From positions 248,001 to 312,000 of the forward strand of contig JAIUNL010000002.1 in the NCBI GenBank assembly GCA_020161835.1: a stretch of DNA of 64,000 bases, in the 5' to 3' direction. The stretch comes from Bacteroidota bacterium. Its GTDB lineage: Bacteria; Bacteroidota; JABWAT01. The translations under genes and the position numbers were made by a program. The notes under the pieces are model-generated. The model worked only from the letters and a program-made list of their open reading frames with translations. It made no database searches and was not told the DNA's origin. Below are positions 1 to 64,000 of this stretch, piece after piece (position 1 is the stretch's first letter; each line of letters starts with the position of its first letter).

Positions 1-560
1 TTTCCGATTTGGAAATCCGGATTGATTTCGGTGAAGTTCGGCTGATTAGGACGACCGAATCTGAGATAAACCGGACCCTTGAATTTTGCAATGGCCATAG
101 TAGCCGAATAAGTTTCATTGGCATCACAAGGTACAATCACGGTCATTCCGGGAAGGGCACGCATGAGGCCAATATCTTCGAGAGCCTGATGGGTTGCACC
201 ATCTTCACCTAAAGTAAGACCGGCATGTGAAGCACATATTTTTACATTGGTGTTCGAATAGGCAACCGATTGGCGGATCTGATCATAAACCCGACCGGTA
301 GAAAATTCGGCGAAAGTTGCCGTGAAGGGAATTTTTCCACCGATTGCAAGTCCGGCTGCTGTTCCGATCATGTCAGCTTCTGCAATCCCGATCGAGAAGT
401 AACGGTCAGGATGATTTTCTGAGAATTTTTCAAGTTTCAGTGACCCTTTAAGGTCTGCACACAAAACCACGACATCGGGGTTTGATTGTCCGAGTTCAGC
501 AATGGCTTCCCCGAAAGCATTCCGGGTGGGTTTGTTGTCTTTTACAGGATAAATCGGCAT
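1..560 (-). CDS. Transketolase, C-terminal subunit (partial, runs off left edge)
   Basis: This is the second half of a split transketolase, the thiamine-diphosphate enzyme that moves two-carbon ketol units in the non-oxidative pentose phosphate pathway. The N-terminus reads [20 protein letters not shown], followed by [18 protein letters not shown] and [15 protein letters not shown], which is typical of the pyrimidine-binding (Pyr) domain. About 186 residues are visible, and the C-terminal domain lies outside the window. The ATG overlaps the stop of the N-terminal subunit gene by one base (TGATG), so the two are probably translationally coupled. Splitting of transketolase into two chains is normal in many bacteria and archaea and is not a defect. 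Confidence 0.9.
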
Positions 561-1438
561 CAGTTTCTCCCCTTGTAAACCCGGGCTGCCGGATCATCAT
601 AATCTTTCCATTCAGTTGGTGCCAGTTCAATCAGAGCTTTGGCTTCCATTTCTTTTGTGGGCGGAGTTCCATGCCACTTCGCAATATTTTCCATGAAGGA
701 AACGCCTTTACTCATAACTGTATTGGCAATGATGACGGTCGGAATACCGGTTCCCAGATTTGTTTTTGCCTTGGCAATTGCGGCGAGGATTTCGGCGAAA
801 TGATGTCCGTTTATCTCAAGAACATTCCAGCCAAATGCTTTCCATTTATCAGGAAGCGGATCGAGTTTTTTCACCACTTCTGTACTGCCGTCAATCTGAA
901 GACGGTTCCGGTCAACAAAAGCGATCAGGTTATCAACTTTCTGGTGCGGACCGTTCATTGCTGCTTCCCAGATTTGTCCTTCGTTTAATTCGCCATCCCC
1001 CATCGCCACATAAATCCACTCGGGGCGTTTGTCTAATTTATAAGCCATGGCTGCACCTATGGCAACTGAAAGTCCCTGCCCAAGAGAACCGGAAGCAACC
1101 CGGATGCCGGGAAGTCCTTCTTTGGTTGCCGGATGGCCTTGCAGGCGACTGTGAATTTTGCGTAAAGTGGAAAGTTCAGACAGGGGAAAATATCCGGTCC
1201 GGGCCAGAGTGGCATACCAGACGGGAGCAATGTGTCCGTTGGAAAGAAAAAACAAGTCCTGTCCTTCAACAGAAGGCCATTTGGAGGGATCATGTTTCAT
1301 TTCACTGAAATAAAGAGCAGTAAAAATATCTGCCATTCCCAGTGATCCGCCGGGGTGACCCGATTCGGCATGGGTGATCATTTTTATCACATCCCGTTTC
1401 AATTGACGGGAAATGGATTGCAGTTCGGAATGGGTCAT
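560..1438 (-). CDS. Transketolase, N-terminal subunit
   Basis: This 292-residue protein is the TPP (pyrophosphate)-binding half of a two-chain transketolase. The diphosphate/Mg-binding motif is visible as [14 protein letters not shown], followed by [15 protein letters not shown]. The early motifs [13 protein letters not shown] and [14 protein letters not shown] match the family, and the length is usual for N-terminal subunits. It is the first gene of a leftward pair with the C-terminal subunit and is preceded by an AAAGG-like ribosome site. It acts in the cytoplasm in the pentose phosphate pathway together with its partner. Confidence 0.92.
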
Positions 1439-1774
1439 AAGCCTTTTCTGTAAGTATAGATAAGACCTTAATTTACAGATAATTTAAGGGGAATTCAAAT
1501 CAGGAGAGAGAATGGGGGAAGTGAAAGGTTAAAGTGTGATTGTTAAAGAGTAAATCGAGCGAAGTGAAGATCCCGAACACTTTCGGGATGTGTTTAAATT
1601 ATCTCGTTCCGCCCGGACCAGGTTTGTCAGTTTCAAAAAGAGTTGCGGCCGGGCGGTAATGGTGGGATGTCAGAATCCCCGGGTTTTCACCCGGGGTTAC
1701 AATCATTTCACCCTTTCAGGGTTAAAAACAACAATCTGAGTTCCATTAACCATTGACCATTAATAATTAACCAT
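1439..1774. other. Gene-free stretch with short palindromic repeats
   Basis: No convincing gene is visible. The stretch holds one copy of a dispersed 21-base motif at 1555-1575 (core GAGCGAAGTGAAGATCCCG), extended by a small CCCGAA...TTCGGG hairpin. It also holds a GC-rich hairpin at about 1677-1697 (CCCCGGGTTTTCACCCGGGG) and short A/T-rich repeats of the type ATTAACCATT at about 1743-1775. The promoter of the transketolase pair should lie at its left end. An arrangement TTTG-N20-TAAATTAA is present there but is a poor match. Confidence 0.5.
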
Positions 1775-3904
1775 TCACTTTACAATTGTCAGTTCATCGA
1801 GAATGTTTTGGGCACCTGAAAATTTATCCAGAATAAAAAGGACATATCTGGAGTCGACAGCAATTGTGCGGTTGTTGGAATCTTCAAATTTCCAGTCGCC
1901 GGTTAAGGCTTCCCAAACGCCATCGAATGCACAACCAATGAGTTCCCCTTTTCCGTTGAGAACCGGGCTGCCCGAGTTTCCGCCTGTGATGTCATTCGTC
2001 GTCAGGTAAGCAACCGGAACGTCTCCCAGTTTTTTATCCAGGTAGGAACCGTAATCTTTGGTTTTATAAAGTTCGAGTAATTTTTTAGGATTATTGAAAG
2101 GTTCTTCACCTGATTCTTTTTCAATCACGCCTTTAAACCGGGTAATATAATCGTAGGAAACTGCATCACGGGGATTGTAAGCTTTTACCGATCCGTAAGA
2201 AAACCGGATTGTAGAATTGGCATCCGGATAAAAATCTTTTCCTTTAAAAGCCATCATCCCTTCGATTAATAGCCGGCGGAGTTCAGAAAGATTCCGGTTA
2301 AATTCAGTGGTGAAAGCAGTCAGACCAGCCATTTCTTTTCCAAGAAAATCAGCCAGTTTAATGGCTTCATTGTCCGGTGATTTTCCAGCAGCAATGTCAT
2401 TCAGCAATGCTGTAAAACCTTCAGCATCACCAATTTTCAAACTGGTGACAATTGCATCTGCAAGCCTGGCAGCAGCTTCATCAGCCGACAAATCACCTTT
2501 TGAAAAAGCTGATAAACTCTGTCCTTCAGGAAGTGCGAAAGCAATGACAGCATTATTTCTGAACACAAATTTTTCAATTTTTACATTCAAATCACCAAAG
2601 GTTGCCAGATTGGATTCAACAAACGCTTTTTTAGCCTCTTCGGTCATGGGCTGACCGGCTTGTTTTGCAATGGTTTTATTCAACCCGTTTGCAAGATTGT
2701 ACCAACGGGCACGTCCCATCCACTGCAGAACGGTATTTTTCTGGTTCCGTCCTTCCAATTTTTTATACCATGAGTCAAAATCTGAAAGTAAATTGCCATA
2801 TTTTGCTTTTCGTTTCGGATCTTTGTTCACCCAATCCATAAAAGCTTTTTCGTTTGCTTTCTTTTCTTCAATAAGTCCGTTCTTACTCATCCCGGCCACA
2901 TTTCCCTGAAAATTCTTAATCGTATTCATGTAACTTTTTACGATGGATGCATATTCAATTTCAAGGGCTTTGTCATTTTTGTAAGCTTCTTCCATACCCT
3001 TAATTCCGGCATCAAGAGCTGCAATACTTTGCGGATAGGAATAATCGAGTGCAAAAGCAGTTTCGATTGAAGTGCGGTAACGTGTTGTACGGCCGGGATA
3101 ACCCAGAATGAAGGTAAAGTCGTTTTCTTTTAATCCGGCAGCGGAGATTTTCAAAAACCGTTTCGGAGTAAACGGAACGTGAAGAGTATCAAATTTACCA
3201 GATGATTTACCATCTTTCGAAACATAAGCTCTCATGATCGAAAAGTCACCGGTGTGACGTGGCCACATCCAGTTGTCAATTTCGCCACCAAACTCACCGA
3301 TAGACCGGGGTGGTGCATAAACCAGCCGGATGTCACCAAAATTTCTGAGTACAAACATCACATATTCATTTCCGTCATTCATCGAAACAACACGGGCTGT
3401 CCGTTCAGGAAATTCTGTGAATGATTTTGTCAGTGTATCAGAAATAGCACGATACGCTTTTTCACGGGATTCAAGTGATTTGCAGGTATCAAGGGCAGCA
3501 TTGACTTTTGCCGTCACATCAAGAACAAGTTCAGTCATTCTTGCGGAATAACTTGATTTAAGTTCTTCGTTTAGCGCCTTTGCATGGTAACCTGTTGTTA
3601 TCAGGTCATTTGAGGCAGTTGAGTTTTCCTGAATTGCACCAAAGGCTACGTGGTGATTGGTAAGAATAAGTCCTTTTGGGGAAATAAATTCGCCGGTTCC
3701 GCCACCAAGCTGAATAATAGCCTGATCGAGCCCAGCACCCTTTGCTCCGGTATAAATTTCAGAAGATTTAAGAGTCAACCCCATTTTTTTGAGTTTTTGC
3801 CAATCCAGTTTGTCCAGCTTATTAAGCAGGTACATACCTTCATCGGCGATCGCCAGATTCAGTGTAAAAACTGACGTCAACAGAAATAATGCAAATCTTT
3901 TCAT
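1775..3904 (-). CDS. S46 family dipeptidyl-peptidase (DPP7-like)
   Basis: This 709-residue exported serine peptidase removes dipeptides from the N-terminus of peptides in the periplasm. A signal peptide is clear (MKRFALFLLTSVFTLNLAIADEG). The S46 hallmarks are the His region GLILTNHHVAFGAIQ near residue 80 and the nucleophile motif GGNSGSPVLNGKG with Ser at about residue 644. The position that separates DPP11 (Arg, acidic P1) from DPP7 (Gly, hydrophobic P1) falls in CAFDGVWEAL and reads Gly, so a DPP7-type preference is inferred. A GGAG ribosome site precedes the ATG. A possible promoter with -7 element TAATTTTG lies about 65 bases upstream. The gene stands alone. Confidence 0.93.
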   Translation of the reverse strand: MKRFALFLLTSVFTLNLAIADEGMYLLNKLDKLDWQKLKKMGLTLKSSEIYTGAKGAGLDQAIIQLGGGTGEFISPKGLILTNHHVAFGAIQENSTASNDLITTGYHAKALNEELKSSYSARMTELVLDVTAKVNAALDTCKSLESREKAYRAISDTLTKSFTEFPERTARVVSMNDGNEYVMFVLRNFGDIRLVYAPPRSIGEFGGEIDNWMWPRHTGDFSIMRAYVSKDGKSSGKFDTLHVPFTPKRFLKISAAGLKENDFTFILGYPGRTTRYRTSIETAFALDYSYPQSIAALDAGIKGMEEAYKNDKALEIEYASIVKSYMNTIKNFQGNVAGMSKNGLIEEKKANEKAFMDWVNKDPKRKAKYGNLLSDFDSWYKKLEGRNQKNTVLQWMGRARWYNLANGLNKTIAKQAGQPMTEEAKKAFVESNLATFGDLNVKIEKFVFRNNAVIAFALPEGQSLSAFSKGDLSADEAAARLADAIVTSLKIGDAEGFTALLNDIAAGKSPDNEAIKLADFLGKEMAGLTAFTTEFNRNLSELRRLLIEGMMAFKGKDFYPDANSTIRFSYGSVKAYNPRDAVSYDYITRFKGVIEKESGEEPFNNPKKLLELYKTKDYGSYLDKKLGDVPVAYLTTNDITGGNSGSPVLNGKGELIGCAFDGVWEALTGDWKFEDSNNRTIAVDSRYVLFILDKFSGAQNILDELTIVK

Positions 3905-4447
3905 GAGAAGTTCTCCATTGTAAAAAAAAAAAATCGACCAATTCAGACAATTAACTATTAATCCGATCTTTCAAACTTCAAAATTACAATTAATAATTCC
4001 CGGTTTGAAACAGAAATTAAAATCATAATCAACCTCTAACGTTTTGTGTGTGTCTGAATATTTGATTTGGTTATCATGTAACCCCGACCTCCCGGTCGGG
4101 AATTAAAATCTTTTTCATTTCTTCGTACCAAATTGAATCGGTTTTTAAAACACAATGGATTCATGTCCCGTTTACGAACTTTGGATAGAATGACAATTTG
4201 TGGATTTTTTTGGTGTCCGATATTTATCCGACCGGGAGGTCGGATTTACATTATATGCTTATCCGACCGGTCCGTCGGGAGCCGGATTTACAAGAGGTCG
4301 GATTTATAAAAGACATTAAACAACCAAAAAAAATCTTTCGGGATGGATTTCCGTCGTCACGGCAATGACAACCAGAAAACCATTTACTATTTTTTCCGGT
4401 AGCCCGTCATCCGGGACCTGAAACCATTTCGTATTTTTGTAAGTAAT
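3905..4447. other. Divergent intergenic region with palindromic repeat copies
   Basis: This spacer lies between the leftward S46 peptidase and rightward mutS, with no gene visible. It contains three or four copies of a palindromic repeat with core CCGACCGGGAGGTCGG: 4084-4099 (inverted), 4228-4243, a degenerate copy at 4263-4278 and a half copy near 4293-4308. Each is followed by GGATTTAYA or an equivalent. It must also carry the promoters for the peptidase and mutS. A TATTTTTG box at 4432-4439 lies only 8 bases before the mutS ATG and lacks a TTG box at the usual distance. Confidence 0.55.
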
Positions 4448-7069
4448 ATGAAACCTGAAACACCCCTGATGTCGCAATATGCCAGAATCAAGGCAAAATA
4501 CCCTGATGTTCTGTTGCTTTTTCGTGTTGGCGATTTTTATGAAACCTTCAATGAAGATGCCAAAATCTGCTCAAAAGTACTTGGCATTACGCTAACCAAA
4601 CGCTCGAATGGCGCCTCCGGTGACACACCGTTAGCCGGATTCCCCTTCCATTCTGTTGATACTTATCTGCCAAAACTGGTTGCTGCCGGACTCCGGGTTG
4701 CCATTTGTGAACAGCTGGAAGATCCGAAAATGACCAAAACCATCGTCAAGCGGGATGTGGTCGAGGTAATCACGCCAGGCGTAACTTTTAACGATAAACT
4801 TCTCGATCAGAAAACCAATAATTATCTCGGATCCCTGATTCTGGAACAGGATCAGGCCGGATTTGCATTCACCGATGCGTCAACCGGTGAATTTTTCACT
4901 TGGCAGGGACCATCCACACAGCTCAATTCCCTTCTTGAAATGATTCAGCCAAAAGAAGTCATCATTCCCAAACGGCTTCGTTCTGAATTTTCTTTTTCAC
5001 GGAAATCGGTTGTCACCGAACGGGATGACTGGATTTTCACCCTTCAACACGGCAAAGATGAACTGGTCAGACATTTTAAAGTTCATTCACTGAAATCTTT
5101 TGGACTGGATGATCTCGATTTGGCAACTCAAGCTGCAGGTGCCATCATTCATTATCTCTACGAAAACCAGAAAGATAATCTGGGACATATCCGCAGGTTG
5201 TCAGTTTACAATCCTGACGAATTCATGGTGCTCGATCAGTCTACCAAGCGAAACCTGGAACTGATTACATCTATGCAGGGTGACGGACAAAAATATGGCA
5301 CACTCATTTCCATTCTGGATGAAACTGAAACCCCGATGGGTGGCCGTCTCCTGAAAAAATGGATTTTCCAGCCGCTGAAAGTTGTTGCGCCTATCAATGA
5401 AAGGTTGGATGCCGTTTCCGAATTTCACTCAGGAACGCAACTCCGTGAAAAAGTAAGAAGCCAGATTTCGGGCTTTGTAGATCTTGAACGCCTTGCTGCA
5501 AAAATTTCGATGGGAAAAGTGTCGCCACGTGAACTGGTCATGCTGAAATCATCGCTGAAAGAACTTCCGCTCATCAAAAAAACTCTCGATGATTGCAAAT
5601 CGGGACTTCTCGTTAATTTGAGAAATCAGATCAGTGAACTTCCGGAAGTTGTTTCCCTGATCGAAACAACCCTGAACGAAGATCCGCCTGCTCTTTTAAA
5701 TGATGGCGGACTCATCCGGGATGGATTCAATTCGGAACTGGATGAACTGCGGGATATGGCCAAAAACGGTAAAACTTGGATGTCGGCTTTGCAGCAATCT
5801 GAGCGGGAACGAACGGGAATTTCGAGTCTGAAAATTAATTTCAATAATGTTTTCGGCTACTATATTGAAATCACCCGTACCAATTTTGACAAAATCCCCG
5901 AAAATTATATCCGGAAGCAAACGCTTGCTAATGCAGAACGGTTTATTACGCCGGAATTGAAAGAAACTGAAGAGAAACTTCTTCATGCAGAAGACAAACT
6001 GATTGCCATGGAGCAACAGCTTTTTCTGGATCTCAGGCAAAAAGTGGCTGAATTTGTTGTTCCGGTTCAAAGTAACGCACAAGCCATTGCCCAAATCGAT
6101 TGTCTCGCCAACTTTGCCCACGTTGCCCGTCACCGGAATTATTCAAAACCGGTTGTCAGCGATGATGATGTTCTTGATATCCGGGATGGACGCCATCCGG
6201 TAATTGAACATTTGCTTCCGCCGGGTGAAGATTACGTGCCGAACGATGTTTTTCTTTCGTCAACAACCGATCAGATTCTGATCATTACCGGTCCGAACAT
6301 GAGTGGTAAATCTTCCTACCTTCGTCAGGCCGGACTGATTACCCTGATGGCACAAACCGGTTCCTTCGTTCCGGCTTCATCAGCAAAAATCGGAATTGTT
6401 GACCGGATTTTTACCCGGGTTGGTGCCAGTGATAATCTTGCTGCCGGAGAATCTACTTTTCTTGTCGAAATGAATGAAACAGCAGCAATTCTGAATAATG
6501 CAACCGGAAAATCTCTGATTCTGCTGGATGAAATTGGTCGGGGCACTTCAACATATGACGGACTTTCTATCGCCTGGAGCTTGTGTGAATTTCTGCATGA
6601 AGCACCCGGAACACGGGCAAGGACCTTGTTTGCAACTCACTATCATGAATTAAATGAACTGGCAGGCACATTTCCCAGAATCCGGAACTTCAATGTGGAA
6701 GTACGTGAATACGGTGATAAAGTCATTTTTCTGAGAAAGATTATTCCGGGCGGGGCAGATCACTCTTACGGGATTCAGGTTGCACAGATGGCAGGATTGC
6801 CTGATGAATTGATTTTGCGGGCAAAGACCATTCTTGAAGAACTTGAAAAAGGCTCTTTTCTGGCGGATCAGGACCGGAAATCCTTACCAGCAAAAACAGT
6901 TCAGGATGGCGATGGCGGATTTCAAATGACCATGTTTGAAATTCAGGAAGCACCGATTATTCAGGTTTTGCTTAAGCTGGACATTAACCGGATGGCGCCG
7001 GTCGAAGCCCTGCTCAAACTCTCTGAACTGACCTCAATGGCAAGATCTGCTATGAAAAAGGGGAAATAG
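4448..7069 (+). CDS. mutS: DNA mismatch repair protein MutS
   Basis: This 873-residue protein is the mismatch-recognition ATPase of methyl-independent mismatch repair and works with MutL. The mismatch-reading Phe-x-Glu lies in VGDFYETF near residue 30. The ABC-type ATPase has Walker A GPNMSGKSS (about residue 618) and Walker B SLILLDEIGRGTSTYDG, with the switch His in FATHYHEL. The length is close to that of E. coli MutS (853), so all domains are present. The start MKPETPLMSQY fits the family N-terminus. The gene is monocistronic in appearance and faces a convergent membrane-protein pair. Confidence 0.98.
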   Translation: MKPETPLMSQYARIKAKYPDVLLLFRVGDFYETFNEDAKICSKVLGITLTKRSNGASGDTPLAGFPFHSVDTYLPKLVAAGLRVAICEQLEDPKMTKTIVKRDVVEVITPGVTFNDKLLDQKTNNYLGSLILEQDQAGFAFTDASTGEFFTWQGPSTQLNSLLEMIQPKEVIIPKRLRSEFSFSRKSVVTERDDWIFTLQHGKDELVRHFKVHSLKSFGLDDLDLATQAAGAIIHYLYENQKDNLGHIRRLSVYNPDEFMVLDQSTKRNLELITSMQGDGQKYGTLISILDETETPMGGRLLKKWIFQPLKVVAPINERLDAVSEFHSGTQLREKVRSQISGFVDLERLAAKISMGKVSPRELVMLKSSLKELPLIKKTLDDCKSGLLVNLRNQISELPEVVSLIETTLNEDPPALLNDGGLIRDGFNSELDELRDMAKNGKTWMSALQQSERERTGISSLKINFNNVFGYYIEITRTNFDKIPENYIRKQTLANAERFITPELKETEEKLLHAEDKLIAMEQQLFLDLRQKVAEFVVPVQSNAQAIAQIDCLANFAHVARHRNYSKPVVSDDDVLDIRDGRHPVIEHLLPPGEDYVPNDVFLSSTTDQILIITGPNMSGKSSYLRQAGLITLMAQTGSFVPASSAKIGIVDRIFTRVGASDNLAAGESTFLVEMNETAAILNNATGKSLILLDEIGRGTSTYDGLSIAWSLCEFLHEAPGTRARTLFATHYHELNELAGTFPRIRNFNVEVREYGDKVIFLRKIIPGGADHSYGIQVAQMAGLPDELILRAKTILEELEKGSFLADQDRKSLPAKTVQDGDGGFQMTMFEIQEAPIIQVLLKLDINRMAPVEALLKLSELTSMARSAMKKGK

Positions 7070-7395
7070 GAATTAGTTATAAGTTACTGAGTTATAAGTT
7101 ATAAGTTATAAGTTATAAGTTATAGAGTTATAGAGTTATAAGTTACAAGTGATTAGGTTTTATCTGGAAACTAGGTTTTTGAACAAAATCAACCAAGGCT
7201 AAACCGGTGATTATCTTCCAATTCCCGACGTTGGAAGACAATGAAACTGATTCGAATGATTAAATGAACTCGTGCCTTCCAAATTTTTGTATTTCTGTAA
7301 GTTATAACTTTGTAACGTGCAACTGTCTTAGCTTACAACGACCTATTCTTATAACTTATAACTTTATAACTAGTAACTGTATAACTTATAACTAC
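7070..7395. repeat. Inverted arrays of a GTTATAA heptamer/octamer
   Basis: This gene-free spacer lies between convergent mutS and the DUF4199-like gene. At about 7073-7152 the unit GTTATAAGTTATAAG recurs in ragged tandem, and at about 7316-7392 the reverse complement (ATAACTTATAACT) recurs, so the two arrays could fold into a long AT-rich hairpin. Single copies of the same word occur at other gene ends in the window (about 38308 and 61583). No coding potential is seen. The array may act as a weak bidirectional terminator or may be replication-slippage debris. Confidence 0.6.
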
Positions 7396-7908
7396 TCAAA
7401 TTGAATACGGTGGTTCAACGGGTCCTTTTGGTGTTCTGGCATGGTCTGTATCCTGAGCCGAACGAATCATCCCGCCAATCATTCCAAAAAATCCGTATAA
7501 CAAAGCTGAACCCAATGCATAAACCAGAATTAGCGGGAAAGTGAACATCATGGCCGGATTAAATCCATCCAGATCTTTCCTTGATTCTGCACCCAGGCCA
7601 AACTGTTCGAACGTTTCATTCATACTTTGAGACAACACTTCCAGACCAATAGCCTGAACAAAAATCATCTGAATAAAAAGTGCAAGCAAAGCAGCAACAA
7701 TTCCAGATTTCAGCCCCATCATAGCGCCTTCAGCAAGAGTTAAATACCCTATTTTGGTTTTGTGGTAAAAGTAAACGGAAAGATATCCGCCCAGGATAAA
7801 ACCAGCACAGCAAAGGAAATTAATCAGAGAAAGCCCAGGAAAAACTGAAATCAGGGCGGCAATACCACCACCCATCATAATTGCTTTGGTTTTCGGATCA
7901 TTGAACAT
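7396..7908 (-). CDS. Integral membrane protein, DUF4199-like
   Basis: This 170-residue protein has four predicted membrane segments: IMMGGGIAALISVFPGLSLINFL, FILGGYLSVYFYH, GIVAALLALFIQMIFVQAIGL and MMFTFPLILVYALGSALLYGFFGMIGG. A soluble loop containing MNETFEQFGLG sits before the last one. The layout resembles DUF4199-type proteins of Bacteroidota, whose function is unknown, and the family assignment is tentative. The gene overlaps the end of the upstream DUF2085 gene by 11 bases, so the two form an operon. The C-terminus PKGPVEPPYSI is proline-rich. Confidence 0.6.
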   Translation of the reverse strand: MFNDPKTKAIMMGGGIAALISVFPGLSLINFLCCAGFILGGYLSVYFYHKTKIGYLTLAEGAMMGLKSGIVAALLALFIQMIFVQAIGLEVLSQSMNETFEQFGLGAESRKDLDGFNPAMMFTFPLILVYALGSALLYGFFGMIGGMIRSAQDTDHARTPKGPVEPPYSI

Positions 7909-8368
7909 GTTTTTTCCTGTCAGAATTTAATAAGTTAATAAGCAGCCACCATCCGGTTATGAAACCGAATACCCCTCCGGTAAGTGCCCGAAAAAGTTCA
8001 GAAACCGGTTTTAATCCGGTTAAATTTAATCCAAAATCAAGTAACAAAATTCCAAAACTAATCCATACCCACCGAAAAGTTGGCCGGATTTTTAAATTTA
8101 AGAAACCCGTCAGGTTTCCTAAAGAAAATGCGAGATAAATTGCACTGCATCTTATACAAACCAGGATGGGTGCCCCATTCCACCACCAGGAAAGTTCGGG
8201 CGTCCGGTGGCAAACCGGATTGAGCAGCAGATTTACCATTTGAATGGCCCAATCAGGCAGAAATGGCATCCAAACAGGCGTCATCCAGATTATGATGTTC
8301 CAAAGAAGTCCCAGAATGAGCAGTAAGATTGCACCAACCTTTTCAAACGGAACTAAAGTTGATGCCAT
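7898..8368 (-). CDS. DUF2085 membrane protein
   Basis: This 156-residue protein has four or so hydrophobic segments. The central motif NPVCHRTPELSWWWNGAPILVCIRCSAIYLAFSLG matches the DUF2085 pattern CH(Q/R)xPERS...CxRCxxIYxG with its conserved Cys pairs. Its molecular function is not known. It is first in a two-gene leftward operon with the DUF4199-like gene (11-base overlap). Its start lies 52 bases from the start of the divergent PorV/PorQ-like gene, so the two promoters overlap. Confidence 0.75.
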   Translation of the reverse strand: MASTLVPFEKVGAILLLILGLLWNIIIWMTPVWMPFLPDWAIQMVNLLLNPVCHRTPELSWWWNGAPILVCIRCSAIYLAFSLGNLTGFLNLKIRPTFRWVWISFGILLLDFGLNLTGLKPVSELFRALTGGVFGFITGWWLLINLLNSDRKKHVQ

Positions 8369-8389
8369 GGAGTTATTTTTTTACCTTTA
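8359..8389 (+). promoter_or_regulatory. Predicted Bacteroidota-type promoter of the PorV/PorQ gene
   Basis: TTG at 8359-8361 is followed by a 20-base spacer and TACCTTTA at 8382-8389. This fits the -33/-7 consensus TTTG...TAnnTTTG known from Bacteroidota. The predicted transcript start lies about 25 bases before the ATG at 8421. The same 20-base spacing recurs at several other gene starts in this window. Confidence 0.5.
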
Positions 8390-8420
8390 CATTCTTTCCA
8401 AAAATAGCGATTTTGCTGGC

Positions 8421-9437
8421 ATGAAAAAATTTATACTCCCTTTTACTGTTGCCCTTTTAACAGGATTTACTTCCTTACAAGCTCAGGTCTTCGATAAATA
8501 TGCTGGTGAGTTTCTTGCCGGTGGCGTTGGAGCCCGATATCTTGGAATGGGAAATACTGCCGTTTCCTTTACCAATGACCCCTTTTCAGTGTATTGGAAC
8601 CCAGCCGGGCTCAGCAGAATTCCGTTTAGCGAAGTAGCTTTCATGCATCAGGAACGATTTGCCGGCATCGTTAAAATGGACTTTCTTTCTTACGTTCAGC
8701 CATTTAACGAAACGTCTACTGTTGGAATAGGTATCCTCCGCAATGGTGTTGATGATATTCCCGACACTCGTGAAGGTTGGAAAAACTGGGATAAAGTTTA
8801 CAACACACCGCCAAGTGGTTATGAACCCGGCTTTTTTAATGCAGCCGAATATGCAGTCTATGCGAGCTATGCCACAACTCAATGGTTCTCTTTCCCGGTC
8901 GGACTCAATGTAAAAGGTATTTACAGGTCTTATGGATCTGTTGCTTCCGCATGGGGAATTGGTGTTGATGCAGGAACTCAGGTCAATGGCATTTTTGGGG
9001 TTTCTGAATTGCAGGCAGGCTTTGTTGCAAGGGATCTGACTTCAACACTGATAACCTGGGATAACGGAACTACAGAATTGATTGCTCCTTCCCTTGAATC
9101 TGGACTCTCCTGGCAAACCGAAGCCTTGTGGGGTCAATTTATTTTTGCCGGCGGAATGATTAACAGGTTCGAAAACCGCCGTGAAACAGCTCAGTTTAAT
9201 TTTGGTGCAGTTTCAGGTGATCTGAAAGGCGGACTTGAATACAATTATAACGGCAAATTTGCCATCAGAAGCGGTATAAACGAACTGAAAAGACTCAATT
9301 TTGGTGCTGGATTTAAAATCCAATCTTTGTGGATTGATTATGCATTTGAATCCTTCAACGGACAAAATGACCTGGGAAACAGTCACCGCATCAGCGTTTC
9401 ACTCGGACTTGATAAATTGAGCAAACCCAGAGATTGA
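8421..9437 (+). CDS. PorV/PorQ family outer-membrane protein
   Basis: This 338-residue exported protein is predicted to form a beta-barrel. The ATG at 8421 gives a clean signal peptide (MKKFILPFTVALLTGFTSLQAQ), while a longer frame reaching back to 8244 would destroy it. The mature N-terminus has GEFLAGGVGARYLGMGNTAVSFTNDP and YWNPAGLSRIP, the signature of the PorV/PorQ (UPF0164-like) family. PorV acts with type IX secretion in Bacteroidota, but many relatives have no proven link to secretion. No other type IX secretion gene is in the window, so the role remains open. A strong hairpin terminator follows. Confidence 0.85.
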   Translation: MKKFILPFTVALLTGFTSLQAQVFDKYAGEFLAGGVGARYLGMGNTAVSFTNDPFSVYWNPAGLSRIPFSEVAFMHQERFAGIVKMDFLSYVQPFNETSTVGIGILRNGVDDIPDTREGWKNWDKVYNTPPSGYEPGFFNAAEYAVYASYATTQWFSFPVGLNVKGIYRSYGSVASAWGIGVDAGTQVNGIFGVSELQAGFVARDLTSTLITWDNGTTELIAPSLESGLSWQTEALWGQFIFAGGMINRFENRRETAQFNFGAVSGDLKGGLEYNYNGKFAIRSGINELKRLNFGAGFKIQSLWIDYAFESFNGQNDLGNSHRISVSLGLDKLSKPRD

Positions 9438-9783
9438 ACCTAATCTTAATTTAGTTTTTCAAAGGAGGTTCTTGCCTCCTTTTTTTATTTTCCAAAACTG
9501 AACAAACCAACAGCAAGCGACAGGTTATCCGATTCAAACAGAAAAGTGATGTCATCCCGCAATTAGCCTGCCCCGACCACTGTCGGGGATCCGGCTAACA
9601 AAGTTCTGCGAAGCTCATCCATACCTTTAATACTGGATGTTGAATCATCTAAAGTGTTTCCAAGTTTCACCGGATCCGCGGTTAGTAAACGAACCTTGGA
9701 CGGGATCATCGTTTCGCTCGACTTCTACATTCTAACTTCTATCTTTTATCTTCTTCCCAAAATTATCCGAATTGAGAATTCAA
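9438..9783. other. Intergenic region with dispersed repeat
   Basis: After the terminator this spacer contains a CCCCGACCACTGTCGGGG hairpin at about 9572-9589. It also contains an 80-base block (9661-9740) that recurs almost unchanged at 45291-45370. The block carries the core CGGGATCATCGTTTCGCTCG. No gene is visible. The end of the block and the T/C-rich stretch after it lead into the DsbA-family gene. Confidence 0.6.
9461..9487 (+). terminator. Rho-independent terminator of the PorV/PorQ gene
   Basis: AAAGGAGG and CCTCCTTT form a stem with loop TTCTTG, followed by a run of T residues, 24 bases after the stop codon. Confidence 0.85.
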
Positions 9784-10473
9784 ATGCCTGAAAATATTTC
9801 CCCAAAAATGCTGATTGAAATCTGGAGTGACATCGTTTGTCCATTTTGCTACATCGGTAAACGTCGCCTTGAAAATGCGCTCGAGCTCTTTTCCCATCAG
9901 GACCGGATTGAAATAAACTGGAAAAGTTATCAGCTTTCGCCGGATTTAAAAACAAATCCGGAACAATCAATCAACCAGTTCCTTGCAGAACATAAACAAA
10001 TACCGGTTGAAGAAGCTGAGAAAATGAATGATTATGTTACTGAAATGGCTTCAGAAGTAGGATTAACATACCATTTCGAAAAAGCAGTTGTGGCAAACTC
10101 TTTCAATGCGCATCGGCTTATTCATTTGTCCAAAGAAATTGGAAAACAGCATGAAGCTGAAGAATTACTTTTCAGAAGTTACTTTACAGATGGGAAAAAC
10201 ATTGATGATACCCAAACACTTGTACAATTGGGCGTTGAACTTGGACTTGAAGCAGAAAGGGTGATATCGGTTCTGAATGGAACTGACTTTGCAGATGAAG
10301 TAAGAAAAGATGTTTATGATGCTTTTCAGGTTGGAGTTAAAGGTGTTCCATTTTTTGTCTTTGACAGGAAATACGGAATATCCGGTGCCCAGCCCGCTTC
10401 ACTTTTTACCCAGGTTCTCGAAAAATCCTTTTCAGAATGGAATCAAAATCCATTAAACCAAAAGACCGTCTGA
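9784..10473 (+). CDS. DsbA-family thiol oxidoreductase (FrnE-like)
   Basis: This protein of about 229 residues has a thioredoxin fold. The redox motif CPFC sits at the start of the domain in IEIWSDIVCPFCYIGKRRLE, and the cis-Pro region is GVKGVPFFVFDRKYGISGAQP, exactly as in the FrnE/DsbA-like polyketide-type oxidoreductases. There is no signal peptide, so it is cytoplasmic, unlike true DsbA. The ATG at 9784 is preferred; an upstream TTG at 9772 and an ATG at 9808 are alternatives. Its stop codon lies inside the terminator hairpin. Confidence 0.88.
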   Translation: MPENISPKMLIEIWSDIVCPFCYIGKRRLENALELFSHQDRIEINWKSYQLSPDLKTNPEQSINQFLAEHKQIPVEEAEKMNDYVTEMASEVGLTYHFEKAVVANSFNAHRLIHLSKEIGKQHEAEELLFRSYFTDGKNIDDTQTLVQLGVELGLEAERVISVLNGTDFADEVRKDVYDAFQVGVKGVPFFVFDRKYGISGAQPASLFTQVLEKSFSEWNQNPLNQKTV

Positions 10474-10490
10474 AGACGGTCTTTTGGTTT
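10455..10490 (+). terminator. Bidirectional terminator overlapping the DsbA-family stop codon
   Basis: AAACCAAAAGACCGTC and its perfect complement form a 16-bp stem with loop TGAA. The A- and T-rich ends let it work for both the rightward DsbA-like gene and the leftward cyclase gene that ends at 10497. The TGA stop codon forms the loop. Confidence 0.85.
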
Positions 10491-10496
10491 AAAAAC

Positions 10497-13079
10497 TTAT
10501 TTGTGTTTCATGATATAAACACCCGTCCAGTCGGCTCCCGGCGGATTTTCAATAAAATCATGGCAACGTTTGATGTAGGTTTTTGACGGACCATCGTTTG
10601 GTTCAATATCCAGAACCTGTTCAAACACATTAATTGCCTGATCAAATTGCTGGGCATAATACAACTTCAATCCTTCGTTATAGATGTGAACCACTTTTTC
10701 CATGTGGGTTAAATCTTCACCAATCATCCGGTCTGCAATCAATTCAAAAACGGTTACCGGCTTAGTTTTTCCCTTTACCTGCAGCAAATCAAGCTGACGG
10801 CAAAGAAACTCATCTTTTACTTTTTCATGGGTGAATTCAGAAATCATCACCAGCGTATCAAATTCCTTGTTGGCAGGCTCAAGACGGGCAGCAAGGTTAA
10901 CCGAGTCACCCATTACAGTGTAATTAAACCGGCTTGAAGATCCCATATTCCCTGCAACCACCTGCCCGGTGTTAACACCAAAGCGGGCAATCAATCTCGG
11001 GAATCCACGATCAACCCAGGATTGAGCCATAATTTTCAATTTCGCCTGTTGGGCCATTACCGCACGGCAACATAAAATTGCATGTTTTTCCTGAGGAATT
11101 GGTGCACCCCAAAATGCCATGATGGCATCACCAATATACTTATCGAGAGTTCCGCCAGCCTGCATAATGATATCCGTCATGGATCCGAGATATTCATTCA
11201 GCAAAACAACGAGTTCTTCAGGAGTCAGCATTTCAGATATTGTGGTGAACCCTGAAAGATCTGAGAACATGATGGTTAGTTCTACTTTTTCACCACCCAA
11301 CCTGACTGAATCAGGATTCTCAAGCATTTTATCAACCACTTCTTTATTCACATAGTGGCTGAAAATCCCTTTGATCACTTTTTTCTGCTTGCTTTCTGTA
11401 AGGTATTGGTACGCAATGGAACTGATGTATCCGAGAAAAACTGCAGACATCAGAGGAACAACTTTTACCATAATCAGGTGTTCATTAAACAGATACTGGG
11501 CAAGTCCGAGAATCAGCCATGAAACCAGAGCTACAAAAAGAATATTCCCGAATTCCAAAGTGGTTTCAGGTTCGAATTTAACCCGGTGCATCAGCCAGGC
11601 TATAATCGCCGACAGAATTGCCGCAGTCAGATAAGGGAGAGAAAAATTCACAAGAGGTATCAGATCAAATTGACCCGACCATGGCGGAAACAATAACATG
11701 GAGTCATAACCCAGAATAAGCACAATAATGATATATGCTGCCAGGTAAATGATTGAATAAACAAATGCAAAATTGATAAGGAAAAACAAGGCTGAAATGC
11801 GTGTTTTAATGTGCTTAATTGAGGATGTTATAACAAAAATGCCAAACGAGGCAACGAATAAAATCAGGAATAAAATCCAGAGAGGAAGAGGCGCAATATT
11901 GTTTCCATCAATTAAATTCTGAACGGCCGTGGCGTGGATTTCAACACCGTAAGTTAAATTGGTTTGCTTTGAATCCCCTTTTCTGAAAGGAATTGCAAGC
12001 ATATCTTTATCTTCAGGATTCGCAGAACCAACAAGAACTACTTTATCCTCAAACGTACCGTCATACCTCAGAGAAAGTGACTTCAGGTTTTCAACATCTT
12101 CATCAGTTGCACCTTCATATAAAACGGCTAATCTCTGAATTTTTTCATTGTCAAAATTATCTTCAGCCCATTGGGTATAAAGAGTTTCATCTTTTGCAAC
12201 AGAATCGGGTGTAATTCCCAAATCTTCAGCAAGTTGTTTCAGATTGGCAAGTTCAGGGTTTGTGACCAACGTACTGTCATCGAGTACCTTATCAAGTCCG
12301 ATATAGGTAAAGGTTTGGGCCGGACCATAATAATTCAATAAAACAGTGTATCCATCCCAATTGGCAGCGTGATAATTTCCGATTTCAATTTTTTCTTCAG
12401 TTTTCTTGATGATCAGCGGGTTGCCCTGACGGCCTGCAGCCTTATTATCAAGATACTGAACGATTTCAAATGCAAATGTTGGGAAAACCTGTCCGTTTGT
12501 AGCCGTGTGAGTAATGGCATACCTTCTGATGTTTTCATCACGATCTGAAGGTACATAAATCAGCCCCAGCTTTACTCCCACATTAATGTTGTAGAAAATA
12601 TTTCTGAGGTTAAGAGAGTCAGTACTTTTAACCTGGTAACGATCGCCGGAAACACTTTCAGTTTCGGTTCTGCCAGCCAGAATCACATTATCGTATTTCG
12701 TAAGAACGGCCTGCAGCAGAGAATCAGATTCCTGATTTTTATAATCAACACCATCAAACAGAATATCTATTCCTACCGCCGAAGCGCCAGCTTTATTCAT
12801 GTTTTCAATAAACCGTGCGTAATAACTTCTTGGGAACGGATAACTAGCCGGTAAATTATCGATGGCACCGTCATCAATACCAATAATGACAACTTTTGAT
12901 TTTTCACCAAAATTGGTCACTGCTCCACGTTTTTCGAAACGCTGATCAATTGATTTCGTTTCAATATTTTCAAAAAGGGTTGTAAACGTAACCAGGTAAG
13001 AAAGTAAAACAACACCGATACTGATTATCAGTGCCGTGAAGTAGATATTTTTGAAGATATTGAATTTAGCTTTTGCCAT
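10497..13079 (-). CDS. CHASE2-domain adenylate cyclase with TPR tail
   Basis: This 860-residue membrane protein is predicted to make cAMP in response to an extracytoplasmic signal. A first membrane helix (about 13-35) is followed by a CHASE2 sensor domain to about residue 395 (VVIIGIDDGAIDNLPASYPFPR, GASAVGIDILFDG). A block of further hydrophobic segments follows, to about 575, then a class III cyclase domain. Metal-binding aspartates lie in IMFSDLSGF and KYIGDAIMAFWGAP. The Lys and Asp of LDKYIGD and YTVMGDSVNLAARLE indicate ATP rather than GTP. The end (about 790-860) looks like a TPR pair. A GGAG site precedes the ATG. A hairpin terminator separates it from the FecR and barrel genes upstream. 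Confidence 0.93.
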   Translation of the reverse strand: MAKAKFNIFKNIYFTALIISIGVVLLSYLVTFTTLFENIETKSIDQRFEKRGAVTNFGEKSKVVIIGIDDGAIDNLPASYPFPRSYYARFIENMNKAGASAVGIDILFDGVDYKNQESDSLLQAVLTKYDNVILAGRTETESVSGDRYQVKSTDSLNLRNIFYNINVGVKLGLIYVPSDRDENIRRYAITHTATNGQVFPTFAFEIVQYLDNKAAGRQGNPLIIKKTEEKIEIGNYHAANWDGYTVLLNYYGPAQTFTYIGLDKVLDDSTLVTNPELANLKQLAEDLGITPDSVAKDETLYTQWAEDNFDNEKIQRLAVLYEGATDEDVENLKSLSLRYDGTFEDKVVLVGSANPEDKDMLAIPFRKGDSKQTNLTYGVEIHATAVQNLIDGNNIAPLPLWILFLILFVASFGIFVITSSIKHIKTRISALFFLINFAFVYSIIYLAAYIIIVLILGYDSMLLFPPWSGQFDLIPLVNFSLPYLTAAILSAIIAWLMHRVKFEPETTLEFGNILFVALVSWLILGLAQYLFNEHLIMVKVVPLMSAVFLGYISSIAYQYLTESKQKKVIKGIFSHYVNKEVVDKMLENPDSVRLGGEKVELTIMFSDLSGFTTISEMLTPEELVVLLNEYLGSMTDIIMQAGGTLDKYIGDAIMAFWGAPIPQEKHAILCCRAVMAQQAKLKIMAQSWVDRGFPRLIARFGVNTGQVVAGNMGSSSRFNYTVMGDSVNLAARLEPANKEFDTLVMISEFTHEKVKDEFLCRQLDLLQVKGKTKPVTVFELIADRMIGEDLTHMEKVVHIYNEGLKLYYAQQFDQAINVFEQVLDIEPNDGPSKTYIKRCHDFIENPPGADWTGVYIMKHK

Positions 13080-13119
13080 TTGAAACTCCGTTTATACTGG
13101 TAACCATAAAGGTACAAAC

Positions 13120-13148
13120 AAAAACGGACTCATATCGAGTCCGTTTTT
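13120..13148 (-). terminator. Hairpin terminator between the beta-barrel and cyclase genes
   Basis: AAAAACGGACTC and GAGTCCGTTTTT form a 12-bp stem with a 5-base loop and a T-run on the minus strand. It lies 20 bases after the beta-barrel stop codon. The cyclase is therefore transcribed by read-through or from its own promoter; a TACCTTTA box lies at 13107-13114, without a clear TTG partner. Confidence 0.75.
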
Positions 13149-13167
13149 ATTAAAGCTTAGCAGAAAA

Positions 13168-15666
13168 TTAAAAGACGTATTGCAATCTGAGCGTGAACAT
13201 GAGATCAGAGTCCTGACCCTCATTAAGAATGAAATTCACATCTGAGGTGGTAAAGAAATTACTGTAGAAATAATATTGGGCATTTCCACCAAAAATGTAC
13301 TGATTCAAATCACTAATTGTTGCATTAGCTCTGGCTTGAGCCCTTAGTTTATTATCAAAGAAACTTTTACCTAAACTACCCTCAATAATATTAAACGAAA
13401 CCTCAGTTTCTTTATCAGCGCCATAACCAGAAACGCCTTGAGTAGGTCCAACAATTGTAACTTCCCTATATGTAGAAGCAGAATTATTGTAGGATAAATT
13501 AGCTGAAAGATCATCCCCGAGAGTAGTGCCATAGGATAGAACTACCGATCTTATTGATTGATCTGTACTTGCCAACGCATTTTGACTCAAGTAAATGTTT
13601 TCATCCCGAAGGTCTTTTTTATCAGTCATTGAAAATGCTAACCCAACTGTATGATACCCTTTTAACCAACTAAACCCATAATTGGTACTAATCTGAAATG
13701 TATTTGAGGCATTATTTTGGGATGCATTTTCGGTCTCAGGGATTTCATTTAAACTTGTCAACCTAATATAATCAAATGACAATGAAGGAATGTTTGCACC
13801 CGGGAAGATAGCAACACCAGTTCGAATATTATTTCTGGTGGTTGTTCCATCAAATGTCTTTTTCTGACCGTTTACATCTAGTTCGAGATCTTTATTACCA
13901 TCAGTATTATCAAACATCAGGTCATAACCTGCAGTGAAAAATAATTTATTCTGGAAAAGTCTCAACCGATCATTAATTCGAAATCCTTGAATATCATTTT
14001 GGAAAAACGGCAAACCTTCAGATTTGTAAGTTGACCCGTTCCTTAAATATTCAGCTTTGAAATAATTATTCCAATAATTCAATTTCAACCCACCCATAAA
14101 TGCCATGTAATTCAGTATTTGATTGGGTTTTGATGGTGCACCAATACCGGCAGAAATTGGCAGAATCGAATTGATAAGATCGTATGAGGAACCCAGTGAG
14201 CTTTTGGCTTCTTTCTCAACTGTCTCATTCTTTGCCAGAATATCTGAATTGTTTACTGAAAATGCTGCATCTCCATATAACTCAAATCTGCCATTGTCGT
14301 ATCTCAATTGCATATCAGTAGACAAAACCAAATTGGCGATTGGAGCATCGCCGTATTTGTTTGTGGTTGTATCATCAATTGCTCTCAAGAAACCTAGCCC
14401 CCAATTAAATCCTTGCTTTTTTGAACCGAAGCTCAATTTTGCCGATAAAAGATCACGGTCATATGAGCCATTGGAAGACAATTTGCGCAGTGTCGTGGTA
14501 GCATCATTTTTTGTTATAACAATATATCCCTCACTGATTTTGGTTTCCACTGCAAGAGAATCCATTGTGGCAATTACGATTGGCATTCCATCAAATTTTG
14601 CATCAGTTGCACGCCTTAGGGTACCATACGCAACATCAAGATTGATATAATCAGTTTTGAGGTTAGCCTCGATACCACGCACCCGGCTTCCGTTCATCAT
14701 CAGTCTGCTAAACGCTGGGTAAGCATCACCCACAGTAAGATCAAGATATTCAGTACCAAGCTTTAAAGTATATCTGTCTGCTGTTTGCTTATCTTTACTT
14801 TCTTCAGATGTTTTGTATAAATTCACATTGTATGTCATCCAATGGATATTACCAGATGCAGAAGCATTCGCTCTGTTAACACCTTTCGTACGGAAGGATG
14901 TTTTTTCATACCTATATTCATCCCAGACATTTCCAGAAAGGGAATAGTTTTGTTCAGCTTCTTCTTCAGCTTTTGCCTCATCTTTAGACACAACACTTAC
15001 AGTCCAATTTAGTGGGCCAACTGTAGTACCATCTAACAATTTCGCTTCAAAACTCAAGGATTGCTTTCCCTTTGGAGGTGAAGCTGGCAGAAAATTTAAA
15101 CCATCAGCAGTGACAGAAGATTCTTTTGTAACGTCCTGCCCATTAATACTCAATTTAACAGAGTTCACATCGATCTGATCAGAAATGGTGTAATAGGAAA
15201 TCATAATCATGAAATCGTCAGGTGCCGATTTTGAACCATCTTCCCCCATCATCACGGTTATTGCATCTGTAAGACCTTTGGGGGAGATATTAAGGAATGC
15301 TGGATTTTGGCGATAGTTTTCGGATGGATAAGTTGCCTCATTTCCATCTTGGAGACTAGCAACGATATAATATTCAATCCTTGGTGGAACAGCGTAATCT
15401 CCGGTTATCAAATATTTCCAAATTCCCTTTTCAAAGCGCATTTCAGTTTCTAAATACTCATCATTTGGAAGACGATAACCGATAATTACCTTCCCAAAGG
15501 TAATAGTAGGGTTTGAAGGAGCAACAGTAATAGAAAAGTCTTTACCTTCACGTGGTTGAGAATCTGTACCGACAGTTAGGGTTCCGGTATTTTGTGCAAA
15601 GGAAAAGGAGGAAAGCAGGAGCAGAGAAAGGAGCAAGGAGGTGCGAATCAATTTAACAATCTTCAT
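13168..15666 (-). CDS. Exported protein with Ig-like N-terminus and predicted beta-barrel
   Basis: No known family is recognised with certainty. This 832-residue protein has a signal peptide (MKIVKLIRTSLLLSLLLLSSFSFAQ). Two Ig-like beta domains follow to about residue 230 (SPKGLTDAITVMMGEDG, VNSVKLSINGQDVT), then an acidic linker (KDEAKAEEEAEQNYS). The remaining 590 residues or so are alternating-hydrophobic strands ending in LMFTLRLQYVF. The C-terminal Phe and strand pattern indicate an outer-membrane barrel. The segment LTVGDAYPAFSRLMMNGSR recalls usher or SprA-like barrels, but the resemblance is weak. It follows the FecR gene and probably shares its transcript. Confidence 0.7.
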   Translation of the reverse strand: MKIVKLIRTSLLLSLLLLSSFSFAQNTGTLTVGTDSQPREGKDFSITVAPSNPTITFGKVIIGYRLPNDEYLETEMRFEKGIWKYLITGDYAVPPRIEYYIVASLQDGNEATYPSENYRQNPAFLNISPKGLTDAITVMMGEDGSKSAPDDFMIMISYYTISDQIDVNSVKLSINGQDVTKESSVTADGLNFLPASPPKGKQSLSFEAKLLDGTTVGPLNWTVSVVSKDEAKAEEEAEQNYSLSGNVWDEYRYEKTSFRTKGVNRANASASGNIHWMTYNVNLYKTSEESKDKQTADRYTLKLGTEYLDLTVGDAYPAFSRLMMNGSRVRGIEANLKTDYINLDVAYGTLRRATDAKFDGMPIVIATMDSLAVETKISEGYIVITKNDATTTLRKLSSNGSYDRDLLSAKLSFGSKKQGFNWGLGFLRAIDDTTTNKYGDAPIANLVLSTDMQLRYDNGRFELYGDAAFSVNNSDILAKNETVEKEAKSSLGSSYDLINSILPISAGIGAPSKPNQILNYMAFMGGLKLNYWNNYFKAEYLRNGSTYKSEGLPFFQNDIQGFRINDRLRLFQNKLFFTAGYDLMFDNTDGNKDLELDVNGQKKTFDGTTTRNNIRTGVAIFPGANIPSLSFDYIRLTSLNEIPETENASQNNASNTFQISTNYGFSWLKGYHTVGLAFSMTDKKDLRDENIYLSQNALASTDQSIRSVVLSYGTTLGDDLSANLSYNNSASTYREVTIVGPTQGVSGYGADKETEVSFNIIEGSLGKSFFDNKLRAQARANATISDLNQYIFGGNAQYYFYSNFFTTSDVNFILNEGQDSDLMFTLRLQYVF

Positions 15667-15757
15667 AAAGTCATCCCTCGTTCTTTTATAAAAAAAAATG
15701 AACCAGGACGAATTTTCGCCCTGGTTTGTATCAAAATCAACTTAATTCAGTTCAATC

Positions 15758-16456
15758 TTATTCTGAATATTCAACTTCCAGTGTTTTGGTAGTTCCATCA
15801 GGCATCTGAACTTCAATGGTCATTTTTTTCTTTGTACCAGGACCATCGGTATTCATTCCGTTTAGCTGATTGGTGTCATCAGATGACTGATTGCGTGACT
15901 GAAGATTTCCTGTCTTTTTGTCAAGTTCACCAGTCTGGCCTGAACCAACTTTAACTTTTTCGCCATTGGCTTTATTTTCAAGTTCAGCTTCGCCATCATT
16001 GATCAGCAGTTTATCTGCATCATCATTGGTTGAATATCCGCCATCTGTACCGCGGATAGAAGCCACCGATGTTGGTGAACTGAAGCTGAAATTTTCTTCT
16101 TTACGTTTTCTGACGTCAAAGCCAATCTGACCTACATCAATCTGTACATTTTTATTGATTTTGGTTCCAGAACGGTCGCTGTAAACAACCAGTTCGCTGT
16201 TTGGACGAACACGAAGAATGGATCCATCAAGGAACTTCACTACTGCAGATGCTTTTTCACCTGTTTTGATGTTATCGCCATTTGTGAGTTTGTCTGCCCG
16301 TTTGGCATCCTTCCAGGTTCCTTTTTCGGGTTTAACTTTTACTTCGTTATAAACACGGGTTATCACGGCTACATCTTCTGCGGCAAACATAAAGAATCCG
16401 CTTGTTACAAATGCGACTGCGAGTCCGCCAATGATCAGTATTCCAGTTTTTTTCAT
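15758..16456 (-). CDS. FecR-domain protein, membrane-anchored or exported
   Basis: This 232-residue protein starts with an N-terminal signal or anchor (MKKTGILIIGGLAVAFVTSGFFMFA). A FecR domain spans about residues 40-150: NGDNIKTGEKASAVVKFLDGSILRVRPNSELVVYSD, then VDVGQIGFDVRK and SPTSVASIRGTDGGYS. Such domains occur in FecR anti-sigma regulators but also in stand-alone periplasmic proteins that sit next to CHASE2 cyclases. There is no partner sigma factor here, so the second type fits better. The C-terminal part is hydrophilic (QSRNQSSDDTNQLNG). GGAG precedes the ATG. It is second in the cassette. Confidence 0.85.
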   Translation of the reverse strand: MKKTGILIIGGLAVAFVTSGFFMFAAEDVAVITRVYNEVKVKPEKGTWKDAKRADKLTNGDNIKTGEKASAVVKFLDGSILRVRPNSELVVYSDRSGTKINKNVQIDVGQIGFDVRKRKEENFSFSSPTSVASIRGTDGGYSTNDDADKLLINDGEAELENKANGEKVKVGSGQTGELDKKTGNLQSRNQSSDDTNQLNGMNTDGPGTKKKMTIEVQMPDGTTKTLEVEYSE

Positions 16457-16473
16457 ATTGCTGACTCCACTTC

Positions 16474-17586
16474 TTATTTTACATCAAATGATTCAAGGTT
16501 GGCATCGCCTGTTTGCAATTTTTGCAAAATGATAGCCAGTTCCTGGAAGGTGACCGATTTTCCGTCGATCATGATAGTACCCTTGACTTTTCCACTCTTG
16601 ATTTGCTCAAAAATCGCAGCGTAATCATCACCAAAAATGGCTTTTAATTGATTGATGATGTTATTTCCTGCAACTTCTGAAGCGGATTTTGCTTGTGGGA
16701 TTGTAAACCAAAAAGGTGTTGCCCAGTTTTCTTCAGGCTTTGAAGAACCCAAAGAATTCACTCGTGAAGAAACCAGTACGGCGTAAACCTTACCTGCCTG
16801 CAGATCTGAATTTGGATATCTTACAAATTTGTTTTTTGTGATGTCAGAGGCCTGTGGTGTTTTGGAAAGTAAATCGCCCATTGTTTTATCAACTGTTGGG
16901 TCAACAACAACAATTCTCCATTCAAATTCAGGAGCATCACCACTCCAGGAAATGGCAGGTTTTGCATCAAATATTTCACCGGGTTCTTCATCAAGAAAGG
17001 TAGTGCCAGGGCCAATCAGAGAAACATAACCAGAAGGATTACTTAAAATCATCTCGTCAGATTGAGTATTTCCCAACACAGTAAAGAGGAATTTATATTC
17101 TCCAGCAGGAATTGGTGCCTGCGGGTTAATGTCAGTAATATCCTTTGATCCACCTAGAAGGGCGGAAACGACATCATCCATATTGATATCACCACCCTTA
17201 ACTTTAAATCCGAAAACGCCATCAGATTTCATAGCATTAACATTAGTGAGCACGATTGGAAATCCCTTTTTAACTGTAACCGGTTTGTTGTTAAACAAGG
17301 TAAGTCCAAGTGATTTAGTGTTGTATTGAACTTCAAATAAAATTTCACCAACCGGGATTGTATAGTCTTCGCCTGAATTTTCAAGGGTCATTCTCAACAT
17401 CATTCTTGAGGTTCCACCCGTTGATCTGGGATCAAACTTCATCAGATCACTAAAACGGATTTTATCCATTGCAGGTGATGTGACCACAATACTGTGCGTT
17501 ATTCCCTGTTGTGCCAGGGCAAAATTGGCAATCATCAGAAAGGGAAGGGCAACTCCCAGTCTCCTGATTAGTAATTTAGAAATCAT
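16474..17586 (-). CDS. Exported protein of unknown function, first gene of the FecR/CHASE2 cassette
   Basis: The family is not recognised. This 370-residue protein has a signal peptide (MISKLLIRRLGVALPFLMIANFALAQ). The mature part is beta-rich. Residues 190-290 (PAISWSGDAPEFEWRIVVVDP, LQAGKVYAVLVSSRV, WATPFWFTIPQ) look like an Ig/Fn3-type domain of the kind that binds cell-envelope partners. The C-terminal 70 residues are more helical (NNIINQLKAIFGDDYAAIFEQI). It has a very strong AAGGAG site and an 18-base gap to fecR, so it leads the operon. Its place next to FecR and CHASE2 genes suggests an envelope-sensing role (inference). Confidence 0.7.
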   Translation of the reverse strand: MISKLLIRRLGVALPFLMIANFALAQQGITHSIVVTSPAMDKIRFSDLMKFDPRSTGGTSRMMLRMTLENSGEDYTIPVGEILFEVQYNTKSLGLTLFNNKPVTVKKGFPIVLTNVNAMKSDGVFGFKVKGGDINMDDVVSALLGGSKDITDINPQAPIPAGEYKFLFTVLGNTQSDEMILSNPSGYVSLIGPGTTFLDEEPGEIFDAKPAISWSGDAPEFEWRIVVVDPTVDKTMGDLLSKTPQASDITKNKFVRYPNSDLQAGKVYAVLVSSRVNSLGSSKPEENWATPFWFTIPQAKSASEVAGNNIINQLKAIFGDDYAAIFEQIKSGKVKGTIMIDGKSVTFQELAIILQKLQTGDANLESFDVK

Positions 17587-17617
17587 GTGTTACTCCTTCG
17601 TTAAATTGATTCTGATG

Positions 17618-17702
17618 CAAACTTACCTATATAATGGCTGAGCCATCATGATGAGAGTCACAAACCCTTAAAAAACAAGCTGTTTTTGTGACCCGTGTCA
17701 TT
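17618..17702 (-). promoter_or_regulatory. Candidate promoter and CRP-like operator of the FecR cassette
   Basis: On the minus strand a -7 type box TAAGTTTG lies at 17618-17625, without a good TTG box. A 13-base palindrome ATGGCTGAGCCAT sits at 17635-17647. Upstream, TGTGA-N6-TCATT (17687-17702, read on the plus strand) matches 8 of 10 core positions of the CRP consensus TGTGA-N6-TCACA. Its centre is about 83 bases upstream of the expected transcript start. This is inferred from sequence only. Confidence 0.35.
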
Positions 17703-17812
17703 TTTATATGATTAGGGTGAATAAAAAGCTATCTGAACTGAAATATCTAATCTAAAATTAAGATTAGCAATACCTGAAAGGATTTTTTTGACATATTTGT
17801 GTTATTTAAAGC

Positions 17813-17842
17813 AAAAAAGCCACAAAATATTGTGGCTTTTTT
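17813..17842 (-). terminator. Terminator of the first sodium-pump decarboxylase operon
   Basis: AAAAAAGCCACAA and TTGTGGCTTTTTT pair perfectly with loop AATA, 27 bases after the OadB-like stop codon. The T-run on both strands makes it potentially bidirectional. Confidence 0.85.
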
Positions 17843-17869
17843 GAATTGGAACATCATATTCACCAAATC

Positions 17870-19006
17870 CTACATCATAAACCCAAGCAGAATACCGGCA
17901 GCAACCGCACTTCCGATTACTCCGGCTACATTCGGTGCCATGGCGTGCATGAGCAAGTGGTTTTTAGGGTCATATTCCAAACCAATCATTTGCGAAACCC
18001 TGGCACTATCTGGAACTGCAGACACACCTGCGTTTCCAATCAGCGGATTGATTTTGTTTTCATCCTTTAAAAACAGATTCATTAACTTGACGAACAATAC
18101 TCCTGCCGCTGTAGCAACCATGAAAGATAATGCCCCCAAAGCAAAAATCAACACTGATTTTGGCGTCAGAAAAGTTGTCGCCTGAGTTGATGCGCCAACC
18201 GTTAATCCAATCAGAATGGTTACAATATCAATCAGTGGTCTGGCAGCCGTATCAGCCAATCGCTTGGTTACTCCACTTTCCTTGAGCAGGTTTCCAAAAA
18301 ACAACATTCCCAAAAGTGGCATTGCACTTGGTGAAATGAAAGTTGTTAAAAGCAAACCAACTACAGGAAAAAGAATTTTCTCCAGTTTTGTGACCGATCT
18401 CGGTGGCTTCATCCGGATGACCCGTTCTTTCGAATTGGTTAATGCCCGCATGATGGGTGGCTGAATGAGGGGCACCAAAGCCATGTAAGAATAGGCCGAG
18501 ATTGCAATTGCTCCTATAAGTTCTGGTGCAAGCTTCGAAGCCAGAAAAATAGCTGTTGGTCCGTCTGCCCCACCAATGATACCGATAGCCGCTGCTTCCT
18601 GCGGAGAAAAGCCCAATGCAATTGCACCAAGTAAAGTTGCAAAAATTCCAACCTGGGCAGCAGCACCTAACAGTAACAGTTTTGGGTTGGAGAGCAAGGT
18701 CGAAAAATCGAGCATGGCACCAATTCCCAGAAAGATCAGAGGCGGATAAATACCTTTCAGAACACCAAAATGAAGGTAGTTCATCACTGAGCCGGATTCA
18801 TAGATTCCAACCTGAAGATTGGCATTTTCAAGAAAGGGTACATTTCCGACCAAAATCCCGAATCCAATCGGAATCAGAAGCAGGGGTTCATATTCCTTTT
18901 TGATTGCCAGATAAATAAAAAGCAATCCAATCAGAAGCATGACCACATGACCCGGAGAAAAGTTGGCAAACGCCGTCAGGGAAAAGAATTTTTCCAAACC
19001 AGACAT
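17870..19006 (-). CDS. Na+-translocating decarboxylase beta subunit (OadB/MmdB type), operon 1
   Basis: This 378-residue polytopic membrane protein decarboxylates carboxybiotin and uses the energy to export Na+. The family signature [20 protein letters not shown] carries the Asp implicated in Na+ and proton movement, followed by [19 protein letters not shown]. The C-terminal half repeats the fold ([30 protein letters not shown]). The start was moved to the ATG at 19006 because a perfect GGAGG lies six bases before it; an upstream ATG at 19024 would overlap the biotin-carrier gene. It is last in a four-gene operon and is followed by a terminator. Confidence 0.95.
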
Positions 19007-19007
19007 G

Positions 19008-19451
19008 TTAACCTCCGATCTCAATCAGAAGGTCACCTTCAAGCACCGAATCCCCTTTATCCACCTTAACTGCTGTAACCGTTCCGGCCTTATCTGAATT
19101 GATGGTATTCTCCATTTTCATAGCCTCCAGAACCAGCAGTTTGGTGCCAATATTTACCTGATCACCCACCTTAACGTGCATTTCAAGAACAGTTCCAGGA
19201 AGCGGTGATTTAATTCCCCCGGTTCCTTTTCTGTCTGTTGGTTTTGCAGTTCTGACGGTTGATTTTTCTGCATCTGTTGACGGAACTGCAACTGAGCGAA
19301 CCAATGTCGGTGTTTTTGTTGATTTTACTTCACGGTCAATTTCGACTGTGTAGGCCGCCCCATTAACTTCAATGGTTGCAAGATTCCCTTCAATTGACTG
19401 AATCTCGACTTCGTAATTATTTCCATTTATTGCGAATTTAAAGTTTTTCAT
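19008..19451 (-). CDS. Biotin carboxyl carrier protein, operon 1
   Basis: This 147-residue carrier shuttles CO2 on biotin between the carboxyltransferase and the membrane pump. The biotinylation motif is [17 protein letters not shown], with the modified Lys in AMKM about 35 residues from the end, inside a lipoyl-type hammerhead domain (residues 75-147). The N-terminal 50 residues ([17 protein letters not shown]) form a small beta domain shared with decarboxylase gamma/alpha carriers. Ala/Pro-rich hinges are short. An AAGGA ribosome site precedes the ATG. The stop is one base before the pump start, so translation is coupled. Confidence 0.95.
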
Positions 19452-19462
19452 ACTATATCCTT

Positions 19463-19951
19463 TTAATACCGGCGGGTTGAAGTGCGTTGAGGCACCTGAC
19501 GGAGGTTATAAATTTTTGAATTCCAGGGTGAATAAGTCCGGGCAATTTTCTTGATGGTTATCACTGTATTTTCTTCATCCCGTATCTGATGAAGGTACAA
19601 ATGAAGCGCCATGGCAATTGCAGCATTCATTTCACCCGATACACTCATATCCTTCCCTGATGGTAAATCAGAATGCCCCGACTTCATGACCCTGCTTCGG
19701 GTAAAGGCATTCAGCATCCGGGTAATCAAAGCAAAGGTGAGGTAAAGAAAAGTAAGTGAAAGAAAGACAATTACGATCCCGGTAATCGAGATCAAAATAG
19801 GGTTTCCATTTCCATTTACATCAATAGAAGTCAATCTGTCAAGAAAGAAGCCAAGCTCATTTACTGACGTTGAATGATGGGCCGGTACTTTGGCCATGGC
19901 CGCTTTGAGAGAGTCAGCCGCTGTGTTTTGAATGAACGTAAAAGTGATCAT
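19463..19951 (-). CDS. OadG-like gamma subunit of Na+-pump decarboxylase, operon 1
   Basis: This 162-residue protein has a single membrane helix near residues 50-75 (ITGIVIVFLSLTFLYLTFALITRML) and a hydrophilic C-terminal part (DLPSGKDMSVSGEMNAAIAMALHLYLHQ). This is the layout of OadG subunits, which hold the carboxyltransferase to the membrane pump. The start is set at 19951, where GAGG lies eight bases upstream and 7 bases separate it from the preceding stop. The longer frame would overlap the carboxyltransferase gene. The periplasmic N-terminus of about 48 residues is longer than in the operon 2 paralogue (117 residues). Confidence 0.85.
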   Translation of the reverse strand: MITFTFIQNTAADSLKAAMAKVPAHHSTSVNELGFFLDRLTSIDVNGNGNPILISITGIVIVFLSLTFLYLTFALITRMLNAFTRSRVMKSGHSDLPSGKDMSVSGEMNAAIAMALHLYLHQIRDEENTVITIKKIARTYSPWNSKIYNLRQVPQRTSTRRY

Positions 19952-19958
19952 CCCTGCC

Positions 19959-21518
19959 TCACAACGGAATATTGGCATGTTTTTTCGGAAGGTTGGTATC
20001 CTTCTTCGTTGCCAGCGACTGTAACGCCCTGATAATTCTGAACCGTGTATTCCTTGGTTCAATCACATCGTCAATGTAACCCAGCTTGGCGGCTACGTAC
20101 GGATTTGCAAATTTATTGCGGTATTCTTCTTCTTTATTTGCCAGGAAGGCTGCTCTTTCTTTCGGATCTGTAATTAAGGCTGTTTCTTTCTGATAAAGAA
20201 TTTCTGCAGCACCTTTCGGTCCCATCACTGCTATTTCTGCAGTTGGCCAGGCATAATTGATATCACCGCGAAGATGTTTCGAGCTCATCACATCGTAGGC
20301 ACCCCCGTAAGCTTTCCGTAAAATAACTGTGACTTTGGGAACGGTTGCTTCACCGTATGCAAAGAGTAATTTTGCACCATGAAGGATAATTCCACCATAT
20401 TCCTGTGTGGTTCCCGGCAGGAATCCAGGTACATCTACAAGAGTTACAATTCCAATATTAAAAGCATCACAGAACCTGACGAAACGAGCCGCTTTCCTGC
20501 TTGAGTTAATATCAAGAACACCAGCCAGATATTTGGGCTGATTGGCCACTATTCCAACTGCCGTCCCGTTAAATCTTGCAAATCCGGTTATAATATTCGG
20601 TGCAAAATTTTCATGAACTTCAAGAAATTCACCCATGTCAACGATTCTGTGAATCACATCTTTCACATCATAGGGTTTACTGGGGTTATCGGGAATAATT
20701 TCGTTCAAAACCGGATCAAGCCTGTCAATCGGATCTTCATTCGGAACGTAAGGTGGTTCTTCAAGATTATTCTGAGGCAGATAACTGATCAGTTTTCTGA
20801 TGAGCATCAATCCTTCTTTTTCAGAATCAACTGCAAAATGACAAACTCCGGATTTTGTTGCGTGGACTTCTGCTCCACCCAACTCCTCATCAGTTACATC
20901 TTCACCGGTTACTGTTTTCACAACTTTGGGTCCGGTAAGGAACATGTTTGAAGTTCCTTTTGACATGATGATAAAATCAGTCAGGGCCGGTGAATAAACG
21001 GCACCACCCGCACACGGACCAAATACAGCAGAAATCTGCGGAATCACACCAGACGCCAGAATATTACGTTCAAAAACTTCAGCATACCCGGCGAGAGATT
21101 TCACACCTTCCTGAATCCGGGCACCACCAGAATCATTCAAACCGATTACAGGTGCACCGGTTTTGGTTGCTTTATCCATGATTTTACAAATTTTCATGGC
21201 ATACATTTCAGAAAGAGATCCGCCAAAAACGGTAAAATCCTGTGCGAAAACATAAACAATCCGGCCATCAATGGTACCATAACCTGTTACAACACCATCA
21301 CCCAGATATTGTTGTTTTTCAAGGTCAAATCCAGGTTCCCGATGTGAAACAAACATATCAAATTCTTCAAAAGAACCTTCATCAAGGAGCATTTCAATTC
21401 TTTCACGTGCCGTATATTTTCCCTTGCTGTGCTGGGTTTCAATCCGTTTTTCACCGCCGCCAAGTTTTGCCTGGTTACGGAGGTCGAGCAATTCTTTAAT
21501 TTTATCCTGGATTAGCAT
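19959..21518 (-). CDS. mmdA: Acyl-CoA carboxyltransferase (MmdA/PccB type), operon 1
   Basis: This 519-residue alpha-type subunit transfers the carboxyl group of an acyl-CoA such as methylmalonyl-CoA to biotin. Both crotonase-like halves are present: [17 protein letters not shown] and [19 protein letters not shown] in the first, [25 protein letters not shown] and [19 protein letters not shown] in the second. The glycine-rich oxyanion motifs are intact. It leads the operon with AGGTGG before the ATG. The exact substrate (methylmalonyl-, glutaconyl- or propionyl-CoA) cannot be read from the sequence. Its fusion-free order with OadG, biotin carrier and OadB indicates a Na+-pump decarboxylase rather than a cytosolic carboxylase. 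Confidence 0.92.
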
Positions 21519-21901
21519 TGATGTACCACCTGTTCAATAAATGAAAATGGGAAGCATCCAGTCGGATGGTTAATTTTGGGTTCTGAAATTCTGGCCGGAA
21601 TTCCGGCAGGTTAGAAAGAAAGCAACCCGGCAAATACCGGAGTGCCTGATTAAGTATCACAAGTTAGCAACCCAAGAAAAACCTTACAAGGTCTTTTTAT
21701 TTTGGTTTCATTATAATTCAGTCAAATCTGTCGTTTTATGGCAATCAGCAAGGCGTTTTGTAACCATAATCTAACGGTAAGAATTTGCTTAAACCCACAC
21801 CTGAAAGAAGAGTCTTTTCTCACATAATCTGATACACATTTTACACTGTGCAACAACCCTGACTTTTTTTTGGTATATTCAGCACTTTCCAGGAAAATTT
21901 C
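21519..21901. promoter_or_regulatory. Intergenic region with a possible structured leader of operon 1
   Basis: This spacer separates the leftward decarboxylase operon from the rightward sensor kinase. Read leftward, 21607-21675 carries the related words GGGTTGCTAACTT and GGGTTGCTTTCTT about 45 bases apart. Between them are two mutually exclusive small hairpins (GGCA...TGCC against CCGG...CCGG). A perfect palindrome GCCGGAATTCCGGC follows at 21594-21607. Such alternative pairing is typical of cis-acting leaders, but no known riboswitch consensus could be recognised. An ACCTT/AAGGT hairpin with flanking T-runs lies at about 21681-21698. Confidence 0.35.
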
Positions 21902-24900
21902 ATGCTGAAAACAACTCAAACTCTTCTATTATTTTCTTTCCTTTCCTTCATTTTTCTGAAAAACAGTTCGGCCCAATCAGACATCGGTTTGCCAGACATC
22001 AGAAATTATGGAAGTCAGGACCTAAGAGCGTCAAGTCAGGTTTGGACTGGTGCAGCGGGTGCTTTTGATTTGGTTTATTTTGGAACAAAAGGTGTGCTTC
22101 TTGAATTTGACGGAATGTCATGGAAATCTTACCCGACTCCCGACTTAAGAACGGTAAGATCCATTGCCGTTGATTCCTCCGGAAAAATCTGGTGGGGTAC
22201 AAGCAACAACTTTGGTTATATCGGAACTGATTCGGTTTTTAATCCGGTTTTTTCTTCCCTTTTCTCAAAAATCTCTGAGGATAAACGAAAATTTGGGAAT
22301 GTAACGTCGATCATTCCAACGCAAAATGGCGTTTATTTCCGTTCAGGCCGGTTCATTTTCAGATATTTCAACGATCAGGTTTACAAAATTGAAAAAAGCA
22401 GATCTATTGATGCACTTTCGCTGGTTGATGGCCAAATTTATGGCTCTGTTGATCAGAATGGATTGTTTATATTAAAAGATACAACGTCCACATCTTTACC
22501 CGGCACCATTGAGATTTCAAAGGATTATGTACCTTCCATTCTTCCCTATTCAGCAGATACACTTCTTCTGGTCACTGAACAGAATGGTTTGCTTTTATAT
22601 GGTCTAGAAACATTCAAACTCACCTCTCTGCCGGATGGAAAATATCCGCCTATGCTTTCCGGGAGGATTTATGGCGGACGAAAATTATCAAACGGTCACT
22701 TTATAATCTGGACTTTGGCGGCCGGACTTTTCGAATTTAATGGAAAAGGAAGATTTATCAGGCGGTTTACTGAAAAGGAAGGTTTGGTAAGCGACAACGT
22801 CAAATTTGTATTTGAGGATAAAAATCAAAATCTCTGGGTTACCACCGAAAGTGGCATCAGTTACATCGAATATCAGTCTCCCTTTTCCTTTTTTGACAAA
22901 CGAAACGGATTAAAAGGCATTGTGCACTCGATCGCCAGACATGATGGAATGCTTTATGTTGGAACCGGAGACGGATTATACAAACTCAGTCAGGGAACGG
23001 ATAAAAACGGTGGAAATGCCAGCCTGGAATTTATTCCGGGAATACAGGCACAGGTGTTTGGGATGCTTTCAACCGGAAATGAATTATTGGCCTCAACCGG
23101 AGACGGAATCTTTCAGATTAAACCTGAATTCAGAAAAATAAACCCGGCTCGTTCTTCAGTTCTTTATCAGGTTCCGGGGAAAACAGATTTACTAATTCTG
23201 GGATATCAGAAAGGTACTGCCCTGATTAGTAAGAAAAACGGCAGATGGTCTTCCTTTACAGCGGTAAAGGGAACAGATGATGTAAGAAGTATTTCCGGGG
23301 GATCAGGAACCCGGTTCTGGCTTGGAAGTCACTCAAATGGACTTTACCGCTTGGATCTTTCAATTCTGGGGTCCGATACCACTTCAAATGTTTCAAAAGC
23401 CGACACCACATTTAAATTTAACACCGGTCAGATTTTCACAGGAATGGTTTCAGACTGGCCTGTTTTTTCTCTTCAGGACGGACTTTTTTATCCGGATCCG
23501 GAAACCAGTTCACCAGTTCCGCTCAACTCAAAATGGCCTGAGTTAAACATGCAATTTGAAAAAACAGGCTTGTTCCATCAGGGAAAAGACGGTTCATTAC
23601 TAATTGCAACATCCGACGGGTCAGGGTTTTCTGAAAATCTGGCTTTATTTTTCCCTTCCCGGGAAAAAAAGTGGGAAAATCGCCCGGGTTCTCTTCAACG
23701 GTTAAGGGGTTACTCTTACACCTGCTTTTTCTCTGAGTCAGACGGAACAATCTGGGCTGGGACACAGGATGGACTCATTAGAATTGATAAACTAAATTCA
23801 AAGACAGAATTAAAATCAGGTGGTACCAACATCCGTGAAATTAAAACCGGTCATGGAACCGTTATTTTTTCAGGGAAAAACGGTTCGATTTGGCAGAAAA
23901 AACCTCCACTTATTTCCTGGAATGAAAATTCTCTTCATTTTCAATTTGCCAGAAACACCTTTACAACCGATTTAAAATCAGTATTCAGGTATAAGCTTGA
24001 AGGTCAGAATGAGTTGTGGTCAGCCTGGCAGGAGCAACCTTTTTGTTCATTTACAAATTTATGGCCGGGAAGTTACACTCTATTAGTTCAGGGAAAAAGT
24101 GAAGGTGGCGAGGCCTCAGCACCCGATTCATTCCAGTTTGAAATTGCAACGCCCTGGTATTTAAAATGGTATTTTTTGATTTTTTGTGCAGGTTTAACCG
24201 GCTTTTTTGTTTATCTGATCATAAGATTGAAGACACAACGTCTGCAGAAACAAAACGACACACTTGAAGCAAAAGTACTTGAAAAATCAAAAGAACTTTT
24301 GGTTTCTGAAAAAATGGCGGCAGTTGGTCAAATTTCGGGTGGACTTGCTCACGAAATCAACAATGGTCTGGCAATCATCAATGCAAATCTTCATCTGATT
24401 CAAATGAACCTGAATTCTGATTCAGGATTCCCAGGTGAAAAACTAAAACTGGAAGAACTGAATGATATCCGGCAGGCTATAAACGGAGCAAATCTGGGCA
24501 GTGAACGCATTCAGGATATTGTTGAAAGCATGAAAAAAGCCGCCAACCCGCACCAGATGGAACGCACGTTTATTCAGGTTGATGCAACCATCCGAACAGT
24601 AATTTCTTATTATCTTAAACCCGATACCGGAACCAAAATTGAATTTCTACCAGGTGAACCGCCGAGGTTTATCTGCAATCCGGGCTTGTTCAGTCTTGCT
24701 ATCTATAATCTTTTAAAAAACTCTGTTGATGCGGTTCAATCCTTAAAAAAGCAACTTACAACTGAGTCATTTTCGGGTAATGTCCAGGTTGAAACCAAAT
24801 ACGTGCAGGGAAAGGAACCTGCCCTCGTCGTCATCATAGCAGATAATGGAAACGGAATTCCGGGGCATCTCCAAAGCAAGATTTTTGATCCGTTTTTTAC

Positions 24901-25060
24901 AACCAAAGAAGTAGGATCAGGACGTGGACTTGGGTTGTATGAAGTTTATTCCATCATTTCAGGGATGGGCGGAAAAATAAAAGTTGAAAGCAATGAAGGA
25001 ACCGGAACCCGGTTTGTTCTGGAAATTCCCTATTCCAACCTAAAAAACGACCAAAAATAA
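21902..25060 (+). CDS. Two-component sensor kinase with periplasmic propeller
   Basis: This 1052-residue sensor kinase has a signal peptide (MLKTTQTLLLFSFLSFIFLKNSSAQ). Repeated regulator-propeller blades follow to about residue 690 (for example IAVDSSGKIWWGTSNNFGY and VFEDKNQNLWVTTESGISY), then a Y_Y_Y domain (NSLHFQFARNTF, YKLEGQNELWSAW) and a membrane helix near 760-785. The cytoplasmic part has a HisKA-like dimerisation helix with His817 in ISGGLAHEINNGLAI and an ATPase domain with NLLKNSVDAV, DNGNGIPG and FDPFFTTKEVGSGRGLGLY. No receiver is fused and no response-regulator gene is adjacent. It lies between two decarboxylase operons on the other strand, so it may sense conditions relevant to them (inference). 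Confidence 0.92.
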   Translation: MLKTTQTLLLFSFLSFIFLKNSSAQSDIGLPDIRNYGSQDLRASSQVWTGAAGAFDLVYFGTKGVLLEFDGMSWKSYPTPDLRTVRSIAVDSSGKIWWGTSNNFGYIGTDSVFNPVFSSLFSKISEDKRKFGNVTSIIPTQNGVYFRSGRFIFRYFNDQVYKIEKSRSIDALSLVDGQIYGSVDQNGLFILKDTTSTSLPGTIEISKDYVPSILPYSADTLLLVTEQNGLLLYGLETFKLTSLPDGKYPPMLSGRIYGGRKLSNGHFIIWTLAAGLFEFNGKGRFIRRFTEKEGLVSDNVKFVFEDKNQNLWVTTESGISYIEYQSPFSFFDKRNGLKGIVHSIARHDGMLYVGTGDGLYKLSQGTDKNGGNASLEFIPGIQAQVFGMLSTGNELLASTGDGIFQIKPEFRKINPARSSVLYQVPGKTDLLILGYQKGTALISKKNGRWSSFTAVKGTDDVRSISGGSGTRFWLGSHSNGLYRLDLSILGSDTTSNVSKADTTFKFNTGQIFTGMVSDWPVFSLQDGLFYPDPETSSPVPLNSKWPELNMQFEKTGLFHQGKDGSLLIATSDGSGFSENLALFFPSREKKWENRPGSLQRLRGYSYTCFFSESDGTIWAGTQDGLIRIDKLNSKTELKSGGTNIREIKTGHGTVIFSGKNGSIWQKKPPLISWNENSLHFQFARNTFTTDLKSVFRYKLEGQNELWSAWQEQPFCSFTNLWPGSYTLLVQGKSEGGEASAPDSFQFEIATPWYLKWYFLIFCAGLTGFFVYLIIRLKTQRLQKQNDTLEAKVLEKSKELLVSEKMAAVGQISGGLAHEINNGLAIINANLHLIQMNLNSDSGFPGEKLKLEELNDIRQAINGANLGSERIQDIVESMKKAANPHQMERTFIQVDATIRTVISYYLKPDTGTKIEFLPGEPPRFICNPGLFSLAIYNLLKNSVDAVQSLKKQLTTESFSGNVQVETKYVQGKEPALVVIIADNGNGIPGHLQSKIFDPFFTTKEVGSGRGLGLYEVYSIISGMGGKIKVESNEGTGTRFVLEIPYSNLKNDQK

Positions 25061-25101
25061 AAAACCCCGTTTCCGCAGACAATGGTCTGAAGAAACGGGG
25101 T
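25058..25101 (-). terminator. Terminator of the second sodium-pump operon
   Basis: ACCCCGTTTC and GAAACGGGGT pair, with a second inner stem CAGAC/GTCTG. On the minus strand a run of T residues follows, so it ends the leftward operon. It also lies just after the kinase stop codon but lacks a T-run in that direction. Confidence 0.8.
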
Positions 25102-25134
25102 ACAGCAGAATAACAACCACAGGGAGAGGTGTTA

Positions 25135-26280
25135 TTACTTTCCTAAAATTGCGAGCAGAACACCGGCAGCAATTGCCGTTCCAACCACACCTGCCACGTT
25201 AGGTCCCATGGCGTGCATCAGCAGGTAATTGTTCGGGTTATACTCCTGACCGACGTTATGAGAAACACGGGCAGCCATTGGAACTGCAGAAACCCCTGCA
25301 GAACCAATCAGCGGATTGATTTTTCCGCCGGACAATTTATACATAATTTTTCCGATGAGAAGTCCGCCTACAGTTGAAAGACTAAAGGCAACCACACCCA
25401 GAGAAATGATTTTCAGCGTTTCCATTCTCAGAAACTGATCAGCAGCCATTGTAAGACCCACGCAGGTTCCCAGGAAAAACGTCACAATATTGATCAGTTC
25501 GTTTTGTGCCATATTGACCAGACGATCAACCACACCCGATTCCTTCATCAGATTTCCGCCCATCAGCATCGCCAAAAGCGGTGCAGCCGGTGGAACAATA
25601 AACACACCCACCACGGTAACTGCAATCGGGAAGATGATTTTGATCTTTTTGGATACAGGTTTTGCCGGTGGCATTTCTACAGCACGTTCAGCATCAGTCG
25701 TCATCCATCTCATGATTGGCGGCTGAATCAGCGGAACCAAAGCCATGTAAGAATAGGCGGCAACCGCAATCGGACCCAAAAGATGAGGTGCGAGTTTAAG
25801 CGTCAGATAAATTGCAGTCGGACCATCAGCACCGCCGATAATACCGATTGCAGCTGCTTCCTGAAGATTAAAGCCAAGTGCAACTGCTGCAAATAAAGCT
25901 GCAAAAACACCAAATTGTGCACCTGCACCCATCAGAAAGGTTTTTGGTGAAGCCAGAAGCGGACCAAAATCAGTCATTGCCCCGATTCCCAGAAAAATCA
26001 GCGGCGGAAAGATTTCAAGTTCGATTCCTTTTGAAAGATAGTAGTAAAGACCACCAATCTGCTCAATACCGTCAACCATTACTGGTGCATTCATCAGTCC
26101 GTTTCCAGGAAGGTTGGTCAGGAAGGCTCCCAAACCGATCGGAAGCAGCAAGAGAGGTTCAAATCCCTTCTTGATTGCCAACCAGATCAGCAGAGAAGCA
26201 ACTGCCAGCATGAGGACCTGACCCCATTCCAACTGCCAGTAACCCATCCCGTAAATAAATTTCATCAAATTTTCATACAT
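25135..26280 (-). CDS. Na+-translocating decarboxylase beta subunit (OadB/MmdB type), operon 2
   Basis: This 381-residue membrane pump subunit is a paralogue of the operon 1 protein. It has the same signature [22 protein letters not shown], followed by [19 protein letters not shown], and in the second half NPLIGSAGVSAVPMAARVSHNVGQ and LLMHAMGPNVAGVVGTAIAAGVLL. The two copies differ mainly in the N-terminal helices and the loops, so the duplication is not recent. It follows the biotin carrier by 11 bases and ends at a hairpin terminator. Its role is carboxybiotin decarboxylation coupled to Na+ export. Confidence 0.95.
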   Translation of the reverse strand: MYENLMKFIYGMGYWQLEWGQVLMLAVASLLIWLAIKKGFEPLLLLPIGLGAFLTNLPGNGLMNAPVMVDGIEQIGGLYYYLSKGIELEIFPPLIFLGIGAMTDFGPLLASPKTFLMGAGAQFGVFAALFAAVALGFNLQEAAAIGIIGGADGPTAIYLTLKLAPHLLGPIAVAAYSYMALVPLIQPPIMRWMTTDAERAVEMPPAKPVSKKIKIIFPIAVTVVGVFIVPPAAPLLAMLMGGNLMKESGVVDRLVNMAQNELINIVTFFLGTCVGLTMAADQFLRMETLKIISLGVVAFSLSTVGGLLIGKIMYKLSGGKINPLIGSAGVSAVPMAARVSHNVGQEYNPNNYLLMHAMGPNVAGVVGTAIAAGVLLAILGK

Positions 26281-26291
26281 AGAAGTAACTC

Positions 26292-26693
26292 TTATTCAAA
26301 AGTGACCAGAACCTGGCCGGATTCGATGGTATCACCCACCTTGACGTGAATTTTCTTAACCTTCGCATTAAACGGGCAGGAAACGTTGGTTTTCATTTTC
26401 ATGGCTTCCATGATGAAAAGAACATCCTTCATTTTTACTTCCTGACCTTCACTGATCGGGATTTCAAGCATCACACCATTCATGGGTGACTGAAGACTTT
26501 TTGCATCAACTGGTCCCTGAGCTGCTCTTGGAGCGGGTGCCGGTGCAGCAACACGAGGCTGAGCAACCGGTGTATTGATGCTGTATGCCTGAGGCGGATA
26601 AAGAGGTTGTGGTTCTGCCATATCTTCATCAGATACAACTTCTACATCGACTTCATAACGTTTGCCATTAACAGTAATCAAAAGCTTTTTCAT
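26292..26693 (-). CDS. Biotin carboxyl carrier protein, operon 2
   Basis: This 133-residue carrier has a biotin attachment motif FIMEAMKMKTNVSCP, with the modified Lys in AMKM, in a C-terminal biotinyl domain. An Ala/Pro-rich hinge (PRVAAPAPAPRAAQGP, residues 45-65) gives the swinging arm that links the carboxyltransferase and membrane subunits. Operon 1 has no such hinge, which is a useful difference between the paralogues. The N-terminus MKKLLITVNGKRYEVDVEV is the small beta domain seen in decarboxylase carriers. It is third of the four core subunits in the operon. Confidence 0.95.
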   Translation of the reverse strand: MKKLLITVNGKRYEVDVEVVSDEDMAEPQPLYPPQAYSINTPVAQPRVAAPAPAPRAAQGPVDAKSLQSPMNGVMLEIPISEGQEVKMKDVLFIMEAMKMKTNVSCPFNAKVKKIHVKVGDTIESGQVLVTFE

Positions 26694-26705
26694 TTTCGTA
26701 AATCC

Positions 26706-27059
26706 TTATTTTCTGATATTAATCTGGTGTGATCTCATTTGTGCTGAACGACCCGAGGATCTCCAGGCAGTGGTATTTTTTCCGCCAAGAAACTGAATCT
26801 TCCTGATAACCACAGGTGCCTGAAAAGTTGATTCAGCAGCAGCTGCAATGATGGCAACCAGTTCATCGTTCATTTCTTCAGTAACTTCCTGAGTTTCGAT
26901 CTTTTTCGCATACTGACTGATTTTTCGTTTATTCAGAAACTCATCAGCAAACTTGAAGCACCATATCATTCCGGCCAGAAAACTAAGTGAGGCAAAAACG
27001 ACACTGATTCCAACAACCATTAATAACAGAGCTTCAATCAAACTTTCTTCATAGGTCAT
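26706..27059 (-). CDS. OadG-like gamma subunit, operon 2
   Basis: This 117-residue protein has one membrane helix close to the N-terminus (EALLLMVVGISVVFASLSFLAGMIW) and a cytoplasmic tail. The tail contains NDELVAIIAAAAES, a helix seen in many OadG proteins (the matching part in operon 1 reads MNAAIAMALHLYL). The tail ends in a basic segment (WRSSGRSAQMRSHQINIRK). It anchors the carboxyltransferase to the pump. The ATG follows an AAGGGG site, 13 bases after the carboxyltransferase stop. Confidence 0.85.
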   Translation of the reverse strand: MTYEESLIEALLLMVVGISVVFASLSFLAGMIWCFKFADEFLNKRKISQYAKKIETQEVTEEMNDELVAIIAAAAESTFQAPVVIRKIQFLGGKNTTAWRSSGRSAQMRSHQINIRK

Positions 27060-27072
27060 ATCAATTTTCCCC

Positions 27073-28626
27073 TTAGAGTGGAATCAGTCCGTGTTTTTTC
27101 TGTGGACGGAGATCCCGTTTATTTCTCAGCGATTCCAGAGCAACTGAAATGTATGAGCGGGTGTTCTTCGGTTCGATGACAGCATCAACCATTCCTCTTG
27201 CAGCAGCCTGATAAGGTGTTGAGAATTTGGCTTTGTAATCTTCGATAAGTTCTTTGCGTTTTGCTTTCGGATCTTCAGCGGTTTTAAGTTCTGACCGATA
27301 AAGCACAGAAACAGCTCCTTCAGCACCCATTACAGCAATTTCTGCCGTTGGCCATGCAGCAACACGATCTGCACCGAGAGATTTTGCACTCATCGCCAGG
27401 TAAGCGCCACCGTATGCTTTTCTTACCACAATCGTAATTTTTGGAACGGTTGCAGCTGAAAGTGAAAAGAGCATTTTTGCGCCGTGACGAATAATTCCGC
27501 CAAACTCCTGCTCAACACCTGGCAAATAACCGGGAACGTCAACAAAAGCGATAATCGGAATGTTAAAGGCATTGCAGAATCTGATAAAACGGGCAGCTTT
27601 GTCTGATGCATCAATATCAATGGCACCAAACATTTCGCAGGGCTGATTGGCAAATACACCCACAACCTGTCCGTTCATCCGGGCAAAGCAGGTAATCATG
27701 TTTTTTGCATAGTGAGCATGGACTTCAAAAATACTGTCCTTGTCAAAAACACGGTTCAGAATTTCAAACATATCGTAAGAGTCACGGGAATCATCAGGAA
27801 CCACTTTATTCAGCGATTCATCTTCAATCATCAGCAAACCATCAGTTGGCATTGAAGGTGATTCTTCCATATTGTTGGAAGGAAGATAACTGAGCAGTTT
27901 CTGAACAATTTCCATGGCATCGGCATCATCACGTGCGATGAAGTGAACGTTTCCTGATTGTGAAGCCTGAGCATGTGCGCCACCAAGTTCTTCAGCAGAA
28001 ATCACTTCACCGGTTGCCTGTTTAATTACTTCAGGACCTGCGATGAACAACTGCCCTGTTCCCTGAACCATGACTATAAAATCCATCAGAGCGGGCGAAT
28101 AGGCAGCACCACCGGCACAAGGACCAGCAACAACGGCAATTTGCGGAACCACACCGGAAAGCAGTGTATTGTAATAAAAAATCCGGCCGTAACCTTTAAG
28201 GGAATCAACGCCTTCCTGGATTCTTGCTCCACCGGAATCATTGATTGAAACGTAAGGAGCACCTGCTTTCAGAGCCATATCCATCATTTCACAGATTTTC
28301 CAGGCGTGCATATCACCAACAGATCCGCCCATAACGGTAAAATCCTGGCTTGATGCATAAACAAGGCGGCCACCAATGGCACCTAAACCGGTAACAACAC
28401 CATCAGCAGGAATATCTTTATCCTGCAGACCAAACAGGGTTGCACGGTGTTCGGCAAAACGATACAATTCATCATAAAAACCGTTATCAAACATGAGGTG
28501 CAGGCGTTCATGAGCCGTCATTTTTCCGGCTTTATGCTGCGCTTCAAGGCGGTCTTTACCACCACCCAGCAGAACGTGCTGAGTTTTTTCCCGAAGGAGT
28601 TTTAGCTTATCATTTACAGTTTGCAT
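27073..28626 (-). CDS. mmdA: Methylmalonyl-CoA decarboxylase carboxyltransferase subunit, operon 2
   Basis: This 517-residue subunit transfers the carboxyl group of methylmalonyl-CoA to biotin, the first step of Na+-coupled decarboxylation to propionyl-CoA. It has [72 protein letters not shown] and [19 protein letters not shown], all intact. The substrate is supported by the methylmalonyl-CoA epimerase gene 25 bases upstream. In the reverse direction with ATP it could not work alone, since no biotin carboxylase gene is nearby. It is a paralogue of the operon 1 subunit. Confidence 0.93.
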   Translation of the reverse strand: MQTVNDKLKLLREKTQHVLLGGGKDRLEAQHKAGKMTAHERLHLMFDNGFYDELYRFAEHRATLFGLQDKDIPADGVVTGLGAIGGRLVYASSQDFTVMGGSVGDMHAWKICEMMDMALKAGAPYVSINDSGGARIQEGVDSLKGYGRIFYYNTLLSGVVPQIAVVAGPCAGGAAYSPALMDFIVMVQGTGQLFIAGPEVIKQATGEVISAEELGGAHAQASQSGNVHFIARDDADAMEIVQKLLSYLPSNNMEESPSMPTDGLLMIEDESLNKVVPDDSRDSYDMFEILNRVFDKDSIFEVHAHYAKNMITCFARMNGQVVGVFANQPCEMFGAIDIDASDKAARFIRFCNAFNIPIIAFVDVPGYLPGVEQEFGGIIRHGAKMLFSLSAATVPKITIVVRKAYGGAYLAMSAKSLGADRVAAWPTAEIAVMGAEGAVSVLYRSELKTAEDPKAKRKELIEDYKAKFSTPYQAAARGMVDAVIEPKNTRSYISVALESLRNKRDLRPQKKHGLIPL

Positions 28627-28651
28627 GTGACTTATTGACTTTCAGGTTGGA

Positions 28652-29062
28652 TTAATCTTTGGGTTTTTCACAAAGTTCTGTGAGAACACCAAATGTTGAT
28701 TTCGGATGAAGGAAAGCAATATTCAATCCTTCAGCCCCTTTTCTGGGTGCTTTGTCAATCAATTGTACACCCTTTGACTCGACCTCTGCAAGGCTGGAAG
28801 CAACACCATCAACAGCAAAAGCCATGTGATGAACGCCTTCACCCTTTTTCTCTATGAATTTGCCGACAGGACCTTCCGGGTCGGTCGATTCAAGCAATTC
28901 AATTTTTGTTTGTCCGACCATGAAAAAGGCAGTCTTCACCTTTTGGTCTTTTACTTCTTCAACGGCATAGCACTTCAGGCCGAGCACGTTTTCATAATAT
29001 TTTACGGTTTCATCGAGGTTTTTTACTGCAATCCCGATATGTTCAATATGGCTGATATTCAT
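28652..29062 (-). CDS. mce: Methylmalonyl-CoA epimerase
   Basis: This 136-residue cytoplasmic metalloenzyme of the glyoxalase/VOC fold interconverts the (R) and (S) forms of methylmalonyl-CoA. Metal ligands are in ISHIEHIGIAVKNLDETVKYYENVLG, ELLESTDPEGPVGKFIEKKGEGVHHMAFAV and FLHPKSTFGVLTELCE. The length equals the family norm. It leads operon 2 with GGAG before the ATG and a strong promoter about 95 bases upstream. It would link the mutase product to the decarboxylase, although the mutase itself is not in this window. Confidence 0.95.
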   Translation of the reverse strand: MNISHIEHIGIAVKNLDETVKYYENVLGLKCYAVEEVKDQKVKTAFFMVGQTKIELLESTDPEGPVGKFIEKKGEGVHHMAFAVDGVASSLAEVESKGVQLIDKAPRKGAEGLNIAFLHPKSTFGVLTELCEKPKD

Positions 29063-29419
29063 ACAGACAACTCCATTATTTTTTCTGTTTTTCCCTGAAG
29101 GTAATCTCGTTTATTTCAGGCAGAAATCTAAATATTCTGTGTTTTTTTAAGCATACAAAGGTACCGAACCCTGAAATATCACTCAATTTATTATCATGAG
29201 GATTTCATTATAAAATTGTCTTTTTCTCTCTTTATAAGTTTACAATTGAAACTCACTTAAACTAAAAGAGTGAAATTATTTTACAATCGGCTGTTATTCC
29301 TTTAATAATATCTGGTTATTGCCTTTTCATTGCCAATTTTAGCCAAAATCTAATGAGAACATTTCAGGTTTACCGTTATCTTTCCTAATGCATACAATTC
29401 AATCTCTTAATGATAAATC
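29063..29419. other. Divergent AT-rich intergenic region
   Basis: This region lies between the mce operon and the radical SAM gene. Apart from the mce promoter it is AT-rich without coding frames, palindromes or a leader like the one before operon 1. The rightward promoter is not clear; TATCTTTC at 29377-29384 is the best -7-like box and lacks a TTG partner. Confidence 0.5.
29156..29186 (-). promoter_or_regulatory. Predicted Bacteroidota-type promoter of the mce/mmdA operon
   Basis: On the minus strand TTG (29186-29184) and a perfect TACCTTTG box (29163-29156) are separated by 20 bases. The untranslated leader would be about 90 bases. Confidence 0.6.
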
Positions 29420-30685
29420 ATGTTAAAAGTTGCTTCGGTGATTCAACTGCTGAACCGGTTTAAAACAATCAGGTACCGGTTTGAACAGGTTCAACATACG
29501 GGTTTCTCTGAAAACCCGGGGGTTTTTGTAAATATTCCATTTTGTGAAAAAACCTGCTCCTTTTGCCCTGTCTATAAAACACACCCGACAGAAGGTCAGA
29601 TTGAACTTTTTTTGGTGCGTTTACTTAAAGAAATTGAACAAAGCCAGTATTCCGGAAAGGTTGACTGGGTTCATTTTTCAGGCGGATGCCCCAATCTTTT
29701 AACTTTAGAACAATTGTCTTCAGTTATAACGGCTTTGCGCAGGAAATTTAGTTTTTCTGTGTTGGGAATTGATCTGTTACCTGAAAAAACAGACAGTGAA
29801 TTTTTCTCACTACTCAAAAATCTGGGGTTTACCCATATCAATACCGGTATTCAATCCTTATCCTCTCAAATCAGATCTCTTTCAGCAATTCATGACTCAA
29901 CCCGGTTTCCGTTGCTAGATTTTATAAAAAATGCAAAAACATCCGGCATTTTTATAAATGCAGAACTCTTAACCGGCATACCAGGCACAAATGCAGATTC
30001 ACTACAGTTTGACCTGTTTCAGTTACTTTCAGTTATGCCAGATCAGATAACCGTTCAACCTTTTTTAAAATTAAAACCTGTCAGCCTGAACCCGGTCATA
30101 ACTGATAAAGAACAGAATGCCCTGATTGAATGGGCTGCCGACTTACTTACAGGTCATGGTTATCACCGATCAGGAATCTGGACTTTTTCACTTACTGATG
30201 ACTCTTATAACATACCCGTCAAACAGTTTTCATGCGATTTTGTCGGATTTGGTCCGTTCGCTTTCACAGTTTCTGAACATTTTTATTCTGTAAATCCGGC
30301 GTTGCCAATATATCTGGATCAAAGTGAAAACCGGGTTCTGGTTGCTGACCGGTCTGCGCATGATGCCGATTGGGGTAAATTTGTAAGTTCGGTTTATGAA
30401 CTTAAATTGCCACACGAACTTAGTTCTGATCCGATTCTGCATTTATTTACCTTCTGGCTCAAATCTTCAGGTCATGTGAAAAAGAAAATTTTCACAGCCA
30501 AAGGGATAAAAGTTGCTTACACCCTTGTCAAATCTGTCTTTGAATCCTTATCTCTTCCACTTGAAAACACTGAATTCATTATCAATCGGGAAGAGTATCT
30601 TGAAGCCCTTGAAAATGGGACTAAATTGAAAATTGAGTCTGAAACTTCTTATATTCACATCAACCCAGAACCGGAAAAACAATGA
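29420..30685 (+). CDS. HemW/HemN-like radical SAM protein
   Basis: This 421-residue radical SAM enzyme has the cluster motif CEKTCSFC (Cx3Cx2C) near residue 43, in FVNIPFCEKTCSFCPVYK. The order and spacing of motifs resemble HemW (NTGIQSLS, LLTGIPGTNADSL). The usual GGGTPS loop is replaced by SGGCPNLL and the C-terminal wing is divergent. Members bind heme or act as coproporphyrinogen-type or methyltransferase-like enzymes, and the exact reaction cannot be named. Its stop overlaps the start of the M49 peptidase gene by four bases (ATGA), an unusual partnership. Confidence 0.75.
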   Translation: MLKVASVIQLLNRFKTIRYRFEQVQHTGFSENPGVFVNIPFCEKTCSFCPVYKTHPTEGQIELFLVRLLKEIEQSQYSGKVDWVHFSGGCPNLLTLEQLSSVITALRRKFSFSVLGIDLLPEKTDSEFFSLLKNLGFTHINTGIQSLSSQIRSLSAIHDSTRFPLLDFIKNAKTSGIFINAELLTGIPGTNADSLQFDLFQLLSVMPDQITVQPFLKLKPVSLNPVITDKEQNALIEWAADLLTGHGYHRSGIWTFSLTDDSYNIPVKQFSCDFVGFGPFAFTVSEHFYSVNPALPIYLDQSENRVLVADRSAHDADWGKFVSSVYELKLPHELSSDPILHLFTFWLKSSGHVKKKIFTAKGIKVAYTLVKSVFESLSLPLENTEFIINREEYLEALENGTKLKIESETSYIHINPEPEKQ

Positions 30686-32727
30686 AATTTACAATTCTTA
30701 CTTTTTTAATTTGTGCCACTTTTTTCACACTGTCGTGCAACAAGGACAATATGACTCAAACTGAACCTTTTCAATATCAAACCGAGCAATTTGCTGATAT
30801 TAAAATTCTAAGATATCAGGTGCCGGGTTTTGAGGAATTAAGTCAGGAAAGAAAACTTCTGCTCTACTATCTTTACGAGGCTGCACTTTCTGGCCGTGAC
30901 ATCATGTATGATCAGAATTGCCGCTATAATCTTTCGGTAAGAAAAACTCTCGAAGAAATCATTAACGGTTATTCGGGAGATAAAGGAAGTGAATCGTGGT
31001 CACAATTTCTTGTTTATGCGAAAAGAGTCTGGTTTTCGAATGGCATTCACCATCATTACTCAAGTTCCAAATTTTTCCCGGAATGTGACCGTGACTATTT
31101 CAAATCACTGATTGCCCAGACTCCCGAAGGCAAATTCCCGTTTCACGGTGGTGAATCACTTGCCGATTTCTCTGAGCGGATTTCAGAAATCATTTACAAT
31201 CCGGCAGTTGCCCCCAAGAAAACCAATAAAGATTCTAAAACCGATATAATCAAAACGTCCTCAAATAATTTTTACGAGGGTGTTACTCAACAGGAAACTG
31301 AAGATTTTTACAATCGCCTGATTGACAGAAATGACACCACTCCAATTTCATACGGATTAAATTCAAAACTTATCAAAGAAGCCGGCATCATAAAAGAACG
31401 GCTCTATCGTTCGGGAGAAATGTATTCTTCAGCCATTGACCGAATTATTTTCTGGCTAGAAAAAGCTGAACCGGTTGCAGAAAATGAAAATCAGAAAGAA
31501 GTTATCTCCAAACTGATCAAATTTTACAAAACAGGGTCACTGGCCATGTTTGACGAGTATAACATTGCCTGGGTGAGAGATACCCAATCGCTTGTTGATT
31601 TTGTGAACGGTTTTATTGAAACCTATAATGACCCGATGGGAATGAGAGGATCTTTTGAATCAATGGTTTCTTTCAAAAATCTTGAAGCAAGCAAGCGTAT
31701 TGAAGCAATCAGCAATGAAGCCCAATGGTTTGAAGATAATTCGACAATCCCTGACAAGTATAAAAAGGCAAAAGTAACGGGCATTCAGGCACGGGTTATT
31801 ACCGTTGTTGTTGAATCTGGCGACGCTGCACCTTCAACCCCTATCGGTGTTAATTTACCCAATGCAAACTGGATTCGTAAACAGCACGGTTCAAAATCAG
31901 TGAATCTGGGAAATATTGTTGATGCGTATGATGAAGCAGGCAAAACCAGCGGTATGCTCGAAGAATTCTGTTCTGGACCAGAAGAAATTAACCTTGCAAA
32001 AACCCACGGAACACTCGGAAACAACCTGCACACAGACCTTCATGAAGTCATTGGTCATGCCTCAGGCCAGATAAAAGAGGGTGTTGGTACTCCCCGTGAA
32101 ACACTGAAAAACTATGCTTCAACTATTGAAGAAGCTCGTGCAGATCTGGTTGCTCTTTATTTTATTATGGATCCAAAACTCGTTTCATTGGGGGTTATGC
32201 CGTCAACTGATGTTGGTAAAACTGAATACAACAGTTTCATCAGAAACGGATTGATGACTCAGCTTGTAAGGCTTACCCCAGGTGAAAACATTGAAGAAGA
32301 TCACATGAGAAACCGGCAACTGATTGCTTTGTGGGCTTATGAGAACGGCCTGAAAGATCAGGTAATCGAAAAGAAAGTGCTTAACGGAAAAACTTATTTT
32401 GTCATCAATGACTATGAAAAACTCAGAGCTCTTTTTGGAAAATTATTAAACGAAATGCAACGTATCACATCAGAAGGTGATTATGCTGCTGCCCAAAATC
32501 TGGTAGAAACTTTTGGGGTAAAAGTAGACACTGTCATTCATAAAGAAGTTCTTGAAAGATATTCCAGGTTGAATATTGCTCCATATGCCGGATTTATTCA
32601 GCCGAAATTGGTTCCTGTTTATGACGGTGAAACAATCAGGGATGTTAAGATTGAATATCCATCTGATTTTAAAACTCAGATGCTGGATTATGCACGGGAT
32701 TATTCGTTTTTACCGGTACTTAATTAA
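30682..32727 (+). CDS. Dipeptidyl-peptidase III (M49), lipoprotein
   Basis: This 681-residue zinc peptidase removes dipeptides from peptide N-termini. The M49 motif HExxGH is present as HEVIGH with the first His at about residue 454, and the third ligand region is EEARADLVALYF at about 483-494. A lipobox (TFFTLSCNKD) with cleavage before Cys19 predicts an envelope lipoprotein, unlike the cytosolic eukaryotic enzyme. The length fits the family. It is translationally coupled to the radical SAM gene upstream and followed by a bidirectional terminator. Confidence 0.93.
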   Translation: MKFTILTFLICATFFTLSCNKDNMTQTEPFQYQTEQFADIKILRYQVPGFEELSQERKLLLYYLYEAALSGRDIMYDQNCRYNLSVRKTLEEIINGYSGDKGSESWSQFLVYAKRVWFSNGIHHHYSSSKFFPECDRDYFKSLIAQTPEGKFPFHGGESLADFSERISEIIYNPAVAPKKTNKDSKTDIIKTSSNNFYEGVTQQETEDFYNRLIDRNDTTPISYGLNSKLIKEAGIIKERLYRSGEMYSSAIDRIIFWLEKAEPVAENENQKEVISKLIKFYKTGSLAMFDEYNIAWVRDTQSLVDFVNGFIETYNDPMGMRGSFESMVSFKNLEASKRIEAISNEAQWFEDNSTIPDKYKKAKVTGIQARVITVVVESGDAAPSTPIGVNLPNANWIRKQHGSKSVNLGNIVDAYDEAGKTSGMLEEFCSGPEEINLAKTHGTLGNNLHTDLHEVIGHASGQIKEGVGTPRETLKNYASTIEEARADLVALYFIMDPKLVSLGVMPSTDVGKTEYNSFIRNGLMTQLVRLTPGENIEEDHMRNRQLIALWAYENGLKDQVIEKKVLNGKTYFVINDYEKLRALFGKLLNEMQRITSEGDYAAAQNLVETFGVKVDTVIHKEVLERYSRLNIAPYAGFIQPKLVPVYDGETIRDVKIEYPSDFKTQMLDYARDYSFLPVLN

Positions 32728-32737
32728 GTGAAGGTTT

Positions 32738-32765
32738 AACAGAGTCAGTGAAAACTGACTCTGTT
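32738..32765 (+). terminator. Bidirectional hairpin between the M49 peptidase and apaG
   Basis: AACAGAGTCAGT and ACTGACTCTGTT form a perfect 12-bp stem with loop GAAA between convergent genes. The T-runs are short. Confidence 0.7.
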
Positions 32766-32768
32766 GAT

Positions 32769-33161
32769 TTAAACTGAATCAGCGACGAGAACAAAACGTT
32801 CAATGGAAACGTTAAATTCTCTTCCTGCATGGGTTACAAACTGATAAGTGCCTTCCATTGTGCCCCAATTTGTATCTAGCGGACAAAAACTGGTGTATTC
32901 AAATTGTTCGCCGGGCTGAATGACCGGCGTTTTTCCGACCACACCCGGGCCAACAACTTCTTCACGTTCACCTTCTGAATTAATAATGATCCAGTGCCTT
33001 GAAAGAAGCTGAACCGGTTCAGGATTTTCATTTGAAATCAATATCCGGTATGAAAAAAAGTATTTGTCTTCTTCAGGCCGTGAATTTTCAGGAATATATT
33101 CAGGAAAAGTCTTAACCCTAACCCCTGAAGTTACTTTTTCTGATGTGACACATTTTGACAT
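32769..33161 (-). CDS. apaG: ApaG domain protein
   Basis: This 130-residue protein is a single ApaG (DUF525) beta-sandwich. It has YFFSYRILISNENPEPVQLLSRHWIIINSEGEREEVVGPGVVGKTPVIQPGE followed by YTSFCPLDTNWGTMEGTYQFV, which is nearly the family consensus. ApaG is linked to diadenosine tetraphosphate and Co2+/Mg2+ phenotypes, but its biochemical role is not settled. The ATG at 33161 with AAAGGG just upstream is preferred over a GTG six bases earlier. It stands alone. Confidence 0.93.
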   Translation of the reverse strand: MSKCVTSEKVTSGVRVKTFPEYIPENSRPEEDKYFFSYRILISNENPEPVQLLSRHWIIINSEGEREEVVGPGVVGKTPVIQPGEQFEYTSFCPLDTNWGTMEGTYQFVTHAGREFNVSIERFVLVADSV

Positions 33162-33470
33162 AAACACCCTTTAATTTTCAATCTTAACAAAAATTGTAAT
33201 TAAAAAAATTCCATTCAAGCCGATTCAAGCCATCAATTTCAATTTTAAATCACTTTTTTCTGACTTTCAGAAACTTGCAACCATTCAGGATTGCATAACC
33301 AACTTTTTTTTAATAGATTTATACATTGATAAGAACATTTGTAAATATCTTACTGAAATATCAAAATCATCTGGATAAAAACAGATCAAATTAAGAATTA
33401 AATATACATTTACCCCTTAATTTCTCTGTATTTAATCTGGGCATCATTAAAAACCAAGCAGGTACTTTTC
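33162..33470. other. AT-rich intergenic region
   Basis: This region lies between divergent apaG and the receiver gene. It is strongly AT-rich, with no frames, repeats or clear hairpins. It should hold both promoters, but none matches the TTG-N20-TAnnTTTG pattern well. Confidence 0.5.
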
Positions 33471-33836
33471 GTGGGTCACAAAATTCTGATAGTCGATGAT
33501 GAAGAGATGATTCGTGATCTCCTGATGGACATCATGGATACTCTCGATCTTCAGAATGTGGCTGTATCAAACGGACTCATTGCTCTGGAAACCATGGCTT
33601 CTGATCCTGAAATCGGATTGGTTATTCTGGATATGAATATGCCGGTCATGGATGGACGGGATTGCTACCATCAGCTTAGAATTACTTACCCCACTCTCAG
33701 AATCATTCTTAGTTCGGGTATGGATCAGGACGAAACTGAACGCCAGTTCAAACCCGATCCCAATCTGTTCTTTATTCAAAAACCCTATTCTCTGGCAAAA
33801 ATATCTGAAATGATCAGATCAGTGCTGGGTATTTAA
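33471..33836 (+). CDS. Stand-alone response-regulator receiver protein
   Basis: This 121-residue protein is a single REC domain with no output domain. The acidic pair is D9-D10 (ILIVDDEE), the phosphoacceptor is D54 in LVILDMNMPVMDG, and the conserved Lys lies in FFIQKPYS. The start is a GTG, because the first ATG would delete the acidic pocket; AGCAGGT lies about 9 bases before it. Such proteins relay phosphate or act allosterically on other proteins. Its last 18 bases overlap the convergent Nudix gene. No kinase gene is adjacent, and the propeller kinase 9 kb away is an untested candidate. Confidence 0.9.
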   Translation: MGHKILIVDDEEMIRDLLMDIMDTLDLQNVAVSNGLIALETMASDPEIGLVILDMNMPVMDGRDCYHQLRITYPTLRIILSSGMDQDETERQFKPDPNLFFIQKPYSLAKISEMIRSVLGI

Positions 33837-34481
33837 TACTGCCAAAAACTCTTCCATGGTTGTTGGACTGACTGGAACCTTTTCAAATCTTTCTCTGCCA
33901 TATAAAACTTCAACAAGCTCAGCAATTACTTCTGCAGACATCCCCCAGATTATTTCATTGTCATAATGCCAGAAATGCATCAATTTGATAAATTTCTGAC
34001 GTTCCCATCGTTCAATTCTTACCTTTTCAGGGTTTGCAAGCCAGTCTAACGGTACGGTAAAAACCCGTTCTATTTCCTGGTTTTTCAGGTGCAGAGTACC
34101 TTCATGAAGCTTTCTGATTATCCCAACATATGGCCGAACCAAAAAATCGGATATCGTAAGGCGATCATTAAGATGCCCCAGAATCGAAATATGTTCAGGA
34201 GCAATTTCAATTTCCTCATGAGTTTCACGTAAAGCCGTTTGCTCAAGCGTCTGATCTTCAGGATCCATCATTCCACCTGGAAACGCCACCTGACCTTTGT
34301 GCGTTTTTACTTCAAGAGTTCTGCGGGTGAGTAAAACATGAATCTGACCGCTGATTTCAACCAGTGGAAGCAATACGGCTGCTTCACGGAATCCATCAGG
34401 GGATTTGCCGATTTTATTTGCAGGATAAATGTTCAGTTTTTCAGAAATTTGCTGAAAAGTAAGGGGAGTAGTCGTTTTCAT
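33819..34481 (-). CDS. Nudix hydrolase, CoA pyrophosphatase-like
   Basis: This protein of about 220 residues hydrolyses a nucleoside diphosphate linked to another group. The Nudix box is GGMMDPEDQTLEQTALRETHEE, preceded by HKGQVAFPG, the pattern seen in CoA-pyrophosphatase (NudL/NUDT7) members. The C-terminal segment IIWGMSAEVIAELVEVL also fits that subgroup. The ATG at 34481 is preferred over a TTG at 34487. A promoter lies so close that the transcript may start at or next to the ATG. The 3' end overlaps the receiver gene by 18 bases. Confidence 0.85.
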   Translation of the reverse strand: MKTTTPLTFQQISEKLNIYPANKIGKSPDGFREAAVLLPLVEISGQIHVLLTRRTLEVKTHKGQVAFPGGMMDPEDQTLEQTALRETHEEIEIAPEHISILGHLNDRLTISDFLVRPYVGIIRKLHEGTLHLKNQEIERVFTVPLDWLANPEKVRIERWERQKFIKLMHFWHYDNEIIWGMSAEVIAELVEVLYGRERFEKVPVSPTTMEEFLAVLNTQH

Positions 34482-34484
34482 TTT

Positions 34485-34515
34485 CAAAAATACCAGTTTC
34501 CAATTTTAACCTCAA
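34485..34515 (-). promoter_or_regulatory. Predicted promoter of the Nudix gene (near-leaderless)
   Basis: On the minus strand TTG (34515-34513), a 20-base spacer and TATTTTTG (34492-34485) match the Bacteroidota pattern. The box ends only four bases before the start ATG. Confidence 0.5.
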
Positions 34516-34591
34516 TAAAAATGACTTTCAGACAGAGTTTGCAGGCGGGTTTTTATTGTTCAAACCACAGAAATTAATTAACTTACACTAT

Positions 34592-37267
34592 ATGGAAAAC
34601 CACCCCCTACAAACGGTATTACCTGATATCAGATTGTCTTTTGATTCTGACGAGCGATTCCATCTGTTTCTCAGTTTATATGACCAATTTTTCAGTTCTC
34701 ACCCGCAGCCGGAAAAGAGTGCCCACCAGTTTACCCGGATCTGGAAACATTCCATTTCTCAGGTTTTATTTCTCAGATCTTTGATAGATTCCCCAGCTCA
34801 TTTTGAGTTATTGGCCAATCTGATTCTGAAAAGTGATTATTTTACAGATAATCTGGTCAGAGATCCCCATTTGTTTTCCTGGCTTCAAAACACCAATATC
34901 CTTTCAGGCCAGTTTCCCGTTGAAAAAATGCAGAAAGACGGTCAACGTTCTGCCGAAGGATCTGATCAGCGTTCAACCCGAATCAGGCTTTTAAAACAAT
35001 TCCATAGAAAGTACACTGTTGCAATTGGTGCCCGGGATTTACTCAGACTTGATTCAGTAAAGGAAACAACATCCTACCTATCCTTTCTCGCTGATACTAT
35101 ACTTCTACACGTTTCCGAATTACTTAACCATGAGTTTTTTAAGGACGGAAAGGTACCCGGATTTGCTGTTTTTGCTCTCGGAAAGTATGGTGGCCGTGAA
35201 TTGAACTACAGTTCTGACATTGATCTGATTGCAGTTTGTGAGAGTGATAGTGAAATAGAATGGCGTGGAAGAGTGTTGCCCCAAACTGATATCCTTCAAA
35301 GATGGATCCAGGCATTTGTTGATATTATTGGTCAGCCTGATGCAGACGGTTACTTTTACCGGGTTGATTTCAGACTTCGCCCTGACGGGGAATTTGGTCC
35401 GTTAATTCCGACAGCAAACGGAGCTTTGGATTATTACTTTTCAAGGGGCAGAAACTGGGAACGGCAGATGCTCCTTAAAATCAGGATGATTTTGGGAGAT
35501 CAGACTCTTTCAGACTCATTCCTTTCAGGATTGAAATCCTTTATTTTTAATCCGCTGCGTCAGATCATGGGCATCGAGCATCTGCATCAATCACTTAAAG
35601 CCGTTCACGAAAACCAGAAATTTAACCTGCGGAATATTAAGACCACACCAGGTGGCATCAGGTCAATTGAGTTTTTCTGCCAGACGGTTCAGCTTGAAAT
35701 AGGTGGTTATCACCCTGAGCTCTGGAATGGTAACACCCTGGAAGTCCTCAGTTTACTAAAAGCACAAAATCTGATTAAAGAACAGGATGCCGACCAACTT
35801 ACAGAAGCGTACTGTTTTTACAGACAGATTGAACATCACCTGCAATTTCATCAGAACCTTCAAACTCATGAAATCCCGAAACCCGGCATAGAGTTTAACC
35901 AATTTGCAGCCAGATTTTCAAAAAGCAAACCCGGAAATCTGGAGCTGTTGATTCTAAAATACAGAGAATGTGTGTTGGGCATTGTTGATTATTACTTTCC
36001 TGAACCGGTAAAATCTGAAGACATCGTTCATCCGGTTATTAATTGTCTTCAAACGTGGGGAGAACTTCCCAAAGAAATCAGACAGGTCATTCTTCACAAA
36101 AATTTCAAAAGAATTGATTCAGTCGTTAGTTCGTTTGACCGGATTTTTAAAGCATTCCCCAGCCCTTCCTCCCTGCTTTCCCTGCTTACCAGTGATCTTT
36201 CATTCATGAAACATGTTCTCAGGCTTCTGGATGATGCACCCTCTGTAGTTTCAAAATTAATTTCGATGCCTGATATCTGGGAAGGTCTTATACTTAACCG
36301 GCCGGCTAACCGGTATGAAGAAGAAGACCTGCACCGATATCAAACGTACGCTGAAATCTGGAGCGCACTGGCGTTTACCTCCGGCAGGTTTTCACTCGAT
36401 GATTATTTCAAATCAATCACAGAAATGTATGATCATATTCTGATCAGTCGTTTTTCAGAAAACCAGAACCTATCAGATGAAATTCTTTTGATTGCTCTTG
36501 GCAAACTGGGAAGTTGTGAACTTGCATCAGGCAGTGATGCCGACCTTGTCGTCTTTTCGTTGAAATCAACTGACCCAAAAGTTTCTGCAGAATTCAAAAA
36601 AACAAATCAGGTTTTTTCGGTCTATACCCAGTATGGAATTCACTTTGATGTAGATTATCGCCTCAGACCGGAAGGAAAAAACGCACCGGTTTTGCCCGAT
36701 TTGCAGTCTTCCCTGCCGTATTACGAGAACCGTGCTGATTATTGGGAATTTCAGACATTTACCCGGGCAAGAAGACTTCTGGGTTCAGAATCTGCTTTCA
36801 GGGAATTTCAAAATGAACTTGACCGGATCTATACCGTCAGACAGGAAACATTCCCGTCTCGTTTTCTTCACCTCAGACAGGCGAGAATGAACCAGCATAA
36901 ATCTGATCCGCTTTCTGTCTCCCTAAAAAAGGATGCGGGTGGTATTCTGGATATTGAAAGTCTGGTTCAGCATCTTTGTTTGAGATCAGGATTTTTATTT
37001 TCGGATCTGGGCGGAAAACCCATGTCTGAACTGTTCAGGTTACTTAATGCCAAAATGAAAGACGAACGACTTGCCCGGCTGGATCTTTTATACAGAGAAT
37101 ACAGACGGTTTGAAGTTGAACAGAAATTAGCTGATCAATACAAATCTGGACTATTCAGTCCTAAAACGGTAATAATCTCATCTGTGATCAGAGATTTTGC
37201 AACTTTGCGTAATTTTATAACCGAATCGAAGCAACTCATCGAACAACTTATCAGAGAAAACACATGA
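34592..37267 (+). CDS. glnE: Glutamine synthetase adenylyltransferase/deadenylyltransferase
   Basis: This protein of about 891 residues adenylylates and deadenylylates glutamine synthetase under nitrogen control. Two nucleotidyltransferase halves are visible. The first has ALGKYGGRELNYSSDIDLIAVCES and VDFRLRPDGEFGPL; the second has ALGKLGSCELASGSDADLVVFS and VDYRLRPEGKNAPVL. Both DxD metal motifs are kept. E. coli GlnE has 946 residues, so this is nearly full length. The ATG at 34592 is used instead of a TTG at 34556. It shares an ATGA overlap with the next gene. Neither glnA nor a PII gene is in the window. Confidence 0.9.
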   Translation: MENHPLQTVLPDIRLSFDSDERFHLFLSLYDQFFSSHPQPEKSAHQFTRIWKHSISQVLFLRSLIDSPAHFELLANLILKSDYFTDNLVRDPHLFSWLQNTNILSGQFPVEKMQKDGQRSAEGSDQRSTRIRLLKQFHRKYTVAIGARDLLRLDSVKETTSYLSFLADTILLHVSELLNHEFFKDGKVPGFAVFALGKYGGRELNYSSDIDLIAVCESDSEIEWRGRVLPQTDILQRWIQAFVDIIGQPDADGYFYRVDFRLRPDGEFGPLIPTANGALDYYFSRGRNWERQMLLKIRMILGDQTLSDSFLSGLKSFIFNPLRQIMGIEHLHQSLKAVHENQKFNLRNIKTTPGGIRSIEFFCQTVQLEIGGYHPELWNGNTLEVLSLLKAQNLIKEQDADQLTEAYCFYRQIEHHLQFHQNLQTHEIPKPGIEFNQFAARFSKSKPGNLELLILKYRECVLGIVDYYFPEPVKSEDIVHPVINCLQTWGELPKEIRQVILHKNFKRIDSVVSSFDRIFKAFPSPSSLLSLLTSDLSFMKHVLRLLDDAPSVVSKLISMPDIWEGLILNRPANRYEEEDLHRYQTYAEIWSALAFTSGRFSLDDYFKSITEMYDHILISRFSENQNLSDEILLIALGKLGSCELASGSDADLVVFSLKSTDPKVSAEFKKTNQVFSVYTQYGIHFDVDYRLRPEGKNAPVLPDLQSSLPYYENRADYWEFQTFTRARRLLGSESAFREFQNELDRIYTVRQETFPSRFLHLRQARMNQHKSDPLSVSLKKDAGGILDIESLVQHLCLRSGFLFSDLGGKPMSELFRLLNAKMKDERLARLDLLYREYRRFEVEQKLADQYKSGLFSPKTVIISSVIRDFATLRNFITESKQLIEQLIRENT

Positions 37268-38301
37268 AATTTCTGCTTTCTTTCCTGATTTTATCAGGAT
37301 TTACTTCCGTGGCCTCCCCCCAATCAACCTCTGACACCCTTTTCGTCGGCTGGTATAATGTCGAAAATCTTTTTGATCCAATAAACAACCCAAATGCTTA
37401 TAACCAACCCGATGGCAATGGTGATGATGAGTACATTCCGGGTTCAAAATCTGACTGGACACCTGAACGGTATCAGGCCAAACTGAAAAATCTGGCTCAG
37501 GTTATCAATGGAATGAATAACGGTCGTGGACCTGATGTTCTCGGGGTTTGTGAAGTTGAAAATCAATATGTGTTATGGGATCTGATCAACGGTCACCTGA
37601 TCAATAAAAATTACAGTCTGGTTTTTAAAGAAAGTCAGGACGGCAGAAGTATTGATATCGCCATTTTGTACCGGAATGATAAACTGAAATGGGACTGGAT
37701 GAAAGCTTTCAGCGTTCCAATGGAAGGAAAACGGCCAACACGGGATATCGTTTTTGCTAAATTTCTATCGGGTGATAAACCGGTTTATTTTTCAGTGAAT
37801 CACTGGCCATCAAAAAGTGGTGGTGCTGAGGCATCAGAATCATACCGTGAAAAAGCTGCTGAGCGGACACTCGAGGGTGTGAATGAAATTCTTGCCACCG
37901 ATAAAAATGCTGACATCCTGGTAATGGGTGATTTCAATTGCAATCCGGATGAAAAGCCATTGCAAAACATTCTGGGCGCACGGTCAGTTGCAGAAATCGG
38001 AAAAGAAAAATCACTTTTATGGAATCTCACCACACCGGTCTGGAATCCTGAAACCACCGGAACCCTTCAGTATAAAGGCAAGTGGGATCTCATCGATAAT
38101 TTTATTGGCTCAAACGGTCTATTGGACAAAACCGGATACCGGTTTCTGGATGGATCAGTCTCCATTCTCAACTACCCGGAACTGAAAGAGCAAGAAGGAA
38201 AATTTGCAGGATCTCCGTTCCGGACCTATGCAGGATCCAAATATCTTGGCGGATTTTCAGACCACTTTGCGATTACGGTGAAATTGGTGGTGAATAAGTG
38301 A
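37264..38301 (+). CDS. Exported endonuclease/exonuclease/phosphatase (EEP) family protein
   Basis: This 345-residue protein has a signal peptide (MKFLLSFLILSGFTSVASPQS) and an EEP fold. The motifs, in order, are WYNVENLFDP, VLGVCEVENQ (metal Glu), FSVNHWPSKSGG, ILVMGDFNCNPDEKP (catalytic Asp/Asn) and GGFSDHFAI (final Asp-His). It resembles the secreted EEP proteins common in Bacteroidota, whose substrates (DNA, RNA or phosphoesters) are mostly unknown. The start overlaps the glnE stop by four bases. Confidence 0.88.
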   Translation: MKFLLSFLILSGFTSVASPQSTSDTLFVGWYNVENLFDPINNPNAYNQPDGNGDDEYIPGSKSDWTPERYQAKLKNLAQVINGMNNGRGPDVLGVCEVENQYVLWDLINGHLINKNYSLVFKESQDGRSIDIAILYRNDKLKWDWMKAFSVPMEGKRPTRDIVFAKFLSGDKPVYFSVNHWPSKSGGAEASESYREKAAERTLEGVNEILATDKNADILVMGDFNCNPDEKPLQNILGARSVAEIGKEKSLLWNLTTPVWNPETTGTLQYKGKWDLIDNFIGSNGLLDKTGYRFLDGSVSILNYPELKEQEGKFAGSPFRTYAGSKYLGGFSDHFAITVKLVVNK

Positions 38302-38352
38302 TACGTTATAAGTGGTAAGTGGGATGTGGGATTAAATACAAAATAGGAAAAT

Positions 38353-38443
38353 ACTGGATCCCCGCCTTCGCGGGGATGACAATATTGTTATTTTAGTGTG
38401 GATACTAAAAGAGTTGTCATTCCCGCGAAGGCGGGAATCCACG
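38353..38443. repeat. Inverted pair of a dispersed palindromic repeat
   Basis: Copies at 38353-38382 (ACTGGATCCCCGCC then TTCGCGGGGATGACA) and 38414-38443 (reverse orientation) face each other across a 31-base spacer. The same unit recurs at 43751-43780, 43809-43838 and 47942-47972. Confidence 0.75.
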
Positions 38444-38462
38444 CCGTTTTATTAAAATATCC

Positions 38463-38503
38463 ATAAACAAAAAAACCCGTTTTAAACGGGTTTTTTTGTT
38501 TAT
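38463..38503 (+). terminator. Bidirectional terminator between the EEP and MFS genes
   Basis: This near-perfect 20-bp palindrome (AAAAAACCCGTTT and AAACGGGTTTTTT as core) has A and T tracts on both sides, between convergent genes. Confidence 0.9.
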
Positions 38504-38518
38504 ATCCAATTCAAAAAC

Positions 38519-39835
38519 TTATTGTCTGACGTCGTGTGTGTCTTTTACAAAGAAAACACCTGCGCCGGCCAAAGCCATCGACACACCGGCAACACCCAAC
38601 ATCCAGACAGGATCACTGCCCATTGACATCAGTATTATGCTGCCCAGAAAACCTGCAGCAATCTGCGGGATGGTAATGGTTGCATTGAAAAGTCCCATAT
38701 AAACACCCATTTTGCTTGCAGGAAGTGCAGCTGAAAGAATAGCATAAGGCATGGCAAGAATTGCAGCCCAGGCCATTCCAACCCCGATCATCGAGAAGAA
38801 TAATCCATACTTGGTTCCCACAAATACAATTGAGAATAATCCGATTCCACCTGCGAGAAGCGAAAGACTGTAGACTGTTTTTCTGCCGAGCATTTTGGCA
38901 AGTTTTGGAAGTGCAAGCGAATATAAAGCTGCAAAAACACTGTAAACGGCAAAAATAACGCCCGTCCAGTTACCGGCCTCATTGAATTCTGCTGAAAGGG
39001 AGTCAGTAGTTCCCCAAACATTTGAAGCAATTCCCGAAGTGGTATAAACCCACATGAGGAATAGCGCAAACCAGGAGAAGAACTGCACGATACCTAGTTC
39101 ATACATGGTTGCAGGTATGGTTCTGAATATTTCAATGAAGGAAGACTTTTCCTTTTCTTCAGCAGTTATATTATTATATTTTTCATACTCTTCAGGCGGG
39201 AATTCCTTAGTTGTGAAGGCAGTCCAGAGAACCGAAATAAGAAGTGTTCCACCACCAAAATAAAAAGCCCAGATTACAGAGTCGGCAACTTTTTCACCGG
39301 GTGAAGGTGTATTTGAAACGCCGGCCCAGGTAAGCGCAAACGGAAGTAAGGATCCGATTACAGCACCTACATTGATCAGAAAACTTTGAATAGAATAGCC
39401 AATATTGCGTTGTTCATCGTTAACCATATCACCAACCAATGCCCGGAATGGCTGCATGGTTACATTAAAAGCGGTATCCATGAAAAGAAGCATGGTTGCA
39501 CCGAAAATAACCGGTGGCAACAGATAGGCAAAAAACTCTGAATTTGGCATGAAGAACATGGCCAAAGCAGATGCAAATGCACCACCTAAAATAAAGGGAA
39601 CCCGCCGGCCGATTCTTGTCCAGATTTTGTCACTGGAAAACCCGATAATCGGCTGTACAAGAAGTCCGGCAAATGGAGCTGCCAGCCAGAAAAAGCTAAG
39701 GTCGTGAACATCAGCACCCAAAGCCGAAAGAATGCGGCTGGTATTACCATTCTGGAGTGAATATCCGATCTGGACGCCAAGGAATCCGAAACTAAGATTC
39801 CAGATCTGCCAGAAGGAGAGACGGGGTTTTGTCAT
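38519..39835 (-). CDS. MFS transporter, SLC45/sugar-type
   Basis: This 438-residue protein has 12 predicted membrane helices. The N-terminus FWQIWNLSFGFLGVQIGYSLQNGNTSRILSALG and the loop 2-3 motif GFSSDKIWTRIGRRVPFILGGA are typical of SLC45-like carriers of maltose or sucrose. DTAFNVTMQPFRALVGDMV in helix 4-5 also fits. The sugar substrate is an inference from the family. No glycoside hydrolase or sugar regulator is nearby. An AAGGA site and a good promoter lie upstream. Confidence 0.85.
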   Translation of the reverse strand: MTKPRLSFWQIWNLSFGFLGVQIGYSLQNGNTSRILSALGADVHDLSFFWLAAPFAGLLVQPIIGFSSDKIWTRIGRRVPFILGGAFASALAMFFMPNSEFFAYLLPPVIFGATMLLFMDTAFNVTMQPFRALVGDMVNDEQRNIGYSIQSFLINVGAVIGSLLPFALTWAGVSNTPSPGEKVADSVIWAFYFGGGTLLISVLWTAFTTKEFPPEEYEKYNNITAEEKEKSSFIEIFRTIPATMYELGIVQFFSWFALFLMWVYTTSGIASNVWGTTDSLSAEFNEAGNWTGVIFAVYSVFAALYSLALPKLAKMLGRKTVYSLSLLAGGIGLFSIVFVGTKYGLFFSMIGVGMAWAAILAMPYAILSAALPASKMGVYMGLFNATITIPQIAAGFLGSIILMSMGSDPVWMLGVAGVSMALAGAGVFFVKDTHDVRQ

Positions 39836-39868
39836 AATTCGTTTCCTTTTTGTTAAAAAATTGACCGG

Positions 39869-39899
39869 TAAAGGTATAACGGGGAAAGGATTAATGCAA
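39869..39899 (-). promoter_or_regulatory. Predicted Bacteroidota-type promoter of the sugar MFS gene
   Basis: On the minus strand TTG (39899-39897), a 20-base spacer and TACCTTTA (39876-39869). The leader would be about 30 bases. Confidence 0.55.
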
Positions 39900-40085
39900 C
39901 GCAGAAAAAGTAAAAGCGGTTTTCTAATAGGTACTTAATTAAAACGAAACTTAATATCTAACAATAACGTAAAATTATTCTTATCTTTAGTGCCTATTCT
40001 AATTTAAATCCTGAATCTGTCATGTAAATTGAATTCAGAAAACAATTTTAGCCCGAAACCATCTTTTCACAAAAAAGGAACACAA

Positions 40086-41327
40086 ATGAGAAAGTTATAT
40101 CTTCCCCTTTCACTAATTTCCTGTTTATTATTTGCAGATGCGATGGCACAAATAACCACTACAGCCGTTCCCTTTCTCAGAATTGCACCATCAACTGTGA
40201 TCAACAGCATGGGCCGTTCCGGTGTAGCTCTTGACTATAACGATCCGTTTCTCGCCCTTGATAATCCAGCTTACATGCCCACTTTTTCAACAACATCCTT
40301 TTCTGCTTTTAGCATGACCCATTCTGATTGGCTGCCCAATCTTACAGGAGATTTGAAAATTCAGAATTATGCAGTGTCATCAGCTTTAAATCTTGAAAGT
40401 TTAACCGGACTTCCACTAAAAGCCCAGTTGACCTACATACACAGAAATTTCGATTACGGCGTATATATCCAACCAGATCAGTTTGGCAATGAACTAGGAC
40501 GATATGAAACCTATGAATATTCCAATGGCATTTTTGCATCAGTTAGTTACAAATATGGGGCAGAATGGTTAATTGGGGCAGGTTTTGATAAATTTTATTC
40601 AAAATTCCCACCTTTTAATGGTCCGGAAACTCAACTTGATAGAATTTCTGAAGGCCATGCCTGGTCGTTCGGCTTTTTAAGCCGTTTACCGCTTCATGAG
40701 TGGTTTACCCCAATTGATCCGGCATCTGATTTTAATCAGGAATATTATCTTAATTTGGGGGCTTCAGTAGTTAATAGTGGTGATAAACTTATTTACAGCG
40801 ACCCGTTAGTATCAGATCCGTTACCCAAAACAGGTAAAATAGGTTATAGCACCGTTTATAAGTTAAACTACAGGAATAATGATCAGCCAATCAATTTATT
40901 TTTGGCACAATGGTCAGTTGATGTAAGTGACCTTCTGATTACAAACAACAAGGATTTCACCCAGGATTATGACAATTTTCCTGGAGATATCAGTATTTTT
41001 AAACATGTAATTGGATTGAAAGCCGAAGATAAAATTCAGCTTCACAGGGGCTACATGCTCAGCTTTTTTGAAACCTTTACGTTTATGCAGGGATGGGATG
41101 ATCAGGAAGGTTTTAGTTCAACAGTTGCAACCACTGGACTTGAATTCAGTTCCGGCGGATTATTTAAATATCTTGCAGGAGAAATAGAAATGCCTTTGGT
41201 AAAGACAATTCTCGCAGGTTCCGCAATCAAATTTTCTATTTCCGAAATTGATATGAAGGAAAAACGACATCCGTTGGATAATACAAAATATTCGGGGTTT
41301 TCTGCAAACTTCGGGTTTACTTTTTAG
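40086..41327 (+). CDS. PorV-like outer-membrane protein
   Basis: This 413-residue protein has a signal peptide (MRKLYLPLSLISCLLFADAMAQ) when started at the ATG at 40086, which follows AAGGAA by a few bases. The longer frame from 40029 has no such signal. The mature start FLRIAPSTVINSMGRSGVALDYNDPF is a version of the PorV/PorQ motif (SxGMGGAxVAxxxDP). The rest is rich in aromatic beta strands and ends in FSANFGFTF, as expected for an outer-membrane barrel. The function is not known. It is single and followed by the GxxExxY unit. Confidence 0.75.
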   Translation: MRKLYLPLSLISCLLFADAMAQITTTAVPFLRIAPSTVINSMGRSGVALDYNDPFLALDNPAYMPTFSTTSFSAFSMTHSDWLPNLTGDLKIQNYAVSSALNLESLTGLPLKAQLTYIHRNFDYGVYIQPDQFGNELGRYETYEYSNGIFASVSYKYGAEWLIGAGFDKFYSKFPPFNGPETQLDRISEGHAWSFGFLSRLPLHEWFTPIDPASDFNQEYYLNLGASVVNSGDKLIYSDPLVSDPLPKTGKIGYSTVYKLNYRNNDQPINLFLAQWSVDVSDLLITNNKDFTQDYDNFPGDISIFKHVIGLKAEDKIQLHRGYMLSFFETFTFMQGWDDQEGFSSTVATTGLEFSSGGLFKYLAGEIEMPLVKTILAGSAIKFSISEIDMKEKRHPLDNTKYSGFSANFGFTF

Positions 41328-41336
41328 GGAAATTCA

Positions 41337-41905
41337 TTTCACAGAGTTTCGCAGAGAAAAAACAGAGAAATACAGAGACTCTTTTGTGAAAATTAAATAC
41401 GGAAACGCCTGATACCATTTTTTAAAATTAGAGAGTTAAAATTTATCAGGAGGCCAATAGAGATCTTCGATAATTTCATATAGGTCAAAATTTGAGCCTC
41501 ATGAACTTTTGAAAAACTTTCGACAGTTTTTAATTCAACTATAACCTGATTTTCAACCAAAAGATCTATCCGATACCCACAATCCATTTTTACTTCTTTA
41601 TAAAGGAGGGGCATCGGCTTTTGCCGTTCAATTTTAAATCCGGCATTTTTCAGTTCATAAGTTAAACACTCTTCGTATGCCGATTCTAACAAACCTGGCC
41701 CCAAAGAACGATGAATATCAATTGAAAATCCTATTACTTTTTCTGTAATTTCGTTTATAAGCATATTTAAAAACCCGGGATTTTTTAAGCACAGGCAAAA
41801 TAAATAAAACCTATTAAAGAAAAAACCAAAACGACACGTGAGGAAAATCAGAATGAATCCAATTTTATAAAAAATTCTCTGTATTACTCTGAATTTTCCT
41901 CCGTG
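41337..41905. repeat. GxxExxY unit framed by imperfect inverted repeats
   Basis: The left flank (41337-41381) is CACAGAG, TTTCGCAGAG, ACAGAGAAATACAGAGACTC. The right flank (41873-41905), read on the other strand, is CACGGAGGAAAATTCAGAG, TAATACAGAGAAT. The two share the order CAC(A/G)GAG and CAGAG-n-AATACAGAGA in inverted orientation, with the single gene between them. A further local inverted pair (41835-41858 against 41882-41905) lies at the right end. No transposase is present. Confidence 0.5.
41393..41764 (-). CDS. GxxExxY family protein
   Basis: This 123-residue protein has the family signature GPGLLESAYEECL, with GLLESAY matching GxxExxY. It also has a PD-(D/E)xK-like nuclease core (MDCGYRIDLLVENQVIVELKTVE, the Asp and the E-x-K). 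Its true function is not established. It has no Shine-Dalgarno site. The flanking repeats suggest it moves or is copied as a unit. Nothing ties it to the acyl-CoA dehydrogenase downstream. Confidence 0.85.
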   Translation of the reverse strand: MLINEITEKVIGFSIDIHRSLGPGLLESAYEECLTYELKNAGFKIERQKPMPLLYKEVKMDCGYRIDLLVENQVIVELKTVESFSKVHEAQILTYMKLSKISIGLLINFNSLILKNGIRRFRI

Positions 41906-41915
41906 AAAAAAAGCT

Positions 41916-43697
41916 CTACATATCGTATTTCCCGGATTCTATCTGGCGTTTCGCAATCCGGCGGCGGGCATCACGGGTATTAATCGGTGTCCAACGCATG
42001 AAGCGTTTCAAACCGGAAAGCAACATCTTCAATTCATCACCATCGGTCATGGAAGCAATCGCATTTTTTGCGTTTGCGGTGATTCTTTCAACTGAATCGT
42101 TTACATAAACTGAAACGGCATCAACAAGATGTCCGCACTTATCCAAACCTTCTTTCTCGATTCTTTTTTCTGTCCGGATAAGAGCTGATTCCATTCCGTA
42201 AATATCAATAATGATATCAGCAATGTTCATCATGATTTCCTGCTCATCGGCAATTTTATCCATGTATTTCTGAACGCCAAATCCGGCACACATCAAAAAT
42301 ACTTTCTTGGCACCGGCAAGCACTTTTTTTTCAGCTTCAAACAATTCACCGGTTCCCTCTTCCAATCCACCAATTGACATGAGTTCACCCTGAACGGCCA
42401 TGGCCGGACCCATCAGGTTCAACTGACCTTTCATGGCTCTTTTCAGTAACATTCCGGGAATCAGCAGCCGGTTGATTTCATTGGTTCCTTCGAAAATGCG
42501 GTTGATCCGGCTGTCACGGTACGGGCGATCCATTGGATACTCGGCACTGAAACCGTATCCACCCAAAATCTGAACGCCTTCGTCAGCCACATAATCCAAA
42601 ATTTCAGAACCAGCAATTTTCAGAATCGAACATTCCACCGCAAATTCTTCAATTCCCTTCAGAACGGCTTCGGCACCTTCAGGAGTTGTTGCTTTTTTTC
42701 CGGCAGTTGCCATATCGAGAAGTCCGGCAGTGCGGTATAACATCGAGTTGCCCACATAATTCCGGATCGCCATTTCAGCAATTTTATGCTGCATGGCACC
42801 AAACGTAGAAATCGCCACACCAAACTGCTTCCGCTCATTTGCATATTTGATGGCTTCAGTCTGAACATATTTCGAGGCACCCAAAGTTGAGGCGCCCAAT
42901 TTGAAACGACCCACATTCAGAATATTGAAGGCAATTTTGTGTCCTTTACCGACTTCACCCAAAACCCGGTCGAGCGGAATGATACAATTATCCATTTTAA
43001 CAACCCGGGTAGAAGATCCTTTGATACCCATTTTCTTTTCTTCAGCACCCAGAGAAACACCCGGATCATTTCTTTCAATGATAAAACCGGTAAATTGCTC
43101 ACCATCAACTTTGGCAAAAACGATGAAAACATCAGCAAATCCGGCATTGGTGATCCACATTTTTTCACCATCGAGAATCCAGGATTTACCATCTGCTGAT
43201 TTCACAGCTTTTGATTTTGCACCCAGCGCATCTGAGCCGGAACCTGCTTCGGTTAAAGCATAAGCACCCAACCATTCACCGGTTGACAACTTCGGAATAT
43301 ATTTTTGCTTTTGTTCTTCGGTCCCGAAATAGAGAATCGGCAACGTACCGATTCCGGTATGAGCACCCAGAGAAACGGCAAATGAAGCACCTTTACCTGT
43401 ATTTTCAGCAACAATGATCGACGTGGTTTTATCCACTTCCATGCCGCCGTATTCTTCAGGAACGGCAACGGAGAGAAGTCCCTGTTCGCCGGCTTTTTTC
43501 ATGATACCGGCAAGAAGTCCTTCTTTTAATTTATCAATTTCATCGAGATGAGGAACGACTTCCTGATCAACAAAACTGGCAGTCAGTTCAGCAATCATTT
43601 TATGTTCTTCAGAAAACTCTTCAGGGGTAAATACAAGGTTTTTGGGCGTTTCAGAAATCAGAAAATCGCCGCCTTTGAGGGTAAAAGTATCAGCCAT
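41916..43697 (-). CDS. Acyl-CoA dehydrogenase
   Basis: This 593-residue FAD enzyme introduces the 2,3-double bond in fatty acyl-CoA, the first step of beta-oxidation. It contains FSEEHKMIAELTASFVDQEV, YALTEAGSGSDALGAKS (FAD contact), MWITNAGFADVFIVFAKV and RIFEGTNEINRLLIPGMLL, the catalytic glutamate region. A C-terminal extension of about 150 residues resembles those in the long-chain FadE/ACAD9 type. GGAG precedes the ATG. It is the last gene of the leftward fatty-acid cluster, separated from the thiolase by a repeat pair. Confidence 0.95.
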   Translation of the reverse strand: MADTFTLKGGDFLISETPKNLVFTPEEFSEEHKMIAELTASFVDQEVVPHLDEIDKLKEGLLAGIMKKAGEQGLLSVAVPEEYGGMEVDKTTSIIVAENTGKGASFAVSLGAHTGIGTLPILYFGTEEQKQKYIPKLSTGEWLGAYALTEAGSGSDALGAKSKAVKSADGKSWILDGEKMWITNAGFADVFIVFAKVDGEQFTGFIIERNDPGVSLGAEEKKMGIKGSSTRVVKMDNCIIPLDRVLGEVGKGHKIAFNILNVGRFKLGASTLGASKYVQTEAIKYANERKQFGVAISTFGAMQHKIAEMAIRNYVGNSMLYRTAGLLDMATAGKKATTPEGAEAVLKGIEEFAVECSILKIAGSEILDYVADEGVQILGGYGFSAEYPMDRPYRDSRINRIFEGTNEINRLLIPGMLLKRAMKGQLNLMGPAMAVQGELMSIGGLEEGTGELFEAEKKVLAGAKKVFLMCAGFGVQKYMDKIADEQEIMMNIADIIIDIYGMESALIRTEKRIEKEGLDKCGHLVDAVSVYVNDSVERITANAKNAIASMTDGDELKMLLSGLKRFMRWTPINTRDARRRIAKRQIESGKYDM

Positions 43698-43750
43698 AAT
43701 GCTATCTCCAGGTCTGTTATTGTCAGAAAAAGGCTTTTGATGGGCGAAAC

Positions 43751-43838
43751 ACTGGATTCCCGCCTTCGCGGGAATGACATCTCGTTTGTTACTGTATCTG
43801 AGGGAGAGTTGTCATCCCGGACTTGATCCGGGATCCAT
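43751..43838. repeat. Second inverted pair of the dispersed palindromic repeat
   Basis: Copies at 43751-43780 (TGGATTCCCGCC, TTCGCGGGAATGACA) and 43809-43838 (TGTCATCCCGGACTTGATC, CGGGATCCAT) face each other across 28 bases. The pair is inside the beta-oxidation cluster, between the thiolase stop and the acyl-CoA dehydrogenase start. Confidence 0.75.
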
Positions 43839-43848
43839 GTCCCCGTTT

Positions 43849-45027
43849 TTATAATTTTTCAAAAATGCCGGCGACGCCTTGTCCGCCACCAACGCAGGCG
43901 GTGACCATGCCGTATTTCACGTTTCTGCGGTTCATTTCATTCAGAAGCTGAACCGTTAATTTGGCACCGGAGCATCCCAGCGGGTGGCCTAAGGCAATGG
44001 CTCCGCCGTTCACATTGACGGTTTCCATGTTTAGTCCGGCTTGACGGATAACCGCAAGTGACTGGGCTGCAAAGGCTTCGTTGAGTTCGGTCAGTCCGAT
44101 ATCAGAAAGGGATAGTCCTGCTTTTTTCAGTGCAGCGGGAATCGCTTCAACCGGACCAATTCCCATAATTTCGGGATGAACGCCTGCAACCTGATAAGTT
44201 ACCAGTCTGGCAATTGGCGTCAAGTTCAATTCTTTCAGGATTTTTTCGGAAACGATCAAAACCGCAGCCGCGCCATCAGAAGTCTGACTGGAATTTCCGG
44301 CGGTAACCGTGCCGTTGGTGATAAAGGCAGATTTCAAACCGGCAAGGCGTTCAATTGAAGTATCAGCCCGTGGACCTTCATCCACAGAAAAGACGGAAGT
44401 TTCTTTTTTGATTTTCCCTTTTTCATCGAGGAACGTACGTTCAATGGTTACCGGAACAATTTCTCCGGCGAATTTTCCGGCAGCAATTGCAGCGAGAGCA
44501 TTCTGATGACTGCGAAAAGCAAAGGCATCCTGATCTTCACGGGAAATGGAATATTTTTCACGTACGAGTTCAGCTGTCAATCCCATTCCCAGATAATAAT
44601 TCGGAACGGTATCCACCAGTTTTGGATTTGCTGAAAATTTAAATCCGCCCATCGGAACCAAACTCATACTTTCGGCACCGCCGGCAATGATCACATCTGC
44701 CATTCCGGAACGGATTTTTGCAGAGGCAAGTGCGATCGATTCCAATCCGGAAGCACAAAACCGGTTTACGGTCATACCCGGAACGGTAATGGGGAGGTCA
44801 GCCAGCAGGGCAACCATTCGCCCGATATTGAACCCCTGTTCGGCTTCAGGCATGGCACAACCCATGATCACATCATCAATTCTGGCTGCATCAAGAGCCG
44901 GAACTGAAGCAACCAGATGCTTGATTACGGCAGCTGCCAAATCATCCGGACGTGTAAACCGGAGTGACCCTTTTCCTGATTTTCCTACTGCCGTTCTGAA
45001 ACCGGCTACGATATAAGCTTCCTGCAC
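43849..45027 (-). CDS. fadA: Acetyl-CoA C-acyltransferase (3-ketoacyl-CoA thiolase)
   Basis: This 392-residue thiolase catalyses the last step of beta-oxidation. The nucleophilic Cys lies in VNRFCASGLESIALA, the His region is NVNGGAIALGHPLGCSGAK, and the second active-site Cys lies in GMVTACVGGGQG. The length is normal. A GTG start at 45027 follows a perfect GGGAGG by five bases, and no ATG is better placed. It lies between the split FadN-type gene and acyl-CoA dehydrogenase, so the four enzymes of the spiral are in one cluster. Confidence 0.95.
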   Translation of the reverse strand: MQEAYIVAGFRTAVGKSGKGSLRFTRPDDLAAAVIKHLVASVPALDAARIDDVIMGCAMPEAEQGFNIGRMVALLADLPITVPGMTVNRFCASGLESIALASAKIRSGMADVIIAGGAESMSLVPMGGFKFSANPKLVDTVPNYYLGMGLTAELVREKYSISREDQDAFAFRSHQNALAAIAAGKFAGEIVPVTIERTFLDEKGKIKKETSVFSVDEGPRADTSIERLAGLKSAFITNGTVTAGNSSQTSDGAAAVLIVSEKILKELNLTPIARLVTYQVAGVHPEIMGIGPVEAIPAALKKAGLSLSDIGLTELNEAFAAQSLAVIRQAGLNMETVNVNGGAIALGHPLGCSGAKLTVQLLNEMNRRNVKYGMVTACVGGGQGVAGIFEKL

Positions 45028-45389
45028 AAGACCTCCCGGATTGGGATAATTATGAATGTTAAATAACGAATTGCGAATAACGAATTTCGAATTTTAAAAC
45101 CACTAAGAACAAAAAGTTTTTATGACAAAAGTTCACAAAGAAAATTTGGTTTTATGGAAAAACTACTAAAATTCAGACCTGATATGTAGCCGATTTTCTA
45201 TGTAAATCCGTCACACAACTTGTCCCGCTCGCGGGAGGCGGACAAACATCCTTTTTGAAATAATCTGACTTCTGTTCCCGAAGGCTTTTCCAAGCTTCGC
45301 CGGATCCGCAGTTCGTAACCGAACCTTGGACGGGATCTTCGCTTCGCTCGACTTCTATCTTCTAACTTTTACCTTCTAACTTCTGATTT
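45028..45389. other. Intergenic region with dispersed repeat block
   Basis: This region lies between the thiolase gene and the end of the FadN-type gene. 45291-45370 is nearly identical to 9661-9740. A CCCGCTCGCGGG hairpin is near 45222-45233. No gene is visible. Since both flanking genes run leftward, the repeats lie in a cluster that would otherwise be an operon, and a promoter for fadA may be here. Confidence 0.55.
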
Positions 45390-46826
45390 TCAATTCCTCA
45401 GCGGTTTTCCGGTTTTCAGCATGTGCTGGATTCTTTCCAGCGTCCGGCGTTCACCGCAAAGCTGAACGAAAGCTTCCCTTTCGAGATCGAGCAAATACTG
45501 TTCAGAAACCCGGGTTTCTTCGCTCAGATTTCCGCCACACATGATATAGGCGAGCTTTTCTGCAACCACTTTATCATAATCGGTGATTTGTTTTGCCATC
45601 CACATGAGATAAATGCTGGCTTTCACTGTGGCAAGCCCGGCTTTGCCCAACACACGAATATCCGTTCTTGGCTGGGGTTGTTTATAACCTTCCTGAGCCA
45701 AAGCCAAAACCTGACGTTTCGCATCGGTAATCTGACGATCTTTATTCACCGAAATACTGTCAGTGGGTCTGATAATCCCCATCGGAATGGCTTCATGGGC
45801 TGATGTCGCCACTTTACCGGTTCCCATGATCATGAAAGCATCTCGAAGATTGGGTAAAACCACATCGCCATCGGCAACTTTATCCATGGCCCGAAGCGTC
45901 ATTTCCTTTGTTCCGCCACCTGCAGGAATCAGTCCGACGCCGACTTCAACCAAACCGATATAAGTTTCTGCTGCTGCCTGAACGTGGTCGGCATGAAGGG
46001 TAAGTTCACAACCGCCGCCAAGTGTTAATCCGTGCGGAGCAACCACAACCGGCCTGTTTGAATACCGAACCCGCATGGTCATTTTCTGAAATTGGCGGAT
46101 CATGAGTTCAATTTCGTCATAATCGCCTTCATTCGCAGCCATGAGAAGAAGAGCAAGATTTGCCCCTGCTGAAAAATTGGGCGCCTGATTTCCGATGACC
46201 ATTCCTTCCCAGCCGGCTTCCATTTTATCGAGCGCTTTCAGTACAAATCCGACCGTATCGGGTCCGATAGCATTCATTTTGGAATGGAATTCGAGTCCGA
46301 GAACGCCATCACCCAAATCAAAAAGCGAAGCTGCAGCATTTTTCTCAATCACTTTGTTTGTGCGTAAATCATCAAGGAAAATGTATTTTTCAGCGTCAGG
46401 AACGAGGCAATAAGATTTGGACGGAATATCGTAGAAATACCGTTTCCCATCCTTCCGTTGGTAAAAAGAAGTAATTCCAGCAGCAATCATGTCTTTTACC
46501 CATGAAGCTGCGGGCCGGCCGTTTTTCTCCATGTTTTCGACAACACGTTTAACACCAAGTACATCCCAGGTTTCAAACGGACCCAAATCCCAGCCAAATC
46601 CGCCTCGAAGGGCTTTGTCAATTTTATAAATGTCATCTGAGATTTCGGGAATCCGGTTCGATGCATAAGAAAACAGATCTTCTGCCATGATTTTAAAGAA
46701 TTCGGCAGCTTTATCCATTCCCATGTAAATCATTTTCAAGCGCAAATTGAGATCATCAACCGGCTTTGTCATTTCGAGAGTCGGGAAGGAGACTTTTTTC
46801 TTGGGCTGATACTCAAGTGTTTTCAA
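45390..46826 (-). CDS. 3-hydroxyacyl-CoA dehydrogenase/enoyl-CoA hydratase, C-terminal part (FadN type)
   Basis: This 478-residue frame carries the remaining 3-hydroxyacyl-CoA dehydrogenase segment and an enoyl-CoA hydratase domain from about residue 170 (EFHSKMNAIGPDTV, MVIGNQAPNFSAGANLALLL, PHGLTLGGGCELTLHADH, GLIPAGGGTKE). It begins with a TTG without a ribosome site. The frame stays open upstream to at least 46859, giving [11 protein letters not shown] before LKTLEYQPKKK, exactly the linker of one-chain FadN proteins. It is therefore the second half of one ancestral gene, joined to 46835-47791 by a -1 shift. Together they have about 800 residues, the FadN length. Confidence 0.85.
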   Translation of the reverse strand: MKTLEYQPKKKVSFPTLEMTKPVDDLNLRLKMIYMGMDKAAEFFKIMAEDLFSYASNRIPEISDDIYKIDKALRGGFGWDLGPFETWDVLGVKRVVENMEKNGRPAASWVKDMIAAGITSFYQRKDGKRYFYDIPSKSYCLVPDAEKYIFLDDLRTNKVIEKNAAASLFDLGDGVLGLEFHSKMNAIGPDTVGFVLKALDKMEAGWEGMVIGNQAPNFSAGANLALLLMAANEGDYDEIELMIRQFQKMTMRVRYSNRPVVVAPHGLTLGGGCELTLHADHVQAAAETYIGLVEVGVGLIPAGGGTKEMTLRAMDKVADGDVVLPNLRDAFMIMGTGKVATSAHEAIPMGIIRPTDSISVNKDRQITDAKRQVLALAQEGYKQPQPRTDIRVLGKAGLATVKASIYLMWMAKQITDYDKVVAEKLAYIMCGGNLSEETRVSEQYLLDLEREAFVQLCGERRTLERIQHMLKTGKPLRN

Positions 46827-46834
46827 ATCAAGAG

Positions 46835-47791
46835 TCAGGATGTCTGAAGATCCGTCCTCTTTTTTAACTTCTTGAAAAATCCCTGCTTGGTTTTATCACC
46901 CAACCATTTGTTTTCAACCATTTTGGTGAGATAGGCGGGGATTTTAAACACTTCTCTTTTTTCATCCGACGGAAGGGCTTCGTACAGATGTGAAGCAACC
47001 AAAACCAGTGTATCCAACCCAACAATATCAGCCGTTCTGAAAGTTGCTGATTTGGGTCTGCCCACTACCGGACCAGTCAACTTATCAACTTCGTCGACTG
47101 AAAGTCCGAGCTGTTCCATGACTTTAAAGGTGTTCATCATTCCGAAGACACCGATCCGGTTGGCGATAAAATCAGGTGTGTCTTTACATTCAACGGTAGA
47201 TTTCCCGAGAAACAGATCACCGTATTCAAGAATAAAATCGACAACTGAACGGTCAGTTTCAGGGGTAGGAATTACTTCAAGAAGTTTGAGATACCGGGGC
47301 GGATTAAAAAAGTGGGTTCCCAGAAAATTTTTGCGGAAGTCATCAGAGCGGCCGTCGAGCATGAAATGAACCGGAATACCAGACGTATTTGTCGAAACGA
47401 TGGAACCGGGTTTTCTGAACTGATCAACTTTTTCAAAAACTGACTTTTTAATATCCAGATTTTCAATAACGGCTTCCAGAATCCAGTCGGCGTCTTTAAT
47501 TTCGGGAAAGTTATCTTCAAAATTTCCGGTTTTTACTCTTGAAGCAAGATCAGCCCGGTAAAAAGCAGCGGGATTTGATTTCACTGCATTTTCGAGGCCT
47601 GATTTTGCAAACCGGTTCCGGAATGCGGGAGATTCAGGAGTGAGACCTTTTTTGATTTCATCATCACTGAGGGCTTTTGGGACAATATCAAGCAGGAGAA
47701 CATCAACACCATTATTTGCAAAATGGGCTGCTATTCTTGATCCCATGACACCTGATCCGAGGATGGCGACTTTTCTCACTGTACGTTTCAT
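46835..47791 (-). CDS. 3-hydroxyacyl-CoA dehydrogenase, N-terminal part (FadN type, frame ends early)
   Basis: This 318-residue frame oxidises 3-hydroxyacyl-CoA with NAD. It has the Rossmann motif [18 protein letters not shown], the catalytic His in [19 protein letters not shown], and [17 protein letters not shown] with [18 protein letters not shown]. It stops after [19 protein letters not shown], where FadN proteins continue into a linker and the hydratase. The last sense codons include A AAA AAG at 46865-46859 in the correct register for -1 slippage. GGGAG precedes the ATG, and a promoter lies upstream. Confidence 0.85.
46859..46865 (-). promoter_or_regulatory. Slippery heptamer A AAA AAG at the FadN split
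   Basis: Read on the minus strand, the heptamer is in the X XXY YYZ register of the upstream frame (TTA AAA AAG). A -1 shift gives [15 protein letters not shown], which restores the family linker. AGGGA lies 14 bases upstream. Downstream folding is weak. A missing A or G in the assembly would produce the same picture. Confidence 0.5.
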
Positions 47792-47823
47792 GAAAACTCC
47801 CTGAACTCAAACTATTAATTTCT

Positions 47824-47854
47824 ATAAGATAAATTTACCCATCAGAAGAATCAA
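47824..47854 (-). promoter_or_regulatory. Predicted promoter of the FadN-type gene
   Basis: On the minus strand TTG (47854-47852), a 20-base spacer and TATCTTAT (47831-47824). The last two bases of the -7 box deviate from the consensus. Confidence 0.4.
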
Positions 47855-47941
47855 GCATTCATAAATGATTCGTGATTCATTTTTAAAACGGCAGAATTTG
47901 GCCTTTAAATTGCAGAGTTAAACCACCCCGTCACAAGCAAA

Positions 47942-47972
47942 TGCTGGATCCCGGATCAAGTCCGGGATGACA
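47942..47972. repeat. Dispersed palindromic repeat, single copy
   Basis: TGCTGGATCCCGGATC and AAGTCCGGGATGACA. It is the same family as the pairs at 38.4 kb and 43.8 kb. A separate repeat word ACTTCGACTCCGCTCAGT follows at 48026-48043 and recurs inverted at 61720-61737. Confidence 0.7.
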
Positions 47973-48087
47973 TGCTCTACTACTGGTTCTAAACTAACAT
48001 ATTTGCTTTAATAAAAAGTAAGTGTACTTCGACTCCGCTCAGTGTCCTTACTTTTACCACGTATCACTTATCAAGTACCACCCGAAT

Positions 48088-49875
48088 TTACAATTCCAAT
48101 CCTTCATTCGCATAAATCTCATCAACAAGTGATTGATAACGCTGCATGATGACTTTACGGCGGGGTTTCAGAGTTGGGGTCAGTTCACCACTGTCAATCG
48201 TCCATTCATGGTGAAGCAGTTTGAACTTTTTGATTTTATCGGTTTGGCTTAATCTTTCATTTACTTTTTCAACCTCTTTCTCAAGAAGTTCAACCACTTC
48301 AGGGTTATGAATCATTTCAAGATTATCAAGAAGTTTGGTGTGTTTTTTCCTGAAATGATCAGTTAACTGAAGAAAAGAAGGAACAATAAGGGCAGCTGCG
48401 AATTTATGACCATCGCCTATGACCATTGCCTGCTCTATAAAACGTGATCCTTTCAGTTCATTTTCGAGTGGTTGAGGTGCAATATATTTTCCACCTGAAG
48501 TTTTGAAAATTTCCTTCTTCCGGTCGGTGATGAATAAAAATCCGTCAGCATCAAGATGGCCGATATCACCGGTATGGAACCATCCATCTTTAATCACTTC
48601 ATCGGTTGCTTCTGGTTTTTTATAATAACCCTTCATGATGTTCGGACCTTTGGCCAGAATTTCACCATCCTCAGCAATTTTCACCTCAACACCCGGAATG
48701 ACAGGCCCGATACTGCCGATGCGGTTTTTTTTCAGTTTACAAACTGAAATAACGGGCGAAGTTTCTGTGAGACCGTACCCCTGAAGCAAGAGGATTCTTC
48801 CGGCGGTAAAAATGGTTGCCAGTTTTGGAGAAAGAGCCGCACCACCGGCAATGATATAACTCAGGTTTCCGCCAAGGGCTTCACGCCATTTTGAGAAAAT
48901 CAGTTTATTTGCAAGGGCAAGCTGGGAGTTATACCAGATTCCCTGATTGATTTCAGGATTGTATGCCTTGGCAAGATTAAGTGCCCAGAAAAACAACTGA
49001 CGTTTAACACCATGAAGTGCAGCACCTTTTCCGACAATTTTATCATAGACTTTTTCAAGCAGGCGAGGAACCGTTGTAAACAGATTGGGTTTAATTTCCT
49101 TCAGGTTGTCGGCAATCGTTTCCATCGATTCAGCATAATAAATTCCAAGTCCGTTATACTGATAAAAATAGTTCACCATTCTTTCAAATGAGTGGCACAA
49201 TGGAAGGAAGGAAAGTGCTTTGTCTTTTCCCGGATCGATTGTAAGAACTTCACGGCAGGCCAGAACATTGCTCACAATGTTGGCGTGGGTTAGCATAACG
49301 CCTTTGGGTTCACCGGTTGTTCCTGAGGTATAAATGAGTGTGGCCAGATCAGTTGGCTTTACCTGAGATTTCAATTCAGCAATTAATTCAGGTTTTTCTG
49401 AAAACAGTTTTTCCCCTTCAGTAAGAACTTCCTTCCAGAAAGGCATATTCTCAACATTGTTAATGGTAAAAACTTTCTGGCAGGATTTTACATTTTTATA
49501 AATTGGAGAAAACCGTTCGTGGAGCACTTCATTGCTGACAAAAAACAATTTGATTTCAGCATCATTCAAAATGTATTCAGCCTGATCAAGTGCAGAAGTC
49601 GGATAAAGAGGAACCAGAACTGCGCCAAGGGAAAGACAACCAAGGTCAATAAAATTCCATTCCGGTCGGTTTTCGGCAACGATTCCAATCATATCGCCTT
49701 TCCGGATTCCCATTGAATAAAGACCGAGTGCAAATTTTTCTGCAAGTAAGACACTTTCTTCAGCAGAATACCGGATCCAACGGCCATTCACCTTATTTAC
49801 AAAAGCATCTTTACGGGCATAGTGATGTCGGGAATATTCGAGCAATTCGAACAAACGGGTAGGTTGTGCGTTCAT
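48088..49875 (-). CDS. Long-chain fatty acid-CoA ligase
   Basis: This 595-residue AMP-forming ligase activates fatty acids to acyl-CoA, feeding the adjacent beta-oxidation genes. The ATP loop is LIYTSGTTGEPKGVMLTH, the adenylate motif is GYGLTETSPVIS, and the hinge regions are GWFHTGDIGHLDADGFLFITDRKKEIFKTSGGKYIAP. The C-terminal part resembles the long-chain ACSL type (KFKLLHHEWTIDSGELTPTLKPRRKVI). AGAGG precedes the ATG. No membrane segment is evident. Confidence 0.93.
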   Translation of the reverse strand: MNAQPTRLFELLEYSRHHYARKDAFVNKVNGRWIRYSAEESVLLAEKFALGLYSMGIRKGDMIGIVAENRPEWNFIDLGCLSLGAVLVPLYPTSALDQAEYILNDAEIKLFFVSNEVLHERFSPIYKNVKSCQKVFTINNVENMPFWKEVLTEGEKLFSEKPELIAELKSQVKPTDLATLIYTSGTTGEPKGVMLTHANIVSNVLACREVLTIDPGKDKALSFLPLCHSFERMVNYFYQYNGLGIYYAESMETIADNLKEIKPNLFTTVPRLLEKVYDKIVGKGAALHGVKRQLFFWALNLAKAYNPEINQGIWYNSQLALANKLIFSKWREALGGNLSYIIAGGAALSPKLATIFTAGRILLLQGYGLTETSPVISVCKLKKNRIGSIGPVIPGVEVKIAEDGEILAKGPNIMKGYYKKPEATDEVIKDGWFHTGDIGHLDADGFLFITDRKKEIFKTSGGKYIAPQPLENELKGSRFIEQAMVIGDGHKFAAALIVPSFLQLTDHFRKKHTKLLDNLEMIHNPEVVELLEKEVEKVNERLSQTDKIKKFKLLHHEWTIDSGELTPTLKPRRKVIMQRYQSLVDEIYANEGLEL

Positions 49876-49971
49876 GGCATCCTCTTAAGGTCAGCAATTT
49901 TCAGGTTGATTGCGATTTGGGTTCCGGCTAACCGGACTCAAGAGGTAATATGGCAGATTGAGGTTAGAAAA

Positions 49972-50526
49972 TCAACCCCTGACTTTCCATTCTGTTTCAG
50001 AAACACCCGATTTCAGATTAATAAATCGGGCCATAATGAATAAAAGGTCAGAAAGGCGGTTCAGGTAAATAATAATGTGCTCAAATTCAGGGGAAGATTC
50101 TGAAAGCTGGACAATCAGACGTTCTGCCCGGCGGCAAACAGTTCGTGCAACATGAAGGTGAGCAGCAGCTGGTACGCCACCCGGAAGTACAAAAAACTGA
50201 AATGGCGGACATTGATCCTGATAATAATCAATTTTACTTTCTATCAGTTCAAAATCAGCAGGTTGAATTCTGGGAACCTTTGATTTAGGTTTGGTTCCAC
50301 CCGGTGTTGCCAGATCGGCTCCCATGACAAAAAGATCATTCTGAATGTGTTTCAGCAATTCATCTTCCAGAGGGAGTTCAGTTGTGTATAATCTGACCAC
50401 GCCGATAAAAGAATTCAGTTCATCAACCGTGCCGTATGATTCAACCCGTAACGACGATTTGCTGACCCTTTGTCCGCCAAATAAACTGGTACTACCAGAA
50501 TCACCGGTTTTGGTATATAATTTCAT
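49972..50526 (-). CDS. Cob(I)yrinic acid a,c-diamide adenosyltransferase (PduO type)
   Basis: This 184-residue enzyme adenosylates cobalamin to the coenzyme form needed by methylmalonyl-CoA mutase. The ATP-binding motif is KLYTKTGDSGSTSLFGG near the N-terminus, with VESYGTVDELNSFIG, ARTVCRRAERLIVQL and YLNRLSDLLFIMARFIN later, the PduO/CobO-like (ATR) helices. The start at 50526 is chosen because the ATG overlaps the upstream stop (ATGA). It forms an operon with the MFS gene. It fits functionally with the methylmalonyl-CoA genes 20 kb away. Confidence 0.93.
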   Translation of the reverse strand: MKLYTKTGDSGSTSLFGGQRVSKSSLRVESYGTVDELNSFIGVVRLYTTELPLEDELLKHIQNDLFVMGADLATPGGTKPKSKVPRIQPADFELIESKIDYYQDQCPPFQFFVLPGGVPAAAHLHVARTVCRRAERLIVQLSESSPEFEHIIIYLNRLSDLLFIMARFINLKSGVSETEWKVRG

Positions 50527-51740
50527 ATTGATTTCCCATCTTTTTGCAAACTTCTGAAATACCAAAGAGTCAGAACCAAGGCAATTATCATCAGCAAAGC
50601 GGATGTGTGAAACGGTGCTGTATGGCTGATTGTTCCAAAGGCAAACCCTCCCCAGATAGGTCCGAAGATTCGTGCAAGACTTCCAAAACCCTGAGAAATT
50701 CCCAGGATTTTGCCCTGTTCATTTTCACTGGCAGAGTTTGAAATCATAGCATTGGCACTGGGTGTAAAAATTGCAAGACCCAGCGAATAAGTTATGATAA
50801 GAACGACCAACATCCAAACCATATCAGGTTTGGCAAACGGCAAAAATAACTGAGAAATTGCAGTCAGAGCCAGTCCAATAATAATCAGTTTTTTGCTTCC
50901 TGCAAGCTGAGTCAGTTTCCCGATAAGTCCACCTTGAATAACAGCAGTAACAATACCAATAAGGGCAAACAGGTAACCGACGTGTTTAGCGTCGTAGTTC
51001 ATCTGAGTTGCCATCAGAAGTGCAAAAGTGGCTTCAAAAACTGCATGACCCAATACCGTAAGGAAAAACAGCATAATCAGGTTGAAGGTATGGTTTTTAT
51101 CCTTTTTAAGCAGAAAGGTATTTTTAAAAAGAGAAAAAAGACCGGGTTTTTTCGGATGGGACCCTGATACAGCTTTATCACGGGCTTCTTTCGGGTAACT
51201 TTCGGGCAGATAAAAAAATGCAAAAAACAGGTTAATGATACACAAGCCAACTGCCGCCAATCCGGGAACCTGGAATCCATATTGAGATAGAATGCCTCCT
51301 ATTGCCGGCCCGAAAATAAAACCAAGACCAAATGCGGCCCCGACAATGCCCATCCCCTTAGAACGGTTTTCCTTTGTTGTTATATCCGCAATATAGGCTT
51401 GAGCTGCTCCAAAATTCGCACTGAAAGTACCGGCCATAATCCTTGAAATAAACAATACAAGCAGAGAACCTGAAAAAGCAAAAACAGTGTACGAAACCAG
51501 ATTTCCGACAATGGAAAACAGCAAAATTGGCCGTCTGCCATATTTATCAGATAAACTACCCCAGAGAGGAGCAAAAATAAACTGCATGAGTGAAAAAACC
51601 GTTGAGAGCAGGGTTACTTCAAGGGCACTGGCATGATAATTCAGGGCATAGAACGGTAGAAGGGGAATAACAATGCCAAATCCGATCAGATCAATGAAAA
51701 TTGTCAGGAAAATGGCAATCAGAGAAGGTTTACGGCTCAT
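50523..51740 (-). CDS. MFS efflux transporter, TetA-like
   Basis: This 405-residue 12-helix carrier has IFLTIFIDLIGFGIVIPLLPFYA at the start and motif A GSLSDKYGRRPILLFS between helices 2 and 3, the pattern of the TetA/DHA1 drug:H+ antiporter branch. GAAFGLGFIFGPAIGGIL in helix 5 is the antiporter motif C. The substrate is not known, and resistance to tetracycline should not be assumed. It shares an ATGA overlap with the adenosyltransferase gene. A well-formed promoter lies 20-50 bases upstream. Confidence 0.88.
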   Translation of the reverse strand: MSRKPSLIAIFLTIFIDLIGFGIVIPLLPFYALNYHASALEVTLLSTVFSLMQFIFAPLWGSLSDKYGRRPILLFSIVGNLVSYTVFAFSGSLLVLFISRIMAGTFSANFGAAQAYIADITTKENRSKGMGIVGAAFGLGFIFGPAIGGILSQYGFQVPGLAAVGLCIINLFFAFFYLPESYPKEARDKAVSGSHPKKPGLFSLFKNTFLLKKDKNHTFNLIMLFFLTVLGHAVFEATFALLMATQMNYDAKHVGYLFALIGIVTAVIQGGLIGKLTQLAGSKKLIIIGLALTAISQLFLPFAKPDMVWMLVVLIITYSLGLAIFTPSANAMISNSASENEQGKILGISQGFGSLARIFGPIWGGFAFGTISHTAPFHTSALLMIIALVLTLWYFRSLQKDGKSI

Positions 51741-51760
51741 TGAATATTTCTAAAGAAGTA

Positions 51761-51792
51761 CAAAGATAGACCTGTAAGGTTCAATTTCAAAA
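51761..51792 (-). promoter_or_regulatory. Predicted Bacteroidota-type promoter of the MFS/adenosyltransferase operon
   Basis: On the minus strand TTTTG (51792-51788), a 19-base spacer and a perfect TATCTTTG (51768-51761). The leader would be about 17 bases. Confidence 0.6.
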
Positions 51793-51894
51793 GATTAAAA
51801 TAAGACTATAAAATCATCATTTAGTGCGGTTTCACATTCCGTTTACCATTTTGAATGGTTATAATTGTGATATAAAACAAATCAGGATAACGGA

Positions 51895-53571
51895 ATGGCA
51901 GTTTTCAAAACGCTTACAATTCCGGAAGCCGTCAGCCACTCGGTCTCCGCTTTCGCCTCCCGCCCCGCATTGGGTGATGCTGAGGGAAAATTTTTAACCT
52001 ATCAGGATCTGAAATACCGCATTCAGGACATCCGTGAGTTACTCAAAACCCAGGGAATCATCAAGGGTGACCGGGTTGCCATTCTGAGTGAAAACCAGAT
52101 CAACTGGGGAGTTGCTTACCTTGGCATAACCACCTACGGGGCAGTTGCGGTTCCAATCCTGCCTGATTTTCATGCAACTGCAATTGCCCATATCCTCAGG
52201 CATTCAGAGTCAAAACTTGTTCTGGTCTCTTCCAGGTTTTCATCTAAGATTGCCGATGTTCAGGGTACCGTTCAGGTCAGTCTTGAAGATTTTAAAGTAA
52301 GACCAGCCGGTAGTTTTATTGAAGGAATTCTGCATCAGGGCGAAACAAAATTTTCGCATCTGAAAGAAACTGCTATGAAATGGATGGGCAAAATTAAGCA
52401 CGATATTGCTGAAGATGATCTCGCCGTTATCATTTATACTTCAGGCACAACCGGTCACTCAAAAGGAGTCATGCTCTCGCATAAAAACCTCATTTTTGAT
52501 GCCGTTAAAACCCTTGAAATGGTTGAAATTTTACCCACAGACCGTTTTCTTTCCATTCTTCCGCTTGCTCACACATACGAATGCACACTTGGTCTGCTGG
52601 CACCCATGATTCATGGAGCCTGTGTGTATTATCTCGACAAACCGCCTACAGCCGCAGCACTTCTTCCTGCCTTGTCGAAAATCAAGCCAACCATTATGTT
52701 GTCGGTTCCGCTTGTCATTGAAAAAATGTACAAGCTCCGGATTTTACCAAAACTCACGGGAAATTTTCTCATGAGGAGAATCTATCCGTTACCGGTCTTC
52801 AGAAAATTACTCAACAAGGCTGCCGGGAAAAAATTGGCCGAAACCTTTGGCGGGCAACTGAAAATGTTCTGCATTGGTGGTGCAGGTCTGGCTTCAGATG
52901 TTGAATTCTTTCTTCGCGAAGCTGGTTTCCCATATTGCATTGGCTATGGACTTACTGAAACAGCCCCACTTGTTACCGGTACCAATCCGGCAGGAACAAA
53001 ATATAAATCTGCAGGAAAAGTACTCAATGGGATGCAAATTAAAATTCATGACCCGCATCCGGTAACCGGAGAAGGCGAAGTCTGGATTAAAGGAAATAAC
53101 GTCATGCGGGGATATTACCGCGATCCTGAAAAAACATCAGAAGTTTTAACTTCAGACGGATGGTTCAAATCGGGAGATCTTGGTGTCATAGACAAAGAAG
53201 GTTACCTGTTTATCAAAGGCCGGCTTAAAAATATGATACTGGGCCCCAGCGGAGAAAACATCTATCCGGAAGAGATCGAATCCATTCTGAACGAAAATGA
53301 ATGGATCTTAGAGTCTTTGGTTTATGAAGAGGGTGGACAGCTCACTGCACGGGTCTTCTTGAATTATGAAGTAATTGACATCGACATCAGTCACCGGCAT
53401 TCGCACAGCGAACAAGACTCACGACGGATTGTAGAACAATATCTGGAAAAGGTAAAAAATGAAACCAATGCACGGGTGAGTAAATTTGCAAGAATAGCAA
53501 GACTTGTTGAACAAACAGAACCCTTTGAAAAAACACCGACCCAGAAAATCAAACGATATCTTTACAACTAA
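51895..53571 (+). CDS. AMP-forming acyl-CoA ligase (second)
   Basis: This 558-residue ligase activates a carboxylic acid. It has the ATP loop VIIYTSGTTGHSKGVMLSHK, GYGLTETAPLVTG, and the hinge GWFKSGDLGVIDKEGYLFIKGRLKNMILGPSGENIYPEEIE. Its C-terminal domain ends in PTQKIKRYLYN with the catalytic Lys (TPTQKIKR). It is shorter than and only distantly similar to the ligase at 48.1-49.9 kb. The fatty-acid chain length it prefers is unknown. A strong terminator follows. Confidence 0.9.
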   Translation: MAVFKTLTIPEAVSHSVSAFASRPALGDAEGKFLTYQDLKYRIQDIRELLKTQGIIKGDRVAILSENQINWGVAYLGITTYGAVAVPILPDFHATAIAHILRHSESKLVLVSSRFSSKIADVQGTVQVSLEDFKVRPAGSFIEGILHQGETKFSHLKETAMKWMGKIKHDIAEDDLAVIIYTSGTTGHSKGVMLSHKNLIFDAVKTLEMVEILPTDRFLSILPLAHTYECTLGLLAPMIHGACVYYLDKPPTAAALLPALSKIKPTIMLSVPLVIEKMYKLRILPKLTGNFLMRRIYPLPVFRKLLNKAAGKKLAETFGGQLKMFCIGGAGLASDVEFFLREAGFPYCIGYGLTETAPLVTGTNPAGTKYKSAGKVLNGMQIKIHDPHPVTGEGEVWIKGNNVMRGYYRDPEKTSEVLTSDGWFKSGDLGVIDKEGYLFIKGRLKNMILGPSGENIYPEEIESILNENEWILESLVYEEGGQLTARVFLNYEVIDIDISHRHSHSEQDSRRIVEQYLEKVKNETNARVSKFARIARLVEQTEPFEKTPTQKIKRYLYN

Positions 53572-53572
53572 A

Positions 53573-53609
53573 ACAAAAAAGGGCTGCCAACTGGCAGCCC
53601 TTTTTTGTT
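53573..53609 (+). terminator. Bidirectional terminator between the ligase and PKD genes
   Basis: AACAAAAAAGGGCTGCC and GGCAGCCCTTTTTTGTT pair perfectly with loop AACT, between convergent genes. Confidence 0.92.
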
Positions 53610-53629
53610 AACACCAATTTGGTGCTGAG

Positions 53630-56600
53630 TTATTTTGCAGTAACTGTGTAAATGGTTTCAGCTGGTGTTCCACCATAAATGTCACGATCAGTTACCCGAA
53701 GTGTAAACTGATTGTCACCCTGCTGAATTTTTACAGAGATACTTTGCCCAAAGCCCACAGATTTACCGGCATTGAACCACTCGTAAATCACATTCTTTTC
53801 TTCAGGCCGGTTAACTTCAGGTGCATCAAGCTCAACCGTTGGGTTTGCAGGATTCCATGCAACCGATTGTTTTACATTTTCAACCGATTTAAAGGTCAGA
53901 GCTTCCCAAACTTCAACTTTGAAATTTTCCTGTTTCAGAATTTCATTCCGTGGTTTCCATACAACCCTTATGGTTCTGGTGCCAAGTGTATCTGCAACCC
54001 AGGCAGATTGGACTTTACCAGCAGAATGGAACCCGGCAAACTGCGGCAGGTAAAACGATTCAGCTGTCAGAATTGTACCCTGACTGATAAATTCGGGCAC
54101 CTTGATGGTGATATACGGAGCTGGCTTCACAACAATGAGTTGCTCAATACTGTCAGCAGAGTTACTCATTCCCTTATTATCGTTTTGCAATAAAGTTAAC
54201 CGGTAACTGCCGGCATTTAATTTCAAAACAGGCTCAGTAAGAACGCTTCCGTCAAGTTTCCAGACTGTAGTAAGATTATCTCCATCACGATCACTTGATT
54301 CAGATGGTTTAAGAGCAACTGTTTCAAGTTCATACACAGGAAGACTAAGTGTCATTCTTGGCAATGGTGCTGCATTCACAACTAATTGACTTTGGAGTGT
54401 CGCAGTTTTGGTTGATGTGGTTGAATTATCATAAACCTTCAGTTCAAGATTATATTTCCCGAACCGTGGCGATGGTACTGTAATAAACGGATCAGTTCCA
54501 ATCACTTTACCATTTAACTTCCATTCAAACAAAGTAATGATTCCGTCTGGATCTGATGATTCCCTTCCGTCAAGTACCAACGGATCGCCTTCACCAATCA
54601 TCTCAGGAACAACCCATTGAACAATTGGTTTGTCATTTACGGCAACTGTCTTTTCAGTAAATGCTTTGTTATTGGTTCCGTCAATATTGGTGATATTCAG
54701 GGTAACCAGATACTTTCCGGGTTTTGTAAATGAGTGATTGATTACCGGACCTGAATAGGTTACAGAATCACTTTCACCTTTAATTTTCCATTGGAAATTA
54801 TTGATGGTAACCGGTGATAATGAAGGCGCTCCGTCAAACCGGACCGATTCATTCAATGACACCCAATCGGCTGATTTGATAACAGCAACAGGACCATCAA
54901 GAACTTTAACCGTTCCTGAAGACTGGCTTAACGGTTGTTCAATACCTGCATCGCCACCTTTTACTGTAAGAGTAACAATGTAGTTACCAGTTGTTTTAAA
55001 GGCATAAGCAACAGTCGGTCCGTAGGCCTTGTCACCATTTCCGAAATCCCATTCATAATAGGTAATTTTTCCTGACTGATATTCAGAACGGATACCGTTA
55101 AACTGAATGGATTTACCAATAAATGCTGTTGTGTCTTTAAATCCCATATTGGCAACCGGGTAATTCTGGACTTCAAGAGCAACCGTTGTGATTGTTGGCT
55201 GATCTGAGAAACCATCAGACAATTCTGCAGAAACCAAATAAAAACCGGGTTTCTGGAAGTTGAAAGTTGGATTTAGTTCATTACTCGTAACGCCATTGAG
55301 GAAGGTCCATTTAACTTTAACCGGGTCACCATCCGGATCAAAACATTTTGATGCATCAAACTGAACCGGTCTTCCGGCTTTTACAACCATGAAAGAATCC
55401 ATTATGGCCACTGGCGGACGGTTAACCGTTACCTGAATGGTATCAGAAATCTTTGAATTTATACGGCCTTGCTGGTCATCAATTTCAACTGCGAGTTTAT
55501 GCAATCCACCATCAGGGGCATACCATTGAACTGCTGGTTTTTCACTTTTCCCACCGTCAGGGAACGTCCATAGGAATTTAAGGTCCTGACCATCAGCATC
55601 AAATGACTTCGAGGCATCCATCTGTACCCGACGGGCATTTGATTTTACTGTCTTGTTTACAATCAATTTTGGAGCAGTATTGATCAGAAGGATATTTCCT
55701 TCAGAAAGAACAACCGAGTTGCTGAAGCCTTCACCATCATCAACCGACAGACTGAACTTTTCAGGACCGGTTTTAGAGAATTTTTTACTGACTTTTTCGC
55801 CGGTCATCACAACACCATCAGAAAATGTCCAGCGGTAAACCTTCACTTTGCCATCCGGATCAATTGAACCTGAACCATCAAATTCAACCGCAGTTTCAGG
55901 GTCGGCAACCACAGGAGTAAACTTGACTTTCGGAACCGGTGAATAGTTAACGTGCACTTTTTTGGATACAACGTTCACTGCCTGATCAAAACCAGAATTA
56001 TCTTTAACTTTCAGGGTTAAAACATGATCACCGGGTACAGAAAGTGGTGTAGTAGCTTTTAATTCATTTGAGAATACTGCACCATTTATCAGCCATTCAT
56101 AAGAACCGATTTTACCGTCTGTGTCTGATGATTTTTCTGCGCTCACTTCGAGTATTTTGGCAGGATCATGACGATCAGGTGCGGTAATGACTGCAACCGG
56201 GTATTCATTAATAGTAATGGAGTGGGTAACAGACTGAACAGAATTAAGTTGCCGCTGGCCATCATCAACGGTCAGGGTAACCTTATAAGTGCCTGGATTT
56301 TGGAAAACGTGGTTTACTTTGCTGCCTTGTTCACGGCTTCCGTCACCGAAATCCCATTGATAACTGAAAATCCCCTGATCAGAATCCCTTGAGCTGTCTG
56401 CATTAAAAAACTGGGATGCAGAAAAATCTTTGTCTTTGGCTAATATAACCGGCTTAGGAGGAAAATTGACATAAATCGTTTTCTTTAACTCCTGAATTGA
56501 ATTTATTGAACCTTCACCGTCATCAACCTTTAATGTTACCGTATAGGTACCAGGATTGACGAATGAACTCGTGTTGGTTTGTCCGGTTAGAGTTCTGCCA

Positions 56601-58366
56601 TCAGAAAGAATCCATTCAAACAGAAGTTTTTTATTATCCGGATCAATGGTTTTTTCAGCATTCAGGGCAAATCTCTGATCAGTTGAAACCATTTCAGGTA
56701 AATCAAAATAGGGTGCCGGTGGAGCGTTTACTTTATACTTGAACGTAGTTTTGTAGGTTGAATTTGATGCCCCGATCGGGTCACTCACAGTCAGGGTAAT
56801 TTCATAATTACCAAACCGTTCGTGTTTGAGGAGTACTTCTTCGTTGTTATTGCTTGAAACAATGCCTGAACCGGTCCAGTTAAATGTAAGAGGCTGCCGA
56901 TCCTGGTCTTCTGTATTTTTTGCGATGAATTTAACTTCTTCGCCCTGAGCAAATTTTTCAATCCCGCTAATTTCTGTGTAAGGCTGTGAGTTTACGATTA
57001 CTTGTTTCGTTGCAGTATCAGAAGCACATGATGAGTTTGTATTTTCTCCTGAAACAACAAGTTTTACATTATAAACGCCAGGAATGATAGTAGAAAAATC
57101 AAATTTCAAATCTGTTTTTCTGAGCTGATCATTAACAAACCACATGTAACGAAGTCCTTCATTTTCCTTACCCTGCGCCGCAATTGCGCTGAATTTAATA
57201 AGTTCAGAAGGGGCAACATTGTCTTTATCAGAAACAACAACCGCATTGGGTCTGTTTCTAAAAGTGGCAGTTGTAGAGAACGTCCAGTATTGAGGGAAAT
57301 AAACTTTTTGAGTTGGGAAAATGATGTTGATGGGATAGGTACCGGGATTTCCAAAATTGATTGTTGCTGCTGAACCTTCAATAAACTGGTTGTCACCATA
57401 AATAAAAGCCGCTTTTGACCTCATTGAAAGCTGGTCTGGCGGGACTTCAAGACTGAAATACATTGAAAAGCAATCTTCAACAGTTTGCTGATTTACATTG
57501 ATTTTAGGTTTGCTGAGAATGGCAGTTGAAATGAAATTCATATTCCATAGAATAGGTTTCAGCTTTCCATAAATTCCGAGGGTATTGTTGGGTTCATCGG
57601 TACCGGTGATCGTTAACCCCCATTGGTTTTGAATCCCGAACTTATCGGCTTCCCATTTTACAATATTTTCGCCAACAAGAAAATTTGAACCGAAATAGTC
57701 TTTTATATATATTTTTGAATCATCAACGCCGATTGTTTCAAGTTGAGGCGGTTCAAATTCTGAATCAAAAGCAGGAAGAAACTGAATTTCATCTTTTTCA
57801 TTCAGGTTAAAAACAGTTACAGACAAATCAGTTGAGAGCAATTGCCATTTTGCACTTTGTGTAAAAACACCTTCCCTGTCCGTTACATTGATTTTAAAAT
57901 TGTTAATATCATCACCGTCATTGGCATAAACCCTGAGAATATACCCATTTGCGCTGTTCTTTATGGTTGAGAAGGTAATCCAGCGGTTAGAATATTTGCT
58001 TTCAGTTCCGGCAACAATAGAAACAATGGGCTCTGCGGTACTTGCCTTGGTGACGAGATCAGTTCCACTTAAATCGTACAAAGTTTCAAATTTATAAAGA
58101 CCAAAAGTGGTAATGGTATTCGGTTCATTTTTTAAAAAGTCTGACGACCCTGCAATACCGGCGTCAAAAATTTGAATAACCGCATCACCTGCATCAGTAT
58201 TCGGCCTGATCCAGTAATCAAAAATGTGATATTTATCGCCAGACTCGGCTTTAACTTTTACACCAGCAATTGAAAGAAAAACATCAGACTGACTAAATGC
58301 TGTCCCACCAAAAATGGTAAAAAGCAAAATCAGGCAACACCAAGTAACCAATACCCGTTTTTTCAT
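53630..58366 (-). CDS. Large exported PKD-repeat protein
   Basis: This 1578-residue secreted protein has a signal peptide (MKKRVLVTWCCLILLFTIFGGTAFSQ), an N-terminal region of about 340 residues of unknown type, and about 12 PKD-like domains of 85-90 residues. The usual motifs are present, such as YQWDFGDGSREQGSKVNHVF, YEWDFGNGDKAYGPTVAYAF and GTYTVTLKVDDGEG. A final beta domain ends in RVTDRDIYGGTPAETIYTVTAK. No type IX C-terminal signal, enzyme domain or membrane anchor is seen. PKD arrays usually mediate surface or polymer contacts. It is single, followed by a terminator shared with the ligase gene. Confidence 0.9.
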   Translation of the reverse strand: MKKRVLVTWCCLILLFTIFGGTAFSQSDVFLSIAGVKVKAESGDKYHIFDYWIRPNTDAGDAVIQIFDAGIAGSSDFLKNEPNTITTFGLYKFETLYDLSGTDLVTKASTAEPIVSIVAGTESKYSNRWITFSTIKNSANGYILRVYANDGDDINNFKINVTDREGVFTQSAKWQLLSTDLSVTVFNLNEKDEIQFLPAFDSEFEPPQLETIGVDDSKIYIKDYFGSNFLVGENIVKWEADKFGIQNQWGLTITGTDEPNNTLGIYGKLKPILWNMNFISTAILSKPKINVNQQTVEDCFSMYFSLEVPPDQLSMRSKAAFIYGDNQFIEGSAATINFGNPGTYPINIIFPTQKVYFPQYWTFSTTATFRNRPNAVVVSDKDNVAPSELIKFSAIAAQGKENEGLRYMWFVNDQLRKTDLKFDFSTIIPGVYNVKLVVSGENTNSSCASDTATKQVIVNSQPYTEISGIEKFAQGEEVKFIAKNTEDQDRQPLTFNWTGSGIVSSNNNEEVLLKHERFGNYEITLTVSDPIGASNSTYKTTFKYKVNAPPAPYFDLPEMVSTDQRFALNAEKTIDPDNKKLLFEWILSDGRTLTGQTNTSSFVNPGTYTVTLKVDDGEGSINSIQELKKTIYVNFPPKPVILAKDKDFSASQFFNADSSRDSDQGIFSYQWDFGDGSREQGSKVNHVFQNPGTYKVTLTVDDGQRQLNSVQSVTHSITINEYPVAVITAPDRHDPAKILEVSAEKSSDTDGKIGSYEWLINGAVFSNELKATTPLSVPGDHVLTLKVKDNSGFDQAVNVVSKKVHVNYSPVPKVKFTPVVADPETAVEFDGSGSIDPDGKVKVYRWTFSDGVVMTGEKVSKKFSKTGPEKFSLSVDDGEGFSNSVVLSEGNILLINTAPKLIVNKTVKSNARRVQMDASKSFDADGQDLKFLWTFPDGGKSEKPAVQWYAPDGGLHKLAVEIDDQQGRINSKISDTIQVTVNRPPVAIMDSFMVVKAGRPVQFDASKCFDPDGDPVKVKWTFLNGVTSNELNPTFNFQKPGFYLVSAELSDGFSDQPTITTVALEVQNYPVANMGFKDTTAFIGKSIQFNGIRSEYQSGKITYYEWDFGNGDKAYGPTVAYAFKTTGNYIVTLTVKGGDAGIEQPLSQSSGTVKVLDGPVAVIKSADWVSLNESVRFDGAPSLSPVTINNFQWKIKGESDSVTYSGPVINHSFTKPGKYLVTLNITNIDGTNNKAFTEKTVAVNDKPIVQWVVPEMIGEGDPLVLDGRESSDPDGIITLFEWKLNGKVIGTDPFITVPSPRFGKYNLELKVYDNSTTSTKTATLQSQLVVNAAPLPRMTLSLPVYELETVALKPSESSDRDGDNLTTVWKLDGSVLTEPVLKLNAGSYRLTLLQNDNKGMSNSADSIEQLIVVKPAPYITIKVPEFISQGTILTAESFYLPQFAGFHSAGKVQSAWVADTLGTRTIRVVWKPRNEILKQENFKVEVWEALTFKSVENVKQSVAWNPANPTVELDAPEVNRPEEKNVIYEWFNAGKSVGFGQSISVKIQQGDNQFTLRVTDRDIYGGTPAETIYTVTAK

Positions 58367-58704
58367 ATCATCTACTCAATTTATATTGTTAAAATTCTGA
58401 ATCAGGAACTTTTTGATCATTCTCTTACACTTATTAAACTAACTTAACCGAAGAATGACACTAAAATAAAGCTTTAAGTCAATAACTTCTTTCATTTTTC
58501 ATAATTTAAGAGGAAACCCTGCAAAGAAAAGAAAAAAAGGTGGTGAATTCAAAGTAAAAACATAAAGCCTTCTCTGCTTAATGAACCCTTAATAGAAGGG
58601 GTTCCACTAAAACAGAATGTAAAATATTGTAATTTTTGTATTTAGAACTTTAAACCGGTTCCCCCTGTTCGAAGATCCATATTCAGTTCCAATATGTTTT
58701 TTAA
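58367..58704. other. Intergenic region
   Basis: This region lies between the PKD gene start and the end of the EamA gene. It is AT-rich and has no gene. A weak hairpin GAACCC...GGGTTC is at about 58580-58601. No promoter matching TTG-N20-TAnnTTTG was found for the PKD gene. Confidence 0.5.
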
Positions 58705-59616
58705 TTAAAGAAACAGAATTGCAACTCCGGTTACTGATAATATTGCACCCAAAATTTCCTTTGGAGTAACTTTTTCCCCAAAGAAAAAAACGCTGGGTGG
58801 AATGATTAGCACAGGAACAATGGCCATAATGGTAGCAGCAACACCTGCATGGGTATTCTGAACCGCAATCAATGAAAAGGATACACCCAGAAAAGGCCCA
58901 AAAAAGGCACCCAGTGTCAGCCACGACATTGCAGACTTGTGTTTAACCGCAGAAAAAACCCGTGACCACCGTCCAAAAACTGTAAAAATCGCAGCAAAAC
59001 CAATAATTCCTGCTATGATCCGTATTTGTGTTGATGCAAAAGCATCGTAATTCTGCATGCCGATTTTACTTAAAATCAGCCCGAGAGCCTGACCCACTGC
59101 CCCGCCAAAAGCCAGAAGCAATCCGCTAAGCGGATAGGAGAGTTTAAACTTTTTCGGGTCTGCCCCCTCTTCATGACCAGGCTGATCGAGTACGACCATT
59201 GCAATACCGGTCAGAGTCAATACCATGCCGGCACCGTGGTACCACGTCAATATTTCACCCAGAAAAATCCATCCGAAGAGGGCTGTCATTGGCGGAGCAA
59301 GAGCCATAATCAGCATTGACACCCGGGCACTCATAACCATGTAGGATTTAAAAAGAAACAAATCGCCCAAAACAAAACCAACGAAACCTGATAGCATCAG
59401 CCACAGCCAGGCATGAGTTGAAGCATCCGTCGGGAAAAAATAACCGCGTGAAACCCACGAATAAACCGAAATAAAAAGAAAGGCAATAACCAGCCGGATA
59501 ATATTGACCGAAAGTGACCCGACCGATTTACTGGCCTTTTCGAACGATAAAGCGGTAACCGTCCAGAAAATGGCAGTCAACAGGGCAGCAAGTTCTCCAA
59601 CATGTCCGGAAATCAT
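58705..59616 (-). CDS. EamA/DMT family transporter
   Basis: This 303-residue protein has 10 membrane helices in two EamA repeats. The first ends with VSMLIMALAPPMTALFGWIFLGEILTWYHGAGMVLTLTGIAMVVL and the second with AGVAATIMAIVPVLIIPPSVFFFGEKVTPKEILGAILSVTGVAILF, the repeat signature. A short cytosolic loop (DQPGHEEGADPKKF) joins them. Members move metabolites or amino acids, and the substrate cannot be told. GAGG precedes the ATG. It is a single gene. Confidence 0.9.
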   Translation of the reverse strand: MISGHVGELAALLTAIFWTVTALSFEKASKSVGSLSVNIIRLVIAFLFISVYSWVSRGYFFPTDASTHAWLWLMLSGFVGFVLGDLFLFKSYMVMSARVSMLIMALAPPMTALFGWIFLGEILTWYHGAGMVLTLTGIAMVVLDQPGHEEGADPKKFKLSYPLSGLLLAFGGAVGQALGLILSKIGMQNYDAFASTQIRIIAGIIGFAAIFTVFGRWSRVFSAVKHKSAMSWLTLGAFFGPFLGVSFSLIAVQNTHAGVAATIMAIVPVLIIPPSVFFFGEKVTPKEILGAILSVTGVAILFL

Positions 59617-59780
59617 CTTATCCTCAAAAAAATATTAAAAATCAGGGCTGAATGGAGGGAATCAAAATAGAAACACCATGAAATGAAGGGGATTCCTTAC
59701 TATTTTGCAGTGAAAGTCTGGTCTCATGCAAATTCGTTTTCTATCTTGTCATATTGATACAGACTTCATGGAGTTTTAAA

Positions 59781-61568
59781 ATGAAAACACTATTACTTGT
59801 TAGTTTTTTTTCGCTGCTGATTTCATCATGTAATAATCAAACCACACTTCAAAAAGAAGTGCAGGCTTTTCTTGACGATTATAATGCTACCTATACTGAA
59901 CTTGGTACACAAGTCAATGAAGCCCAATGGAAATTGAACACCCTGATAAAAGACGGTGATACTCTAACCGGAAAACTTGCAGATCAGGCAAGTCTGGCAT
60001 TTTCAGATTTTACAGGAAAAAAAGTTACAAGTGATCAGGTTTCTGTTTGGTTAAAGCAACCTGAACTTCTCACCAATCTCCAGGTGAAGCAACTCAGAAA
60101 AATACTCTATCTGGCAGCCAACAATCCAGAATCAGAGAAAGAAAAAGTGAAACTGAGAATTTCTGCGGAAACTGAACAAACCCGGGCTCTCTTCGGATTT
60201 GATTTTAAACTGAACGGAAAATCTGTTTCCACCAATCAGATAGATTCTATTTTAAATAAATCTGAAAATATTCAGGATCGCCTTGAGGCCTGGCAAACCA
60301 GCAAGGAGGTTGGCCGTGTTTTAAAACCGGGACTTTCGAACCTGCAAAAACTCAGAAATGAAACAGTAGCAGGCTTGGGTTATTCTGATTTCTTTTCATA
60401 TCAGGTATCCGATTATGGTATGACAACAGAAGAAATGATGGCACTCAATCAGCAAATAATTAAAGAAATCTGGCCATTATACCGTGAACTGCACACCTGG
60501 GCCAGATATGAACTGGCTAAAAAATACAAATCAAAAACAGTTCCTGATGAAATTCCAGCACATTGGCTGCCCAATCGGTGGGGACAGGACTGGACGGCTT
60601 TGGTTGATGTGGCAGGATTAAATCTTGACTCTATTCTTGCAACAAAAACCCCAGAATGGATCATGAAAACCGGAGAAGAATTTTATACCAGTATTGGCTA
60701 TGAAAAACTTCCGGCATCTTTCTGGGAAAAATCAGATTTGTACCCGCTTCCTGCCGGAGTTGATTACCGGAAAAACAACCATGCTTCAGCCTGGCACATC
60801 GATCTGAATCATGATGTTCGTTCATTGATGAGTGTTGAATCAAATGCCGACTGGTACGAAACGGTTAATCATGAACTCGGCCATATTTATTACTATCTCA
60901 GTTATACAAATCCTGATGTTCCACCGTTGCTCAGAGAAGGTGCAAACCGGGCTTACCATGAGGCAATCGGGACGCAGATTGGCATGGCGGCCATGATGAA
61001 GGCTTTTCTTGCAAGCAACGGCCTTTTACCTGCAAACAGTCAAACAGATGAAACCCGTACTCTTTTAAAACAGGCCCTGAATTATGTCGTCTTTATTCCC
61101 TGGTCAGCCGGCGTGATGACCGGATTTGAACATGAACTTTATGCAAACAAATTGCCGGTTGATCAGTACAATAAAAAATGGTGGGAGCTCGTTAAAAAAT
61201 ATCAGGGAATTGTTCCTCCATCATCCAGAGGTGAAGAATTCTGTGATGCAGCGTCAAAAACCCACATTAATGACGACGCCGCCCAGTATTATGATTATGC
61301 ACTTTCAAATGTGATTCTTTTTCAGTTGCATGAACATATTGCAACGAATATTTTGAAACAGGATCCAAGAAACTGCAATTATCACGGAAATAAAGCCGTT
61401 GGTGATTTTCTGAAATCCATTATGATTCCGGGATCAAGCAAAGACTGGCGTCAGGTATTGAAGGATAAAACCGGAAGTGACCTCAGTGCAAAAGCAATGG
61501 TAAACTACTTTTCCCCTTTGCTGGTTTACCTTAAAAAGGAAAATGAAGGCAGAAAATATACTTTGTAG
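59781..61568 (+). CDS. M2 family peptidyl-dipeptidase (ACE-like), lipoprotein
   Basis: This 595-residue zinc peptidase is related to angiotensin-converting enzyme and removes C-terminal dipeptides. The zinc motif is HELGH (His364 and His368), with the third ligand Glu394 in EGANRAYHEAIG, aligning with the ACE pattern. A lipobox (FSLLISSCNN) predicts an envelope lipoprotein. The ATG at 59781 has GGAG nine bases upstream; an earlier start at 59754 would spoil the signal. Its length matches single-domain bacterial ACE homologues. No operon partner. Confidence 0.93.
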   Translation: MKTLLLVSFFSLLISSCNNQTTLQKEVQAFLDDYNATYTELGTQVNEAQWKLNTLIKDGDTLTGKLADQASLAFSDFTGKKVTSDQVSVWLKQPELLTNLQVKQLRKILYLAANNPESEKEKVKLRISAETEQTRALFGFDFKLNGKSVSTNQIDSILNKSENIQDRLEAWQTSKEVGRVLKPGLSNLQKLRNETVAGLGYSDFFSYQVSDYGMTTEEMMALNQQIIKEIWPLYRELHTWARYELAKKYKSKTVPDEIPAHWLPNRWGQDWTALVDVAGLNLDSILATKTPEWIMKTGEEFYTSIGYEKLPASFWEKSDLYPLPAGVDYRKNNHASAWHIDLNHDVRSLMSVESNADWYETVNHELGHIYYYLSYTNPDVPPLLREGANRAYHEAIGTQIGMAAMMKAFLASNGLLPANSQTDETRTLLKQALNYVVFIPWSAGVMTGFEHELYANKLPVDQYNKKWWELVKKYQGIVPPSSRGEEFCDAASKTHINDDAAQYYDYALSNVILFQLHEHIATNILKQDPRNCNYHGNKAVGDFLKSIMIPGSSKDWRQVLKDKTGSDLSAKAMVNYFSPLLVYLKKENEGRKYTL

Positions 61569-61756
61569 AAAAATTACAAGTGATAAGTTATAAGTCGAGC
61601 GAAGCGAAGATCCCGAAAGCTTTCGGGGTGGTAAGTTGGGCGTAGGGAAGATTTCGAATTCACTTCAAGGTTGCTTGTGTAGTCAGAAAAATTTTAAAAT
61701 TCCAAATCGAAAAAAGGTCACTGAGCGAAGTCGAAGTGCCCTTTTATTATTCGAAC
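61569..61756. repeat. Short intergenic region with three repeat words
   Basis: A GTTATAAG word (about 61583-61594) is followed directly by a copy of GAGCGAAGCGAAGATCCCG with a CCCGAAAGCTTTCGGG palindrome (61595-61625). ACTGAGCGAAGTCGAAGT is at 61720-61737. All occur elsewhere in the window. No gene is visible. Confidence 0.6.
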
Positions 61757-62524
61757 CTATTTCAGAATTTCAATATCGAAGATGGTGACATCCTCATAGG
61801 GCCATCCGCCGTCATCTGTTTTAACAGATGCAATTTTGTCAATTACATTTAACCCTTCAATCACTTCACCGAAAACGGTATGTTCGCCGTCCAGGTGAGC
61901 TGCCCCTTCGTTGGTTTTGTAAAAGGTTCGTTGCTCCGGCGAAAACTTATAATGCTGTTCTCTCTCAATTTTGTCGAGATCGGCATCGGCAAATGTTGTT
62001 CCCTGCACAATATAGAAATCTAAAGGTGATGATCGTTTCGTTGGGTTATCATCATAATCCCGGGTAGCAGCCAAAACTCCCCTTTTATGAAATCTGGATG
62101 GTCTGAATTCTGCCGGGAGAGAATAGGGTCCGAAGCTTTCCTTGTATTCCTTCCTCCCCTTCTTATCAGTATCGCCACCTTGAATTGCAAATCCCTTTAC
62201 CACCCGGTAAAACACCGTATTGTCAAAAAAATCAAGTTTAACCAACCTTATAAAATTTGCACGGTGAAGTGGGGTATCGGTATACAACCTGATTTTCATG
62301 TTCCCTTTGCTTGTTTTTAAAAGCAACAGGGTTTCTGGATTTTTATTTCCGAAATCTGTAAGAAACGAATCAACAATCTTGTTGTTCAATGCCCTGGCAG
62401 ATTTCCCGAACAGTGGCTTTTCCTCTTTTTGAGGTTCTGGCTGCGGAAGTGTTTGAGGCATTTCCTGTTGTTTACAACCAAATACAAAAACCAGAAACAG
62501 CGGTAAATAAAGAGATTTTTTCAT
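61757..62524 (-). CDS. Cyclophilin-type peptidyl-prolyl isomerase, lipoprotein
   Basis: This 255-residue protein catalyses cis-trans isomerisation of X-Pro bonds during folding in the envelope. A lipobox (LFLVFVFGCKQQ) precedes a Pro/Glu/Gln-rich linker (MPQTLPQPEPQKEEKP). The cyclophilin domain (about residues 60-255) has NFIRLVKLDFFDNTVFYRVVKGFAIQGGD, the catalytic Arg in FYRVV, and HTVFGEVIEGLNVIDKIASV. An insertion (SSPLDFYIVQGTTFADADLDKIEREQ) is typical of bacterial versions. Single gene. Confidence 0.93.
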   Translation of the reverse strand: MKKSLYLPLFLVFVFGCKQQEMPQTLPQPEPQKEEKPLFGKSARALNNKIVDSFLTDFGNKNPETLLLLKTSKGNMKIRLYTDTPLHRANFIRLVKLDFFDNTVFYRVVKGFAIQGGDTDKKGRKEYKESFGPYSLPAEFRPSRFHKRGVLAATRDYDDNPTKRSSPLDFYIVQGTTFADADLDKIEREQHYKFSPEQRTFYKTNEGAAHLDGEHTVFGEVIEGLNVIDKIASVKTDDGGWPYEDVTIFDIEILK

Positions 62525-62730
62525 GGGCTAGATTGAGTGAACCAGATATAATTACTTTGTTGAAATAAAAATCAACAAATATGGAAATCAGATCAATTTT
62601 CCAGCTCTAAATAAAATTAAGTTTTCAGAAACCAAAGCCACTCGTTTATTAATTATTTATTATATTATATTGACTTCATTGAGAAAGAATCAGATATTGC
62701 CATCCAAATCTAATTTATCCCGGAGTACAA

Positions 62731-63408
62731 ATGACTGCTAAATATTTTTCTCTTTTACTCGTTTTGTTTGCATTTTTTGGTGTTGGTTGCACAGAAAAGG
62801 ACGAGACTGATGAAGCCATTTTATCAGGAAAAGTGACCGATACAAATGGCAACCCGATTGTTGGTGCAAAGATTTTTTATAAATTTTATTCTTTAGAAAC
62901 CGGTGTGTCTAAACTAGCAAAACCAAACCCATCAACGAATATCTCTTTTAGCATCCCTGTCTCTGAGCCCATCACTGTAACACTCCACCAATATTATACC
63001 AATAATCTGCTGGCTACACTTTTTGAGGGGACACCTGAAACAGGAAATCTTTCTATTTCAATGTCCACAGATAAATACCGGATTTCAAATGGTTTATATA
63101 ACTATAAAGTTACCGGCAAAACAATTAATTATCAGGGCACACTTGTAAACGAAATTCTGGATTCGGGAGTTTTATTGGAAAGTACTCCTCTTGGGGTTTC
63201 TGATTCGAAAGGTGAATACAGCATTCTTATTCCAGTTTTAGGAATCGGTTACACCACGAACCGAACAAATGCAACAGGTGAAGTAATAGGAACACGAAAA
63301 ATTAAAGATACTATTGATCTGATTGTTTACGTCCCCGGCAAACCAGTTCAAACCAAATCAGTAACGATTGATACTAAGAAATCAAGTCAGGTCTCTTTTC
63401 AATTTTAA
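62731..63408 (+). CDS. Lipoprotein with carboxypeptidase-regulatory-like domain
   Basis: This 225-residue protein has the lipobox FAFFGVGCTEKDE. The next 35 residues, AILSGKVTDTNGNPIVGAKIFYKF, match the carboxypeptidase regulatory-like (CarboxypepD_reg) domain that starts many envelope proteins. The second half (GVLLESTPLGVSDSKGEYSILIPVLGI) looks like a degenerate second copy of the same fold. No enzymatic motif is seen. GGAG precedes the ATG and a terminator follows. The function is unknown; a structural or binding role at the envelope is likely. Confidence 0.75.
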   Translation: MTAKYFSLLLVLFAFFGVGCTEKDETDEAILSGKVTDTNGNPIVGAKIFYKFYSLETGVSKLAKPNPSTNISFSIPVSEPITVTLHQYYTNNLLATLFEGTPETGNLSISMSTDKYRISNGLYNYKVTGKTINYQGTLVNEILDSGVLLESTPLGVSDSKGEYSILIPVLGIGYTTNRTNATGEVIGTRKIKDTIDLIVYVPGKPVQTKSVTIDTKKSSQVSFQF

Positions 63409-63424
63409 TTTCGTAAAAAACAAG

Positions 63425-63467
63425 AAGCCCGGATAATTTCCCTGTAAAGAAAAAATCCGGGCTTTTT
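63425..63467 (+). terminator. Rho-independent terminator of the small lipoprotein gene
   Basis: AAGCCCGGAT (63425-63434) and ATCCGGGCTT (63455-63464) pair, followed by T residues. It is also suitable for ending leftward creD. Confidence 0.8.
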
Positions 63468-63527
63468 ATGCTTTATAACTTTAAACAGTTTTCAATTTAC
63501 TCAGCGTACCACGTAAAGCTTTTGTAA

Positions 63528-64000
63528 CTATTCAATTTCACCACGGAATGAGTCCGGATTGAACCAATCAAAATTCCGGGTCATGTACATGACAGAAGCC
63601 AGAACACCAAATAAACCGAGACTTCCAATCAATAAAGCGTAATCTTCAAGCTGAAGAATAACAAAAAGGAATAAATACAAGATCAGCAACAGACCGGTAA
63701 TAAGTCCGGTTGAGCGAAGTTCCTTCAATACGGCTTTTGCATACAATCCGATTAGAAGCAAAATCGCAGCCGCCGAAATCCAATATGCCCAGTTAAAGCT
63801 CAGATGCTCTGAAATTGAGAGCAGAAGGGTGTAGAAAATGATTAAAGCAAAACCGATGAGCAGGTATTGAACCGGGTGAATTCTTCTTCTTGAAGCAATT
63901 TCTACCATAAAAAAGGCAAGAAACGTAAGACCGATAAACATAATGGCATATTTAACGGTTCTGCTGGTTTTTTGGTAGTGGTCAACCGGTATCAGTAAAT
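63528..64000 (-). CDS. creD: CreD-like inner-membrane protein, C-terminal part (partial, runs off right edge)
   Basis: The visible 157 residues are the end of a CreD (cell envelope integrity/inner-membrane) protein. PVDHYQKTSRTVKYAIMFIGLTFLAFFMVE, RRIHPVQYLLIGFALIIFYTLLLSISEHLSF and the following four helices match the family C-terminus closely. The frame is open to the right edge, so the internal ATG at 63941 is not the start. CreD is part of the CreBC regulon in enterobacteria; here its regulation is unknown. The gene ends after a hydrophilic tail (NFDWFNPDSFRGEIE). Confidence 0.92.
   Translation of the reverse strand, partial: LLIPVDHYQKTSRTVKYAIMFIGLTFLAFFMVEIASRRRIHPVQYLLIGFALIIFYTLLLSISEHLSFNWAYWISAAAILLLIGLYAKAVLKELRSTGLITGLLLILYLFLFVILQLEDYALLIGSLGLFGVLASVMYMTRNFDWFNPDSFRGEIE

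Follow-up and report, generated by a model that had tools for sequence, protein, structure and literature searches.

A four-gene cassette encoding an exported leader protein, a FecR-domain protein, a predicted outer-membrane barrel, and a CHASE2 adenylate cyclase recurs across the Bacteroidota, and we consider it probable that the four products form a trans-envelope unit in which a leader/barrel platform would signal through FecR and CHASE2 to cAMP. Coupling of the four parts is well supported; the signal, its direction, and the contacts between the proteins are what we infer. The window, meaning the whole 64,000-nucleotide stretch of DNA that was analysed, carries the four ORFs on the minus strand, exactly matching the four consecutive leftward genes described in a first-pass annotation made from the sequence alone: the leader gene (16474..17586), the FecR-protein gene (15758..16456), the barrel gene (13168..15666), and the cyclase gene (10497..13079). 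The intergenic gaps are 17 bp (leader-FecR), 91 bp (FecR-barrel), and 88 bp (barrel-cyclase), and signal-peptide-like N-termini are found on the leader, FecR, and barrel proteins. A palindrome with an 18-bp stem (10453..10492, no strand) lies between the convergent cyclase and DsbA genes and is probably a shared terminator.

The first-pass annotation had made its reading depend on whether the four genes stay linked outside this strain, and the linkage held: the order leader-FecR-barrel-CHASE2 cyclase was observed in 57 loci from 11 Bacteroidota families (f1, f4, f7, f11, f16, f20, f28, f32, f36, f41, and f50 in the cyclase tree). A search for relatives combined with 20-kb neighbourhoods yielded 15 same-order loci in six families, and a survey of 100 CHASE2 places in the phylum contributed the other 42, a rate of 42% that is biased, as we picked these places mostly among the highest scores. 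Median gaps within the cassette were 8, 58, and 6 bp, the barrel-cyclase value of 6 bp being taken over 56 loci. Across 296 genomes, 64 of 73 full-length barrels lay directly upstream of a CHASE2 cyclase, and every genome with a full-length barrel had a CHASE2 gene (73/73 versus 110/296 overall; log10 p -41, a value that counts related genomes separately and is uncorrected for kinship). On the tree, the cassette cyclases formed essentially one clade (4 label changes versus 35 when shuffled). The flanks varied: genes homologous to OAD-beta and mutS of the window were near 4/57 cassettes, all of them in the window's own family, and a PorV-like gene, which in the window lies at 8244-9437 (UPF0164, weak match), was near the cassette in 12/57 loci. 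At L070 we saw FecR and the cyclase with a masked stretch upstream, and L129 was cut by a contig end. Together, these observations confirm that the four-gene linkage exceeds chance and is not an accident of one strain. None of the papers searched was found to describe the four-gene cassette.

A conserved operon by itself could mean shared regulation, and operon structure alone would produce the pattern above if the four genes were merely expressed together for envelope purposes with no signalling path from barrel to cyclase. We judge this quite improbable. The nine barrels that were not directly upstream of a cyclase (in f5, f26, f49, and f36) came from genomes that had split the operon but retained all four parts, extending the co-retention to further families. 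In these genomes the leader and FecR genes were usually still adjacent; in the f36 case, leader, FecR, and barrel remained together and the cyclase stood alone elsewhere. The barrel was undetected in two further f26 genomes, G236 and G287, both of which are fragmented. Co-retention after the split speaks against co-regulation alone, as does the sharing of domains between the parts: the FecR proteins of L102, L118, and L123 contain one or more inserted copies homologous to the Ig-type domain of the barrel protein, and in the rhizobial protein NsrA (see below) FecR and barrel are fused.

The 860-aa cyclase has a TM segment, a periplasmic CHASE2 domain, further TMs, a class III cyclase domain, and a TPR-like end. 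Pfam detected CHASE2 (2.5e-40), Guanylate_cyc (1.2e-23), and a weak TPR match, which bears out its first labelling as a CHASE2 adenylate cyclase. In class III cyclases, particular positions bind the catalytic metal, specify adenine, or stabilise the transition state, and the window protein carries residues of all three kinds; D607, K647, D651, D725, N728, and R732 were invariant across the cyclase family (A4). We take K647 and D725 to be the adenine-type pair and infer cAMP as the product. Nine CRP-type cNMP-binding matches occur in the genome; genes of this type are common in general and unlinked to the cassette. Within CHASE2, the motif LDDxxxxTxxE (D267, D268, T273, E276; 12252..12284, minus strand) is a candidate partner-contact site, present in 52/57 full cassettes versus 9/55 other CHASE2 cyclases. 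Eight of those nine were cassette-clade cyclases from split-operon genomes, and we rejected the motif as a marker found only with linked operons: it tracks the cassette-type cyclase clade. One protein elsewhere (L054:7555-9783) had part of a CHASE2 domain together with a domain of the sigma-54 activator type.

The 232-aa FecR protein, expected to be periplasmic, matched FecR PF04773 at residues 61-153 (E 2.8e-13; 15998..16276, minus strand), in agreement with the original call. This domain is the one feature that the window has in common with canonical FecI-FecR-FecA regulation by an ECF sigma factor, a reading to which we give next to no credence. The Fec system has a sigma-factor output, an anti-sigma domain, and a TonB receptor, and none of the three was found in or near the cassette. 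Pfam searches for the anti-sigma domain DUF4880 and for FecR_C in the window protein found both absent, whereas both are carried by the genome's canonical FecR, part of a separate canonical set of sigma factor, FecR, and TonB receptor (L167:5352-9421). On the features tested (anti-sigma domain, FecR_C, sigma factor, and TonB receptor), a canonical Fec system is refuted.

The 832-aa barrel protein matched nothing in a Pfam scan. Its N-terminal domain matched a peptidylarginine deiminase of solved structure (E 4e-6) in the C-terminal region of the latter, which we take to be an Ig-fold domain, and this match supports the Ig half of the earlier Ig-plus-barrel description. The barrel half has sequence signs behind it: a C-terminal Phe in 38/57 members of the barrel family (A7), OMP_b-brl matches in 2 of the 57, and strand alternation in the barrel part (z 4.5). 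The prediction of an outer-membrane barrel is supported by these signs only. The 370-aa leader, recognised from its ORF, signal-peptide-like N-terminus, and profile homology, was assigned to no family by Pfam, and profile-profile comparison showed it to be homologous to leaders from other families (hhalign 99.6%). It had been annotated as an exported Ig-like protein; the Ig-like part is weak, with Ig_Rha78A_N matching 4/42 members and a best value of 0.0015. AlphaFold models built from three sequences were too poor to use for either protein (mean pLDDT 31 for the barrel and 55 for the leader).

The first-pass annotation had considered these two proteins not to be part of any nameable system, and here we depart from it: far from being unrelated orphans, leader and barrel belong to a pair that recurs. 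Short paralogues of the barrel (549-745 aa, a fusion excepted) matched the barrels of the cassette mostly from position ~245 of the profile onward. Among 24 paralogue loci, chosen from barrel hits and blind to their neighbours, an exported protein bearing a leader-type domain lay beside the short barrel in 16 and was fused to it in one more (L183), giving 17/24 (L049, L052, L170-L172, L174-L176, L179, and L182-L189); the leader and barrel profiles used were built from cassette members and one lone full-length barrel, L037. By homology and gene adjacency, the short barrel and leader-type protein are a recurring, predicted two-gene surface system that has no Pfam name. The leader-type domain in the paralogue loci ends near profile position 295 of 368, and some of the partners are encoded by frames that stay open for several thousand residues, such that the leader profile up to ~295 represents a domain common to giant exported proteins and the last ~70 residues are a cassette-specific C-terminus, probably helical. 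The same comparison marks the N-terminal region of the barrel (residues ~26-236, boundary approximate; 14959..15591, minus strand) as cassette-specific, since cassette barrels have it and short paralogues largely do not. These two segments are natural candidates for contacts with FecR.

The pairing with giant exported proteins also favours a different view of the cassette, in which the task of barrel and leader is to export or anchor a surface layer and FecR-CHASE2 reports on export or assembly, an internal quality control with no environmental ligand. A terminator-like hairpin with a T-run between the FecR and barrel genes (15701..15726, minus strand) points the same way: it is probably an internal attenuator, and leader and FecR would be made in larger amounts than barrel and cyclase. 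The hairpin was kept, with changed stem sequence, in 4/4 genomes of the window's family and was found at 10/57 loci overall. We nevertheless regard such an assembly monitor as unlikely. The cassette encodes no client protein, its flanks differ among families, and what is sensed in the characterised precedent is an external protein (PMC7529298).

That precedent comes from Sinorhizobium meliloti pSymB, where we found a 1219-aa ORF (FecR 2.3e-15, TPRs, and a C-terminal barrel-like part ending in VRF) overlapping the beginning of the gene for a CHASE2 cyclase; we take the two to be nsrA and cyaK (Garnerone et al. 2018). NsrA and the CHASE2 cyclases are reported to be needed for signal perception, which supplies cAMP to Clr (PMC7529298, PMC13001267). 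Rhizobia use this sensor, in which CyaD1/D2 and Clr accompany NsrA-CyaK, to detect their host plant. Like the window, NsrA-CyaK joins a FecR domain and a predicted barrel to an immediately downstream, same-strand CHASE2 class III cyclase, and the window FecR profile matched the FecR part of NsrA at 97.8%. There are clear differences: NsrA holds FecR, TPR, and barrel in one protein where the window has separate genes, the NsrA TPR array is absent from the window FecR protein, and NsrA-CyaK has no leader. Comparison of the two barrels detected no homology (hhalign prob 0.1), and we therefore use NsrA as a precedent for architecture only, claiming likeness of function and not membership. With this reservation, the cassette looks like a split-gene counterpart of the rhizobial host-plant sensor, resembling NsrA-CyaK in architecture and probable function.

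The nsrA-cyaK loci also bear on a fourth view, in which the cassette is a Pycsar-type cyclic-nucleotide defence module with the barrel as phage sensor. A PycTM-like two-TM effector gene is divergent to nsrA-cyaK both in S. meliloti (L060:6610-7218, 2.7e-15) and in Rhizobium sp. BG4 (L190:3349-3888, 2.5e-13), and it raises the question of whether the cAMP made there also serves a Pycsar-like effector. For the window, a Pycsar role is very improbable: its cyclase matched PycC models only across the general class III cyclase domain and has the adenine-type K647/D725 pair, scans of the remaining cassette proteins and of two nearby genes gave no match, and inheritance largely follows families, unlike that of defence islands. 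We rejected the Pycsar reading for the window, having seen no effector match among the scanned proteins.

We favour the sensor model, in which the barrel and the exported leader would form an outer-membrane platform with the leader C-terminus and the N-terminal Ig-type region of the barrel facing the periplasm. A change in this platform, whether ligand binding, surface contact, or assembly state, would be detected in the periplasm by the FecR protein and relayed to CHASE2 in the inner-membrane cyclase, and the resulting cAMP would act on CRP-type regulators. The model draws on the conserved order, co-retention, single cyclase clade, invariant catalytic residues, and nine CRP-type matches, as well as on the FecR-barrel fusion beside CyaK, the Ig inserts in FecR proteins, and the leader-barrel pairing. 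Passage of a surface or barrel state through FecR to CHASE2 and into cAMP had already been suggested in the first-pass annotation; the linkage supports this, and the direction is suggested by analogy with NsrA-CyaK. It is also possible, though we advance it tentatively, that a Bacteroidota outer-membrane anchoring pair, made up of a barrel and of the leader domain that stands at the head of giant exported proteins in other loci, was turned into a sensor by losing its giant payload, gaining periplasmic contact domains, and becoming wired to FecR-CHASE2, such that occupancy of a surface anchor or the load on it would be converted to cAMP. Such a sensor would have arisen independently of NsrA and with a different barrel.

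As late as 2016, what CHASE2 domains sense was described as unknown (PMC5192318), and NsrA was the only experimentally studied outer-membrane input that we found in the papers searched. If the sensor model is true, the persistence of a split version throughout a phylum would show FecR and CHASE2 to be a relay of general use, able to serve different outer-membrane parts. The separation of FecR, barrel, and leader into three proteins makes each contact individually testable, and the cassette gives a place to two protein families that have no Pfam entry.

FecR and CHASE2 genes had been noted as known neighbours in other phyla, which is documented (PMC9239204, PMC5192318) and which we saw directly in S. 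meliloti. In Campylobacterota, a CHASE2 adenylate cyclase clusters with a FecR-domain outer-membrane protein; this cluster adds a cAMP phosphodiesterase and a TPR protein, and barrel and leader families of the window type are not reported there (PMC9239204). In the Burkholderia BiofilmReg operon, a FecR-domain protein adjoins a CHASE2 sensor (PMC5192318), but the protein is of LysM-FecR type, there is no barrel, and the output is a histidine kinase and response regulator where the window has a cyclase. Plasmid cyclase matches in Legionella, Ruegeria, Azospirillum, and Leptospira had no annotated or Pfam-detected FecR neighbour. Finally, a second Bacteroidota cassette (L068, L107, and L132) has, like the window, a FecR-like protein, here with TPR and encoded immediately upstream of the CHASE2 cyclase (the FecR call in L107 and L132 comes from our own profile, Pfam giving TPR only), and in it an NHL/TPR giant of 1500-1700 aa replaces both barrel and leader.
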